DNA of 64,000 bases, taken from NCBI RefSeq assembly GCF_003268655.1, contig NZ_CP029642.1, positions 2,666,001 to 2,730,000 of the forward strand, given 5' to 3'. The stretch comes from Arthrobacter dokdonellae (GTDB taxonomy: Bacteria > Actinomycetota > Actinomycetes > Actinomycetales > Micrococcaceae). Position numbers and translations under genes: made by a program. Position 1 is the stretch's first letter. The number at the start of each line of letters is the position of its first letter. This document shows, in pieces, positions 1 through 64,000 of this stretch. The notes beneath the pieces are model-generated. The model was not told the origin of the DNA. It worked only from the letters and a program-made list of their open reading frames with translations, and ran no database searches.

Positions 1-2557
<2,557 letters not shown>

Positions 2558-2558
<1 letters not shown>

Positions 2559-3769
2559 TACTTGGATTCCTCGGTCTCGTTCTTCTCTGCTGCGGAATTT
2601 CTCGGATGGTCGTTCATCAGCGCGATGAACCTGTCGAACAGGTAGGCCGCGTCGTGCGGGCCGGCCGCCGCCTCGGGGTGGTACTGGACCGAGAAGGCCG
2701 GGATGTCCAGACAGGACAGGCCCTCCACCACCTGGTCGTTGAGGCTGATGTGGCTGACCTCAACCATGCCGAACCGCTCCTCGGGGGCCCGGGTGGCGCC
2801 CTCGAGCGGGGCGTCAACGGCGAAGCCGTGGTTCTGGCTGGTGATCTCCACCTTGCCGGTGCCGCGGTCCATGACCGGCTGGTTCATGCCGCGGTGGCCG
2901 TAGCGCAGCTTGTAGGTCCCAAAGCCGAGGGCACGGCCCAGGATCTGGTTGCCGAAGCAGATGCCGAAGTACGGCACGCCGGCGTCCAGGAAGCTGCGCA
3001 CGAACGCGACCTGGCGGTCCGCGGTGGCGGGGTCGCCGGGGCCGTTGGAGAGGAACACGCCGTCGGGCTCGAACGCCATGGCCTCCTCGAAGGTGGTGGC
3101 GGCCGGCACCACGTGGACGCGCACGCCGCGCTCGGCAAACCGGTGCGGCGTCATGGACTTCATGCCCAGGTCCAGGGCGACGATGGTGAACAAGGGCTCC
3201 CCCTCCCAGCCGTGGTCGGAAGGTTCGACGGCGTAGGCCTGGGCCACGCTGACTTCCTCCGCGAGCTGGAGGCCCTCCATGGCCGGCTGCGCGAGGACCT
3301 CCTCCAGCAGTTCGGCCCGTGGCCGGGCCGCGGAGCCGCCGGAGAAGATGCCGGCCTTCATGGCGCCGCGTTCACGCAGGTGGCGGGTGATGGCGCGGGT
3401 GTCCACGCCCTGGATGCCGACAACCCCTTGGGAGGCCAGTTCGTCATCGAGCGTCCCTTCGGAGCGCCAGTTGGAGGGGCGCCGGGCGGCGTCGCGGACC
3501 ACGTAGCCGGCGGCCCAGATGCGGGTGGACTCATTGTCCGCCGCGTTGACGCCGGTGTTGCCGATGTGCGGGGTCGTCTGGACGATCAGCTGGCGGGCGT
3601 AGGAGGGATCGGTCAGCGTCTCCTGGTAGCCGGTCATGCCGGTGGTGAACACCGCCTCGCCAAGAGTGGTACCGACGGCCCCGTAGCTGGTGCCGCGGAA
3701 GGCGCGGCCGTCTTCCAGCAGCAGCAGGGCCGGTGTTGTTGCCTGTGCGGGCACGCTTGCTTCACTCAT
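2558..3769 (-). CDS. carA: Carbamoyl-phosphate synthase small subunit (glutamine amidotransferase)
   Basis: Hydrolyses glutamine and delivers ammonia to CarB. About 403 residues, the normal length. The N-terminal half is the CPSase small-chain domain. The C-terminal half is a class I glutamine amidotransferase with the nucleophile Cys near residue 271 (YFGICFGNQ) and the histidine-glutamate pair in QYHPEAAAG. The start is uncertain. ATG 3769 (MSEASV) has the purine-rich AAGAAAG about 10 bases upstream, ATG 3775 lies closer to it, and an in-frame ATG at 3799 would overlap the upstream gene and has no visible Shine-Dalgarno sequence. The gene follows a small membrane protein and overlaps the carB start by one base. 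Confidence 0.96.
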
Positions 3770-4319
3770 TCTCATCGTTCTTTCTTCTTGTGTCTGCATC
3801 AGGTCGTTCTGTTGTGGGCGTTTCCGCCTGTGCCGGGGCCAGCGCCTTCAGGGCCTGGAGCAGCGGCTTCTTGGCCGTGGCCTCCGTGGTCCGGAATCCG
3901 GTGTCGACCAGCTTGCCGCCCAGGGTCCAGGTGATGACCACCAGGCCGTCCCTTTCCACGAACTTGCCCGCCATCCCGGCCGCGGTGCCCACGTCGTCGA
4001 TGGCGGCTGCGGCGATGTAGATGTCCGGCGCCCCCTGGCGGAGCAGGAGCACGCCGGTGCTGCGCAGTTCCAGGGTGGCGTTGGTGCGGATGCCCAGCCC
4101 GTGGACGGCGATCCTGTCCAGCCAGTCGCCGGCCGAGGTGGTGGTGACGTACTGGCCGGCCACGCTCAGGGCGGGGGGCCCGGCGTCGTCCGGGATGGCG
4201 GGGAGGTCCGCGACGCCGGCCTGGCGCCTGAGCCTGCCGCGCCAGCCCCACCACATGAGGGCGAAGATGGCCAGCAGGATCAGGAAGGTGATGATGACCG
4301 GCCCCGTGCGTGCGCCCAT
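3762..4319 (-). CDS. Small membrane-anchored protein in the pyr operon (PH-like, unknown function)
   Basis: A 185-residue protein with an N-terminal membrane segment at about residues 8-27, a basic [10 protein letters not shown] stop-transfer, and a soluble beta-rich part predicted to lie in the cytoplasm. The pattern resembles the PH-like proteins often annotated between pyrC and carA in actinobacteria; I base that on position and general composition, not on a catalytic motif. Its ATG shares one base with the pyrC stop (TGATG) and its own stop lies just before or inside the start region of carA, so it is an integral member of the operon. Its role in pyrimidine synthesis is unknown; no nucleotide-binding or enzymatic motif is visible. 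Confidence 0.85.
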
Positions 4320-5653
4320 CAGTTCGCCCCATGGCGGTAGGGGGTGTTCAGCGCGCCGTTCAGGACCGTGGGGTGGCCGCGGAAGAACGTGGCCACCACC
4401 CGCCCGGGCAGTTCCAGGCCCGCGAACGGGGAGTTGCGTCCCTTGGTGGCCATGGCGGCAGGATCCACGTTCCAGCGGGCCGCCGGGTCCACCAGCACCA
4501 GGTTGGCCGGCTCCCCCACCTCCAGCGGGCGTCCCTGGCCGTCGAGCTGCCCGATCCGGGCCGGGGCGGTGGAGGTGACGCGGGCAAAGTCCGCCCACGT
4601 CATCAGGCCGGTCTCGATCATGGTTTCCTGCACCACGGAGAGGGCCGTTTCCAGGCCGGTCATGCCCATGGCTGCGGACGCCCATTCGCAGTCCTTGGCC
4701 TCGCTGGGATGCGGGGCGTGGTCGGTGCCGACAATGTCGATGGTGCCGTCGGCCAGGGCCGCGCGCAGGGCGTGGACGTCGGCGTCGGCCCGCAGCGGCG
4801 GGTTGACCTTGTACACGGGGTTCCAGCTGCGCACCAGCTCCTCCGTCAGGAGCAGGTGGTGCGGGGTGACCTCGGCGGTGACGTTGATGCCCCGTTCCTT
4901 GGCCCAGCGGATGATCTCCACCGAGCCTGCCGTGGACACATGGCACACGTGGAGCCGGGAGCCCACGTGCTGGGCCAGCAGGACGTCGCGGGCAATGATG
5001 GATTCCTCGGCGACGGCGGGCCACCCGGCCAGGCCGAGGACGGCGGAGACCTTGCCCTCGTTCATCTGCGCCCCGGCCGTCAGGCGCGGCTCCTGTGCAT
5101 GCTGGGCGATCACGCCGTCGAACGCCTTGACGTATTCCAGTGCCCGGCGCATCATGACGGGGTCGCTGACGCAGATGCCGTCGTCGGAAAAGACCCGGAC
5201 GCGGGCGCGGGAGTCGGCCATGGCGCCGAGCTCGGCCAGCTGCTCGCCGGCCAGGCCAACGGTCACGGCGCCGACGGGGCGCACGTCCACCCAGCCCGAC
5301 TCGCGGCCCAGCTGCCAGACCTGCTCCACCACGCCCGCGGTGTCCGCGACGGGCGAACTGTTGGCCATCGCGTGCACGGCGGTGAACCCGCCCAGGGCCG
5401 CGGCGCGGGTGCCGGTTTCCACGGTCTCGGCGTCCTCGCGGCCGGGCTCGCGCAGGTGCGTGTGCAGGTCCACCAGGCCGGGCAGGGCCACCAGGCCCGC
5501 GGCGTCAACGACGGTGGCGCCGGCCGTGGACTCCCCGTCCTGCGTGCCCAGGTTTTCCCCGATGGCGGCGATGACGCCGTCACGGACCAGCACGTCCGCC
5601 GTCGCCGTGCCCAGCAGCGAGGCCGAGCGGATGAGGTAGCTGGCGTGGTTCAT
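4319..5653 (-). CDS. pyrC: Dihydroorotase
   Basis: Cyclises carbamoyl-aspartate to dihydroorotate, the third step of pyrimidine synthesis. 444 residues, of the class I amidohydrolase type. The metal ligands His64 and His66 lie in [10 protein letters not shown], and the late motif GTDHAPH carries the catalytic aspartate. The amidohydrolase fold is complete through the C-terminal beta-sandwich. The start ATG overlaps the pyrB stop by four bases (ATGA) and the stop shares a base with the following small gene, so it is transcribed and probably translated together with pyrB. Confidence 0.97.
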
Positions 5654-6678
5654 GAAGGGTCCTTTGCGGAAGTCAGTATTGCGGCCGGCAGGGCCGGCGT
5701 GCGGGCGGGGGCGGCCGCCATGCCGCCGGAGAGGAGCAGGTACAGCGCGGCCATGCGCACGGAGACGCCGTTGCTGACCTGGTCCAGCACGGTGGAGCGT
5801 GGCGAGTCAGCCGCTGCGGAGGAGATCTCCAGTCCGCGGTTCATGGGGCCGGGGTGCATGACGATCGTGTCCTTGAGCGCCAGCGCGTCCAGCCGGGCGA
5901 GCCGGGCGTCGTCGAAGCCCCAGCGGCGGGCATACTCGCGGGTGGAGGGGAAGAAGGACGCGTTCATGCGTTCGGCCTGGACGCGCAGCATCATGACGGC
6001 GTCCACGCCCTTCTCCAGGGCGGCGTCCAGGTCATAGCTGACGTCGCAGGGCCAGTGGTCGACGCCGACCGGCAGCAGGGTGGGCGGGGCCACCAGTGTG
6101 ACGTGGGCGCCGAGCGTGCGCAGCAGCCACACATTGGAGCGGGCCACGCGGGAGTGCAGCACGTCCCCCGCGATGAGCACGCGCATCCCCGCCAGGTCCC
6201 CGCCGACCGAGGGCGTGCCGGACAGCTTTGACCAGTGGGCCCGCATGGTGAAGGCGTCCAGAAGTGCCTGGGTGGGGTGGGCGTGGGTGCCGTCGCCGGC
6301 GTTGATGACGGCGGCGTCGATCCAGCCCGAGGTGGCCAGCCGGGCCGGGGCGCCGGAGGCCCAGTGGCGGATGACGACGGCGTCGGCGCTCATGGCCTCC
6401 AGCGTCTGGGCGGTGTCCTTGAGGGATTCACCCTTGGAAACAGAGGAGCCCTTGGCGCTGAAGTTGATGACGTCGGCGGAAAGGCGCTTTGCCGCGGCCT
6501 CGAAGGAGATCCTGGTCCGGGTGGAGTCCTCGAAGAAGAGGTTGACCACGGTGCGCCCGCGCAGCGCCGGCAGCTTCTTGACCTCGCGTTCGCCCACCGC
6601 CGACATTTCCTGGGCGGTGTCCAGGATGGCGATGGCGTTGTCCCTGCTGAGGCTTTCCGTGTCCAGCAGGTGCCTCAT
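5650..6678 (-). CDS. pyrB: Aspartate carbamoyltransferase catalytic subunit
   Basis: Transfers the carbamoyl group to aspartate, the committed step of UMP synthesis. 342 residues. The carbamoyl-phosphate loop STRTR lies at residues 52-56, with [13 protein letters not shown] and the HPTQALLD motif further on, so both the carbamoyl-phosphate and aspartate domains are complete. No regulatory PyrI gene is next to it, in keeping with PyrR-controlled operons. It overlaps pyrR by four bases on one side and pyrC by four on the other. The C-terminal 20 or so residues are Ala/Pro-rich and longer than in E. coli. Confidence 0.97.
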
Positions 6679-7283
6679 GCGCCGGCCTCGATCACAACTT
6701 CATCGGCTGTGCCGGGCCCGTCGAATTCGGCCAGGCGCACGCGGACCTTTTCGGCGGAGGAGGTGGGCAGGTTCTTCCCCACGTGGTCGGCGCGGATGGG
6801 CAGTTCCCGGTGGCCGCGGTCCACCAGGACCGCCAGGCGCACGGCCTGCGGCCGGCCCAGGTCGACGAGGGCGTCGAGGGCCGCACGGATGGTGCGCCCG
6901 GAGTAGAGGACGTCGTCCACGAGCACCACCACCTTGCCGTCGATCCCGGAGACGGGCAGTTCGGTGCGCTGCGGTGCACGGGTGGGCTGGCGGGCCAGAT
7001 CGTCGCGGAACATGGTGACGTCGAGTTGTCCCGTGATGGCGGCGGGTTCGATGCGCGGATCGGCGGCCGCCAGTTTCGCGGCCAGGCGCTGGGCGAGCGG
7101 GTAGCCGCGGCGTGGAATGCCGAGCAGGACCAGGTTCGCCGGGCCCTTGTTGGCCTCGAGGATTTCATAGGCGATCCGGGTCAGTGCGCGGTCAATGTCA
7201 GCCGCTGATAGGACCGTACGGGACGAGGTGGGCGCTGGCGCGCTGGCCGGGTGTTCGGCGGATGCTGCGGAGGTGCTGGCCAT
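6675..7283 (-). CDS. pyrR: Bifunctional pyr operon regulator / uracil phosphoribosyltransferase
   Basis: Senses UMP/UTP and represses its own operon by binding a leader RNA hairpin; the family also has weak uracil phosphoribosyltransferase activity. 202 residues from ATG 7283. The PRPP-binding loop [13 protein letters not shown] is at about residues 118-131. An upstream in-frame GTG at 7313 is rejected because it lies inside the PyrR-binding hairpin. The N-terminal 20 residues are a low-complexity Ala/Ser/Pro extension. First gene of the pyrR-pyrB-pyrC-orf-carA-carB operon, coupled to pyrB by an ATGA overlap. Confidence 0.96.
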
Positions 7284-7295
7284 TTTACTTTGAGT

Positions 7296-7330
7296 CCCCT
7301 TTCCCCGCCTCACAGGACGGAATTAAAAGG
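7296..7330 (-). promoter_or_regulatory. PyrR-binding leader RNA hairpin
   Basis: On the minus strand the leader reads TTTTAATT, then CCGTCCTGTGAGGCGG, then a G/A-rich run. The core folds as CCG, a bulged U, CC, loop UGUGA, GG, CGG. This matches the PyrR binding-loop consensus UCCNGNGAGGC known from Bacillus pyr attenuators and mycobacterial pyrR leaders. The Shine-Dalgarno-like GGGGAAAGGGG begins within or just after the 3' arm, 12 or more bases before the pyrR ATG. Bound PyrR would therefore be expected to hide the ribosome site; that mechanism is inference by analogy. No terminator with a U-run follows, which argues against attenuation. Confidence 0.8.
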
Positions 7331-7411
7331 TTGGTTGCTGCTCCCAAAACTACCACAGCGACCTGCCCGGTCTGCCGCCGGCGGGGCCCCTCGGCCGCTA
7401 GGCTTGGAAGC

Positions 7412-8752
7412 ATGAGCGAACCGGGGAACTGGCACAGCCAGCCGTGGCAGGATCCGCAGCGCGGCGCGCCGCGGCCGCCGCTCCCTGCCGGCGACCCGCA
7501 GCCCGGACAGTCACCGGGACTGGCGCCGGGAACGCATCCCCACGCAGCGCCGGGAACCCAGCTGACCCCGGCCGCCGCGTACTGGTCCCATCCGGCCCCG
7601 GCCGCGCGCCCCCCAAGGCGGAAGGCGCCGGGGGCAAAAGTGACCAACATCATCGTGCTGTGCCTGTTCGTCGCCGTGGCGCTGGGGACCCTGGCGGTGT
7701 TCGCGTTTGCCATCGGCACAAGCGTCTTTCTGGTCTGCGGCGCCTTGGCCCTGGTCCCGCTGGCCATTTGTGTCATGACGCTGGTGTGGATCGACCGGTG
7801 GGAACCGGAGCCGAAGGCGGCCCTGGTCCTCGGCTTTTGCTGGGGCGCGGGCATGTCGGTGGTGACGGCCCTGGTGGTGGGCGGCTGGGTGCAGCCGCTG
7901 CTCATGGCCTCCAACGCGTCGGCCGATCCGGGCATGGTGGGCGCGGTGGTGCAGGCGCCCCTGGTGGAGGAGGTCTGCAAGGGCGCCGGGGTGCTCCTGC
8001 TGTTCTTCCTGCGCCGGCGGACCTTTGACGGCCCCATCGACGGTGTGGTCTACGCCGGCATGGTTGCCGCCGGCTTCGCGTTCACGGAGAACATCCTGTA
8101 CTTCGGGCAGGCGTTCAAGGACAGCGGCGGCCATGCCGGCGGGCTGGTGGGGATCTTCGTCATGCGCGGGCTGATGTCCCCGTTTGCGCACGTCATGTTC
8201 ACGAGCGCCCTGGGTGCCTGCGTGGGGTACGCGGCCCGGCACGGCGGCACGGCGATGGTGCTGGGCGCCTGGGCGGTGGGCCTGGTGCCCGCCATGCTGC
8301 TGCACGGGCTGTGGAACAGCCTGACGTTCATCCACGGCAACTTCTTTGTGCTGTACCTGGTCCTGCAGGTTCCCGTGTTCGTCCTGTTCATCGCCGGGAT
8401 CGTGCTCCTGCGCCGGGCCGAGGCCAGGCTGACCCGCCGGCGCCTGGCCGACTACGTCCCGTCCGGTTGGTTCAGCCAGCCCGAAGTGCCGATGCTGGCC
8501 TCCGGTGCGGGCCGGCGTCGTGCGCTGGCGTGGTCCAAGACCTTTGGCGCGGACCGTCCCATGAAGGAATTCATCCGGTTGGCGACACGGCTGGCGTTCA
8601 CGCGCCAGCGCCTCATGGTCGATGCCCGGGGCGCCGCGGGCAGTGCGGCGGCCAGGCGCTTCAAGGCCGCGCAGCAGCAGGAGCTGGAACTGCTTAACGC
8701 CGCGACGGCCGCCCGCAGCGAACTGCTGTCCCGCCACGCCGCCCGCCCTTAA
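7412..8752 (+). CDS. PrsW-family intramembrane metalloprotease
   Basis: A polytopic membrane protein of 446 residues with a Pro/Gly-rich cytoplasmic N-terminus (about 1-75) and about eight hydrophobic segments. The PrsW/CPBP signature is present: a paired glutamate in APLVEEVCK (Glu186, Glu187), FTENILYF (Glu226, Asn227) and a histidine in SPFAHVMFTS (His260), the presumed metal ligands. Bacillus PrsW cleaves the anti-sigma factor RsiW; no sigma or anti-sigma gene lies nearby here, so the substrate is unknown. The C-terminal 90 residues are a charged, probably cytoplasmic tail. It is transcribed away from pyrR and ends 19 bases before the convergent nusB. Confidence 0.88.
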   Translation: MSEPGNWHSQPWQDPQRGAPRPPLPAGDPQPGQSPGLAPGTHPHAAPGTQLTPAAAYWSHPAPAARPPRRKAPGAKVTNIIVLCLFVAVALGTLAVFAFAIGTSVFLVCGALALVPLAICVMTLVWIDRWEPEPKAALVLGFCWGAGMSVVTALVVGGWVQPLLMASNASADPGMVGAVVQAPLVEEVCKGAGVLLLFFLRRRTFDGPIDGVVYAGMVAAGFAFTENILYFGQAFKDSGGHAGGLVGIFVMRGLMSPFAHVMFTSALGACVGYAARHGGTAMVLGAWAVGLVPAMLLHGLWNSLTFIHGNFFVLYLVLQVPVFVLFIAGIVLLRRAEARLTRRRLADYVPSGWFSQPEVPMLASGAGRRRALAWSKTFGADRPMKEFIRLATRLAFTRQRLMVDARGAAGSAAARRFKAAQQQELELLNAATAARSELLSRHAARP

Positions 8753-8771
8753 ATGCGAACTAGTCTGGGGG

Positions 8772-9218
8772 CTAGGCGAGCAGGGTGGGCTTGACCTGCT
8801 GCAGGCGCCCCAACAGCCCGTTGACGAACTGCGGGGATTCGTCCGTGGAAAGCACCTTGGCCAATTCCACGGCTTCGCTGACGGCGACGGCGTCGGGCAC
8901 GTCGTCGTTGTACAGCAGTTCCCAGGTTCCGAGGCGCAGGATGATGCGGTCGACGGCGGGCATGCGCTCCAGCGTCCAACCCTGCGAATATGTCTGCAGG
9001 TGCTCGTCGATGCTTTCCTGCATGGCCGTGACGCCCTCAACCAGGTCGACCGTGTAGGGGTTGATGATCTGGTCGGTCTTTTCACGCCGGGCCGTCAGGG
9101 CGGAGAACGCCGTGACGCCGCGCTGTTCGGACTCGAACAAAATGTCCAAGGCGCGGCGGCGTGCCTTGCTGCGGGCCGAGTTCGGCTTGGTGCCGGGGCC
9201 GCCTTGACTGCCTGCCAC
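8772..9218 (-). CDS. nusB: Transcription antitermination factor NusB
   Basis: Binds boxA RNA with S10 (NusE) to promote antitermination of rRNA operons. 148 residues with the all-helical NusB fold: RSKARRRALDILFESEQRG at the N-terminus and AVDRIILRLGTWELLYND in the middle. It starts with GTG at 9218, sharing one base with the efp stop (TAGTG). The pairing efp-nusB is conserved in actinobacteria. It ends 19 bases from the convergent PrsW gene, and no hairpin is visible in that gap. Confidence 0.96.
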   Translation of the reverse strand: MAGSQGGPGTKPNSARSKARRRALDILFESEQRGVTAFSALTARREKTDQIINPYTVDLVEGVTAMQESIDEHLQTYSQGWTLERMPAVDRIILRLGTWELLYNDDVPDAVAVSEAVELAKVLSTDESPQFVNGLLGRLQQVKPTLLA

Positions 9219-9781
9219 TATTCGCTGACTCGTCCCTGGTAGCTGCCGTCGCGGGTGTCGACCTTGACCAGCGTGTTGTTCTCGATGAACAGGGGCACCT
9301 GGATCTCGTAGCCGGTTTCCACCGTGGCGGGCTTGGTGCCGGCCGAGGAACGGTCGCCCTGCAGGCCGGGCTCGGTGTAGGTGATACGCAGCTGGACCGA
9401 CGGCGGCAGTTCCAGGTACAGCGGGCTGCCTTCGTGGAGGGCGATGGTGACGTGCAGGTTTTCCAGCATGAAGTTGGTCGCGTCGCCGACCACGGAACCG
9501 GCGACCGTGAGCTGGTCGTAGTTCTGGGTGTCCATGAAGACGAAGTCTTCGCCGTCCTGGTACAGGTACTCATAGTTGGAGCGGTCGACGGTGGCGGTCT
9601 CGATCTTGAGGCCGGCGTTGAACGTCTTGTCGACGACCTTGCCGGAGAGGATGTTGCGCATCTTGGTGCGGACAAAGGCCCCGCCCTTGCCGGGCTTGAC
9701 GTGCTGGAACTCGATGATGTTCCAAAGCTGTCCTTCAAGTTTGAGAACAGTGCCGTTCTTGATGTCGTTGGTCGTTGCCAC
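9218..9781 (-). CDS. efp: Translation elongation factor P
   Basis: Relieves ribosome stalling at polyproline stretches. 187 residues with the KOW-like domain I and two OB domains. The tip loop reads KPGKGGAF with Lys32 at the position modified in some bacteria; no EpmA-type modification gene is seen in the window. The start is GTG 9781, with AGAGG five bases upstream. The proline-rich proteins encoded nearby (DUF349, LCP and PrsW N-termini) are plausible clients, by inference only. Confidence 0.97.
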
Positions 9782-9852
9782 AGTTGCCTCTAACGTATAA
9801 GTGTTATCAAAAATCCATTGACCATACTACCGCATCGGGTGGCGGCTGCCGG

Positions 9853-10353
9853 CTACGCGCGCTCAGCCAGGTCCTGGGCCCGCTGCAGGGACACCGTGGA
9901 GGAATAGATCGCGGCCGCGTCCGCCCCCGAGGCGACCCGCTGGTCCAGTGCCGTGGAGAAGCACCGTGCGGCGGCGGCGAAGTTGCCGTTGGAAAAGTAC
10001 ACTTTGCCCAGCTGCTGGTTGACCCAGGCCTCCAGGGAGGAGTCGGCAACGGTGGGCAGCAGGGCCTTAAGCACGCGTTCGGCCCGGTCGAACTGCCCCA
10101 TGGCACGCAGCACCTCCGCGTCCAGGACCTGCAGCCGCAGCGAGCCTGGGTCCAGGAGACGGGCGTCGGCGGCCATTTCCGCGGCCTCGGCGTTGAGCCC
10201 GCGGGCCAGCAGGACGAACACGTGGTCCGCCGCATCCCCGGATTCCTCCAGGGCCGCCGCGCACTTGTCCTCGTCCACCACCTCCGGCAGCAGGGTCTCG
10301 GGGTTCACGGCAGTGCCGGGGAATCCCGCCGATGGCCAGTCCTTCAATGCCAT
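9853..10353 (-). CDS. TPR-like helical repeat protein
   Basis: A 166-residue soluble protein of alternating Ala/Leu-rich helices (GLNAEAAEMAADARLLDP, AMGQFDRAERVLKALLP, SNGNFAAAARCFSTALDQ) with the spacing of tetratricopeptide repeats, probably three TPR-like pairs. No enzymatic motif is seen. It directly abuts aroB, with its ATG immediately after the aroB stop and no spacer. It occupies the slot between aroB and efp where many actinobacteria carry a pepQ-type peptidase. Likely a protein-interaction module; the partner is unknown. Confidence 0.82.
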   Translation of the reverse strand: MALKDWPSAGFPGTAVNPETLLPEVVDEDKCAAALEESGDAADHVFVLLARGLNAEAAEMAADARLLDPGSLRLQVLDAEVLRAMGQFDRAERVLKALLPTVADSSLEAWVNQQLGKVYFSNGNFAAAARCFSTALDQRVASGADAAAIYSSTVSLQRAQDLAERA

Positions 10354-12019
<1,666 letters not shown>

Positions 12020-12020
<1 letters not shown>

Positions 12021-13219
12021 CAGCGACCCAAGGTGTCCAGATTGGCCGGGATGGCGGCCAGGTAGCTGTCCATGTTCCGCTTGGTCTCGGCCATGGAGTC
12101 CCCGCCGAACTTCTCCAGGAGCGCTTCGGCCAGGACCAGGGCGGTCATTGCCTCTGCCACGACGCCTGCGGCCGGCACGGCGCACACGTCCGAGCGCTGG
12201 TGGTGGGCCTTGGCGGGAGCGCCGGTGGCAACGTCGATTGTCTGCAGGGCACGGGGCACCGTGGCGATGGGCTTCATGGCGGCCCGCACGCGCAGGACGT
12301 CGCCTATGCTCATGCCACCCTCAATGCCGCCGGCCCGGTTGGAGGTGCGGGTGACGCGGCCGGAGGCATCGCGCACAATTTCATCGTGCGCCGCGGAACC
12401 GCGGCGGGCGGCGGTGGCAAAGCCGTCGCCGACCTCCACGGCCTTGATGGCCTGGATTCCCATGAGGGCGCCGGCGAGCCGGGAGTCGAGGCGCCGGTCC
12501 CAGTGCACGTAGCTGCCCAGTCCCGGAGGCAGTCCGTAGGCGAGGACCTCCACGACGCCGCCGAGGGTTTCGCCCTCCTTGTGGGCGGCGTCGACCTCGG
12601 CGACCATGGCGGCGGAGGTTTCGGCGTCAAAGCAGCGCAGCGGATCAGCGTCCAGGGCGGCAACGTCGGTGAAGGTGGGCACGGCGGCGTCGGGCGGCGA
12701 GGCCACGCCGGCTATCTGCACCGTATGGCTGACGAGTTCCACGCCGACGGCGGCCAGGACTTGCGCCGCCACCACGCCCAGCGCCACGCGGGTGGCTGTT
12801 TCCCGGGCGCTGGCGCGTTCCAGAACGGGGCGGGCCTCGCTGAAGCCGTACTTTTGCATGCCCGTGAAATCGGCGTGGCCGGGCCGCGGGCGTGTCAGGG
12901 GCGCGTTGCGTGCCTGCTCGGCGAGCTCGGCGGGGTCCACGGGGTCCGCGGCCATGACCTGTTCCCACTTGGGCCATTCGGAGTTGGCGATCTGGATGGC
13001 GACGGGTCCGCCCTGGGTCAGGCCGTGCCGCACGCCGCCAAGAATGGTGACCACGTCCTGCTCGAACTTCATGCGCGCGCCGCGCCCGTAGCCGAGCCGG
13101 CGCCTGGCCAGGGCGTCCCGGACGAGGGCGCCGGTGAGCTCCACCCCGGCCGGAACGCCTTCAATAATTCCCACAAGGGCCGGTCCATGGGATTCCCCGG
13201 CGGTCAACCAACGCAACAT
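12020..13219 (-). CDS. aroC: Chorismate synthase
   Basis: Converts EPSP to chorismate with reduced FMN. 399 residues. Signature motifs are GESHGPAL at the N-terminus, [18 protein letters not shown] and the C-terminal [23 protein letters not shown] 13219 is chosen because CAGGA lies about eight bases upstream and gives the usual [12 protein letters not shown] start; an ATG at 13228 is the alternative. A much longer upstream frame overlaps aroE antisense-like sequence and is ignored. The aroE stop at 13249 is 29 bases before this start. Confidence 0.96.
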
Positions 13220-13248
13220 GTATTCCATCCTGTCATGTTCTGCCGGGC

Positions 13249-14145
13249 CTATTCGTGCGGTGGGCGCCGGCGGAGCCCAAGTGCGTCGCACATCACATTT
13301 AGGACGGCCGCCGAGCGTTCCTCGGCCCGGTCCGCAAATCCACCCGCCGCCGCGAACAGGCGCACCTGCTCCAGCCCTTGGTACAAAAGCATCTCGATCC
13401 CGGGGACCACGGTGCCGCCGCGCTGCGTCCAGGCCGCGGCGAGGGCGCTGGGCCACGGGTCGTACGCGACGTCGAGCAGGCACCGGCCGGACGCGTCCAT
13501 GCCGGAGGCGGCGATCTCCGCCGCGAGCCGGTCCGGTGCATGGGGGGGCAGTGTGGAGATGACGACGCCGTACCCCGCCAGTGCGGCCGCGGCGCGTTCG
13601 AAGGGCACCAGGGTCGCCGCAACGCCGAGGCGCTGCGCCACTTCCACGGTCGCCGTGGCCTTGGCCGGGTTGCGGACATAGATGTCCACGGCTGGGGCGC
13701 CAAGTCCCGCCAGTGCCGCGACGGCGGACACGGCGGTCCCGCCCCCGCCGAGCACTGCGCCCCTGGGCAGCCGCGGCGCGCCGGCGTGGCGCAGCGCGTG
13801 GACGAGCCCGGCGACGTCCGTGTTGTCGCCCAAAAGGTGCGTGCCGCCGTCGTCCGTCCGCGTGGCCACCACGGTGTTCACGGAGTGCAGGGACCGGGCC
13901 GCCGGGGTCAGCGTGTCCACCAGTTCGGCAGCCCGGGTCTTGAGGGGCATGGTGACGGACAGCCCGTACCAGTTGCCGTCGGCGCGGACCCGGTCCAGGA
14001 ACGCGGCCAGTCCGGGAACGTCCAGGTCGACGGCGCCGTAGCTGTAGTCAAGCCCCAGCTCGGCGTAGGCGCTGCGGTGCATGGCCGGTGATTTGGAGTG
14101 CCCGATAGGGTGGCCGAGCACGGCGCCTTGAAGCGCAGCGCCCAT
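13249..14145 (-). CDS. aroE: Shikimate dehydrogenase
   Basis: NADPH-dependent reduction of 3-dehydroshikimate. 298 residues. The shikimate-binding [13 protein letters not shown], the catalytic lysine in VTMPLKTRA, the NTDVAG motif and the nucleotide loop VLGGGGTA are present. Its ATG follows the mltG stop with no spacer. It is the first of four contiguous shikimate genes (aroE, aroC, aroK, aroB). Confidence 0.95.
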
Positions 14146-15441
14146 CTATTTGCACTCCGACGCATTGGCCTGGCACCATGCCGTGTACTTGGCAACGTTC
14201 TTCAGGTGCTCGGCGTAGGTGGTGGCGTACAGGGTTTCGCCCGTTTTCAGGTTGACCGTGACCCAGAAGTAGTACGGGTTGCTTTCCGGGTGCGCGGCCG
14301 CCTCGATGGAGGCCTCCGCGGGGGAACCGATCGGCCCCGCGGGCAGGCCGGGGTTGGCAAAGGTGTTGTACGGGTTCTTTTTGTCCGCCTTTTGGGCGTC
14401 GGTGATGTTGTACGTCTTGATACCGAGCCCGTAGGCGACCGTGGCATCGGATTCGAGCCGGCCGCCCGTCTCGCCGTTGGGGTTGTTGATGCGGTTCTCG
14501 ATGGCCCCGGAGATCTTGCCGTAGTTCGCCTCGTTGCCTTCAAATTCGATGATGCTGGCAATGGTGAGGTCGCGGTACTGTTCGGCGGGATCGGTGACGC
14601 CAGCCTTGTCCAGGTTGGCCTTGGTGGCGTCCACCATCTGCGTCAGGATCGCCTTGGCGCCAAGCTCGACGGCGAAGCGGTACTCCCCGGGGGACAGGTA
14701 GCCTTCAAGATTCTTGGCCTTGGCGGGCAGGCCGAAGGCCTTGGGGTCCTTGGCCAGCTGTTCAAATTCGGCCAGCGGAATGCCGGTGCTCTTGGCCAGC
14801 ACGGCCAGGGTTTCGCCCATGCGCAGGTTTTGCGCCACGGCGGCGTAGTGGACCTTGGCGGCGTCCTTGGACAGCAGCACGGCGACGGCGTCGGAGGCCT
14901 TCATCTGCTTGCGCATCTTGAACGAGCCCGGCTGCAGCGAACCGGTGCCGTTGGCCACGCCCAGGGCATCCAGGAACGATTGTTCGCTGGCCACCACGTC
15001 CTCCGTGCGCAGCTCCGCGGCAACGGAGCGGGCAGACGATCCTTCCGGTACCACCACCTGCACGCTTCCGGTGCCCGGGCCGGGGTAGTCGGCGGCCTGA
15101 AACCCGCCCAGCAGGGGCTTGACGGTCTGCACCACAAAAAACACGACGACGGCGAACAGTGCCAGGACGATGAAGAAGACCACGGTACGGCGGCGCCGGC
15201 GGATCCGCTTGGAGACGCGCGTGCTGCGCCGCGACGGCAGCGGCGCCCCGTCGAAGTACGGGGCTTCCTCCCCGTAGTGGTCCCTGTCCCAGTGGTCGCC
15301 CTGCCCGGCGGCGTGGCCAGTCGCGGGCCCCGGGTCGCGCCAGGCACCTTCCACGGGCAGGTCATGTTCCTCGGACCAGTGGAGTTCTGGGTTATCCACC
15401 AGGTGGGACGGGTGGTGGCTGCCGCTGTTGCGCCCGCTCAT
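14146..15441 (-). CDS. mltG: Endolytic peptidoglycan transglycosylase MltG (YceG-like)
   Basis: Cleaves nascent glycan strands at the outer membrane face and sets their length. 431 residues. A long charged cytoplasmic N-terminus (about 1-85) ends in an Arg-rich stretch, followed by one transmembrane helix at about 86-107. The extracellular part holds a LysM-like subdomain and the YceG catalytic domain with the glutamate motif ASIIEFEGNEANYG. It overlaps the ruvX stop by four bases (ATGA). In actinobacteria the neighbours alaS, ruvX and aroE are standard. Confidence 0.94.
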   Translation of the reverse strand: MSGRNSGSHHPSHLVDNPELHWSEEHDLPVEGAWRDPGPATGHAAGQGDHWDRDHYGEEAPYFDGAPLPSRRSTRVSKRIRRRRRTVVFFIVLALFAVVVFFVVQTVKPLLGGFQAADYPGPGTGSVQVVVPEGSSARSVAAELRTEDVVASEQSFLDALGVANGTGSLQPGSFKMRKQMKASDAVAVLLSKDAAKVHYAAVAQNLRMGETLAVLAKSTGIPLAEFEQLAKDPKAFGLPAKAKNLEGYLSPGEYRFAVELGAKAILTQMVDATKANLDKAGVTDPAEQYRDLTIASIIEFEGNEANYGKISGAIENRINNPNGETGGRLESDATVAYGLGIKTYNITDAQKADKKNPYNTFANPGLPAGPIGSPAEASIEAAAHPESNPYYFWVTVNLKTGETLYATTYAEHLKNVAKYTAWCQANASECK

Positions 15442-16040
15442 TGGGCAGCCCGTCTGTGGGCAGGCCCGGTGGGCGGCACAGGCATTGAATCGGAAATGGC
15501 CGAACCTTCTTCTTCTTCGGACGGAATGGCATTCCCCACGGTGCCCGGCTTTGGTGCACGCACCAGCTCCCCAACGGTGGCGTTGCGTGCCTTTTGCATG
15601 TCGAGGGCCTGCTGCAAGATGCCAACGGCCGCTGCTTGATCTACCAGCTTACGATGATCACGGCTGCCGATGCCAGCCGCGCGCAACGCCTGGTGGGCGC
15701 TGACGGTGGTCAGGCGTTCGTCAATGAGGCGCACGGGCACGTCCAGTCCGGCCGCGCCGAGCGCGGCAACGAGCAGCTGCGCGTAGCTGCGGGCCATCTC
15801 GGCCGAGGCCTTCTCGGCGCCCTTGAGCGTGCGCGGCAGGCCCACAAAGATCTCCACGGCGTTGCGCCCGGCCGCCTCCTTGACGACGACGCGGATGTCG
15901 GAGTTCTTCTTCGCGTCCCGCGACAGCGTCTTGACGGGCGTGGCAAGAATGCCGCCGGGGTCGCAACATGCCAGGCCGACGCGGACCATGCCCACGTCGA
16001 TCCCCAGTTTCACTCCCTGGCGGTAGCCTGGCTGATCCAT
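15438..16040 (-). CDS. ruvX: Holliday junction resolvase-like / pre-16S rRNA nuclease YqgF
   Basis: RNase H-fold nuclease implicated in 16S rRNA 5' maturation. 200 residues; the core of about 150 residues begins GIDVGMVRVGLACCD and includes IFVGLPRTLKG and VRLIDERLTTVSA, the conserved acidic triad region. A Glu/Ser-rich C-terminal tail of about 45 residues (SEEEEGSAIS) extends beyond the fold. It lies five bases downstream of alaS and overlaps mltG. Confidence 0.94.
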   Translation of the reverse strand: MDQPGYRQGVKLGIDVGMVRVGLACCDPGGILATPVKTLSRDAKKNSDIRVVVKEAAGRNAVEIFVGLPRTLKGAEKASAEMARSYAQLLVAALGAAGLDVPVRLIDERLTTVSAHQALRAAGIGSRDHRKLVDQAAAVGILQQALDMQKARNATVGELVRAPKPGTVGNAIPSEEEEGSAISDSMPVPPTGPAHRRAAQ

Positions 16041-16045
16041 GCGCC

Positions 16046-18724
<2,679 letters not shown>

Positions 18725-18802
18725 TAGCCTGGTGGCTCCTTACAACGGTTCATTGTCAAAATCAGCGGTTCATTATCGGTGGCTGCCTGCGGAGGAAGAA
18801 AC

Positions 18803-19039
18803 CTAGTGGCGCGGGCCCACGGGACGCCCGGGATCAAGGCCCAGCGCGGCCCGGAGGTCGGTCTCCCGTTCGCCCATGCCCTCGCGCATCGCGTCGGCGA
18901 AGTCATGGACGGCGTCGGCCGCCCGGCCAACCGCACGGTTGAGGCCCTCGGGGCCAATGGCGCCCTTGGCGGCCGCCAGCTTCCGGGCGGCAACGACGCC
19001 GATGGTGATGCCAACGCCCAGCCAAAAAATCTTCTTCAT
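18803..19039 (-). CDS. Small membrane-anchored protein (DUF6167-like)
   Basis: A 78-residue protein with an N-terminal hydrophobic helix (KKIFWLGVGITIGVVAARKLAAA), then a short amphipathic soluble part. Small genes of this kind sit between the DUF948 gene and alaS in many actinobacteria and are annotated DUF6167; the match is by position and general pattern. Function unknown, probably an envelope protein linked to its DUF948 neighbour. Confidence 0.8.
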   Translation of the reverse strand: MKKIFWLGVGITIGVVAARKLAAAKGAIGPEGLNRAVGRAADAVHDFADAMREGMGERETDLRAALGLDPGRPVGPRH

Positions 19040-19118
19040 GCGTGTTTTCCCTCCAAAAAGTGCTCCAACGTGCGTTCCTGCCGCCCGTTCGCGCTCGGTT
19101 CAACGGCGGCTGGCAGCC

Positions 19119-19493
19119 CTAGCGGCTCCGGCGGGCGCGGACGGGCTTCTTCCGGCTGGCCAACGCCTGGCGCACACCGTAGGAGAACGCCGCCACCTTG
19201 ATCAGGGGCTGGCCCAGCGTGGCGGCGAACAGCGACGACAGCGCGGAGATGTTCGCGGTGGCGTCGGAGATGTTGGTGGAGATCCCGTCCACCTTGGCCA
19301 GCTGCGTGTTGGTGGTCGCCACCGTGCTGGTGACCTCGTCGATGAGGGGCGTCGTCCCGTCGCCGATCTGCTTGATGGTGGTCCGGACTTCATCCAGGAC
19401 CTTGCCAAGCTTGAAGATCGGCACGGCCAGCAAGGCAACCAGAATGGCAAATACGCCTGCTGCAATCAGTCCCGCAATGTCTCCACCAGTCAT
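19119..19493 (-). CDS. DUF948 domain membrane protein
   Basis: 124 residues: an N-terminal transmembrane helix (IAGLIAAGVFAILVALLAVP, residues 6-25), then a long Thr/Ser-rich helical region resembling a coiled coil (VLDEVRTTIKQIGDGTTPLI), and a basic C-terminus (KKPVRARRSR). This is the DUF948 layout. Family function is unknown; the architecture suggests a membrane-tethered scaffold. It is separated from rpsD upstream by a clear terminator and leads into the 78-residue gene and alaS. Confidence 0.87.
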   Translation of the reverse strand: MTGGDIAGLIAAGVFAILVALLAVPIFKLGKVLDEVRTTIKQIGDGTTPLIDEVTSTVATTNTQLAKVDGISTNISDATANISALSSLFAATLGQPLIKVAAFSYGVRQALASRKKPVRARRSR

Positions 19494-19545
19494 GGAGGGC
19501 CGCCTCTTTTCCGTTTAGTCGAATGTCCCTTTGAATACCTTAGCC

Positions 19546-19578
19546 AAAAGCAGCCCGCGGCGAGTGCCGCGGGCTGCT
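19546..19578 (-). terminator. Intrinsic terminator after rpsD
   Basis: A perfect 13-bp stem (AGCAGCCCGCGGC, loop GAGT, then its complement) followed on the minus strand by TTTT. It lies about 50 bases beyond the rpsD stop and ends the rpsD transcript before the DUF948 gene. Confidence 0.88.
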
Positions 19579-19627
19579 CCCAAGGTGTCGGACCGGATTG
19601 CCCCGGCCCTACTTTTCGCTAACGAAT

Positions 19628-20254
19628 TTAGCGTGAGTAGAATTCGACGACCAGCTGCTCTTCACAGGTTACGGGAACTTCGACGCGCTTCGGCCTGCGA
19701 ACCAGGCGGGCCTGAAGGCTCTCCAGCTTTACGTCCAGGTAGGCCGGGACGTTGGGGAGCACGTCGCGGTGTGCGCCGGCCGCAGCAAGCTGCAGCGGGG
19801 CCATGGTCTGGCTGCGCGGGTGCACGTGGATCAGCTGACCCTCGGCAACGCGGAACGACGGGCGGTCCACGCGGGCGCCGTCGACCATGATGTGGCGGTG
19901 CACAACCAGCTGGCGGGCCTGGGCGGTGGTGCGGGCAAAGCCGGCACGCAGGACCAGGGCATCCAAACGGGTTTCCAGGATCTCGACCAGGTTTTCACCG
20001 GTCATGCCCTTGGTGTGCTTGGCTTCTTCGAAGGCACGGGTCATCTGTGCTTCGCGGATGCCGTACTGGGCGCGCAGACGCTGCTTTTCGCGGAGGCGGA
20101 CGGCGTAGTCGCTGTCCTGCTTCTTGCGGGCGCGTCCATGCTCACCGGGGCCGTACGGGCGGCGCTCGAGGTACTTGGCTGCCTTGGGGGTCAGAGCAAT
20201 GCCGAGGGACCGCGAAAGGCGGGCCTGCCGGCGGGCACGTGTGCTGTTAGCCAC
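19628..20254 (-). CDS. rpsD: 30S ribosomal protein S4
   Basis: Primary 16S rRNA-binding protein that nucleates the body of the 30S subunit. 208 residues with the N-terminal basic region and the S4 RNA-binding domain (ARTTAQARQLVVHRHIMVDG). The N-terminus lacks the zinc-binding cysteines, so it is a zinc-free type. The start is GTG 20254 with AAGGA seven bases upstream. It stands alone rather than in the alpha operon, as in related actinobacteria. Confidence 0.97.
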   Translation of the reverse strand: MANSTRARRQARLSRSLGIALTPKAAKYLERRPYGPGEHGRARKKQDSDYAVRLREKQRLRAQYGIREAQMTRAFEEAKHTKGMTGENLVEILETRLDALVLRAGFARTTAQARQLVVHRHIMVDGARVDRPSFRVAEGQLIHVHPRSQTMAPLQLAAAGAHRDVLPNVPAYLDVKLESLQARLVRRPKRVEVPVTCEEQLVVEFYSR

Positions 20255-20614
20255 TTGTGTCCTTCCAATAGTTGCAACAAATGTATGTCCTGGCCTCCAT
20301 TATGGAGAGTTGGGGCTGTTGCGGCCCTTTCGCTGCAGCGCCCGGGCATGACCATCCGCGCCTGCTTCGTCCACGGCGGTGAGGCCGGGTCAAAAGTTCT
20401 TGGGGTTGGGCATGGAGCCGGGGCTTGCCAGTGCGCACACCACTCTACCACCTGGCCTGCCTGCCGCCCGACGGCGGAACGCCTCCCGCCCTTGCGACGC
20501 CGGAAGTCCCCTCGCCCTTGCGGCGCCCGGCATTCCCGCCCGCCATTCCCGTCCGGCATTCCCGTCCGGCATTCCCGTCCGGGTGCCGTCCGGGGGCCGT
20601 CCGGGGGCCGTCCG
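20255..20614. other. 360-base gene-free gap with tandem repeats at the rarA 3' end
   Basis: No convincing gene is seen. The rpsD-proximal part must hold the rpsD leader, including its Shine-Dalgarno sequence just upstream of 20254. The rarA-proximal part is a cluster of short tandem repeats (20531-20614) running up to the rarA stop codon. It has no U-run, so it is not a standard terminator. Confidence 0.7.
20531..20614. repeat. Short tandem repeats: 13 bp x4, then 11 bp x2.7
   Basis: Four copies of CATTCCCGYCCGS at 20531, 20544, 20557 and 20570 (period 13) pass into GCCGTCCGGGG at 20585, 20596 and, in part, 20607 (period 11). The array ends exactly at the rarA stop codon (20615). Such arrays arise by slippage; no binding function can be assigned. 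Confidence 0.9.
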
Positions 20615-22048
20615 TTACTTGCCGGCGGCGGGTCCAGTCCCGCGGATGATCGCCCTCAGGCGTTCCACCCGGACCGAAAGGTCCCGCTCCAGGCCGTTGC
20701 CGTTGGGCTGGTAGTAGTTTCTCCCCACCAGGTCGTCCGGCGGGTACTGCTGGGCGGCGATGGAGTGCGGGGAATCGTGGGAATAGATGTAGCCCTTGCC
20801 ATGGCCCAGTCCGGCGGAGCCGGCATAATGGGCGTCGCGCAACGGCGCCGGGACCATGGTGCCGCGCCCGGCCCGGACGTCCGCGATCGCCGCGTTGATG
20901 CCCATGTACGCGGCGTTGGACTTGGGCGCCGTGGCCACATGCACCACAGCCTCGGCCAGAATGATCCGCGCCTCCGGCATGCCGATCAGCGCCACGGCCT
21001 GGGCGGCGGCGACGGCGGTTTGCAGCGCGGTGGGGTCCGCCATGCCCACGTCCTCGGCCGCGGAAATCATGATGCGGCGCCCGATGAAGCGGGGGTCCTC
21101 CCCCGCCTCCAGCATCCGCGCCAGGTAGTGCAGGGCAGCGTCGACGTCGGACCCGCGCACGGACTTGATGAAGGCGCTGATGATGTCGTAGTGCTGGTCC
21201 CCCGCCCGGTCGTAGCGCACCGCCGCGGCGTCGATGGCCCGCTCGGCAATGTCGAGGTCGACCATCACCGGGGTGCCGGCGTCGTGCGGGCCCGACGCCT
21301 CGGAGAGTGCCACCCCGGCCGCCGCCTCCAGTGTGGTCAGTGCCCGGCGCGCATCCCCGCTGGCCAGCCGGACCAGGTGGTCCAGCGCGTCCCCCGTCAG
21401 CTTGACCAGCCCGTCCAGCCCGCGCGGATCGGTGACGGCGCGCTCCACCAGGCCCTGGATGTCGCCGTTGGTCAGGGGCTTGAGCGTGAGCAGGATGGAA
21501 CGGGACAGCAGCGGCGAGACCACCGAGAACGACGGGTTTTCCGTGGTGGCCGCAATGAGCACCACCCACCGGTTTTCCACGCCGGGCAGCAGGGCGTCCT
21601 GCTGCGCCTTGTTAAAGCGGTGGATCTCATCCAGGAACAGGACCGTGGTGCGTCCGTGGAGGTCGCGGTCCGTGAGTGCCTGGTCCATGACGCGGCGCAC
21701 GTCCTTGACGCCGGCGGTGATGGCGGAAAGCTCCACGAATTTCCTGCCCGGGCCGCGGGCGATGACGTGGGCCAGGGTGGTCTTGCCGGTTCCGGGCGGG
21801 CCCCAGAGCATGACGGAAGCCGGGCCGGCCGGGCCGCCTGCCGTGCCGCCGCCAGCCAGCAGCTGCAGCGGCGAGCCGGCGCCCAGCAGGTGCTGCTGTC
21901 CCACCACCTCGTCCAGGGTGCGCGGGCGCATGCGGACGGCCAGCGGACTGCGGGGGCGGGACCCGCTGTCCGGCGTGCCGCCAAAGGTGGGGGTGCCGGA
22001 GTCGTCCCCGGCGTCGTCCCCGAACGCACTGTCAAAGAGGTCAGTCAC
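20615..22048 (-). CDS. rarA: Replication-associated recombination protein A (AAA+ ATPase, MgsA/RarA)
   Basis: Clamp-loader-like AAA+ ATPase acting at stalled replication forks. 477 residues with Walker [10 protein letters not shown], Walker [11 protein letters not shown], sensor 1 AATTENPSF and the C-terminal helical MgsA tetramerisation region. The N-terminal 30 residues are a Gly/Asp/Ser-rich linker before the core ([16 protein letters not shown]). The start is GTG 22048, only 34 bases from the divergent VLRF1 gene, so the two promoters must overlap. Confidence 0.95.
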
Positions 22049-22082
22049 CCCTTTAGCCTATCCGCCGCCGGCGACAGGTATC

Positions 22083-22751
22083 GTGGCAGGCGTGAGAGAG
22101 CCGAGCCGCACCGCCTTTGTCCCCGCAGCCCGCCTGGCCGGCTGGGTGGAGCGGTTCGCCGCCGCCCACGGGGGACAGACCGGCCTGTCAGACACGGACC
22201 GCGGCCTCGAACTGCGAATGGACGACGGCGCCGTGGCCCTCCTCTCCCCTCCCTGGAGCGACGACGGACGGCCCGGGCGCGGCCAGGGCCCCCTCGAGCG
22301 GCTGGCATCCCTCGCCTCACAGGAGCGGTCCATGGGTCTGCTCCTCGTCCGCCGCGGAGGGTATGCCGTGGGCCTTGCGGTGGGAGGGACGCTGCTGGCG
22401 CACAAGTGCGGGACCAAATATGTGCAGTCGCGCACGGCAGCCGGAGGGCAGTCGCAGCACCGTTTCGCGCGCCGCCGCGGCAACCAGGCCGATGCCCTGG
22501 TGGGGAAGGCCGCTGTGGAGGCCGCACGGATCTTCAGCGGGCAGGGCTTGGGAGGACAGGCATTTGAGTACCTCGCCACGGGCGGCGACAGGTCCTTGGT
22601 GGAGGCCGTGCTGGCTGAATCCGCGCTGAAGCCCTACGCGGCGCGGCCGCGGCTGGCCCCGCTGGCGGTGGCCGATCCCAACGCGGCCGTGCTGCAGCGG
22701 GCGGCGGCGGACTTCTGCTCCGTCCGCATCCAGGTCACCGACCCCGCCTGA
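22083..22751 (+). CDS. Actinobacterial VLRF1-type peptidyl-tRNA hydrolase (acVLRF1)
   Basis: 222 residues related to the Vms1/ANKZF1 release-factor-like fold, which frees nascent chains from tRNA on split ribosomes. The diagnostic loop TAAGGQSQHRFARRRGNQ (GGQ at 121-123) fits the GxxQ-type catalytic loop of this family, preceded by a beta-rich domain. GTG 22083 is chosen for ACAGG upstream; GTG 22092 is possible. It is divergent from rarA, an arrangement that would co-express ribosome rescue and fork rescue; that link is inference. Confidence 0.8.
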   Translation: MAGVREPSRTAFVPAARLAGWVERFAAAHGGQTGLSDTDRGLELRMDDGAVALLSPPWSDDGRPGRGQGPLERLASLASQERSMGLLLVRRGGYAVGLAVGGTLLAHKCGTKYVQSRTAAGGQSQHRFARRRGNQADALVGKAAVEAARIFSGQGLGGQAFEYLATGGDRSLVEAVLAESALKPYAARPRLAPLAVADPNAAVLQRAAADFCSVRIQVTDPA

Positions 22752-22768
22752 CCCCCGCAAGCCGACAC

Positions 22769-22893
22769 CGCCGAGGTAGCGGGTCCGCCCCGAAGCAGTG
22801 GACCCCGAATCACCGTTTTCGCCGAGGTAGCGGGTCCCGATCGAGACCGGCCCTCATTGTGGCAGGTTTCGGCGCCATGCCGCTACCTCGACG
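22769..22893. repeat. Direct and inverted copies of an 18-bp motif
   Basis: CGCCGAGGTAGCGGGTCC occurs at 22769-22786 and again at 22820-22837. A partial inverted copy (CCGCTACCTCGACG) lies at 22880-22893. The second and third copies fall inside the 3' end of the GNAT gene and encode its arginine-rich tail. This looks like a small interspersed repeat family. Confidence 0.75.
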
Positions 22894-23790
22894 CCGGGGA
22901 CCACCGGCGCTGGATGCCCTCCGGAGTGGGGCCTGGCGGTAATGGTAACGTCCCCACTCGGCGAAACCCGCCCTTTCATACAGCCCACGGGCACCGACGT
23001 TGGCCTCGGCCACCATGAGCCAGAAACGTGACGCGCCTGCTCGCCGCCCGGCCTCCATGAGCGAGCCAAGCACGGCGGTGGCCAAGCCCTGCCGCCGGAA
23101 TTCCGGGTGAACGGCCATGCAATACACGCCGCCCCAGCAATCCAGCACGCTCAGCCTCCCGGTGCCAAGGACGGCACCCGCGCCATCCACGGCCGAGGCG
23201 TACACGGACGGCGTGCCCAGAAGGATGGACCGGGCAATGTCGCGTTCCGCCGCGCCTCCCCTGCCGTCCACCCGCCACCACAGGTCCAGCCACTCCTCCG
23301 ACGGGTGGCCCGACAGGCGGATTTTCGCGCCGCGCCCCGCTCCCGTGCCGGGGCCGGCAGCGGTCGGCACCGTGCCGGGGCCGGCAGCGGTCGGCACCGT
23401 GCCGGGGCCGGCAGCGGTCGGCACCGTGCCGTGGCCTGCGGCGCGCTGCACCGGGCCAGGGCCGACAGCGGTCATGATCACGGTCTCCGACTGGCGGGAA
23501 TAGCCCTGCCGATCAAGCAGCCCGTCCAGGGCGGCGTTTTCCGGCCGGTCCGTCAGCTGGAAGGTCACCGGCTGGCGGCGGGAGGCGTACCAGGCGGCGG
23601 CGGCCCCGAGCGCGGCGTCCAGATCCGGCGGCGCGCTGGAGGGCCATACCGAGTTGGCCCGCTGGGTGACCGACCCGGCGGACCGCATGACCCAGCCGTC
23701 GAGACTCTCCCGCTCGGGCGCCAGCCAGGCCCGGTGCATCAATGATTCGAGTTCGTCCAGTCCAACTGGCGGCTGGGCGGCGTGGGTCAT
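22810..23790 (-). CDS. GNAT-family N-acetyltransferase with internal 9-residue repeats
   Basis: 326 residues. The C-terminal GNAT domain (about 175-290) shows the acetyl-CoA motif VHPEFRRQGLATAVLGSLM and ANVGARGLYERAGF. The N-terminal part resembles a degenerate second GNAT half (LDGLLDRQGYSRQSETV). Between them lies a linker of three GTVPTAAGP repeats encoded by a 27-bp minisatellite. The last 35 or so residues are Arg/Pro-rich and coincide with a dispersed DNA repeat, so the C-terminus may be a recent addition. The substrate is unknown. Confidence 0.85.
   Translation of the reverse strand: MTHAAQPPVGLDELESLMHRAWLAPERESLDGWVMRSAGSVTQRANSVWPSSAPPDLDAALGAAAAWYASRRQPVTFQLTDRPENAALDGLLDRQGYSRQSETVIMTAVGPGPVQRAAGHGTVPTAAGPGTVPTAAGPGTVPTAAGPGTGAGRGAKIRLSGHPSEEWLDLWWRVDGRGGAAERDIARSILLGTPSVYASAVDGAGAVLGTGRLSVLDCWGGVYCMAVHPEFRRQGLATAVLGSLMEAGRRAGASRFWLMVAEANVGARGLYERAGFAEWGRYHYRQAPLRRASSAGGPRRRGSGMAPKPATMRAGLDRDPLPRRKR
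23343..23423. repeat. 27-bp minisatellite, three perfect copies
   Basis: Identical 27-bp units start at 23343, 23370 and 23397, followed by a degraded fourth copy from 23424. The unit is a multiple of three and sits in frame inside the GNAT gene, so copy-number change would lengthen or shorten the inter-domain linker by nine residues without a frameshift. Confidence 0.95.
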
Positions 23791-23943
23791 TGCAACATGC
23801 TACGCGAGCCGCCGGCCGGACATTTCCGCTCTGCCACTGCCCAGGGCCCCGGGGACGAACTAGAGTTTCAGCAGGCCGCTCTACGCCGATTGCGGGCAGT
23901 CGGGCCCCGATCACGGCAGTTGTCAAGGAAGAGGCGGTTCAGC

Positions 23944-24441
23944 ATGGAATGGACAAGGGTGACCAACGCGAAGGAACTCGCGGAAGCGCTTGAATCCGGA
24001 ACCCTGGCCATTGAGGTGCTCGGCAGCCTGCGCGGAATGCCGACGGTGACGCTCCGCCGGGAGGTGCGCAACCTGGGCACCACCACCACGCACGGCGACG
24101 GCTCCGTGGGCGTGCAGGTCAGCCGCGAGCTTCCCTGCCTGACCATCCGCGGGGACCTGCGCACGGAGGGCGGCACCGGCGAATCGCTCGTCAAGGGGGT
24201 GCTGCTTCCCCTGGCCGCCATCGCCTTGGGCATCAAGCCCGGCGGCCGCATTGGCACGGCCTCGGTGGGCGGGGACGTGCGCACCGGAGGCGCGGGCGTG
24301 CCGGCCATGGAACTGGAGGGATCGCTGGACGACATCAGCGTGGGTGGCAAGGTCTCGGCGGCGGGTGCCCAGTCCGACGTCGTCCGGGGCGTCCCGGAGC
24401 TGGCGGCGGTTTTGGCGGGGCTCACCAGAGAGGGGCGTTAA
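23944..24441 (+). CDS. Conserved-looking protein of unknown function
   Basis: 165 residues, no signal peptide, one moderately hydrophobic stretch (VLLPLAAIALGI). Gly/Thr-rich beta-strand-like segments carry repeated GG-V-TGG motifs (SVGGDVRTGG and SVGGKVSAAG), suggesting a beta-sheet repeat. The start ATG has AAGGAAGAGG about 12 bases upstream. It is monocistronic, ending in a perfect bidirectional terminator. I do not recognise the family; codon use is like its neighbours. Confidence 0.75.
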   Translation: MEWTRVTNAKELAEALESGTLAIEVLGSLRGMPTVTLRREVRNLGTTTTHGDGSVGVQVSRELPCLTIRGDLRTEGGTGESLVKGVLLPLAAIALGIKPGGRIGTASVGGDVRTGGAGVPAMELEGSLDDISVGGKVSAAGAQSDVVRGVPELAAVLAGLTREGR

Positions 24442-24444
24442 GGC

Positions 24445-24483
24445 AGATATGCCGGCCTCCCGTAGCGGGAGGCCGGCATATCT
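24445..24483. terminator. Bidirectional terminator hairpin
   Basis: A perfect 18-bp inverted repeat (AGATATGCCGGCCTCCCG) with the 3-base loop TAG, placed between two convergent genes: three bases after the stop of the unknown plus-strand gene and nine bases beyond the aspS stop. No U-run, but very stable. Confidence 0.85.
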
Positions 24484-24491
24484 GGCAGAGA

Positions 24492-26291
24492 CTACTCGGC
24501 TGCGGCCTGCACCTCAGCCTTGGGCTGTACCTTTGCCTCCGGCTTGAAGTCCACGCCGGCCTCCCTGCGCTGCTGCGCCGTGATCGGGGCCGGTGCCGCG
24601 GTCAGGGGGTCGTAGCCGCCGCCGGACTTCGGGAAGGCGATGACGTCGCGGATCGAGTCGACGCCCGCCAGCAGGGACACGGCGCGGTCCCAGCCGATGG
24701 CGATGCCGCCGTGCGGCGGCGCGCCGAACTTGAAGCCTTCCAGCAGGAAGCCGAACTTGGTCTCGGCCGATTCCTTGTCCAGGCCCATCAGTTCAAACAC
24801 GCGCTCCTGCACGTCGCGCTGGTGGATGCGGATGGAGCCGCCGCCGATTTCGTTGCCGTTGCACACGATGTCGTAGGCGTAGGACAGGGCGCTTTCCGGG
24901 TCCTTGTCGAAGGTGTCCAAGAATTCGGGCTTCGGGGAGGTGAACGCATGGTGGACGGCGGTCCACTGGCCGCTGCCCACGGCCACGTCACCGGAGGCGA
25001 CGGCGTCGGCGGCCCGTTCAAACATTGGCGCGTCCACGATCCACACGAACGCCCAGTCGGCCGGGTCGATGAGTCCGGTCCGGTGGCCGATCTCGACGCG
25101 GGCGGCGCCCAGCAGGGCACGCGAGGGGTTGACTTCGCCGGCGGCGAAGAAGATGCAGTCGCCGGGTTTGGCGCCCACTGCACCGGCCAGGCCGGCGCGC
25201 TCGGCGTCGGTCAGGTTCTTGGCCACCGGGCCGGCCAGTTCACCGTCCTCCTTGAACAAGACGTAGGCCAGGCCCCTGGCGCCGCGCTGCTTGGCCCATT
25301 CCTGCCAGGCGTCGAGTTGGCGGCGGGGCTGTGACGCCCCGCCGGGCATGACGACGGCACCCACGTACGGGGCCTTGAAAACGCCAAAGTTCGTGTCCTT
25401 GAAGAATTCGGTGAGGTCGCTCAGTTCCAGGCCGAAGCGCAGGTCCGGCTTGTCGGAGCCGTAGCGGGCCATGGCATCGAGGTACGTCATGCGCCGGATG
25501 GGAGTGGGGATTTCAACGTCGATCAGCTTCCACAGGGCCGAAATGATCTTCTCGCCCAGGGCGATGATGTCGTCCTGGTCCACGAAGCTCGCCTCGATGT
25601 CCAGCTGCGTGAACTCGGGCTGCCGGTCGGCACGGAAATCCTCGTCGCGGTAGCAGCGGGCAATCTGGTAGTACTTTTCGAAGCCGCCCACCTGCAGCAG
25701 CTGCTTGAACAGCTGCGGGGACTGCGGCAGGGCATACCAGGAACCCGGCGCCAGGCGGGCGGGCACCACGAAGTCGCGGGCACCTTCCGGGGTGGAGCGG
25801 GTCAGCGTCGGCGTCTCGATCTCCACGTAGCCCTGCTCGTGGAGCAGTTCGCGGGCCACCCGGTTGGCCTCCGAGCGCAACCGCAGGTTCCGCTGCATGG
25901 CCGGGCGGCGCAGGTCCAGGTAGCGGTGCTTCAGGCGCGCCTCCTCGCCGACCTCCACGTGCTCGTCCACCTGGAAGGGCAGCGGTGCGGCCTCGTTGAG
26001 GACGACGACGTCATCGGCCACCACTTCGATCTCACCCGTTGCGAGAGCCGGGTTTTCGTTGCCCTCGGGGCGGCGCGAGACGGTGCCCGTGACCTGCAGC
26101 ACATATTCGTTGCGCAGCGAGTGGAACACGTCCTCCTCGCGGACGACAATCTGCGACACGCCCGACTCGTCACGCAGGTCCAGGAAGGCAACACCACCAT
26201 GGTCACGGCGGCGGGCAACCCACCCCGCGAGGGTTACAGTCTGTCCAATGTGCTCAGCCCGCAGGGAGCCCAGGTCATGTGTGCGCAGCAC
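24492..26291 (-). CDS. aspS: Aspartyl-tRNA synthetase (probably non-discriminating)
   Basis: Charges tRNA-Asp, and probably also tRNA-Asn where AsnRS is lacking. 599 residues: N-terminal OB anticodon domain ([20 protein letters not shown]), class II core (motif 2 [19 protein letters not shown]), the bacterial GAD insertion, and the motif 3 region [15 protein letters not shown]. The last 25 residues are a Lys/Ala/Pro tail. GTG 26291 has AAGGA seven bases upstream. Downstream of hisS on the same strand. Confidence 0.97.
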
Positions 26292-26554
26292 AGCATTCCT
26301 TCCAATCGTGGTGACCGGCCCGTTCCAGACGGACCCTCAGTATGTCTCCGCTCGAGTTTACCGGTGAATCTAAACGCCGGTGGTCGCGTGCGGAGCAGGC
26401 CCGCCATTTTTCCGGTGACTATCCGACGCGTCGGCCGCGGGCGGCCTTGGGCGTCTCCTTTACGTCACCTACAAAAAATGCCGGCTCCTGCTCCTCTGCG
26501 CATGTCGCCGCGAGCGGTCGGCCCGAGGAACGCAAGCGGGAGCAGCGAGCCGGT
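26292..26554. other. Intergenic gap between hisS and aspS
   Basis: 263 bases between the hisS stop and the aspS start, both on the minus strand. It probably contains a separate aspS promoter. It is Arg/Ser-codon-like noise in all frames; no T-box, tRNA or clear terminator hairpin is seen. Confidence 0.5.
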
Positions 26555-27901
26555 TTACGCGGTGACGATCCGCGGCTTGAGATCTTCGGCTGCCGGCATC
26601 CAGTCCGCGGGGTCTGCCGGCAGCTGTTCACCGGAACGGATGTCCTTGACCTGATGGGCTCCGTCGCCGTCGGTGAACCAGACGAACGGGATGCCGCGCC
26701 TGTCGGCGTACTTGATCTGCTTGCCGAATTTGTCGGCCTTGGCCGCCACCTCCGTGGAGATCCCGCGGGCACGCAGCTTGGCCGCGACTTCCTGGGCGGC
26801 CGTCCAGCTGTCCTCGTCCGCCAGGGTGACCAGCACCGCCGTCGGGACGCTGCGGGAGGCGGTGGCGAGGTCCTGGCTGAGGATGCGCGAGATCAGGCGC
26901 GTGACGCCGATGGAAAGCCCGACGCCGGGGAACGTGCGGCTGCCCTTGGACGCCAGCGCGTCGTAGCGGCCGCCGGAGCAGATGGAGCCCAGTGCCTCGT
27001 GGCCCACGAGGACGGTCTCGTAGACGGTGCCGGTGTAGTAGTCCAGGCCGCGGGCGATCGACAGGTCGGCCACCACGGATCCGGGGGCGCTCTTCACGGC
27101 CGCGGCGATGACCTGCTCGAGCTCGTTGAGGCCTTCCTCCATCAGCTCGTCGTTGACGCCCAGGGCGCGCACCTGCTCCACGAAGGAGGTGTCTTCGGTG
27201 CGGATGGACGCCAGGGCCAACGCCTTGGCGGCCTGTGCCTCGGTGGCGCCCAGCTCGCTCGTGAGCAGCTGCGCCACCGCGTCGGCGCCGATTTTTTCCA
27301 GCTTGTCAATGCTCCGCAGCACCCCGGCGGTGTCGCTCAGGCCGATGCCGCGGTAGAAGCCCTCGGCCAGCTTTCGGTTGTTGATGCGCAGCTTGAACGC
27401 CGGGATCGGCAGCGCCGAGAGCGCCTCGGCGATCACGAGCGCAAGCTCCACGTCGTAGCGGAAGGGAAGGACGCCGTCGGCCACCACATCGATGTCCGCC
27501 TGCGTGAACTCCCGGACCCGGCCCTCCTGGGGACGCTCGCCGCGCCACACCTTCTGGATCTGGTATCGGCGGAACGGGAAGGCAAGGTAACCGGAGTTTT
27601 CCACGACGTACCGGGCAAACGGCACGGTCAGGTCAAAGTGCAGCGCCAGCTGGTTCGGGTCCCCCTTGGCGCTGGCCGCGGCGTTGCCGTCGTCGTCCTG
27701 CAGGCGGGAGAGCGCGTAGACCTCCTTGTCGATCTCGCCCTTGCGCAGCAGCTGCCCCACGGTCTCCACGGAGCGTGTTTCCACGGAGCTGAAGCCGTGC
27801 AGTTCAAAGGTGCGACGGAGCGTGTCCAGCACATGCTGCTCCACCAGCCGCTCCTGTGGCAGCCACTCGGGGAAACCTGACAGGGAGGCGGTGCGTGCCA
27901 T
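26555..27901 (-). CDS. hisS: Histidyl-tRNA synthetase
   Basis: Charges tRNA-His. 448 residues from ATG 27901, which has AGGAG about ten bases upstream. Class II motif 2 (RYQIQKVWRGERP, FTQADIDVV), the histidine-specific RGLDYYTGTVYE and the C-terminal anticodon domain (ATASRSVPTAVLVTLADED) are intact. A longer upstream frame runs into the divergent promoter region and is not used. Confidence 0.97.
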   Translation of the reverse strand: MARTASLSGFPEWLPQERLVEQHVLDTLRRTFELHGFSSVETRSVETVGQLLRKGEIDKEVYALSRLQDDDGNAAASAKGDPNQLALHFDLTVPFARYVVENSGYLAFPFRRYQIQKVWRGERPQEGRVREFTQADIDVVADGVLPFRYDVELALVIAEALSALPIPAFKLRINNRKLAEGFYRGIGLSDTAGVLRSIDKLEKIGADAVAQLLTSELGATEAQAAKALALASIRTEDTSFVEQVRALGVNDELMEEGLNELEQVIAAAVKSAPGSVVADLSIARGLDYYTGTVYETVLVGHEALGSICSGGRYDALASKGSRTFPGVGLSIGVTRLISRILSQDLATASRSVPTAVLVTLADEDSWTAAQEVAAKLRARGISTEVAAKADKFGKQIKYADRRGIPFVWFTDGDGAHQVKDIRSGEQLPADPADWMPAAEDLKPRIVTA

Positions 27902-28147
27902 GGGTGGAACTCTCCTAACAAGACGGGCGGGACGGTGCAGCCGGGAAACTGCGGCCGGCGCGGCCCGCATAACAAGGTCATGGTGTTGCGGATGCAGCCG
28001 CCGTGTCCGGCGTCCACCGGGCAGTTCCGTGGGTAAACTGGCATCCGGCTGCCATTTTATAAGGTTTGGCGGGCCGCCCCAACCAGTCCCCGCAGTGCGC
28101 ATGGTGCGCGGGCCCGGACCACGCGAAGAAATCATGGAGAAATACCG
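27902..28147. promoter_or_regulatory. Divergent promoter region between hisS and the cyclophilin gene
   Basis: 246 bases without a gene. TAAACT near 28035 and TATAAG near 28060 are candidate -10 elements for the plus-strand cyclophilin gene. The hisS Shine-Dalgarno sequence lies at the left edge and that of the cyclophilin gene (GGAG) at the right. No riboswitch is recognised. Confidence 0.4.
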
Positions 28148-28948
28148 TTGGTTAACAGCAAAAAGGACGGCCGGGAGGCCAAGGCACGGATGGCCCGGAT
28201 GGCGGCCAACCAGCAGATGCACCGGGAGCAGCTCGCCCGCCGCAAGCGCGACAACATCATTGCCGCCGCCGCCATGGCCATCGCCATCGCCGTCGCCGTG
28301 GTCCTGGCCTTGACAGTGTTCACCGGCCCGAAGAACGACGCCGCTGCCACGGACACGCCCGCCGCATCCCCCAGTGCGTCCCCCACCTCCAGCACACCCG
28401 CCGGGACGAACAGCCCCACGGTTCCCAAGGCCGCCACCGCCGCGGGCAAGACGTTCACGGGAACCCTCACGCTCAACGGCCAGCCCATGGGCGTCCAAGT
28501 TGACGGCACCAAGGCTCCCCAAGCGGCCGCCGTCTTCAAATCGCTGGCGGACAGCGGCTTCTTTAAGGGAAAGACCTGCCACCGGCTGACGGATTCGGCG
28601 AACTTCGCGCTGCTGCAGTGCGGCTCGCTCAAGGGCGACGGCAATGGCGACCCCAACTATCAGTGGGGCCCGGTGGAGAACTCCCCCGCCAACGGCCTTT
28701 ACCCCGCGGGCAGCATCGCCGTGGCCCGCGGCTCCAGCACCTACAGCAATGGGACGCAGTTCTTCATCACTTACAAAGACACCACGCTGCCACAGACCGA
28801 CGGCGGCTACACCCTGATGGGGAAGGTCACCAGCGGCCTTGATGTCATCACCAAGATCGCTGCCGGCGGCATCACGCCCGGCGCGGGCGGCGCCACGGAC
28901 GGTGCACCCAAGACCAAGGTGACGATAGACTCGTTTACGCTGAAGTAA
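28148..28948 (+). CDS. Membrane-anchored peptidyl-prolyl cis-trans isomerase (cyclophilin type)
   Basis: Proline isomerase exposed outside the membrane. 266 residues from a TTG start with GGAG eight bases upstream. A basic cytoplasmic N-terminus is followed by one transmembrane helix (37-59), a Thr/Ser/Pro/Ala linker (60-95) and a cyclophilin domain. The domain has CHRLTDSANFALLQCGS and the active-site-like SSTYSNGTQFFITY, with the usual phenylalanine and glutamine retained. The arrangement is typical of actinobacterial PpiB-like surface proteins. Confidence 0.92.
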   Translation: MVNSKKDGREAKARMARMAANQQMHREQLARRKRDNIIAAAAMAIAIAVAVVLALTVFTGPKNDAAATDTPAASPSASPTSSTPAGTNSPTVPKAATAAGKTFTGTLTLNGQPMGVQVDGTKAPQAAAVFKSLADSGFFKGKTCHRLTDSANFALLQCGSLKGDGNGDPNYQWGPVENSPANGLYPAGSIAVARGSSTYSNGTQFFITYKDTTLPQTDGGYTLMGKVTSGLDVITKIAAGGITPGAGGATDGAPKTKVTIDSFTLK

Positions 28949-29070
28949 TTGAAAAGGCCACACCTTCGAGGGTGCCAGCACACCTCTGGGACCGCAGCAC
29001 GTTCGATCCCGGCCACATCGATTTCCGTTTCAGACCTGCCAGATTTCCATCCAGCGAAAGACTTTTAGCG

Positions 29071-30831
29071 GTGACACACAGTCAACAATCCGACGACACA
29101 ACGGCCCTGAGCACTGAGCCGGCGGACGCCCAAACTCCCATCAACGGCACGGTCCCCGAGAGTGTGCCAGCAACGGAGGTGGCCGTCGCTGAGGACGGCG
29201 CAGCCCCCGAAGCTGCGCAGGAGGCAGCCCCCGACGACACAGCGGCCGACGCAACTGGCACGCCGGCTGAAGCCCTGACAGCCGAGGCCCCGGCCGCTGG
29301 CATTCCCGCGGCTGAAGTTCCTGCGGCTGAAGTTCCTGCGACCGAAGCCCCTACCGCCGAAGCCCCGGCGGCTGAAGTTCCGGCACAGCCCGAGGCTCCG
29401 GCGGAGGCTCCGGCACAGGATGCTGCAGCGGCTCCCTCACCCGCTTTGCCGGCGCCGGCGCCCTCGCCTGCGCCCGCACCACGGGCCCCGTCGCCGGCAG
29501 CCTTGGCGGCCCGTCCCAAGTTGCCCGCCGCTGCGGCACCAGCCCCCGCACCCGCGCCCGTGACCGCCACGGCCGTCAACCTGGAGGAAGCGGCGAAGTT
29601 TGGCCGGGCCGAGGACGACGGCCACGTTTTCCTGAAACTGGACGGCGAAGAATACCCGGTGGGCCAGTATCCCGGTGCGAGCAAGGAAGAGGCCCTGGCC
29701 TACTTTGCCCGCAAGTTCGAGGACATCACCGCCCAGATCACGCTGCTGGAGCAGCGCGTTGAGGCCAAGGCCGCAACAACGGACATGAACAAGACCGTCA
29801 ACCATCTGCGTGCCCAGCTCGCTGAGCGCACCAGCGTGGGAGACATCAATGGCGCCCTGGCACGTCTCACCGCACTGGAGGAGGCCATCAAGGCCCTCCA
29901 GGCGCGGGAACGCGCCACCCATGAGGCTGCCCGCGGCGTGGAACTTGCCGCCCGCGAAGCGATCGTGGCCGAGGCGGAGACCATCGCCGCGGAGGACCCC
30001 GCCACGGTCATGTGGAAGGTCAGCAGCGCCCGCATGAACGAGCTTTTCGAATCGTGGAAGCAGGCGCAGAAAACCGGAATGCGTCTGGGCCGGGCAACGG
30101 AAGAGGGCCTGTGGAAGCGGTTCCGCAGCGCACGCACCGTTTTCGACCGGCACCGCCGCGCGTACTTCTCGCAGCTGGACAACAACAACGCCGCGGCCAA
30201 GTCCGCCAAGGAGGCGCTGATCACGGCGGCCGAGGAGCTGTCCTCCTCCACTGAGTGGGGCTTCGCCGCCGGTGAGTACCGCCGCCTGATGGACCAGTGG
30301 AAGGCATCTCCACGTGCCAGCCGCAAGGACGACGACGCCCTCTGGGGCCGCTTCCGTGCCGCCCAGGACAAGTTCTTCAAGGCACGCCAGTCCGCCAACG
30401 ACGCCATCGACGAGGAATTCGGCGCCAACCTGGTGGTCAAGGAAGCCCTCATCACCGAGGCGCAGGCCCTGCTGCCCGTCACCGACCTGGCCGCAGCCAA
30501 GAAGTCCCTGCAGTCCATCCGCGACCGCTGGGAAGAGGCGGGCAAGGTGCCGCGGGCGGACATGCAGCGCGTGGAAGGCGCCCTCCGCAAGGTGGAAGAC
30601 GCCGTCAAGGCGGCCGACGACGACAACTGGCGCCGCAGCGACCCCGAGGCGAAGGCCCGCACCAGCAGTGCGCTGACCCAGCTTGAGGCCACCATCGCCG
30701 GATTGAAGGAAGACCTCGCTGCCGCTGAGAAGTCGGGTGACGCCCGCAAGGCGGCAAAGGCCCGGGAGGCCCTCGCTGCCAGGGAACTTTGGCTCGAGCA
30801 GATCCGCAAGGCCGCAGAGGACTTTAGCTGA
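29071..30831 (+). CDS. DUF349 domain protein with Ala/Pro-rich N-terminus
   Basis: 586 residues. The first 165 or so are extremely Ala/Pro/Glu-rich, including tandem AEVPA-type repeats. The rest is helical with DUF349-type units (SARMNELFESWKQAQKTGMR, EYRRLMDQWKASPRASRKDD, LWGRFRAAQDKFFKARQS) and a final coiled-coil-like stretch. The family function is unknown; some members affect cell-surface proteins. GTG 29071 is chosen because upstream codons look non-coding, though its Shine-Dalgarno sequence is weak. A clear terminator follows. Confidence 0.85.
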   Translation: MTHSQQSDDTTALSTEPADAQTPINGTVPESVPATEVAVAEDGAAPEAAQEAAPDDTAADATGTPAEALTAEAPAAGIPAAEVPAAEVPATEAPTAEAPAAEVPAQPEAPAEAPAQDAAAAPSPALPAPAPSPAPAPRAPSPAALAARPKLPAAAAPAPAPAPVTATAVNLEEAAKFGRAEDDGHVFLKLDGEEYPVGQYPGASKEEALAYFARKFEDITAQITLLEQRVEAKAATTDMNKTVNHLRAQLAERTSVGDINGALARLTALEEAIKALQARERATHEAARGVELAAREAIVAEAETIAAEDPATVMWKVSSARMNELFESWKQAQKTGMRLGRATEEGLWKRFRSARTVFDRHRRAYFSQLDNNNAAAKSAKEALITAAEELSSSTEWGFAAGEYRRLMDQWKASPRASRKDDDALWGRFRAAQDKFFKARQSANDAIDEEFGANLVVKEALITEAQALLPVTDLAAAKKSLQSIRDRWEEAGKVPRADMQRVEGALRKVEDAVKAADDDNWRRSDPEAKARTSSALTQLEATIAGLKEDLAAAEKSGDARKAAKAREALAARELWLEQIRKAAEDFS

Positions 30832-30847
30832 CGAACGCGGTTTTAGG

Positions 30848-30894
30848 AGGCCTCCGGGCCGGGTTGTCCACAATCCGGCCCCGGGGGCCTTTTT
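30848..30894 (+). terminator. Intrinsic terminator after the DUF349 gene
   Basis: GC-rich inverted repeat (GGCCTCCGGGCCGG paired with CCGGCCCCGGGGGCC) followed by TTTTT, 17 bases after the stop codon. Confidence 0.85.
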
Positions 30895-30924
30895 GTCGTC
30901 CGCCCCAAGGTGCAGGCTGGGCCC

Positions 30925-31509
30925 ATGCAGCCCACCGTGCCCGCGCCCGCGCCCGACGGCATCCTTGCCGCTGGCGGCCAGTTCACCGTCGCCGAACTGT
31001 GCGCCATGGAACGCGACGGCGTGCTTGCGCGCGTGTTCGGCCAGGCCTTCCGCCCTGTCGCGGAGCCGGAAACCCCGGCCCACCGCGCCTCGGCGTTGGC
31101 ACACCACGTTCCCGCAGGACTGGCGGAGCGGGCGGTGCTGGGCCGCGGATCAGCAGCCTGGGTCTTCGGCTGCGCGCCTCCTCCGCAAACCATCTGTCTC
31201 CTGCTCGACCGGGCACGCCGCACCACCATGCTGCCGCCGCGCAGCGGCTGCGAGGTCCATGAGGTCATGCTGGGCCCGTACGACGTCGAACGCGTGGGCG
31301 GGGTGCGGGTCACCCGCGCGCTGCGCACGGCGGTGGACATCGCCATGCATGAACCCGAGGCAACGGCTGCTCCCCTGCTGCTGGCATTGGCGGGAGCGGC
31401 GGACCTCGGCTGTCCCCTGGGGCGCATCAACTCTGCCGTCGCCATGGCCCGCCACATCCCGGGCAAACGCCGGGCGCAGGCGCTGCTACGCACCCTGCTG
31501 GAGGAATAG
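30925..31509 (+). CDS. AbiEi-like type IV antitoxin homologue, no partner toxin seen
   Basis: 194 residues. An N-terminal winged-helix-like part (GQFTVAELCAMERDGVLARVF) is followed by the AbiEi C-terminal-like pattern with the motif RGSAAWVFG and the ending VRVTRALRTAVDIAMH. In true type IV systems AbiEi binds DNA and neutralises AbiEii; no nucleotidyltransferase toxin gene lies next to it. Many actinobacterial homologues stand alone as putative regulators. The start could also be GTG 30910. The 3' end is convergent with rel. Confidence 0.62.
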   Translation: MQPTVPAPAPDGILAAGGQFTVAELCAMERDGVLARVFGQAFRPVAEPETPAHRASALAHHVPAGLAERAVLGRGSAAWVFGCAPPPQTICLLLDRARRTTMLPPRSGCEVHEVMLGPYDVERVGGVRVTRALRTAVDIAMHEPEATAAPLLLALAGAADLGCPLGRINSAVAMARHIPGKRRAQALLRTLLEE

Positions 31510-31570
31510 CCGAAAGGCGTGCCACGTCTGCAGGGCCGCCGCCGCACGACGCCCCGGGTCCGCAGGCGCC

Positions 31571-33910
31571 TCAGTTGCGGCGCTGCGAGCCGGAGGTCCG
31601 GTAGACGTCGAACACCCCGTCGATGCGGCGCACGGCGTTCAGGACGTGGTGCAGGTACTTCGGGTCCCCCATCTCAAACGCAAAGCGCGAGAGTGCCACA
31701 CGGTCGCGCGAGGTGTTCACGCTGGCGGCCAGGATGTTGACGTGGCTTTCGGACAGCACGCGGGTGACGTCCGAAAGCAGGCTCTTGCGGTCCAGGGCCT
31801 CCACCTGGATCTCCACCAGGAACACCCCCGACTGGGTGGGCGCCCATTCCACATCCACGAGCTTGTCCGGCTCATTCCTCAGGTGCTTGAGGTTGGGGCA
31901 GTCCTCGCGGTGGACCGACACGCCCGAGCCCTTGGTGACGTAACCGGCAATCGGGTCCGGCGGCACCGGGGTGCAGCAGCGCGCCAGCTTCACCAGCACC
32001 TCCCCCACGCCGTGCACAATGACTCCCGAGTCCGAGACCCGTGACCGGGCGTTGGAGACGTGGGTGGCAACGGGCGGAGCGGCGTCTTCGATGTCGTCGT
32101 TGACGCCGAGCACATCGACCAGCCGTTCAACGACGGACTGGGCCGAGGTGTGTCCGTCACCGACCGCAGCGTAGAGCCCGGCAATGTCGACGTAGCGGAA
32201 GTGCTGTGTGACGGCCGTGAGCGCGTCATGGGTCATCATCTTTTGCAGGGGCAGGTTTTGCTTGCGCATCGCCTTGGTCAGCAAGTCCTTGCCCTTTTCA
32301 ATGGACTCTTCGCGGCGTTCCTTGCTGAACCACTGGCGGATCTTGTTCCTGGCGCGGGCGCTCTTGACGAAGTTCTGCCAATCCTGGCTGGGGCCGGCGC
32401 CTTCGGCCTTCGAGGTGAAGATCTCCACGGTGTCGCCGTGCTCCAGCTCGCTGTTGAGCGGCACCAGCTTGCCGTTGACGCGGGCGCCGATGGTGCGGTG
32501 CCCCACTTCGGTGTGGACCGCGTAGGCAAAGTCCACCGGCGTCGACCCGGCAGGAAGGGCGATGACCTGGCCCTTGGGCGTGTAGACGAACACCTCGCGG
32601 GCGTTCATTTCGTAGCGCAGGGAGTCCAGGAACTCGCCGGGGTCCGAGGTCTCCTGCTGCCAGTCCACCAGGGTCCGCAGCCAGTTCATGTCCTCCTGGC
32701 CCGAGACCGGGTTCTTGTTGCCGGTCTTGTACTTCCAGTGCGCCGCCACACCGTACTCCGCGCGCTGGTGCATCTCGTGAGTGCGGATCTGGATTTCCAC
32801 CGGCTTGCCGTCCGGGCCGATCACCGTGGTGTGCAGCGACTGGTACATGTTGAACTTCGGCATGGCGATGTAGTCCTTGAACCGGCCGGGCAGCGGGTTC
32901 CAGCGCGCGTGGATGGTCCCCAGCGCCGCATAACAGTCCCGCACCGTATCCACGAGCACGCGCACGCCCATCAAGTCGTTGATGTCGTCAAAGTCCTTGG
33001 CCCGGACCACCATCTTTTGGTACACCGAGTAGTAGTGCTTGGGCCGGCCGGTGATCTCGGCCTTGATCTTTGCGCCGCGCAGGTCCTCGCTGATTTGCCG
33101 GCGGATGACCCCCAGTTGCTTGTCCCGCTCCGGAGTCCTGTCCTGGACCATGCGGACCAGTTCCTCGTACACCTTTGGGTACAGGGCGGCAAAGGAGAGG
33201 TCTTCCAGCTCCCACTTGATGGTGTTCATGCCCAGCCTGTGGGCCAGCGGCGCGAAGATGTCCAGCGTCTCGCGGGCCTTGCGGCCCGAGGACTCGGCGC
33301 TGACGAACCTCCAGGTGCGGGCGTTGTGCAGCCTGTCGGCCAGCTTGATGACCAGCACCCGGATGTCCTGGGCCATGGCGATCACCATCTTGCGGACGGT
33401 CTCTGCCTGGGCGGAGTCGCCAAACTCCACCTTGTCCAGCTTCGTCACCCCATCCACGAGTTTGGCAATCTCGTCGCTGAAGTCGTGCCGGAGCTCCTCG
33501 AGCGTGTAGGAGGTGTCCTCCACCGTGTCGTGCAGCAGCGCAGCGGCCAGCGTGGGGCCGGTCATCCCCAGTTCGGCCAGGATCGTGGCCACTGCCACGG
33601 GGTGCGTGATGTAGGGGTCCCCGCTCTTGCGCTTCTGCCCCTCATGGTACTTTTCCGCGACGGCGAAAGCACGGGTGATCAGCTCGAAGTCTTCCTTCGG
33701 ATTGTTCGCCCGCACAATGCGCAGGAGGGGTTCGAGGATGGGCGAATGGCTTTCGGTGGACCAGCCGGCCAGCCGGGCCAGCCGGGAGCGGGTGCGTTCC
33801 CGGCGTCCCGGGAAGGTGGGCCGCAGGTCCGCGGCGGAATGGGCAGCGCCCGCGTTCCCGTCCGTGGAGTCGTCCGCCAAAATTTCATGCGAGGGTGATT
33901 GATCGTTCAC
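31571..33910 (-). CDS. relA: Bifunctional (p)ppGpp synthetase/hydrolase Rel
   Basis: Makes and degrades the stringent-response alarmone. 779 residues: HD hydrolase domain ([13 protein letters not shown] and HDTVEDT intact, so hydrolysis is likely functional), synthetase domain ([14 protein letters not shown] and RVLVDT), TGS domain ([20 protein letters not shown]) and a C-terminal ACT/RRM domain ([20 protein letters not shown]). It is the long actinobacterial Rel type. The start is GTG 33910. Confidence 0.97.
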
Positions 33911-34022
33911 AGCGCGCTACCTCCCTCGTCCATCCTGCCCCTTGCGGCGCCTTACGGGCGCGCCCTGGGCCCACAGCATCTACTTAGTCTAATCCCGGTG
34001 CACGCCGGTCCCTGTCACGTTA

Positions 34023-34061
34023 CGGGCCGGGACGGGCGCTCGATGCGCCCGTCCCGGCCCG
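34023..34061 (-). terminator. GC-rich hairpin after secF
   Basis: A perfect 17-bp stem (CGGGCCGGGACGGGCGC) with a 5-base loop, 25 bases beyond the secF stop. There is no U-run, as often in actinobacteria. It separates secF from rel. Confidence 0.7.
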
Positions 34062-34085
34062 CCACGCCATGCGGTCCCGCAGGCC

Positions 34086-35078
34086 TTAGGCGTCCACGGT
34101 TTGCGCCGCGCGCTTGGCCTGGACCTTCTTGGCCTGCTTGACGAGCTCGGGTTCCTTCTCGCGCAGCCATGCGTACATGGGCGCCGCGACAAAGACGGTG
34201 GAGAACGTGCTGACGATGATGCCGATGAACAATGCCAGGGAAAGGTCGCGCAGCGTTCCGGCGCCCAGCAGCAGGGCGCCAATGAACAGGATGGAGCCCA
34301 CGGGCAGCACGGCCACCATCATGGTGTTGATGGAGCGCACCAGGGTCTGGTTGACGGCCAGATTGACCTCTTCGCCAAAGGTCCGCCGGGTGGAGGACTT
34401 GATGTCGGCCGTGTTCTCCCTGATCTTGTCAAACACGACCACTGTGTCGTACAGCGAGTAGCTGAGGATGGTCAGGAAGCCGATGATGGCCGACGGCGTC
34501 ACCTCAAACTCCGACGCCGCGTAGATTCCGGCGGTGACCACCATGACCACCAACAGGCCAATAATGGCGGCGACGGACATTCGCCAGGTCCGGAAGTACA
34601 GGGCCATCATGAGGGTGGCCAGCAGCACGAACACCACGAAGCCGATGATGGCCTGCCTGGACACGTCCTGTCCCCAGGTTGGGCCGACGAAGGTGGATGT
34701 CACTTGGTCATTGGTCACGCCATAGGCGGATGTCAGGGCTTTCTTGACCTTGCTGGTCTGATCGTCCGAGAGCCGGTCGGTCTGGACCTGCATGGTCTTG
34801 CCGGCGATGTTGGTCACCACCGCCACGGTGCCCGGCGCCCCCGCAGCCACGGCCTTTTCACCAATGGCCGGACTGGTGTTGGACACGTTGGAAATGGTGA
34901 ACTGGGACCCGCCGCGGAACTCGATGCCGAAGTTGAACCCGCCGCCCAGCAGCGGGACCAGGATGGAGAACAGCACGGCAACGGCGGTGATGCTGAACCA
35001 GATCTTGCGCTTGCCGACAAACTGAAAGGTCCGCTCGCCGGTGTACAGCTCGTTGCCGAAAGTGGCGAAACTCTTCAT
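34086..35078 (-). CDS. secF: Protein translocase subunit SecF
   Basis: With SecD it pulls secreted proteins out of the SecYEG channel using the proton gradient. 330 residues, six membrane segments with a periplasmic P1 loop (FRGGSQFTI near 60) and the conserved SILSYSLYDTVVVFDKIREN motif. The ATG shares one base with the secD stop (TAATG). The Lys/Ala-rich C-terminal tail is cytoplasmic. Confidence 0.97.
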   Translation of the reverse strand: MKSFATFGNELYTGERTFQFVGKRKIWFSITAVAVLFSILVPLLGGGFNFGIEFRGGSQFTISNVSNTSPAIGEKAVAAGAPGTVAVVTNIAGKTMQVQTDRLSDDQTSKVKKALTSAYGVTNDQVTSTFVGPTWGQDVSRQAIIGFVVFVLLATLMMALYFRTWRMSVAAIIGLLVVMVVTAGIYAASEFEVTPSAIIGFLTILSYSLYDTVVVFDKIRENTADIKSSTRRTFGEEVNLAVNQTLVRSINTMMVAVLPVGSILFIGALLLGAGTLRDLSLALFIGIIVSTFSTVFVAAPMYAWLREKEPELVKQAKKVQAKRAAQTVDA

Positions 35079-36847
35079 TACTTGGCCTCCTTGGAGTCGT
35101 CACTGGGCTCGGATTTCTTGGCCCCTGCGCCCCTGCTGCCCACCATTTCCGCTTCCTTCGCGGCCAGCCGCCGTTCGGCGATGGTCTGGCGGCGTTCGGC
35201 TTCGCCTGCGGCACGGGCATTCTTGCCCTTGGCCACGGCGAGCGTGTCCTCGGGGGAACGGAACCGGCCCGCCCCACGGTAGAGCGGCACGGCGCCGAGC
35301 TGGACGGGATCCAGGCCGGAGAAATGGTGCCCCTCGCCAAAGAACCTTGTCCGTGCCAGCAGCAGCAAGGTGGGGTGGGTGAACATGAAGACCACAATGA
35401 GGTCCGCCACCGCCGTCAGCCCCAACGTGAATGCGAAGCCCTTGACGTTGCCGACGGACACAAAGTACAGCACCACCGAGGCGAGGATGTTCACTGCCTT
35501 GGAGGCCAGGATGGTGCGCTTGGCACGCATCCAGCCGTTGTCGACGGCGGCCACCAGTCCCCGGCCGTCGCGCAGTTCGTCCCTGACGCGTTCAAAGTAC
35601 ACGATGAAGGAGTCGGCGGTCTGGCCGATGGAGACGATGATGCCGGCCACGCCGGCCAGTGACAGCCGGTAGTTTTCGCTCCAGCCGAGCAGGATAATCG
35701 CCAGGTACGTCAGCCCGCCGGCGATGACCAGGGACAGGATGGTGACAAAGCCGAGTGCGCGGTACTGGAAGAGCGAGTAGATGACCACCAGGCCGAGGCC
35801 GATCAGTCCGGCCAGAAGTCCCATCTCCAACTGCTGCAGCCCCAGGGTGGCGGAGATCTGCTCATCGGACTGGATGGTGAAGCTGATGGGCAGCGCGCCG
35901 AACTTCAGCTGGTCCGCCAGGGTCTTTGCGCTGGCTTCGGTGAAGTTTCCGGTGATCGAGGACTGGCCGTCCGTAATGACCGCCTGGGACGCGGGAGCGG
36001 AGACCACGTTGCCGTCAAGGACGATGGCAAAGCGGGCCTGGGGATCGTTCGGGTTGGCCACGTACTTGGCGTACAGGCGCTGCGTCACTGTCTTGAACGC
36101 GTCGGCGCCCTGCGGCTTGACCAGGGTCAGGGCGACCTGCCACTGGTTGGTCGTCGCTCCTTGGGCGCCGGTCTGCAGTCCGTAGGACGCTGTCTGAATC
36201 CACTTTCCGGGAATTTCCACCGGGCCCAGGATGTACTTGAAGCCGGAGTCGGCCTCACAGGCAACCATCGGCTTCGCCGGGTCGGCGTTCGTGTCCGGCG
36301 GCGTCGTCGGTGCCACGCAGCTGGTTGCCTCGTACTTCTTCATGACAGCGGCATCGACCCAGTTGGGGTCGCTGGCGTTCGTGGGCTTCGCGGTGGGCTT
36401 GGGCAGCTTGGCTGCCGGGGTGCGCTGTGCCACCGGCACGGCACCCGCTGCGGCCTCGCTGGAGACGATGACGGGCCGGAAGTTCATGTTGGCCGACGCC
36501 GTGATGAGGGCGCGCTGTTCATCAGTGGGGGCGCCGGGCATTTGGACCACAACGTTGCGCCCGCTCTGGGTGGAGATCTGCGACTCCGACACCCCGGAAC
36601 CGTCCACGCGCTGCCGGATGATGGACACGGCCTGATTCAACTGGTCGGCGGAAACGCTGCCGTTGCCCTCAACCTTGGGCTCCAGGATCATCTGGGTTCC
36701 GCCCTCAAGGTCCAAGCCAAGCTTGGGCGCCCAGGATGCGGCGCCGGAGATCACTCCAGCTCCCACAGCCACAATGCATACGATAATGAGCGCCCCAAGC
36801 CACAGAAGTGTTCTGCGCGCCATGGACGTCGGACCGGTTCGTGCCAT
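35078..36847 (-). CDS. secD: Protein translocase subunit SecD
   Basis: 589 residues, starting at ATG 36847 with AAGGA nine bases upstream. One N-terminal helix, a large extracellular region beginning LGLDLEGGTQ, and five more helices in the second half with the RND-type motif DSFIVYFERVRDEL. The extracellular domain carries an insertion (AAAGAVPVAQRTPAAKLP and the Thr/Pro-rich part around it), common in actinobacteria. Cytoplasmic tail rich in Lys/Glu/Ala. Confidence 0.96.
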   Translation of the reverse strand: MARTGPTSMARRTLLWLGALIIVCIVAVGAGVISGAASWAPKLGLDLEGGTQMILEPKVEGNGSVSADQLNQAVSIIRQRVDGSGVSESQISTQSGRNVVVQMPGAPTDEQRALITASANMNFRPVIVSSEAAAGAVPVAQRTPAAKLPKPTAKPTNASDPNWVDAAVMKKYEATSCVAPTTPPDTNADPAKPMVACEADSGFKYILGPVEIPGKWIQTASYGLQTGAQGATTNQWQVALTLVKPQGADAFKTVTQRLYAKYVANPNDPQARFAIVLDGNVVSAPASQAVITDGQSSITGNFTEASAKTLADQLKFGALPISFTIQSDEQISATLGLQQLEMGLLAGLIGLGLVVIYSLFQYRALGFVTILSLVIAGGLTYLAIILLGWSENYRLSLAGVAGIIVSIGQTADSFIVYFERVRDELRDGRGLVAAVDNGWMRAKRTILASKAVNILASVVLYFVSVGNVKGFAFTLGLTAVADLIVVFMFTHPTLLLLARTRFFGEGHHFSGLDPVQLGAVPLYRGAGRFRSPEDTLAVAKGKNARAAGEAERRQTIAERRLAAKEAEMVGSRGAGAKKSEPSDDSKEAK

Positions 36848-36938
36848 CAAGGGATCCTTCTATTGGTCACAGGTGTAGGAACATGGCAAAACTGCCGCAG
36901 CAGGACCTCCCGCTACAGCAGCGCCAACCCCGGAATGC

Positions 36939-37406
36939 CTAGTTGTCTTTATTGTTTTCTTGGTTCAAGCGTGCCACGGTTTCGTCGACGGTCTCATGGG
37001 AGCGGTCCGGCGTGTCCAGGTCCCGCGTCAGCGAGGACGCGTCGTCGGGGACGGCGGTCCCGGACAGCCCGGCGTCCTCCGGCTCGGTGATCTTGGCAAC
37101 GGTCTGGCTGTGCACGGTGACCACGACGCCGGGAGAAATCTCCAGCTGGATCTTGTTGTTCTCGGAGTCCACGGACTTGACATGCCCGAAGAGGCCGAAG
37201 TTGGTCATGATGTCCACGCCGGGAGCCAGCTTCGACTGCTTTTCCTGGGCCGCGGCCTTGGTCTTCCGCTGCTTGCGGATCATCATGATGATGAGCAACG
37301 CGAACAAGGCGAACAGGACGAGGTTCATGGGGTTGAATCCGCCGGCGGGGGCGGCCTGGTCGGCGGCCAAAATGCTACTGAGGGTCACTGCAAAAGTTCC
37401 ATTCAT
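36939..37406 (-). CDS. yajC: Preprotein translocase subunit YajC
   Basis: Accessory subunit of the SecDF complex. 155 residues: one membrane helix at 26-43 (MNLVLFALFALLIIMM), then the basic MRKQRKT-like segment and the YajC beta-rich domain (MTNFGLFGHVKSVDSENNK). The C-terminal 40 residues are acidic, Asp/Glu-rich and longer than in E. coli. It lies 91 bases upstream of secD. Confidence 0.92.
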   Translation of the reverse strand: MNGTFAVTLSSILAADQAAPAGGFNPMNLVLFALFALLIIMMIRKQRKTKAAAQEKQSKLAPGVDIMTNFGLFGHVKSVDSENNKIQLEISPGVVVTVHSQTVAKITEPEDAGLSGTAVPDDASSLTRDLDTPDRSHETVDETVARLNQENNKDN

Positions 37407-37516
37407 AGAAATCCAGGTGGTGCCAGGGACGCAGGAGACGTGCCGGACGTCATACCAGTCTAGGGGGTATTTCTGAGTACGGGGTGAAGCGGGGCCACCA
37501 ATTGCCTGCCGCCGGT

Positions 37517-37561
37517 CGGCAGCGGCACGTCAAGACACCCGGCAGCGGCACGTCAAGACAC
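37517..37561. repeat. 22-bp direct repeat upstream of yajC
   Basis: CGGCAGCGGCACGTCAAGACAC occurs twice (37517-37538 and 37540-37561) with one base between, in the 203-base gap between ruvB and yajC. The copies are identical. Confidence 0.9.
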
Positions 37562-37609
37562 AAGGAAAGACGGATATTCATGCGGGCGGACCAAACCGGG
37601 GCCGCGGTC

Positions 37610-38734
37610 CTACGCGCCGGGATCGTCGTCGTCGAACGGCAGCATGGCGGCGGCGACGGCGTTGCCGGGCATCTTCAGGCCCAGGTGGTCCCAAGCGGCC
37701 GGCATGGCAATGCGTCCGCGCGGGGTCCGCCCCAGCAGGCCCTCCCGGACCAGGAACGGTTCGGCCACCGTTTCCACGGTCTCCGGTTCCTCGCCCACGG
37801 CAATGGCGAGGGTCGAGAGCCCCACCGGCCCCCCGTTGAACTTGTTAACCAGGGCCTCCAGCACCGAACGGTCCAGGCGGTCCAGTCCCCGGGCGTCGAC
37901 TTCGTACATATCCAGGGCGGCCGAGGCGGTGCGGGCGTCAATGGTTTCAACACCGTGCACCAACGCCCAGTCGCGCACGCGCCGCAGGAGGCGGTTGGCG
38001 ATGCGCGGCGTGCCGCGGGAGCGGCCGGCGATTTCAGAGAAGCCGGCACTTGTCAGTTTCAGGTCCAGCATCCCGGCGGACCGGCGCAGCACCAGCTCCA
38101 ATTCCGCCACCGAGTAGAACTCGAGATGCCCGGTGAAGCCAAAGCGGTCGCGCAGCGGCCCGGGCAGCAGGCCGGCGCGCGTGGTGGCCCCCACCAGGGT
38201 AAAGGGCGGCAGTTCCAGCGGAATGGCCGTCGCGCCGGCCCCCTTGCCGACGATGATGTCCACACGGAAGTCCTCCATGGCCATGTACAGCATTTCCTCG
38301 GCGGGCCGCGACATGCGGTGGATCTCGTCCAGAAACAGCACCTCGCCGTCTGAGAGGGAGGAGAGGATGGCGGCGAGGTCGCCGGCGTGCTGGATCGCCG
38401 GTCCGGAGCTGATGCGCAGCGGTGCGTTCATTTCCGCGGCGATGATCATGGCCAGGGTGGTTTTCCCCAGGCCCGGCGGACCGGACATCAGGACGTGGTC
38501 TGCGCTGCGGCCGCGGATCCTTGAGGCCGCCAGCACCAGGGCCAACTGCTTGCGGACCCTTTCCTGGCCCACAAAGTCGTCCAGGTTTTTAGGGCGCAGT
38601 GCCGCTTCCAGCTCCCGCTCCTCAGGCTCGGCGGCAGGGGCCAGTTCACTGGGGGAGCCGGACCTCCCTGCGGGGGCTGTGGCGCCAAGGCTCATTTGGC
38701 CCGGGAGGAGCCCGCCGCCGTTCAGCTCGGCCAC
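37610..38734 (-). CDS. ruvB: Holliday junction ATP-dependent helicase RuvB
   Basis: Hexameric motor for branch migration. 374 residues with Walker [11 protein letters not shown], Walker [20 protein letters not shown] (sensor 1) and the C-terminal winged helix with RTPRGRIAM. The N-terminal 40 residues are an Ala/Pro-rich extension before the core ([13 protein letters not shown]). GTG 38734, three bases after the ruvA stop. Confidence 0.97.
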
Positions 38735-38737
38735 GGC

Positions 38738-39391
38738 CTAGAGCACCCGGCTCGGCTGGCGTGAACTTCCCTGGCGGGCGCCGTCCTGGCCCAGCCAGCG
38801 CAGCGTGGCACGCAGGATGGCGGGGACATTGGCACCCTCGGCGAGTTCCGGGTCGGCCGCGACGGCCGCGTCGATGCTTTTCAGCGCGTCCTTTTCATTC
38901 CAGCCCAGGCTGGTCATGGCGGCCACCACCTGGTCCTTCCATGCCAGCGGCACCTGGGCCGCCGGAGCTGCCGCGGTGGCTCCCACGCCGGTGGGCTTCA
39001 GCTTGTCCTTGAGTTCAAGCACGATGCGTCCCGCAACTTTCGGACCCACCCCGGGGACCTTGGTGAAGGCCTTCCCGTCGCCGCCTGCCACGCCCCGGCG
39101 GATGGTTTCGGGCTCCAGCACGGCCAGAATGGCCAGGGCCAGGCGCGGACCGATTCCGCTGACGCCCATGAGGATGTCAAAGACCTCACGTTCCTCCGCG
39201 TCGGCAAAGCCGTACAGCGTCATCGAGTCCTCACGGACAATCATGGAGGTGGTGAGCGTGCCCTCCTCCCCCAGTCTCAGGCCGCCGAGCGTCTTCGGCG
39301 TGGCGTGCACCAGCATGCCCACCCCGTTGACGTCAATCACGGCCTGCGCCAGTGAAAGGTGGGCCACCGGTCCGCGGACAAAACTGATCAT
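38738..39391 (-). CDS. ruvA: Holliday junction DNA-binding protein RuvA
   Basis: Tetramer that binds Holliday junctions and positions RuvB. 217 residues from ATG 39391, chosen for AAGGAG eight bases upstream; an earlier in-frame start at 39424 is not needed. OB domain (MISFVRGPVAHLSLA), helix-hairpin-helix motifs (GVSGIGPRLAL and KVPGVGPKVAGRIVLEL) and the C-terminal domain III contacting RuvB. Confidence 0.96.
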   Translation of the reverse strand: MISFVRGPVAHLSLAQAVIDVNGVGMLVHATPKTLGGLRLGEEGTLTTSMIVREDSMTLYGFADAEEREVFDILMGVSGIGPRLALAILAVLEPETIRRGVAGGDGKAFTKVPGVGPKVAGRIVLELKDKLKPTGVGATAAAPAAQVPLAWKDQVVAAMTSLGWNEKDALKSIDAAVAADPELAEGANVPAILRATLRWLGQDGARQGSSRQPSRVL

Positions 39392-39430
39392 TGCGTTGCT
39401 CCTTATAAAACTAACCTGCCACACAGCTTA

Positions 39431-39446
39431 TCGAACACAACTACGA
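39431..39446. promoter_or_regulatory. Possible degenerate SOS (LexA) box upstream of ruvA
   Basis: TCGAACACAACTACGA matches 10 of 12 conserved positions of the actinobacterial LexA site TCGAAC-N4-GTTCGA. It lies 40 bases upstream of the ruvA start in the short ruvC-ruvA gap. LexA control of ruv genes is known in mycobacteria; the right half-site is weak here. Confidence 0.35.
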
Positions 39447-39450
39447 ATAC

Positions 39451-40038
39451 CTAGCGCCAGGCCGCGCCGGGCTTCTCCTTGTTTTTCGTCAGCTTCGCCT
39501 TGGTTTCGGCATCACGCCACAATTGTTGCGCCGTCGTCGTCCCCGGGGCCCCGGTGTCAACGGAGCTGCCGCTGCGCCAGGCGTGGGCGATGGCCAAGGC
39601 CAGGGCGTCTGCCGCGTCCGCAGGGCGGGCGGGCTCGTTCAGGCGCAGGATCCGGGTGACCATGGCCGTCACGGACGCCTTGTCCGCCCGCCCGCTGCCG
39701 GTCACCGCGGCCTTCACCTCCGACGGCGTGTGCATCGCCACCGGTATGCCGCGGCGGGCAGCGGCCACCATGACAACGCCCGACACCTGCGCCACGCCCA
39801 TGACGGTGCTGAGGTTGGTCTGGGCAAAGACCCTCTCAATGGCCAGGACGTCCGGCGTGAACGCGTCCAGCCACTGGTCGATGGCATTGGCGATCACCAG
39901 CAGCCTGGCATCAAGGGACAGTTCGTGTGAACTGCCCACCACGCCCACCCCCACGAGGGTGGCCGTGCGGTTCGATGCAACGTCCACCACGCCCAGTCCG
40001 CAGCGGGTCAGGCCGGGATCCACGCCCAGGACGCGCAG
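39451..40038 (-). CDS. ruvC: Crossover junction endodeoxyribonuclease RuvC
   Basis: Cuts Holliday junctions symmetrically. 195 residues if translation begins at CTG 40038, which gives the conserved beta-strand [13 protein letters not shown] with the first catalytic aspartate at residue 7. Other acidic residues are Glu68 ([11 protein letters not shown]) and the late [15 protein letters not shown] 40038 lies eight bases after AGAGG, and an in-frame TAG (the yebC stop) stands two codons before it. The first ordinary start is GTG 40023, which would delete strand beta-1 up to the catalytic aspartate. Tail Lys-rich. Confidence 0.88.
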
Positions 40039-40041
40039 GTC

Positions 40042-40797
40042 CTAATCCTCTCCGAGGGCGGCGAGGACGTCCTCGCTCATGTCGGCGTTGGAGTAGATGT
40101 TCTGCACGTCGTCCAGGTCCTCCAACGCGTCGTAGAGCTTCATGAACTTGCGGGCGTTGTCCACATCCAGCTCCACCTGCATGGACGGCACGAAGCCGGC
40201 GTCGTCGGTGTCATACTCGATGCCGGCGTCGGTCAGGGCCGCGCGGATGGCGGGCAGGTCCGCGGTGTCGGAGATGATCTCGAAATTTTCGCCGTCGTCC
40301 TTGACTTCCTCCGCCCCGGCGTCGAGTACGGCCATGAGGAGGTCGTCCTCGGTCAGGCCGTTCTTGGGCAGCCCCACGATCCCCTTGCGGGTGAACATGT
40401 ACGCCACGGAGCCGGGATCGCCCATGGTGCCGCCGTTGCGGCCCACAGCCAGGCGGACCTCGGAGGCGGCACGGTTTTTGTTGTCGGTCAGGCACTCGAT
40501 GAGGATGGCCGTGCCCTGCGGGCCGTAGCCTTCATACATGATGGTCTGGTAGTCGACGGCGTCGCCGAGCAGGCCGGCACCGCGCTTGATCGCGCGGTCG
40601 ATGTTGTCGGCGGGCACCGAGGTCTTCTTGGCCTTCGTCACGGCCAGCTCAAGGGCCGGGTTGCCAACCAGGTCGGGACCGCCACCCCGTGCGGCAACTT
40701 CGATGTTTTTAATCAGCTTGGCAAACGACTTGGCACGGCGGCTGTCAATGATGGCTTTTTTGTGCTTGGTGGTCGCCCATTTGGAGTGGCCTGACAT
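40042..40797 (-). CDS. yebC: YebC/PmpR-family transcriptional regulator or translation factor
   Basis: 251 residues of the YebC type ([21 protein letters not shown]). Homologues bind DNA; TACO1-like members help ribosomes pass polyproline stretches. All three domains are present and the length is usual. It begins three bases after the pdxT stop and leads into ruvC. Confidence 0.94.
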
Positions 40798-40799
40798 GG

Positions 40800-41510
40800 T
40801 TACGCTTCTCCTCTGATCATGCGAATAAAAAGTCCGTGGATGCGGCGCTCGCCCGTCACTTCCGGATGGAAGGAGGTGGCCAGCAAGTGCTGCGAACGCA
40901 CGGCAACGGCACGTACCTTGGGTGCAATTCTACCGTTTTGCGCTGAAGGGTGCGCCGCTGCGGGGATTTCCACACTAGCAAGGACCTGCACGCTGGCCCC
41001 GACGCGTTCCACCCATGGGGCGCGGATGAAGACGGCGTGGACAGTCTTTTCCGGTTCGCCTGCGGGCGCCAGCGCGGTGAACTGCAGCTCCGTTTCGAAG
41101 GAATCCACCTGGCGGCCAAAAGCGTTGCGGCGCACCGTGATGTCCAGCCCGCCCAGCGTCTGCTGCGCCTTGCCGGCCAGGTCCGTGGCGGGGTCGGCAA
41201 TTTCATCGGCGAGCAGGATCATCCCGGCGCAGCTGCCATAGACCGGCAGCCCTTCCCGGATGCGGTCGCGCAATGGCTCCCGCAGCCCAAAGATGCGGGT
41301 CAGCTTGTCGATCGTGGTGGACTCCCCGCCGGGGAGCACCAGTCCGTCGACGGCCGCCAGCTCGGACGGGCGCCGGACCGGCACGACACGCGCCCCGCAG
41401 GCTTCGAGGGCGCGGGCGTGTTCACGCACATCGCCCTGGAGGGCCAGGATTCCGACGAGGGGGCGCGATCCGTTGCCGGACAGGGGAATTTCAGGGATGG
41501 GTGCACTCAC
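40800..41510 (-). CDS. pdxT: Pyridoxal 5'-phosphate synthase glutaminase subunit
   Basis: Hydrolyses glutamine and feeds ammonia to PdxS for vitamin B6 synthesis. 236 residues, triad-type amidotransferase: [12 protein letters not shown], nucleophile cysteine in [11 protein letters not shown], and the His-Glu pair in [12 protein letters not shown] 41510. It is separated from pdxS (47299-48201) by three plus-strand genes, whereas the two are usually adjacent. Confidence 0.96.
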
Positions 41511-41641
41511 TTTTCCATCATAGATGGGCGCAATGTCACACGATTGCGCACCCCGCGCGCCGGGAGGCCTGGCCGGCCGTCCACCGGCAAGGAAGTAGCA
41601 TGGTCCGTGGACTGACGAACAACAGATGAGGAACGTTCAGC

Positions 41642-44326
41642 ATGTGCGGAATCGCCGGGTACTACGGTTATGGGGAAGACGAAACTCTCCTGCAGGCAAT
41701 GAACACGTGCATGGTGCACCGCGGGCCGGACGGGGAGGGCATCCATGCCGATGGCAACGTAGGTCTCGCGCACCGGCGGCTCTCCATCATCGACGTGGCG
41801 CATGGGCAGGAGCCGATGTACAGCGCCGACGGTGAGACCGTCCTTGTCTACAACGGCGAGGTCTACAACTACCTCGACCTGCGTGCCGAGCTCGAGGGCC
41901 TGGGACGCACCTTTTCCACGAAGTCCGACACCGAAGTGGTGCTCCAGTCCTACGAGGAGTGGGGCGACGCGGCCTTTGACAGGTTCAACGGCATGTTCGG
42001 CCTGGCCATCCACGACCGCAGAAACAGCCGCCTGGTGCTGGCGCGCGACCATTTCGGCATCAAGCCGCTGTATTACGCCACGGCGGGCACCGCCGAGGCC
42101 CCCACCCTGCTGTTCGCCTCCGAGATCAAGCCGCTGCTGGCCGCCGGCAAGCTGGACAAGGAAGTCAACGAGCGGATCCTGTTCCGTTACCTGCAATTCC
42201 GCATCCACGACGAGGAAGCCGAGACGTTCTTTGCCGGCGTACACAAGCTGATGCCGGGCGAAAAGCTGGTCCTGAACACCACGGCCACGGAAACCGGCCC
42301 GGCCGGCACCATCACCATCAGCCCCTACACGCGGCTGAAGGAAGAGCTGGCCGAGCTGGCCAAGATCGAGACCCCCTATTCTCAGGCGGTGATCGACGAA
42401 TACCGCGAACGCTTCACGGAGGGCGTGCGCCTGCGCCTGCAGTCCGAAGTCCCCGTGGGCACGGCCCTCTCCGGCGGGCTGGACTCCTCCGCCGTCGTGG
42501 CCACCATCAACAAGCTCATGCAGGAAAAGGCCGCCGCCACGGATTCCCTGGGGGCCACGCAGCAGACCTTCTCCGCCGTGTTCCCCAACTCCCTCAATGA
42601 CGAGGAAAAGTACGCCGACGCCGTGTTGGCCCGCTGTGAAGGCAACGTCACCAGCCACAAGATCCACCCCCAGGCCTCCGAGTTTGTCGAGGACCTGGAG
42701 GACTTTGTGCGCACCATGGAGGAGCCCATCATCTCCTCCGGCCCCTACGCCCAGTACCAGGTGATGCGCGAGGCCTCCAAGCACGTGACCGTCCTGCTCG
42801 ACGGCCAGGGCGCCGATGAGATGATGGCCGGCTACATCCCGTACTACTTCGCCTACCTGCGCCAGCTGAAGAAGAGCGGTCAGAACGGCAAGCTCGCCAA
42901 GGAACTTGCCTCCAGCTCGGACATCCTGTTCCGGCTGGCCCGCTTCCGCATCCAGGGCGCCCTGGCGTTCAAGAAGGCAAGCGGCATCACCCCCCTGCTG
43001 AACAAGAAGTTCACGGCCAAGTACAAGTCCGAGACCTTCTCCAACATCCCGGACAACCTCAAGCTGCGCCTCATCGACGATCTGTTCCACAAGTCGCTGC
43101 CGGCCGTCCTGCGGTACGAGGACAAGAACACGATGCGCTTCTCCCTGGAGGGCCGCGTGCCGTTCCTGGACAAGGAAGTCGTGAAGTTCCTGTTCAGCCT
43201 CGACGATGAATCCATCATCAAGGGCGGCTGGAACAAGCGCATCCTGCGCGATGCCACCCGCGGACTGCTGCCGGAGATGATCAGCAACCGCCGCAACAAG
43301 ATCGGCTTCACCACCCCCGAAGCCGAGTGGTTCTCGCTGATGAAGGAAAAGATTTACGAAATCTTCCTGTCCTCCTCCTTCGGTTCGCGCCCGTATTGGG
43401 ACCAGGACGCCGTCATCTATGCCTTTGAGGAATACCTCAGCGGCAAGTCCGCCGGCTCCACCATGGTGTTCTGGCGCCTGATCAACACCGAGCTGTGGCT
43501 GCGCGAGTTCTTTGACGTCGAGGAAGTCAAGGCCGGCATCGAGGGCAAGAGCGACTACATCCCCAACGCCGACAAGCAGCTGGACATCACCGTGCCCGAC
43601 GGCGCCGGGACCTTCCGCCGCTACCCGCTGCGCACCGAGGTCTTCTACAAGGACACCGACTTCGACCCCACCGTCATGCGGTACGTCAGGCGCTTCTTCG
43701 ACGGCCTGCCCGCCGCCGGGGGCGACCACGGCGCCGTGACGGCGGACACCCCCTGGTACCTGTTCGTCTCCGAAAAGATCGTGGCCATGACCCAGGGCCG
43801 GTCCATCCCGGTCTGGGACATCAAGGTCTCCGGCGCCGCACGGGTCTTCAGCAAGTTCGTCACCCGCAATCCCGGCGGGATCGGCCTGGCCAGTCCCTGG
43901 TCCATGCAGCTGGCCATTGACGAGGTGGGCCTGCCGCGGATCATGTACGCCTCCGCCCGCTCGGTGATCGGCAAGCTGCAGGGCAAGTCCGGCGTGTTCT
44001 ACGACGTGGTGGGCCACAACATCAACGCCATTGACGGCGCCGCCGGCTACCAGGTGGGCACGTCCACCCACTCCGTCAAATACGCGCCTCTGGACCCCGA
44101 CGGCGTCGCGGCCCGTCTGAGCGCCCTGGTCCGCCAATCGGTGCCGGCCGAATACGCCGCCACGTTTGCCGGCACGGCGATCATGGACGCCAATGACCTG
44201 GGCGTGGTGGCCCTGGGGCACGACACCGCGCTCACCAAGGCCGTGCTGCAGGACATCTTCCGGGACAACCCGCAGGGCCAGACCACGGAAACCACGCCGA
44301 TGTCCCTGGTGTTCACCCGGAAGTAG
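41642..44326 (+). CDS. asnB: Glutamine-dependent asparagine synthase fused to a CofE-like gamma-glutamyl ligase domain
   Basis: 894 residues, about 250 more than an ordinary AsnB. Residues 1-220 are the class II glutaminase (Cys2 in MCGIAGYYG; RGPDGEGI). Residues 250-630 are the ATP-pyrophosphatase synthase core (ALSGGLDSSAVVAT near 277). From about 645 to the end the sequence resembles coenzyme F420-0:L-glutamate ligase: LFVSEKIVAMTQGRS, then VGHNINAIDGA, then APLDPDGVAARL and AIMDANDLGVV, the counterparts of the CofE strand, loop and acidic metal-binding motifs. AsnB makes an amide on a carboxylate and CofE-type enzymes make gamma-glutamyl amides, so the product may be an amide or gamma-glutamyl compound. 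Start ATG 41642 has GAGGA nine bases upstream. Divergent from pdxT. Confidence 0.86.
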   Translation: MCGIAGYYGYGEDETLLQAMNTCMVHRGPDGEGIHADGNVGLAHRRLSIIDVAHGQEPMYSADGETVLVYNGEVYNYLDLRAELEGLGRTFSTKSDTEVVLQSYEEWGDAAFDRFNGMFGLAIHDRRNSRLVLARDHFGIKPLYYATAGTAEAPTLLFASEIKPLLAAGKLDKEVNERILFRYLQFRIHDEEAETFFAGVHKLMPGEKLVLNTTATETGPAGTITISPYTRLKEELAELAKIETPYSQAVIDEYRERFTEGVRLRLQSEVPVGTALSGGLDSSAVVATINKLMQEKAAATDSLGATQQTFSAVFPNSLNDEEKYADAVLARCEGNVTSHKIHPQASEFVEDLEDFVRTMEEPIISSGPYAQYQVMREASKHVTVLLDGQGADEMMAGYIPYYFAYLRQLKKSGQNGKLAKELASSSDILFRLARFRIQGALAFKKASGITPLLNKKFTAKYKSETFSNIPDNLKLRLIDDLFHKSLPAVLRYEDKNTMRFSLEGRVPFLDKEVVKFLFSLDDESIIKGGWNKRILRDATRGLLPEMISNRRNKIGFTTPEAEWFSLMKEKIYEIFLSSSFGSRPYWDQDAVIYAFEEYLSGKSAGSTMVFWRLINTELWLREFFDVEEVKAGIEGKSDYIPNADKQLDITVPDGAGTFRRYPLRTEVFYKDTDFDPTVMRYVRRFFDGLPAAGGDHGAVTADTPWYLFVSEKIVAMTQGRSIPVWDIKVSGAARVFSKFVTRNPGGIGLASPWSMQLAIDEVGLPRIMYASARSVIGKLQGKSGVFYDVVGHNINAIDGAAGYQVGTSTHSVKYAPLDPDGVAARLSALVRQSVPAEYAATFAGTAIMDANDLGVVALGHDTALTKAVLQDIFRDNPQGQTTETTPMSLVFTRK

Positions 44327-44371
44327 GCAGCGCCCCGCGCAGACGCAGTGGACCCCGCCGGGGCGGGCACA

Positions 44372-44417
44372 ACCCAAGGACGACGCCGAAACGTACGTTT
44401 CGCCGTCGTCCTTGGGT
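44372..44417. repeat. 46-bp near-perfect palindrome between asnB and the M3 peptidase gene
   Basis: Two 23-base arms (ACCCAAGGACGACGCCGAAA plus CGT, and its complement) with one mismatch and no loop, centred on ACGT/ACGT at 44394/44395. It starts 46 bases after the asnB stop. It would form an extremely stable hairpin and may end transcription, but has no U-run. Confidence 0.9.
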
Positions 44418-44439
44418 CAAAACGTGAAAGAGTCGGACC

Positions 44440-46464
44440 ATGACTTTGGAATTTTCCAGGAATCCGTTTCTGGCGCCCAGCACGCTGCCGTACCAGCTGC
44501 CCGACTTCGCCTCCGTCCGCGACGCCGACTACCTGCCGGCGTTTGAGGCGGGCCTTGCCCAGCAGCTCGCGGAGGTCGCGGCGATCGCCGCGAACCCGGA
44601 ACCGGCGTCGTTCGCTAACACCGTGGCGGCCATGGAGCGCAGCGGCGCCGTGCTCACGCGCGTGGCCAACGTGTTCTTCAACATTGCCGGCTCCGACGGA
44701 ACGCCGGCCGTCCAGGAGATCGAACAGCTGATCGCCCCGCGCCTGGCCGGGCACGCCGACACGATCCTGCTCAACGGGGCCCTCCACCGGCGCTTCCTCG
44801 ACGTGCCCACGGATGGGCTGGACGCGGAGTCGGCACGGCTGGTGGACGAATACCGCAAGGCCTTCACCCGCGCGGGCGTCGGGCTGGACGCAGCCGGGCA
44901 AGAGCGGCTGCGCGTCGTTAACGGGGAGCTCTCCTCCCTCAGCACGCAGTTTGCCCAACGGGTCACGCAGGCGGGCAACGACGCCGCCGTGCATGTCCAG
45001 GACGCGGCGGAGCTCGACGGGCTCAGCGCCGACGACCTTGCCACCGCGGCGGCCGCGGCGCGCGCCGCCGGGCACGGCTCCGGCTACCTGCTGACCTTGA
45101 TCCTGCCCACCGCCCAGCCGGCGCTGGAGGTGCTGACCAACCGGGAGACACGCCGCAGGCTGCACCTGGCCTCCGTAGGCCGGGGCAGTGGCGCGGACGG
45201 CTCCAACGTGCTGGGGCTGGCGGCCGCCATGGCCGCGCTCCGCGCAGAAAGGGCGGCCCTGCTCGGCCATGCCTGCGAGGCGGAGCGTTCCATCGAACCG
45301 CAGACGGCCCCGTCGCTCGAGGCGGTGCACGCCATGCTCTCCCCCATCACTGCCGCGGCAGTGCGCAACGCACGGGCCGAGGCGGAGAAGCTTGCCGCGA
45401 CGGCCGGACACGCCATCGAGGCGTGGGACTGGGCGTTCTACTCCGAGCAGGTCCGCCGGGACGACTACGGCGTGGATCTCGCCGCCCTGCGCCCCTGGTT
45501 TGGGCTGGACTCGGTGTTGGAAAACGGAGTGTTTTACGCCGCCTCCAAGCTGTACGGGCTGTCCTTCACCGAGCGGACCGACCTGGCCGGGTACCACCCC
45601 GACGTGCGCGTCTGGGAAGTGTTCAACGAGGACGGTTCCGCCCTGGGACTGTTCCTGGGCGACTACTACGCGCGCGAGACCAAGCGCGGCGGGGCCTGGA
45701 TGAACTCCTTCGTGGAGCAGTCGGCCCTCGACGGGACACGCGCCGTCGTCGTCAACAACCTCAACATCGCCAAACCTCCGGAGGGCGAGCCCACGCTGCT
45801 GAGCTACGACGAGGTGGTGACCTGCTTCCACGAGTTCGGCCATGCCCTGCACGGGCTGTTTTCCGACGTCGGCTACCCGAAGTTCTCGGGCACGAACGTG
45901 CCGCGCGACTTTGTCGAGTACCCCTCCCAGGTCAACGAGATGTGGATCCTGTGGCCTGAGGTGCTGGCCAACTATGCCCGGCACCACAAGACCGGGGAGC
46001 CGCTGCCGGACGGCACGGCGGAGCGGCTGCGGGCCGCCTCACTGTGGGGGCAGGGCTTCGCCACCACCGAGTATCTGGGCGCCGCCCTGCTGGACCTGGC
46101 CTGGCACGAGCTGCCCGCCGGGACCACGGTGGAGGATCCGCTGGCGTTCGAGGCCGCGGCGCTGGCCGCGGCCGGCGTGGACCTGCCTGCCGTTCCGCCG
46201 CGCTACCGGACCGGCTATTTCAACCACATCTTTGCCGGCGGTTACGCGGCCGGCTACTACTCGTACATTTGGAGCGAGGTGCTCGACGCCGACACCGTTG
46301 CCTGGTTCAAGGCGAACGGCGGGCTCTCGCGTGCCAACGGCGAACACTTCCGGTCAACGCTGCTGTGCCGCGGCTTCTCGGTAGTTCCACTGCAGGCCTT
46401 CCGCGACTTTGCCGGCCGGGACGCCGACACCGAGCCGCTGCTGGCTCGCAGGGGCCTGGCCTAG
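44440..46464 (+). CDS. M3-family oligoendopeptidase (Dcp/OpdA-like)
   Basis: Zinc metallopeptidase that degrades short cytosolic peptides. 674 residues with the active-site motif CFHEFGHALHGLF (His464, Glu465, His468) and the third ligand further on in the helical M3 domain. Length and the C-terminal MATKE-like helices fit the M3A group. ATG 44440 has GAAAGAG eight bases upstream. It is on the same strand as asnB, 113 bases downstream beyond the palindrome. Confidence 0.94.
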   Translation: MTLEFSRNPFLAPSTLPYQLPDFASVRDADYLPAFEAGLAQQLAEVAAIAANPEPASFANTVAAMERSGAVLTRVANVFFNIAGSDGTPAVQEIEQLIAPRLAGHADTILLNGALHRRFLDVPTDGLDAESARLVDEYRKAFTRAGVGLDAAGQERLRVVNGELSSLSTQFAQRVTQAGNDAAVHVQDAAELDGLSADDLATAAAAARAAGHGSGYLLTLILPTAQPALEVLTNRETRRRLHLASVGRGSGADGSNVLGLAAAMAALRAERAALLGHACEAERSIEPQTAPSLEAVHAMLSPITAAAVRNARAEAEKLAATAGHAIEAWDWAFYSEQVRRDDYGVDLAALRPWFGLDSVLENGVFYAASKLYGLSFTERTDLAGYHPDVRVWEVFNEDGSALGLFLGDYYARETKRGGAWMNSFVEQSALDGTRAVVVNNLNIAKPPEGEPTLLSYDEVVTCFHEFGHALHGLFSDVGYPKFSGTNVPRDFVEYPSQVNEMWILWPEVLANYARHHKTGEPLPDGTAERLRAASLWGQGFATTEYLGAALLDLAWHELPAGTTVEDPLAFEAAALAAAGVDLPAVPPRYRTGYFNHIFAGGYAAGYYSYIWSEVLDADTVAWFKANGGLSRANGEHFRSTLLCRGFSVVPLQAFRDFAGRDADTEPLLARRGLA

Positions 46465-46467
46465 ACC

Positions 46468-47196
46468 GTGGTGACCCTCGCAGACTGCGAACGCACCCAG
46501 CACGCCTGGTTCAAGGCCCAGGCCGCGGCCACCGGCGGGCGCGCCTTCGGCACGTACGGCATGGACTGGGTGTGGCTGCCCGAATCGCGGGAGATGCTGT
46601 GCATGTTCCCCACCGAGATCACCGACGCCGGGCTCCTGCCCGCCATGGCCGAGGCGGAGCGCCGCGGAGCCGCCGCGGTGGGCGTCTGGCTGAACGCCGC
46701 GGTCAATAGCACCGAGCTGGAACGGCACCGCTTCGAGCGCGGTTGGCAGCCGTGGTGGATGACGGCGCCGCTCGGTCCCGGACCGGTTGGCACGGATGCT
46801 GGTGGCTTGCAAGAGGTCGGCCCGGGCGCACGGGAGCGGGACGACCGGGTGCGCATCGACACGCCCACGGACGGGGTCTGCAGCCTCGATCCCCCGCAGG
46901 CATGGCTGGCCACGGCGCGCAACGGCGAAGAATGGGCCGGACAGTCGTACCTTTTCATGCCTCCCGAACAGGGCGCCAAGCACCTGGCCGGCATCTTTGA
47001 CATGTATGTGGCCCCCGAACACCGCCGTGACGGGCTGGGCACTGCCCTCCTGGACTGCCTGGCGGAAACTGCGTCCGACGCCGGGGCGGAGCACCTGCTG
47101 CTCAACGCCACCCCCGAGGGGCTTCAGCTTTACAGGGGCCGCGGCTTCCAGCTCATCGGCAAGGGCCGCACCTGGTGGCACCACCTGCCCCAATAG
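46468..47196 (+). CDS. GNAT-family N-acetyltransferase
   Basis: 242 residues from GTG 46468, three bases after the peptidase stop, so co-transcribed with it. The C-terminal GNAT fold has DMYVAPEHRRDGLGTALLD (acetyl-CoA loop) and LYRGRGFQLIGKGRTWWHHL. The N-terminal 130 residues resemble a second degenerate GNAT half (GLLPAMAEAERRGAAAVGVW). The acceptor is unknown. Confidence 0.88.
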   Translation: MVTLADCERTQHAWFKAQAAATGGRAFGTYGMDWVWLPESREMLCMFPTEITDAGLLPAMAEAERRGAAAVGVWLNAAVNSTELERHRFERGWQPWWMTAPLGPGPVGTDAGGLQEVGPGARERDDRVRIDTPTDGVCSLDPPQAWLATARNGEEWAGQSYLFMPPEQGAKHLAGIFDMYVAPEHRRDGLGTALLDCLAETASDAGAEHLLLNATPEGLQLYRGRGFQLIGKGRTWWHHLPQ

Positions 47197-47298
47197 CGGA
47201 CCCGCAGCCAACGGCAACAAGCCCGCCAAGACCGTGAGGTCCCGACGGACTCGTCGTCGTTATGACAGGGGCGGCGGAACCCGTCCGCCTCCCCGGCG

Positions 47299-48201
47299 CT
47301 ACCAGCCGCGCTCGGCGAGGCGGTGCGGCTCGGGGATGTCGGCGACGTTGATGCCCACCATGGCCTCGCCCAGGCCGCGGGAGACGTCCGCGATGACCTT
47401 GGGGTCGTCGTAGAACGTGGTGGCCTTCACGACGGCGGCGGCGCGCTGGGCCGGGTTGCCGGACTTGAAGATGCCGGAGCCGACGAACACGCCGTCCGCG
47501 CCGAGCTGCATCATCATGGCGGCGTCGGCCGGGGTGGCGATGCCGCCGGCGGTGAACATCACCACGGGCAGCTTGCCGGTCGCGGCAACTTCCTTGACGA
47601 GCTCGTACGGTGCCTGCAGTTCCTTCGCGGCCACGTACAGCTCGTCTTCGGGCAGGGCCGCCAACTGGGCGATCTGCGTGCGGATCTTGCGCATGTGGCC
47701 CGTGGCGTTGGAGACGTCCCCGGTGCCGGCCTCGCCCTTGGAACGGATCATGGCCGCACCTTCGTTGATGCGTCGCAGCGCCTCGCCGAGGTTGGTGGCG
47801 CCGCAGACGAAGGGAACCTTGAAGTTCCATTTGTCGATGTGGTGCTCGTAGTCGGCCGGGGTGAGGACCTCGGACTCGTCCACGTAATCCACGCCCAAGG
47901 ATTCCAGCACCTGCGCCTCGACGAAGTGTCCGATGCGGGCCTTGGCCATGACCGGAATGGAGACCGCGGCAATGATGGCGTCGATCATGTCCGGGTCGCT
48001 GGCTCGCGAGACGCCGCCCTGCGCGCGGATGTCCGCGGGGACGCGCTCCAGCGCCATGACGGCAACGGCGCCGGCATCCTCGGCAATCTTGGCTTGCTCG
48101 ACATTGACCACGTCCATGATGACGCCGCCCTTGAGCATCTCGGCCATGCCCCGCTTGACGCGGCTGCTGCCCGTTACCGCTGATACATCGCTTGTAGACA
48201 C
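47299..48201 (-). CDS. pdxS: Pyridoxal 5'-phosphate synthase lyase subunit
   Basis: Builds PLP from ribose 5-phosphate, glyceraldehyde 3-phosphate and ammonia. 300 residues from GTG 48201, preceded by AGAGGGG. The first Schiff-base lysine is Lys87 ([10 protein letters not shown]), and the phosphate-binding [14 protein letters not shown] and [10 protein letters not shown] loops are present. It is convergent with the GNAT gene; the partner pdxT is 5.8 kb away. Confidence 0.97.
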
Positions 48202-48306
48202 AAAAACCCCTCTGGGAAGGAACGAAAAAATTGTTTTGCCCGAACGTGGCATGCCACACGGGTACGCCCATTCTATTCCCGCCCGGCGCCCGGGTTGAAA
48301 CCGCTG

Positions 48307-48933
48307 TTACCGTTCGGCGGGCAGATTGCCGTCCAGGGCCTGGCGGCGTACAGTGGCCACGCGCTGGACGATCGTCACCAGGCTCGCAAGGGCCAGCAGG
48401 ACCAGCACGACGGCGAGCACTGCTTCCGGGATGCCCAGGCCCACGAGCCCGGTCGCCACAAGCACTACCACCAGCCGGTCGGAACGCTCGGCGATGCCCA
48501 CGTTGGCGGTCATGCCCAGTCCCTCGGCCCGGGCCTTCGCGTAGGAGACGATGGAGCCAAGGACCAGGCAGGCCAAGGCCATGGCTGCGATGAAGGAGTT
48601 GTGGCCGCCGGTGTAAAACCAGATGACGATCCCGGCGAAGACCGCCCCGTCCCCCACCCTGTCAAGGGTGGAGTCCAGGAAGGCACCCCACCGGCCCGAA
48701 CGGTCGAGCATGCGTGCCATGAGGCCGTCGACGATGTCGGAAAAGACAAAGACCGTGATGACCACGGTGCCCCAGAACAGCTGACCCATGGGGTAGCCGA
48801 CCAGGGCCCCGGCGGCAACGCCCAGCGTGCCCACGATCGTGACGGCGTCCGGCGACACCTTCAGGCGCACCAGCAGCGCCGCAACGGGCGTGAAGATGGC
48901 TGCGAAGAGCGCGCGGGCGTATTTGTTCAGCAT
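48307..48933 (-). CDS. pgsA: CDP-alcohol phosphatidyltransferase (phosphatidylinositol phosphate synthase-like)
   Basis: Transfers a phosphatidyl group from CDP-diacylglycerol to an alcohol in the membrane. 208 residues with the family motif DIVDGLMARMLDRSGRWGAF followed by LDSTLDRVGD and about six membrane segments. The position next to HIT and thrS matches the actinobacterial PIP synthase gene. ATG 48933 has GAGGA about eight bases upstream. Neither of the usual neighbours for mannosylation or acylation of phosphatidylinositol is present in the window. Confidence 0.85.
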   Translation of the reverse strand: MLNKYARALFAAIFTPVAALLVRLKVSPDAVTIVGTLGVAAGALVGYPMGQLFWGTVVITVFVFSDIVDGLMARMLDRSGRWGAFLDSTLDRVGDGAVFAGIVIWFYTGGHNSFIAAMALACLVLGSIVSYAKARAEGLGMTANVGIAERSDRLVVVLVATGLVGLGIPEAVLAVVLVLLALASLVTIVQRVATVRRQALDGNLPAER

Positions 48934-48962
48934 TGATCGTTCCTCGTGATGGTTGGTGACCG

Positions 48963-49523
48963 TCAGCCGATGCCCTCCCAGGCGTCGGCAACCTGCTCCC
49001 GGACCTCGCCAAGTGTCTGCGTGATGGCCTTGGTGCCGGCGATGATGGGCAGGAAATTTCCGTCTCCGCCCCAGCGCGGCACGATGTGCTGGTGCAGGTG
49101 CGAGGCAATGCCAGCCCCTCCCGTGGCGCCCTGGTTCATGCCGAGGTTGAATCCGGAGGGGTTGGACACCGCCCGCAGCACGCGCATGGCCTGCTGGGAC
49201 GCCGCGGCAAACTCCGCCGTCTCCTCCACGGTAAGGTCCGTGTAGTCGGGCACGTGGCGGTAGGGGCACACCAGGAGGTGGCCGGGGTTGTAGGGGAAGA
49301 GGTTCAGCACTACGTAGACAAGGGTTCCGCGGTGGACAATCAGCGATTCCGCGTCGCTGCGCCCCGGCGCCTCGCAGAACGGGCAGTTGTGCGGGCCGGT
49401 GACCTGCTCCTGCCCGCCCTTGACGTAGGCGAGCCGGTGCGGCGTCCAGAGCCGCTGGAAGGCGTCCGGCACCCCCGGAAGCTCAAAGTCGTCCTGCATG
49501 GACGCCACACCCTGTTCGGTCAC
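48963..49523 (-). CDS. HIT-domain nucleotide phosphorylase/hydrolase
   Basis: 186 residues with the histidine triad [11 protein letters not shown] and the earlier [24 protein letters not shown] core. It is close to mycobacterial Ap4A phosphorylase-type HIT proteins, so it may degrade diadenosine tetraphosphate; the exact substrate is uncertain. GTG 49523 overlaps the thrS stop by four bases (GTGA); an internal ATG at 49499 is also possible. Confidence 0.9.
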
Positions 49524-51529
49524 GCCGTACGGTTCCTGACGGCTTCGACAATCCGTGAAACGGCCTCGTCGACGGGCACGCCGTTGTCTTGGCTGCCGTC
49601 GCGAAAACGGAAGGAGACGGCGTTGGCGTCGGCGTCGTCCCCGCCGGCGATCAGCACAAACGGGACCTTTTCCTTGCTGGCCGTACGAATCTTCTTCGGG
49701 AAGCGGTCGCTGGAGATGTCGACCTCGGCACGGATGCCCTGCTCCTTGAGCTTCGCGACAACATCGAACATGTAGTCGTTGAATGCCTCGGCCACGGGGA
49801 TGGCCACCACCTGTACGGGCGAGAGCCAGGCCGGAAACGCCCCGGCGTAGTGCTCGGTCAGCACGCCCATGAAGCGTTCCACGGAACCGAACAGGGCCCG
49901 GTGGATCATGACCGGACGTTGACGGGTGCCGTCGGCGGCCTGGAATTCCAGTTCAAAGCGCTCGGGCAGGTTGAAGTCCAGCTGGATGGTGGACATCTGC
50001 CAGGTGCGGCCGAGCGCATCCTTGGTCTGAACGGAGATCTTCGGTCCGTAGAACGCTGCCCCGCCCGGATCGGCCACGAGTTCCAGTCCGGAGGCCGTGG
50101 CGACGTCGGCCAGTGTCTGGGTGGCTTCCTCCCAGACCTCGTCGGAGCCGACAAACTTTTCCGGGTCCTTGGTGGACAGTTCCAGGTAGAAGTCGGTCAG
50201 GCCGTAGTCCTTCAGGAGGGACAGGACAAAGTTGAGCGTGGTGGTCAGCTCGTCCTTCATCTGCTCCTTCGTGCAATAAATGTGTGCGTCGTCCTGGGTC
50301 ATGCCCCGCACACGGGTCAGTCCGTGGACCACGCCGGACTTTTCGTACCTGTACACCGAGCCGAATTCAAACAGGCGCAGCGGCAGTTCACGGTAGGACC
50401 GTCCGCGGGAGCGGAAGATGAGGTTGTGCATCGGGCAGTTCATGGGCTTGAGGTAGTAGTCCTGGCCGGGCTTGCGCACCGTGCCGTCCTCGTTGAGTTC
50501 CGCGTCCACGTGCATGGGCGGGAACATGCCGTCCTTGTACCAGTCCAGGTGCCCGGAGACTTCGTAGAGGTTGGCCTTGGTGATGTGCGGCGTGTAGACA
50601 AAGTCGTAGCCAGCCTCCACGTGGCGCTTGCGGGAGTAGTCCTCCATTTCCTTGCGGATGATCCCGCCCTTCGGGTGGAAGACGGGCAGGCCGGAGCCCA
50701 GCTCGTCCGGGAAGGAGAACAGGTCCAGTTCCGCGCCGAGCTTGCGGTGGTCGCGGCGCTCTGCCTCCGCCATGCGCTCCTGGTACGCCTTCAGGGCGTC
50801 CTTGGTGGGCCAGGCCGTGCCGTAGATGCGCTGCAGCTGCTGGTTGTTCTGGTTGCCCAGCCAGTAGGCGGCGGAAGTCCGGGTCAGGGCAAAGGCGTTG
50901 GAGATCAGCTTGGTGTTGGGCAGGTGCGGCCCGCGGCAGAGGTCGCACCAGACTTCGTCGCCGCTCTTGCGGTCGATGTTGCTGTAGATGGTGATGTCAC
51001 CGGCACCCACCTCGACGTTGACGCCCTCGCCGGCCGTGTCGGCGTCGGACTTCCTGCCCAGCAGCTCCAACTTGTACGGCTCGTCGGCCATGGCGGCGCG
51101 TGCCTCGTCTTCGGAGACCACGCGGCGGACGAACTTCTGGTTCTGGTTGACAATCTTGAGCATCGTCTTCTCAAGTGTCTTCAGGTCTTCCGGCGTGAAG
51201 GGCTCGGCCACGTCAAAGTCGAAGTAAAAGCCGTCGGTGATGTACGGCCCTATGCCCAGTTTGGCGTCGGGGCGCAGCTGCTGCACGGCCTGGGCCATGA
51301 CGTGGGCGGTGGAGTGGCGGAGCACGTTCAGCCCGTCAGGGGAGTCGATGGTGACGGGTTCGACGGCGGTGCCCTCGGCCAGCCGGGTGTCCAGGTCGGT
51401 CAGGACGCCGTCCACGCGGGCCACCACGACTTCGCGGCGTTCAAAAAACAGCTCCGCTGCGGTGGTGCCGGTGGCCACCGTCGTCGTCTCGCCGTCGACT
51501 TTAATGGTGATTTGCGTATCCACTGGCAC
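49520..51529 (-). CDS. thrS: Threonyl-tRNA synthetase
   Basis: Charges tRNA-Thr. 669 residues: TGS domain, the editing domain ([13 protein letters not shown] and [13 protein letters not shown]), class II core with [17 protein letters not shown] (zinc cysteine) and the C-terminal anticodon domain. GTG 51529 is preferred because AAGGAG lies six bases upstream; the earlier TTG 51535 would abut that site. Confidence 0.97.
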
Positions 51530-51759
51530 TGGCAACTCCTTGATTTGTCATGTTTGGCCCCAAGTCCCAGCAACATACGGGGGTTGCGGTGGGCCACCTT
51601 GATCGTATCGGTTCCGCGCAGCTCCAACCAACACAACAGCCTCTTATGGTGCGGGCGGAACGGGGTCCCCGTGCAGGGATTCCCGGCGGGCGATGACGGC
51701 GTTGGTCCTCCGCCGGCCCTGAGGGCCGGCACCTCCATCCCGCGCGGGGTCAGCGCGAC
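51530..51759. other. Gap between thrS and dnaE2
   Basis: 230 bases, no gene. It contains the thrS leader (Shine-Dalgarno at 51536-51541) and the hairpin downstream of dnaE2. No T-box element is evident. Confidence 0.5.
51712..51730 (-). terminator. Hairpin downstream of dnaE2
   Basis: GCCGGCCC, loop TGA, GGGCCGGC: an 8-bp perfect stem 30 bases beyond the dnaE2 stop, without a U-run. Confidence 0.5.
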
Positions 51760-54700
51760 TCAGCCGGTCCGGTGGTCCAGTCCTTCGGCTTCCATGCGAC
51801 GGGCCAGTTCGGCGACGGTCGGCGACGCCGGCCTGCGCTCCCCGGGAGCCACCGCGCCGGACTGCCCGGAGCTCCCGCGTCCGGACCCGGCCGGCCGGGA
51901 GTCCTGCGGCCTCGCCGGGTCCCGCAGGTATCCGGGCCCCGGCAAGGTGTCAGGCTGGCCCAGGTCCCACGCCTCCAGCGCCTGCAGGCTGATGCCGCGC
52001 GGGCCGGTGCGCCGGGTCAGCCCCCGGATCAGCAGCATCCGCGTGCCAAAGAGCAGGGGCCCGGAACGTTCCTGCGCCTCATGGAAGAACGTGGCGTCCA
52101 CGCAGCCGGCGCCGTCGTCGATGCTGATGAACACCACACGCCTGCCGCCACGCATGGGCGGGGTCTGGGTGGCGACGCGCACCCCGGCCACCAGCACCTC
52201 GGTGTTGTTGCGCAGCCCCAGCAGCTTGTCCGACGTCGTCACCCCCAATGCCCCAAGCAGCGGCGCATAGCTGTCCATCAGGTGGGCGCTGGCATCCAGC
52301 GCCAACAGGTCCAGTTCGGTGCGCACCGTCTCCGCCGGGGTGGGTGCCGGCAGCCTGGCCGGCAGGGTGCCCAGCTCGAGTTCCCCGAGCGGCAGGTGCA
52401 GCTGCCCCTCCATGGCGTCGCCGCGCCGCCCCGACTTCGACGCCGGCAGGCTGTTCACATGCGCCACCAGGTCCGCCCTGTTGGCCGTGTTGCCGGTGGC
52501 CTGCTGGGCGCTGCGCTGCAGGGAGTCCAGGGCGCCCAGCTGGGCCAGCCTTTTGAGGATGGGCCGGGATACCCGGGCCCGGCTGCGCAGATCCGCCAGG
52601 GAGTCGTAGGGCTGCCCGGCCACGATCCGCTTGAGCTCCGTGCCGGAGAGGCCGTACACGTCCGCCAGGCTCAGCCGGATTCCGGTCACTTCCGCCCTTC
52701 CCGTCACGTCCCCACGGGCCGGTCCCCCGACTGCTGTGGCCGGGACGCGCTCGGCCCGGTAGGAGCCGGTGCTGGCATTGACGTCCAGGGGCAGAATGGG
52801 GATTCCCAGGCGGCGGGCCTCCGCCACGAGCAGGCGGCGCGGATACATGCCGGGATCGTGTTCCCACAGCCCGGCCAGAAACTCGGCCGGGTGGTGTGCC
52901 TTCAGCCAGGCCGACTGGTAGGTGGGCACGGCAAAGGCGGCGCCGTGGGCCTTGCAAAAGCCAAAGCTGCCAAAGGCCTTCAGGGTCTCCCACACCTCGT
53001 CAATGGTTTCCGGGCCATAACCTCTGGCCCGGGCACTGGTGCGGAAGAAGGCCTCCACCGCCGGTTCCTGCTCCGGCCTGCCCAGCCGGCGGCGGTGTTC
53101 GTCGGCCTGCGAGAGGGTACAGCCCGTCATGATGTGGAAGGTGCGCAGCACCTGCTCATGAAACACCGTCACCCCGTGGGTTTCGCTCAAGGCCGGCTTG
53201 AGGTCCGGGTGCGCATAGTGTTCCGGGGCAAAGCCGTGCCGGTTTTCCAGGTAGGGCTTGACCATGTTCGATTTCATGGGCCCGGGACGGAAAAGGGAAA
53301 TGTCAATGATGAGGTCGTTGAATTCGCGCGGGGCCATCTTGCCCACCAGCTCGCGCTGGCCCGGGGATTCAATCTGGAAGCACCCCAGCGTGTGGGTGCT
53401 GCGGATCAGCTCAAAGGTGGGTTCGTCGTCGAGCGGGACGGCGTCAAGGTCGATGGTGCCGTCCTCCCCCACATAGGCCGGACCCTTCCCGCCGCCATCC
53501 ACCGGGTGCCGCCCGGCCGCCACCACCTCCGCCTTGGACGGATGCAGCCGGACCACTTCCCGCACCGCATAGGCCATGGCGCTTTGCATGCGCACGCCCA
53601 GCACATCCAGCTTGAGCATGCCCATCGGGTCCATGTCGTGTTTGTCGAACTGGCTCATGGGCAGGCCCAGGCCGCTGGGTTGCACGGGAGTGCGGTCCAG
53701 CAGGGTCGCATCGCCCAGGATCACCCCACACGGGTGCATCGATATGTGCCGGGGCAGCCTGTCCAGCCGCTCGGTCAGGTCCACCAGCAGGTCCAGCTGC
53801 GTGCCCGCACCGGCCTGGTGGGCCTGTTCCACCCGGGCGGCAAAGTCCCGCAGCTCCGGTTTTTCCACCAGGGCTTCCCGGAAGGAGCCCGCCGAAAAGC
53901 GCCACAACTGCTTGGCAATGCCGTCCACGTCCTCCGGGTCCATCCCCAGCGCCAGGCCGGCATCGCGGACTGCGCCGCGCGCCCGGTAGCCGTTTTGCAT
54001 GCTCATCAGCGTCACGCGCTGGGAACCGAATCGGTCAAAGATGCGACGGTAGACATTGTGCCGTTCGGCGCTTTCCACATCCAGGTCAATGTCCGGCAGG
54101 GTGGAGCGGTCGCGCGAAAGGAAGCGTTCAAAGAGAAGGTCGTTGGCAATGGGGTCCACCGCGCTGATGCCCAGCACGTAGTTCACCAGCGACGACGCGC
54201 CCGAACCGCGGGCGGCCCGGCGCACCCCCATGCCACGGATCATCTCGGAGACCTCGGCCACGGTCAGGAAGTAGGAGGCAAAGCCCAGCCCGTTGATGGT
54301 GTCCAACTCCACGGTGAGCCGGTCCCGGACGGTCATCAGCTTGTCCCCGTTAATGCCGGGGAAACGGAGGTTCAGCCCGGCCTCGGCCCGCTGCCGCAGT
54401 TCCGCGGCCGGGGACTGTCCCAGGCCGAGCACGCCCGCCTCGGGGGTGACCGGCTTCTTCCAGCCCAGGTCCGACGCCGGATCCAGCCGGCATTTGTCCG
54501 CCAACCGGTGCGTGTTGGCCCACAGCTGTGCCAATTCCGTTGCGCCGTAGCCGCCCTGGCCAACAATTTCCCGTCCCGCCCGGTGCATGTCCGCGCCGCT
54601 TTTCAACCAGCCCTGCCCGGTGGGCTGGAGTCCGGGCAGTTGTCCCAGGGGTGTGATGGCGCGGGCGGCGTCCAGCACATCCGCGGTGGGGGCGTCGTCC

Positions 54701-55491
54701 TCCGAGCAGTACCGCACGGCGTTGCCCAGCACCGCCGGGACGCCAAATTCCTCGGCCAGCTTGAGCATGCGCACCGCGAGGGGGGTGCTCAGGGGGCTGC
54801 CGGGTTCGCTGAAGTGGCTGACGACCTCAACGGCCAGTGCTCCGGCGGGCAGCGCGTGCGTCCAGGCTGAAAATCTGGTGCGGGGAGCCAGGTACCGCCG
54901 CCCGCCCATGGCCCGGGCCACGTCGGAGAAGGGGCCCACCAGGACAGTCAGTGCCACACCGCCGGTTTCCGGGTCCAGCACCCCGGCGGCCAGTTCCGCC
55001 AGGGTGACGCCCACGGGGCCCTGGGGGCGGGCATGGGCAGTGGAGATCAGCCGGCACAAGGCCGCGTAGCCCGCTCCGGGACGCAGTGCCTGGCCCCCGT
55101 GGGCCAGGATGGCGACCCGTCCAGCTTCGACGAGGGGAACCCGGACTCCGGCAGGGGCCGACGTCCGGCCTGAGGCGCCGGCGCCTGCAGCTGCGGTCCG
55201 GCCTGGGGCGCCTGCCCGCCCGTCCGCCTGTACAGTCCTTCCCGCCGATTCTCCCCTTCCCGCCGAATCTCCGGGTTCCAGGATGGCCAGGTCCACGCCG
55301 AGGATGGGGTCGATCCCGGCTGCCATGCAGGCCTTGACGTGCTTGATGGCACCGTAGAGCCCATCCCGGTCGGTGCTGGCCAGGGCGTCGGCGCCGTCGG
55401 CCGCCGCAGCCTCCACCAGGTCCTCGGGCCACGAAACGCCGTAGTGGGCGCTGTAGGCGCTGGCCACATGCAAATGCACGAACTTAGGCAC
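51760..55491 (-). CDS. dnaE2: Error-prone DNA polymerase III alpha subunit DnaE2
   Basis: Low-fidelity replicative-type polymerase used in damage-induced mutagenesis. 1,243 residues. An N-terminal PHP domain (FVHLHVASAYSAHYG) is split by a Gly/Ala/Ser-rich insert at about 73-118. The polymerase core has RAARGSGASSLVNYVLG and the catalytic aspartates of PDIDLDVESAERHN; then come the tandem helix-hairpin-helix region (YGLSGTELKRIVAG) and an OB domain. GTG 55491 overlaps the upstream DUF6504 gene by eight bases. Confidence 0.95.
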   Translation of the reverse strand: MPKFVHLHVASAYSAHYGVSWPEDLVEAAAADGADALASTDRDGLYGAIKHVKACMAAGIDPILGVDLAILEPGDSAGRGESAGRTVQADGRAGAPGRTAAAGAGASGRTSAPAGVRVPLVEAGRVAILAHGGQALRPGAGYAALCRLISTAHARPQGPVGVTLAELAAGVLDPETGGVALTVLVGPFSDVARAMGGRRYLAPRTRFSAWTHALPAGALAVEVVSHFSEPGSPLSTPLAVRMLKLAEEFGVPAVLGNAVRYCSEDDAPTADVLDAARAITPLGQLPGLQPTGQGWLKSGADMHRAGREIVGQGGYGATELAQLWANTHRLADKCRLDPASDLGWKKPVTPEAGVLGLGQSPAAELRQRAEAGLNLRFPGINGDKLMTVRDRLTVELDTINGLGFASYFLTVAEVSEMIRGMGVRRAARGSGASSLVNYVLGISAVDPIANDLLFERFLSRDRSTLPDIDLDVESAERHNVYRRIFDRFGSQRVTLMSMQNGYRARGAVRDAGLALGMDPEDVDGIAKQLWRFSAGSFREALVEKPELRDFAARVEQAHQAGAGTQLDLLVDLTERLDRLPRHISMHPCGVILGDATLLDRTPVQPSGLGLPMSQFDKHDMDPMGMLKLDVLGVRMQSAMAYAVREVVRLHPSKAEVVAAGRHPVDGGGKGPAYVGEDGTIDLDAVPLDDEPTFELIRSTHTLGCFQIESPGQRELVGKMAPREFNDLIIDISLFRPGPMKSNMVKPYLENRHGFAPEHYAHPDLKPALSETHGVTVFHEQVLRTFHIMTGCTLSQADEHRRRLGRPEQEPAVEAFFRTSARARGYGPETIDEVWETLKAFGSFGFCKAHGAAFAVPTYQSAWLKAHHPAEFLAGLWEHDPGMYPRRLLVAEARRLGIPILPLDVNASTGSYRAERVPATAVGGPARGDVTGRAEVTGIRLSLADVYGLSGTELKRIVAGQPYDSLADLRSRARVSRPILKRLAQLGALDSLQRSAQQATGNTANRADLVAHVNSLPASKSGRRGDAMEGQLHLPLGELELGTLPARLPAPTPAETVRTELDLLALDASAHLMDSYAPLLGALGVTTSDKLLGLRNNTEVLVAGVRVATQTPPMRGGRRVVFISIDDGAGCVDATFFHEAQERSGPLLFGTRMLLIRGLTRRTGPRGISLQALEAWDLGQPDTLPGPGYLRDPARPQDSRPAGSGRGSSGQSGAVAPGERRPASPTVAELARRMEAEGLDHRTG

Positions 55492-55825
55492 CAGGGTCCA
55501 GCTCTTCCACCGATTCGCTTAACGCGTCATGAACTTTAATGACCCGCCACCGGCCTGCGGGCAGGTACCTCACCAGGTCGAGGGTCAACAGGGGGGCATC
55601 GCCGGAAGCCTCGTCGCGGCGCACCTGGACCCGCCAGATTTCCCTGTCCACCAGGCCCACTCCCGCCCCTGGCGCGGCGCGGGTTTCCTCGTCCCACCAG
55701 TTGCGCCGGCGGTACCACCGGACGGGTTCGGCTGCGAGCGTGTAGCGGCTGCCGCGCCATGACAGATGCAGCGGCTGTCCACCGGTGCTCTCCTTCACCC
55801 CTATGCTGTCGCTGAATGTGCCCAT
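55484..55825 (-). CDS. DUF6504-family protein paired with DnaE2
   Basis: 113 residues from ATG 55825, after GGAGG 12 bases upstream; ATG 55885 is possible. The pattern LHLSWRGSRYTL ... WYRRRNWWDEE ... DREIWRVQVRR ... RYLPAGRWRVIKVHD is that of the DUF6504 proteins that accompany dnaE2 in actinobacteria. A small soluble beta-rich protein; function unknown, probably linked to the mutasome. Overlaps dnaE2 by eight bases, so coupled. Confidence 0.8.
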   Translation of the reverse strand: MGTFSDSIGVKESTGGQPLHLSWRGSRYTLAAEPVRWYRRRNWWDEETRAAPGAGVGLVDREIWRVQVRRDEASGDAPLLTLDLVRYLPAGRWRVIKVHDALSESVEELDPGA

Positions 55826-56097
55826 GCGTGTCCGCCACCTCCGCCTGCCGCACCACGCGCCATGCAATATGTACACGGCGCTCATTGTTCACTAGAAAAT
55901 ATATTCTAATGAAATTAGTGTACGCTCACTTCACGCGGCAAGAAAGCCGCCCATTGGGAAGAATTCCACGCCGAACGGGCATTTACCCGGCCGGTCGGAC
56001 GTTAAGCAATTACCCTGCCACGGCACCGGCGTCAGGATGCATCAGGCCTTCGACGCAGTTCGAGCTGCTGGCGCCTCAACGATTTAAGGAGCGCCCC
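55826..56097. promoter_or_regulatory. Divergent gap with AT-rich nested dyads
   Basis: 272 bases. Within an otherwise GC-rich gap, 55890-55920 holds three nested inverted repeats: CACTA/TAGTG flanking the segment, TAGAA-N6-TTCTA at 55893-55908 and CTAAT-GAA-ATTAG at 55906-55918. This looks like an operator or promoter for the dnaE2 pair, the plus-strand GNAT gene, or both. No LexA box is recognised. Confidence 0.5.
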
Positions 56098-56604
56098 ATG
56101 ACAGACATGGTCACCCTCATCGCCAGGACAACGCCGCTTGAACGTGAACTCAAAACCACGTCGCGGACAGTGGAAGAATCCGATCTTCCCCGTCTGGGCG
56201 AGCTCTACTTCACCGCCTACGACCCTGGCATCGCCGGTGAAACGCTGCAGGTCGCCGTGGACAGCATGCGCGCCTCCCTGGCCGGCAAGTACGGGCAGTT
56301 CCTGCCCAAGGCCTCCCACGTGGCCTTGGACGAAAACGACAAGATCGTGGCCGCCGTGCTCGTGGTGGAACGGGCCCTTGGACCGGAGACACCGGAGACC
56401 CCGTTCATCATTGAACTCATCACCGACCGCAGCCACCGCCGGCAGGGCCTGGCCGAGGACCTGGTCCTGGCCACCATGGACACGCTGTTCAACGAGGGCA
56501 AGGAAGAAGTGGCGCTGCGCGTTGAGGAAAGCAACTCCGCGGCCCTGGCCCTCTACCTCTCCCTCGACTTCCGCCGGTGGACCCCGGACGACGACGAAGA
56601 TTAG
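56098..56604 (+). CDS. GNAT-family N-acetyltransferase
   Basis: 168 residues from ATG 56098, with AAGGAG eight bases upstream. The GNAT core reads FIIELITDRSHRRQGLAEDL and VEESNSAALALYLSLDFRRW, followed by an acidic tail (TPDDDED). Divergent from DUF6504-dnaE2 across the AT-rich region and followed closely by a VOC gene. Substrate unknown. Confidence 0.87.
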   Translation: MTDMVTLIARTTPLERELKTTSRTVEESDLPRLGELYFTAYDPGIAGETLQVAVDSMRASLAGKYGQFLPKASHVALDENDKIVAAVLVVERALGPETPETPFIIELITDRSHRRQGLAEDLVLATMDTLFNEGKEEVALRVEESNSAALALYLSLDFRRWTPDDDED

Positions 56605-56628
56605 GACGAGGACCAGGCCGCCGGAACG

Positions 56629-57060
56629 GTGCAGCAACAGCTGAACTTCATCACCCTGGGGGTCCGCGATGTTGCGCGCTCCCGCAGTTTTTATGTTGAC
56701 GGGCTGGGATGGACACCGCGGCTGGAGGTGCCTGCCGAGGTCATCTTCCTCCAGGTCAACCACGGTCTGGTCCTTTCGCTGTGGAGCCGTGCACAAATGG
56801 CCGCGGAGCTGGGCGTTTCCGAGGACAAACTCCAGGCCGGCACCTCTCCGCTCACCCTGAGTCACAACGTGGGCAGCCCCGGAGAGGTCGACGCCGTGGT
56901 GCGCCAGGCGCGGGAGGCCGGGGCCGACGTCGTCCATCCGCCCAGGCAGCAGGCCTGGGGCGGGTACAGCGGCTACTTTGCCGATCCCGACGGCTTCCGC
57001 TGGGAAGTGGCCTTCAACCCCACCTGGGCCGTGGACGACGCCGGCAACGTCACCGTTTGA
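56629..57060 (+). CDS. VOC (glyoxalase/bleomycin-resistance) superfamily protein
   Basis: 143 residues, one pair of beta-alpha-beta-beta-beta units: LNFITLGVRDVARSRSFYVDG at the N-terminus and YSGYFADPDGFRWEVAFNP in the second half. Typical of single-domain VOC proteins that dimerise to bind a metal. GTG 56629, 24 bases after the GNAT stop. Substrate cannot be read from sequence. Confidence 0.88.
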   Translation: MQQQLNFITLGVRDVARSRSFYVDGLGWTPRLEVPAEVIFLQVNHGLVLSLWSRAQMAAELGVSEDKLQAGTSPLTLSHNVGSPGEVDAVVRQAREAGADVVHPPRQQAWGGYSGYFADPDGFRWEVAFNPTWAVDDAGNVTV

Positions 57061-57241
57061 GCGAGCCGGCCTGCGTGCCCTGGGCATGCCGGCCGGCTGG
57101 GAATCATCTGGGACTTCCCGGTAAATTGCGCCGTTTCCGCCGGTACCGGCGCGGTGCCGTGTGACGATGGGAGGCAGGTGCCCGGCGCAGCGGCGGGCCA
57201 ACGATCCGCCCGGCTTGGGGCGCGCAGCAAGGAGCAAACCC

Positions 57242-58576
57242 ATGAGCCTGTATGACCAGTTGATTCTCCGCGACCGGCGGAGGGTGCGCCGGCGCCGCAC
57301 AACCTTCGCGTTGCTGGCGGTGGTGGTGGCCGCCGTCCTGGTGGCCGTTGGCCTGGTGGTGGCCACCGTGGTTCAGGCCAACAACAACGTCATGCGCTCC
57401 GATGCGCTCAACGGGGCGCAGTCGGTGCCGAAACTGACCAAGGACACCAATATTTTGGTCATGGGGCTGGATTCGCGCGTCGACGAGAAGGGCCAGCCGC
57501 TCTCCGCCGCCGTGTACAGCGCCCTTGATGCCGGGAACCAATCGACCGGCGGCTACAACGCCAACGTGCTCATGCTGGTCCACATCCCGGCCGACGGGTC
57601 CAAGGCCACGGCCATGTCCATTCCCCGGGACGACTACGTCCAGCTTGCGGGCATTCCCGGCCAGCCCCTCGACGCCAAGATCAAGGAAGCCTACGGCTAC
57701 GGTCTCGCGGCCAAGCAGACGGCTTTGCTCGCCGCCGGCAAGCCGAACGACCAGGCGACCTACCAGCAGGCCCGGGAGGCCGGACGCAAGGCAGAGATCG
57801 CCACCGTCTCGAAGTTCCTCGGCAGCGTCCACATCGACCATTTTGTCGAGGTCACCATGGCCGGTTTCTACGAGGTGGCCCAGGCCGTGGCGCCCATCAC
57901 CGTCTGCGTCAACCAGGCCACGCAGGACACCTACTCGGGCGCCAACTTCGTCAAGGGCGTGCAGAAAATCAACGCCAAGCAGGCCATGGCCTTCGTCCGC
58001 CAGCGCAGGGACACCACCAACCCCAGCTACAGCTTCAGCGATTTGGACCGGGAACGTCGACAGCAGGCTTTCATCGTTTCCGTCATCCACCAGCTCAAGC
58101 AGGCGGGAACATTTACGGACATCCCCAAAATGCAGCAGGTGCTCACCGCCGTCAGCAGCAACATTGTGGTGGACTCCGGGCTGAACCTGCTGGACATGGC
58201 CCAGCAGGCCGGATCCATCACCTCCGGCAACATTTCCTTCACCACGTTGCCCATCACCGGATTTGGCACGTCCCCTGCCGGCGAGTCGATCAACACCGTG
58301 GACGTGGCCCAGGTCCAGGCGGCCGTCAAGGAACTGCTGGCGCCCAAGGCCCCGGCCAAGAAGCCTGCCACGGCACCCCCGGCGGCGGGGGCGCCCGCTG
58401 CTTCCGGTACGGCTTCTTCCGGTGCTTCCGGCACGGGAAGTGCGCCGGGGAGCGGGTCTTCCGCAGGCCCCTCCCCGGCATCCGCCACCAAGGCGCCGGC
58501 CAAAACGCCCGCCACGACGACCTATTCCGATTGGACCGGCGCCCTGCAGGGCGGTTCAGTCACGTGTGTGAAGTAG
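57242..58576 (+). CDS. LytR-CpsA-Psr (LCP) family cell-wall ligase
   Basis: Attaches teichoic acid-type or other glycopolymers to peptidoglycan. 444 residues from ATG 57242, with AAGGAG eight bases upstream. A basic N-terminus leads into one membrane helix (21-44). The LCP domain follows (NILVMGLDSR, SIPRDDYVQLAG, MAFVRQRRDT). A Pro/Ala/Ser/Gly-rich tail of about 70 residues and a terminal Cys-containing segment follow. Confidence 0.93.
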   Translation: MSLYDQLILRDRRRVRRRRTTFALLAVVVAAVLVAVGLVVATVVQANNNVMRSDALNGAQSVPKLTKDTNILVMGLDSRVDEKGQPLSAAVYSALDAGNQSTGGYNANVLMLVHIPADGSKATAMSIPRDDYVQLAGIPGQPLDAKIKEAYGYGLAAKQTALLAAGKPNDQATYQQAREAGRKAEIATVSKFLGSVHIDHFVEVTMAGFYEVAQAVAPITVCVNQATQDTYSGANFVKGVQKINAKQAMAFVRQRRDTTNPSYSFSDLDRERRQQAFIVSVIHQLKQAGTFTDIPKMQQVLTAVSSNIVVDSGLNLLDMAQQAGSITSGNISFTTLPITGFGTSPAGESINTVDVAQVQAAVKELLAPKAPAKKPATAPPAAGAPAASGTASSGASGTGSAPGSGSSAGPSPASATKAPAKTPATTTYSDWTGALQGGSVTCVK

Positions 58577-58586
58577 CGGGGCGGCC

Positions 58587-59288
58587 ATGGTGATCAAGGT
58601 GCTGCTGGCGGCGCTGCTGCTGGGCGCCCTGGTCCTGGCCGTAGTCCGGGCCGTTTCGCGGCCCCACGCGGCAGGCGGGGCGGTGGAACGGCTGGCTGCA
58701 AAACCTGGTGGAGGACTCGTTGAAAGGCCGGAGGATGGATTTGCTGACGGACCGGTTGAAAGGCCCGCTGCCCGGGGGGCGGCCAGCCGGCTGGACGCCC
58801 TGGCCATGTGGGCGGCGGTGTTCGTTCCGTCATCCGTCGTCTTCGGGTGGCAGGTCTTTGGGTGGCACGGTGCCGGAGCTGCCTTGCTGGCCCCGCTGGG
58901 CGTCATTGCCCTGTGGTTTGTGTACCGCGCCGCCGTGCCAGGCGGCTTCCCGGACCGTCCCACCGGTTCCGGCCGCGTCCCCGCCCGCGTCTCTGCTGGC
59001 GGTTCGGGCAGGGCGTCAGCGCTCTACCACCTGGTCCTGACGGCCGTGGCGGCGTGGGCAGCCGTCTCCCTGGCCAACGCGCTGGGACCCCGCCCCGCCA
59101 GCCAGCAGCTGGGCAGCCTGATTCAGCACGTGATCGTGTGGATAGTCCTGCTGCTGGCCTCCGCGGGCTGGCTTTTAAGCGCGTTCGCCACCCCGGGAAA
59201 GCCGTCCGAACGGCCCTCACGCGTGCTTGGCACGCTCGAGGCACTGTTCGCGGCGGCGCTTGCCGCCTGCTTCTTCACCCTTTCCTGA
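58587..59288 (+). CDS. Membrane protein of unknown function
   Basis: 233 residues: a helix at 3-22 (IKVLLAALLLGALVLAVVRA), a charged repeat-like linker (LVERPEDG and GPVERPAARG), then about four hydrophobic segments (residues 73-115, 147-165, 177-200 and 212-232). No enzyme motif or family is recognised. It begins ten bases after the LCP gene, so it is probably co-transcribed and envelope-related. Ends 18 bases before the convergent SRAP gene. Confidence 0.7.
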   Translation: MVIKVLLAALLLGALVLAVVRAVSRPHAAGGAVERLAAKPGGGLVERPEDGFADGPVERPAARGAASRLDALAMWAAVFVPSSVVFGWQVFGWHGAGAALLAPLGVIALWFVYRAAVPGGFPDRPTGSGRVPARVSAGGSGRASALYHLVLTAVAAWAAVSLANALGPRPASQQLGSLIQHVIVWIVLLLASAGWLLSAFATPGKPSERPSRVLGTLEALFAAALAACFFTLS

Positions 59289-59306
59289 GCGGGCATGTTG
59301 TCTCGG

Positions 59307-60026
59307 CTATCCGACGGGCACGGTGAGCTCCGATGAATCGTTGCGGACGTTTCCCACGTCCGCACGCACCGGGTCAAGCCGCCATCCCGCGGCAACCCGG
59401 TAGGCGTCGGACAGGACCGCGCACAACACGGCGGCCGGGTCCGTTGCCGCGGGGTTGAGCCATTCGGCCAGTCCGTCCCGGCCCAGCGGCACGGGCAGCC
59501 GGTCGTGGAGGGCGGCCAGGCCGCCGTCGGGCGGGGAGGCCATGGTGAGGATGCTGCAGGACAGCAGCCACTTGTCCCCGTCGCCGTCGGACTTGGCCGG
59601 GTCCTTCCACCACTCGTAAAGGCCGGCCAGGGTCGTCAACGTTCCGTCAGCATTGTGCACAAAGTAGGGCTGCTTTGCGCCGTCTGGATGTTTCTTCCAT
59701 TCGTAATATCCCTCCACCGGGACCGCGCAGCGCCGGGACTTGACGGCCGAACGGAAGGTCGGCTTCTCCAGGACCGTCTCGCTGCGGGCGTTGAACGAAC
59801 GCACGCCCACCGAGGGGTCCTTCGCCCAGCGGGGCACCAGCCCCCATGTGGCCACGTGGACCTGCCGGCGGGGTGTGCGGTCCACCAGGCGCTCCAGCAC
59901 AATGGGCACATCCGCGGTGGGTGCCACGTTCCACGACGCCCGCAGTTCAAGGTTGGCGTCGGCTTCGGCTTCGAGTTCGGCCACCAGGTCGCCAACGGCC
60001 CGGGCCATCACGTATCGTCCGCACAT
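59307..60026 (-). CDS. SOS response-associated (SRAP/YedK/HMCES) DNA-protein crosslink protein
   Basis: Covalently shields abasic sites in single-stranded DNA. 239 residues from ATG 60026, which puts the catalytic Cys at position 2 (MCGRYVM). Other family motifs are WNVAPTADVP, SFNARSETV, CAVPVEGYYEWKK and the histidine motif LHDRLPV; all key residues are present. Divergent from the mycoredoxin gene. Confidence 0.95.
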   Translation of the reverse strand: MCGRYVMARAVGDLVAELEAEADANLELRASWNVAPTADVPIVLERLVDRTPRRQVHVATWGLVPRWAKDPSVGVRSFNARSETVLEKPTFRSAVKSRRCAVPVEGYYEWKKHPDGAKQPYFVHNADGTLTTLAGLYEWWKDPAKSDGDGDKWLLSCSILTMASPPDGGLAALHDRLPVPLGRDGLAEWLNPAATDPAAVLCAVLSDAYRVAAGWRLDPVRADVGNVRNDSSELTVPVG

Positions 60027-60151
60027 GACTCCATGGTGCCACGGTGCGGCCATGAGCGCGGGAATAGGCCGGACCGGCGGTAACGTTACAGAAGTGAACC
60101 CCGGTGCGGCGCCCTGCGCGTCTGCCCGTCCCCCAACGCAAGGAGCCACCC

Positions 60152-60409
60152 GTGCAGTACACCCCGGAATCGGGCACCATCACCATGTTCTCCACCGTTT
60201 GGTGCGGCTATTGCAAGCGGCTCAAGAAGCAGCTTGACGCCAAGGGGATCGGCTACACGGAAATCAACATCGAGGAGACGCCGGGGACCGCCGAACTCGT
60301 CGAAAAGCTTAACAACGGCAACCAGACTGTTCCCACCGTCATCTACCCGGACGGCTCCGCAGCCACCAATCCGTCGCTCAATGACGTCATGGAAAAGCTG
60401 GCTGTTTAG
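60152..60409 (+). CDS. Mycoredoxin-1-like glutaredoxin
   Basis: Reduces mycothiol mixed disulfides. 85 residues from GTG 60152, with AAGGAG seven bases upstream. The redox motif is WCGYCKRLK (Cys18, Cys21), the signature CGYC of mycobacterial Mrx1, and the thioredoxin-fold TVPTVIYPDGS loop follows. It stands divergent from SRAP and before mscR, ending in a clear terminator. Confidence 0.9.
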   Translation: MQYTPESGTITMFSTVWCGYCKRLKKQLDAKGIGYTEINIEETPGTAELVEKLNNGNQTVPTVIYPDGSAATNPSLNDVMEKLAV

Positions 60410-60439
60410 CCGCCGCAACACCGTGTCCGCACGGTTTTC

Positions 60440-60493
60440 CCCGTCGCCGCCGCCACCCCTTCTTTGATGGGGCCGCGGCGGCGATGGGCTTTT
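60440..60493 (+). terminator. Intrinsic terminator after the mycoredoxin gene
   Basis: 14-base arms (CCCGTCGCCGCCGC with a complement containing one G-U pair) enclosing a smaller CCCC/GGGG stem, then CTTTT. 30 bases after the stop codon. Confidence 0.88.
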
Positions 60494-60548
60494 AACTGCT
60501 CCCGTGATAGACAAGCCATGGCACGTTCACTCAACAAGGAGCAAGCAA

Positions 60549-61634
60549 TTGGTTCACAAGGTTCAAGGCGCCGTGGTGCTTTCCAAGGATGCCCCCGTCA
60601 CCCTCCAGACAATACTGGTCCCGGATCCCGGCCCCGGCGAGGCCCTGGTGGACATCCTCACCAGCGGCGTGTGCCACACGGATCTGCACTACAAGCAGGG
60701 CGGCATCAGCGACGAATTCCCGTTCCTGCTGGGCCACGAGGCCACCGGCGTGGTCAGTGCCGTGGGGCCCGGCGTCACCAACGTGGTCCCCGGCGACCGC
60801 GTCATCCTGAACTGGCGGGCGGTGTGCGGCACCTGCCGGGCCTGCGCCAAGGGCCAGCCCCAATACTGCTTCAACACCGCCAACGCCACCCAAAAGATGA
60901 CCCTGGAGGACGGCACCGTCCTGTCTCCGGCCCTGGGCATCGGGGCGTTCATTGAAAAGACCCTCGTGGCTGCCGGCCAGTGCACGAAGGTGGACGACGA
61001 CGTCGACCCCGCCGCCGCCGGGCTGCTTGGTTGCGGCGTCATGGCCGGGCTGGGCGCGGCCATCAACACCGGCGGCGTGAAGCGCGGGGACTCCGTGGCC
61101 GTCATTGGCTGCGGCGGCGTGGGTTCGGCAGCCATCGCCGGCGCGGCCCTGGCCGGCGCCACGACGGTCATCGCCGTGGACCGCGACCCCCGGAAGCTGG
61201 AGGCCGCGAAGGCACTGGGCGCCACGCACACGGTGAACTCCACCGACGAGGACGCCGTCACCGCCATTCAGGCGCTCACCGGAGGCTTCGGCGCGGATGT
61301 GGTGATTGACGCCGTCGGACGCCCGGAAACCTACAAGCAGGCGTTCTACGCCCGCGACCTGGCCGGCACCGTCGTGCTCGTGGGCGTGCCCACGCCGGAG
61401 ATGGTGCTGGAGCTGCCGCTGCTGGACGTGTTTGGCCGCGGCGGGTCCCTGAAATCGTCCTGGTACGGCGACTGCCTGCCCTCGCGGGACTTCCCCATGC
61501 TCATCGACCTGTACAAGCAGGGCAGGCTGGACCTCGACGCGTTTGTCACCGAACGCATCGGCATCAACGACATTGAGGCCGCGTTCACGAAGATGGGTGA
61601 CGGTTCCGTGCTCCGATCGGTGGTGGTGCTGTAG
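60549..61634 (+). CDS. S-(hydroxymethyl)mycothiol dehydrogenase
   Basis: Zinc- and NAD-dependent alcohol dehydrogenase that oxidises the formaldehyde-mycothiol adduct. 361 residues from TTG 60549, with AAGGAG eight bases upstream. Catalytic zinc ligands are GVCHTDLHY and GHEATGVV. The structural zinc cysteines are [15 protein letters not shown]. The Rossmann motif is [10 protein letters not shown]. The gene shares a base with the downstream MBL gene (TAGTG), the same pairing as the mycobacterial adhE2-Rv2260 pair. Confidence 0.92.
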
Positions 61635-62242
61635 TGGCGGCACGGATTGAGCGCCTGGTCACCTCCGGCACGTTCTCGCTCGACGGCGGCACCTGGGACG
61701 TGGACAACAACGTCTGGCTGGTGGGCGACGACGCCGAGGTCCTGGTGGTCGACCCCGCCCACGACCCGCAGGCCGTCCTGGCCGCGGTGGGCGGCAGAAC
61801 CGTGAAGGCGGTGCTGCTGACCCACGGGCACGACGACCACATCCGCCACGCCCTCGAATTCGCGCGGCTGGCGGCGGCGCCGGTGCTGATGAACCCGTCA
61901 GACCAGATGCTCTGGGAGGACGTCTACCCGGGCACCGCGCCGGACGGACCCATCGCCGACGGCCAGGTGTTCGAGGTGGCGGGAGTCCGGCTGGGGGCCA
62001 TCCACACCCCCGGCCATTCCCCCGGCTCCACCTGCTTTTACGCCCAACAGCTGGGCACCGTCTTCACGGGCGACACCCTGTTCAACGGCGGGCCCGGCGC
62101 GACGGGACGGTCCTACAGCGACCATCCCACCATCGTGAAATCAATAACCGACCGACTGCTGGTGCTGCCGCCGGAGACGGTGGTCAACACCGGCCACGGC
62201 GATTCGACGACGATCGGCGCGGAGGCGCCGGGGATCAAGTAG
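61634..62242 (+). CDS. MBL-fold metallohydrolase of the mycothiol-formaldehyde pathway
   Basis: 202 residues with the metallo-beta-lactamase metal motif LLTHGHDDH, HTPGHSPGS, the aspartate in FTGDTLF and the last ligand in NTGHGDS. Family context suggests hydrolysis of S-formylmycothiol, the product of its neighbour; this is inference from gene order. GTG 61634 overlaps the dehydrogenase stop by one base. Convergent with the lipoate-ligase-like gene 20 bases away. Confidence 0.87.
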   Translation: MAARIERLVTSGTFSLDGGTWDVDNNVWLVGDDAEVLVVDPAHDPQAVLAAVGGRTVKAVLLTHGHDDHIRHALEFARLAAAPVLMNPSDQMLWEDVYPGTAPDGPIADGQVFEVAGVRLGAIHTPGHSPGSTCFYAQQLGTVFTGDTLFNGGPGATGRSYSDHPTIVKSITDRLLVLPPETVVNTGHGDSTTIGAEAPGIK

Positions 62243-62262
62243 GCGCCGGCGCCTGGGCAGCA

Positions 62263-62970
62263 TCAAGAAAGTTCCGCGTGGGAGCCGTAGGCTGAAAGGA
62301 CTGCGGCTTCCACTGCGTCGACCGTCGCGCCGGGGACCAGGTCTTCGGCGGCGCCAGCCGTGCCGGGGTCCCAGTCCAGGCCGAGAGCCGCGTAGGTGTC
62401 CACCAGCACGTCCCGGATGGGCGCCGAGTTTTCGACGACTATCACCGAGCTGAACAGCCACGCCCCCGCCACAACCCGCTGGGCCGTGCCCACCAGCTTG
62501 AGCGACCCGGCCGGCCCCCGGCCAAACACACTGAATTCCCCCGGGCAGTACTCCCCCGGGATCTCCCCGACGCCGGCGTCCACGCCCAGGCCCGCCAATG
62601 CACCGGCGAACAAGTCCCCGAAGAAGCCAAAGCGGGCCTTGGCATCGGCAATGGCATCCTCCTGCGGCTGGATGTGGTCCACGATGAGGCTTCCCCGGTG
62701 GTAGGCCGCGGCCCGTCCCCCGGCGCGCCGGACGGCGGGGACAAAGCCGCGCGCCAGCGAAGCCTCCCGGGCCGCCCCAAACCCAGGCAGCCGGGTGTCC
62801 CGCTGCCCAAAGGCAACGGTGGGTTCCGGGCGGTAAAAACGCAGCATGGCGGGCAGTCGCCCGGCCTTGACCTCCCCGAGCAGGTCCAGTCCGCGGTTCA
62901 GGTCGGCTTCGGCGCCCAGCGATGCCGGCTGCCGGTGCACCGCCAGCCGGGGCGCGAGAAAGCGGCTCAC
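62263..62970 (-). CDS. Lipoate-protein ligase A-like protein
   Basis: 235 residues of the BPL/LplA/LipB fold. The conserved RAGGRAAAYHRGSLIVDH and SLKLVGTAQRVV motifs include the lysine that binds the lipoyl-adenylate. GTG 62970 overlaps the thioesterase stop by four bases. It could ligate lipoate or octanoate to carrier domains; no lipoate-dependent dehydrogenase gene is nearby. Confidence 0.82.
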   Translation of the reverse strand: MSRFLAPRLAVHRQPASLGAEADLNRGLDLLGEVKAGRLPAMLRFYRPEPTVAFGQRDTRLPGFGAAREASLARGFVPAVRRAGGRAAAYHRGSLIVDHIQPQEDAIADAKARFGFFGDLFAGALAGLGVDAGVGEIPGEYCPGEFSVFGRGPAGSLKLVGTAQRVVAGAWLFSSVIVVENSAPIRDVLVDTYAALGLDWDPGTAGAAEDLVPGATVDAVEAAVLSAYGSHAELS

Positions 62971-63779
62971 CTGGCGTGCGGGATGGGACGCACCGTCAGG
63001 ATCTGTTCGGAGTGCCCGAACGACCCCTTGACGTCGTGCAGCACCGAAGATGTCAGGCCGATGCCGTCGCCGGCAAAGGTGACCTTCGTGTCGAGCCCCA
63101 GCCATTCCCCTTCCGGCTCACGATAGACGTGCACCGACAGGTCTACGTTGGGGAACATGTAGCTGCCCGCCCCGGGTGGCACGCGCGCGGCAATGCCGTT
63201 GGCACTGTCGACCAGTCCCAGGAGCCGCACCAGCGCCGAGGTCGGTTCGCCGTCAACCATCCCGTGGGGCGTGCGCAGCCAGGCGCGGCCGCGGCCGGGC
63301 CGGTGCCCGTCGACCGTACGTCCTTCGAGCGAGGCGATGAACCCGCCGGGCCAGACGTTCAGGCCGTGCCACGTCTCGGACTCTTCCAAGGACGGGAAAG
63401 GTTCGTCCTCGACGGCCGCCACTGCGCCCGTGTCAACCGTCAGCATGCGCCACGCGGTCACGCGCACGGCGATCCGGCCGCCGGCGATCAACGCCGCCTG
63501 CAGCAGCTCAATGGTCCGCCCCGGGCGCAGCACCGTCGTTTCGATGCTGAAAGCGCCGGCCGGAATCAGGCCAAAGATGTCGAAGTTGAACCGGGTCAGC
63601 CGCATGCCCTCGCGCGGCTGGAACCGCTCCAGCGCCCGGACCATCAGACCCGTCACTGGCGCCATGTGCTGTTCGTGGTCGTTCCACGCCCCCTGGGCGT
63701 GGCGGGTGGACTCGTAAAGGTCGCCGCCCAAATGGCGGTAGTACGCCTCCGCTTGGATGGCCGTGGTGGTTTCCTGCAT
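62967..63779 (-). CDS. Thioesterase-family (double hotdog) protein
   Basis: 270 residues in two related halves, the N-terminal one with RLTRFNFDIFGLIPAGAFSI and the C-terminal one with VDLSVHVYREPEGEWLGLD. This resembles TesB-like acyl-CoA thioesterases of actinobacteria. The substrate is unknown. Coupled to the lipoate-ligase-like gene by a GTGA overlap. Confidence 0.8.
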   Translation of the reverse strand: MQETTTAIQAEAYYRHLGGDLYESTRHAQGAWNDHEQHMAPVTGLMVRALERFQPREGMRLTRFNFDIFGLIPAGAFSIETTVLRPGRTIELLQAALIAGGRIAVRVTAWRMLTVDTGAVAAVEDEPFPSLEESETWHGLNVWPGGFIASLEGRTVDGHRPGRGRAWLRTPHGMVDGEPTSALVRLLGLVDSANGIAARVPPGAGSYMFPNVDLSVHVYREPEGEWLGLDTKVTFAGDGIGLTSSVLHDVKGSFGHSEQILTVRPIPHAR

Positions 63780-63799
63780 GGGTACGACTTTACCGCCCG

Positions 63800-64000
63800 T
63801 CAGGGACCTGGCATTGACGGGCCGGCGTCGAGCTCCGGGTTCATGACGGGGCAGTCGTCCAGGGCCGCACGGTCCAACGTGCGACGGCGGGACACTCGGA
63901 ACAAGTGGGCGCCCAGGGCAGCGGCGCCGGCAAGGATCAGCAGAAGCACCAGGGCCACGGGCGATCCGGCGGCAGCGGCCACAGCGGCGTCGAAGGCCGC
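63800..64000 (-). CDS. Small membrane protein (5' end outside window)
   Basis: The visible 66 codons encode a hydrophobic helix (VALVLLLILAGAAALGAHLF) followed by a basic stretch and a polar C-terminus ending GPSMPGP. The frame stays open to the window edge, so the true start may lie outside; an in-frame GTG at 63982 is possible. Not recognised. Confidence 0.5.
   Translation of the reverse strand, partial: AAFDAAVAAAAGSPVALVLLLILAGAAALGAHLFRVSRRRTLDRAALDDCPVMNPELDAGPSMPGP

Follow-up and report, generated by a model that had tools for sequence, protein, structure and literature searches.

Two-part protein encoded by one gene

Does a single polypeptide of Arthrobacter dokdonellae hold two different enzymes and, if so, what could the second of them do? 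The gene that raises this question occupies positions 41642-44326 (plus strand) of the window, by which we mean the whole 64,000-nucleotide stretch of contig NZ_CP029642.1 that was analyzed. It is one open reading frame with an ATG start, coding for 894 amino acids followed by a stop. The original prediction described a protein of about this size, made up of a complete AsnB and an extra domain with a gamma-glutamyl ligase-like site, and its first part was borne out: the frame is open throughout and the AsnB half (residues ~1-630, 41642-43531, with glutaminase and synthetase domains) scored 418.3 bits with TIGR01536 against a cut-off of 267.1. Asn_synthase (PF00733), GATase_7 (PF13537) and GATase_6 (PF13522) all exceeded their cut-offs in a Pfam scan of this half. 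Cys2 is present (MCGIAG from residue 1), as is SGGLDSS at residues 277-283 (42470-42490), which we take to be the pyrophosphate-binding motif of the synthetase site. When a model of the full-length protein was compared with known structures, AsnB-type and other glutamine-amidotransferase structures were matched, an AsnB-type one at the top (50 listed of 638 matches). Profiles and model agree in identifying the N-terminal half as a complete glutamine-dependent amidotransferase of the AsnB family. There was no CofE entry among the same 50 of 638 matches, and the C-terminal half was therefore folded alone.

This second half comprises residues 636-894 (43547-44323), as judged from a family profile and the predicted fold. 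The extra domain thus exists, with its start at about residue 636-637 and not at 640 as first proposed. The three motifs originally quoted for it were all found, SEKIVAMTQGR at residues 710-720 (43769-43801), APLDPDGVAARL at residues 815-826 and IMDANDLGVV at residues 847-856.

Relationship of the C-terminal half to CofE

The F420_ligase profile (PF01996), proposed earlier as a check, gave a divided answer. The tail alone scored 16.8 bits (E 0.005) and the whole fused protein 14.2 bits (E 0.032), both below the cut-off of 25, and none of the nearest homologues listed (120 of 486) had a precomputed F420_ligase domain. Relatives of the same clade at 34-49% identity, on the other hand, do score over the Pfam cut-off. 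It was passed by five of nine free-standing relatives and by the fusion fragment P0146, and in all nine distant fused homologues scanned GATase, Asn_synthase and F420_ligase were over cut-off, the last with 39-55 bits. A profile of the family searched against the PDB had CofE as its only match (E 6e-5, summed from two individually weak stretches); as a single sequence the tail gave chance matches only. The predicted fold of the tail matched CofE clearly above unrelated folds, with 13-20% identity in the structural alignments. With hhalign the CofE-like clade aligned with FbiB/CofE over 43 columns at a probability of 71%, and the full-length fusion alignment over 28 columns at 18%. Because relatives pass the cut-off, the family profile finds CofE and the predicted fold matches it, the kinship goes beyond chance, and membership of the tail in the CofE/F420_ligase superfamily is supported by both sequence and model. 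To this extent the original suggestion of a CofE-like domain was sound; a gamma-glutamyl ligase activity of the tail is putative.

The suggestion has to be qualified by a joint alignment of 56 CofE-like and 23 FbiB/CofE sequences (the latter from 25 loci, two of which lacked the search motif and were left out). The tail shares with CofE and the N-terminal domain of FbiB the fold and the order of a GR motif, a DPD linker and a D-T/D-A strand. SEKIVAMTQGR aligns with TSKxVSKAEGR of FbiB, and the invariant Asp in the DT motif of FbiB/CofE has its aligned counterpart in D849 of MDANDLG (residues 848-854, 44183-44203). DNPQGQTTETTP (residues 875-886, 44264-44299), a nearly invariant C-terminal motif of the clade, aligns with the VKGKxxGxP loop of FbiB. 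Unlike CofE and FbiB, the tail is fused to AsnB, its C-terminal loop reads DNPxGQxxExTP, and it has an extra GIGLxSPxTM segment, which includes GIGLASP at residues 746-752 (43877-43897) and is absent from the FbiB/CofE set. Individual positions differ as well: the one aligned with CofE K45, presumably a GTP-binding residue, is Met or Ile in the tail clade, and the invariant Glu before GR of CofE/FbiB is Gln. D849 is aligned and invariant, and the counterpart of the second CofE metal aspartate, which we take to be D109, could not be placed from the sequence alignment. AIDG (residues 796-799, 44027-44038), nearly invariant in the clade by alignment and motif counts, is a possible counterpart of a CofE metal aspartate. 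D150 and E208 are further CofE residues with assigned roles. The tail clade also lacks the GRPWRxG loop that follows the DT motif in CofE/FbiB, together with about 15 further residues. The loop aligns with residues 153-155 of AfCofE; these residues and a domain-swapped hairpin contact F420 according to PMC10861534. The ~15 residues that are also missing may belong to that hairpin. By sequence and predicted fold the C-terminal half is thus a CofE-fold module of a distinct clade, which also occurs free-standing in many phyla.

Distribution

The original prediction proposed a search for the fusion across Micrococcaceae, and it proved not to be a speciality of that family. A near-full-length fusion is present in 30 of 120 Micrococcaceae genomes (A. 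dokdonellae included; one was reported in two pieces), and one more, G044, has a decayed form. In the order, 16 of 149 genomes gave a strong match to the domain, four in frames of 254-288 aa and twelve in frames of 842-1016 aa; a seventeenth match was weak. At the level of the class, 11 of 246 genomes gave a match. A search started from a more distant tail turned up fusions in records named Dormibacterota, Chloroflexi, Acidimicrobiia, Frankiaceae and other Actinomycetota (120 listed of 407 matches). Altogether 225 of the 272 proteins examined, the window protein included, are fusions of at least 800 aa, ranging from Micrococcales to Dormibacterota. One fused homologue of 1023 aa (P0233) has an additional C-terminal YjbR domain.

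Free-standing-type relatives were seen in records of Patescibacteria, Bacteroidales, Clostridia, WOR-3, Thermotogota, Armatimonadota and Chloroflexi (80 of at least 388 relatives). Of these 80 loci, whose free-standing status was assigned by the ORF caller alone, 71 fall in one ORF cluster with a median length of 234 aa; some short proteins with the domain are pieces of fusions at contig ends. Several CofE-like paralogues occur in one genome (G383).

Where sources name them, the fused homologues among the listed matches are mostly called simply 'asparagine synthase', and so both the second half and the free-standing members found across many phyla are overlooked. Among open-licence PMC papers we found none describing an AsnB-CofE fusion, in line with the initial impression that an enzyme of this form had not been described.

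Conservation, decay and fusion history

[AS]IDG and DNPxxQ occur in all 225 fusions of at least 800 aa, while QGR is missing from 12 and the D-x-N motif from six. In the same set SGGLDS is missing from 11 proteins, and 23 show no MCG start in their first 60 residues, though the latter may include truncated or mis-started proteins.

In four genomes (G177, G044, G129 and G146) the AsnB half is decayed and the CofE-like half intact. The tails of these four proteins are 46-48% identical to the window tail and their AsnB halves align partly, at 22-43%. No AsnB over cut-off was found anywhere in the genomes G044, G129 and G146; the fused AsnB of a further genome, G203, reaches 211 bits and so falls short of the cut-off (267). 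G177 has two copies: in one (L148) the AsnB half is decayed and the tail intact, and the other (L166) has an intact AsnB and no tail, an apparent case of subfunctionalization. Reciprocal loss in one genome and AsnB decay in the others point to separate selection on the CofE-like half. As it survives the decay of AsnB, it probably has a function of its own, and as it also has free-standing relatives in many phyla, it has the look of a self-contained module. The free-standing form was sampled in 42 genomes (most of the 38 non-Micrococcales ones being MAGs), of which 22 have no AsnB over cut-off, all four Micrococcales genomes among them. The two sites need not cooperate, since the CofE-like half persists beside decayed AsnB and stands alone in those four Micrococcales genomes.

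The history of the fusion was approached through trees built with a 'quick' method from hand-picked rows (84 and 50) and accompanied by long-branch warnings. In the AsnB tree, which leaves out decayed halves and lacks L182, the one locus among 20 unfused ones retrieved that yielded no usable protein, 31 sampled fused AsnB halves lie on one side of a branch with SH-aLRT 100. The fused members share with other AsnBs complete glutaminase and synthetase halves, but they add the CofE-like half and group apart from 18 of the 19 AsnBs sampled as unfused. The exception is the tail-less L166, which is nested among the fused proteins. In the tree of the C-terminal halves the fused rows did not come out as a single clade. 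A topology keeping 44 fused and seven free-standing metagenome rows together, a group named after the C-half tree was seen, fits slightly better, by 3.25 log units, and is not rejected; its p-AU of 0.573 is compatible with a single fusion but does not demonstrate one. The simplest reading of these sequences is one old fusion, because a fully supported branch sets all 31 fused AsnB halves to one side. On sequence evidence, then, the union of AsnB with a CofE-fold module is real, old and widespread; that its second half acts as a ligase would be a further step.

Possible functions of the two halves

The fused protein is the sole AsnB-family protein over cut-off in the A. dokdonellae genome. GatB is encoded there, AsnRS is matched only below cut-off and AsnA was not found over cut-off, so that tRNA is the probable site where the asparagine of proteins is formed. 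This would free the AsnB half for another role; it may supply free asparagine or amidate another molecule. LtsA and other AsnB-type peptidoglycan amidotransferases, likened here by family only, are also AsnB-family proteins that do not necessarily serve asparagine synthesis. We know of no CofE-like tail in these enzymes.

We consider it reasonably probable that two separable enzyme modules share one polypeptide and that the tail is a putative ligase with a substrate other than F420 or folate. By analogy with CofE, the tail is most likely a nucleotide-dependent amide ligase. It would be an active enzyme dependent on metal and nucleoside triphosphate and, like CofE, would convert a carboxylate to an acyl phosphate for coupling with an amine. 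Counting against this are the low identity to CofE, the short profile alignment and the changed positions, and no activity of any clade member came to light in the analysis. The two halves would work independently, so that the fusion would provide co-production rather than channelling. Should the tail instead be a non-catalytic regulatory or oligomerization extension of AsnB, one could understand why 12 of the 16 strong matches in the order sit in long, fused-size frames and why some presumably functional CofE residues are changed. The free-standing genes in many phyla, the retention of the tail after AsnB decay and of AsnB without the tail in G177, and the near invariance of polar clade motifs make such an extension rather improbable. 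Ligation of F420 or folate by the tail is unlikely, because the F420-contacting loop of CofE is missing and folC is usually present. CofE is the closest characterized fold and Pfam family, but a genuine F420-0:gamma-glutamyl ligase would be expected to keep the loop that lies against F420 (PMC10861534); the PF01996 model finds nothing in the A. dokdonellae genome at E <= 0.001, and one genome (G184) has a genuine CofE/FbiB beside its free-standing CofE-like gene. We regard this assignment as extremely doubtful. For a folate gamma-glutamyl ligase that takes the place of FolC there is a precedent in Chlamydia CT611 (FolC2, COG1478), a CofE homologue with a role outside F420 that can replace FolC (PMC1971073); the comparison implies no clade kinship with CT611. 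However, among 54 hand-chosen carrier genomes, many of them MAGs reached via loci and of uncertain completeness, 43 have folC (TIGR01499) over cut-off, including A. dokdonellae (344.3 bits against 162.65) and all 15 others sampled in the order. The role is possible in the remaining 11, nine of which are <=1.0 Mb and one of which lacks any match, and for the tail in general it is very unlikely.

A different alternative is that a cell-envelope precursor is the target of both halves, with the AsnB half amidating a carboxylate and the CofE-like half adding an amide-linked residue. AsnB/LtsA homologues do amidate diaminopimelate (mDAP), according to PMC8554201, and the charging of tRNA here probably does not depend on asparagine synthesis. 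Some free-standing genes have suggestive neighbours: ATP-grasp PF14397 adjoins the gene in 4/4 f19 loci (L082-L085, L099-L102), three of the four with alanine-racemase-like genes nearby; MurJ adjoins divergent CofE-like genes in four of six f38 regions viewed (L156, L158, L160 and L161, surveyed with a GC3-based ORF caller); and a GlmS-type gene lies upstream in 4/80 loci. These neighbours are leads only, local to a few lineages. No recurrent family was found among 149 neighbours of free-standing genes (143 families, the largest with 6/149; taken as the closest ORF on either side, with proteins cut to 320 aa and called as longest non-overlapping ORFs, which is unreliable at high GC). PF14397 is over cut-off in eight of 120 Micrococcaceae genomes, one being G044 with its decayed form, but in none of the 30 fusion carriers. 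We therefore hold a shared envelope role to be unlikely. A broader conjecture, still speculative though deserving somewhat more credence, is that the CofE-like clade is an unrecognized phylum-spanning amide-ligase family with a substrate, perhaps a cell-envelope precursor, shared by Patescibacteria, Bacteroidales, Clostridia and Actinomycetota, and that the AsnB fusion is an old enzyme amidating and ligating in one pathway. Under the preferred reading of two separable modules, identifying the substrate of the CofE-like half would add a new reaction to those of the CofE fold and might account for the retention of AsnB in bacteria that seem to charge tRNA(Asn) indirectly.

Neighbourhood of the fused gene

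An M3 peptidase gene (44440-46464) and a GNAT gene (46468-47196) follow on the same strand, as the original prediction noted. Its proposal that they act on the product found no support: among 16 fused Micrococcaceae loci the peptidase lies downstream within 1.4 kb in 12 (one miss being a contig end) and GNAT in three. The upstream side is more constant, with pdxT- and yebC-like genes in all 16 loci, in one of them ~3.2 kb off. Promoter-like and terminator-like matches were at background level, with none at the ends of the fused gene. In the window, a pdxT-like gene (40800-41510) and a pdxS-like gene (47299-48252) flank the block of fused gene, M3 peptidase and GNAT; the names pdxT, pdxS and yebC are our presumptive assignments.
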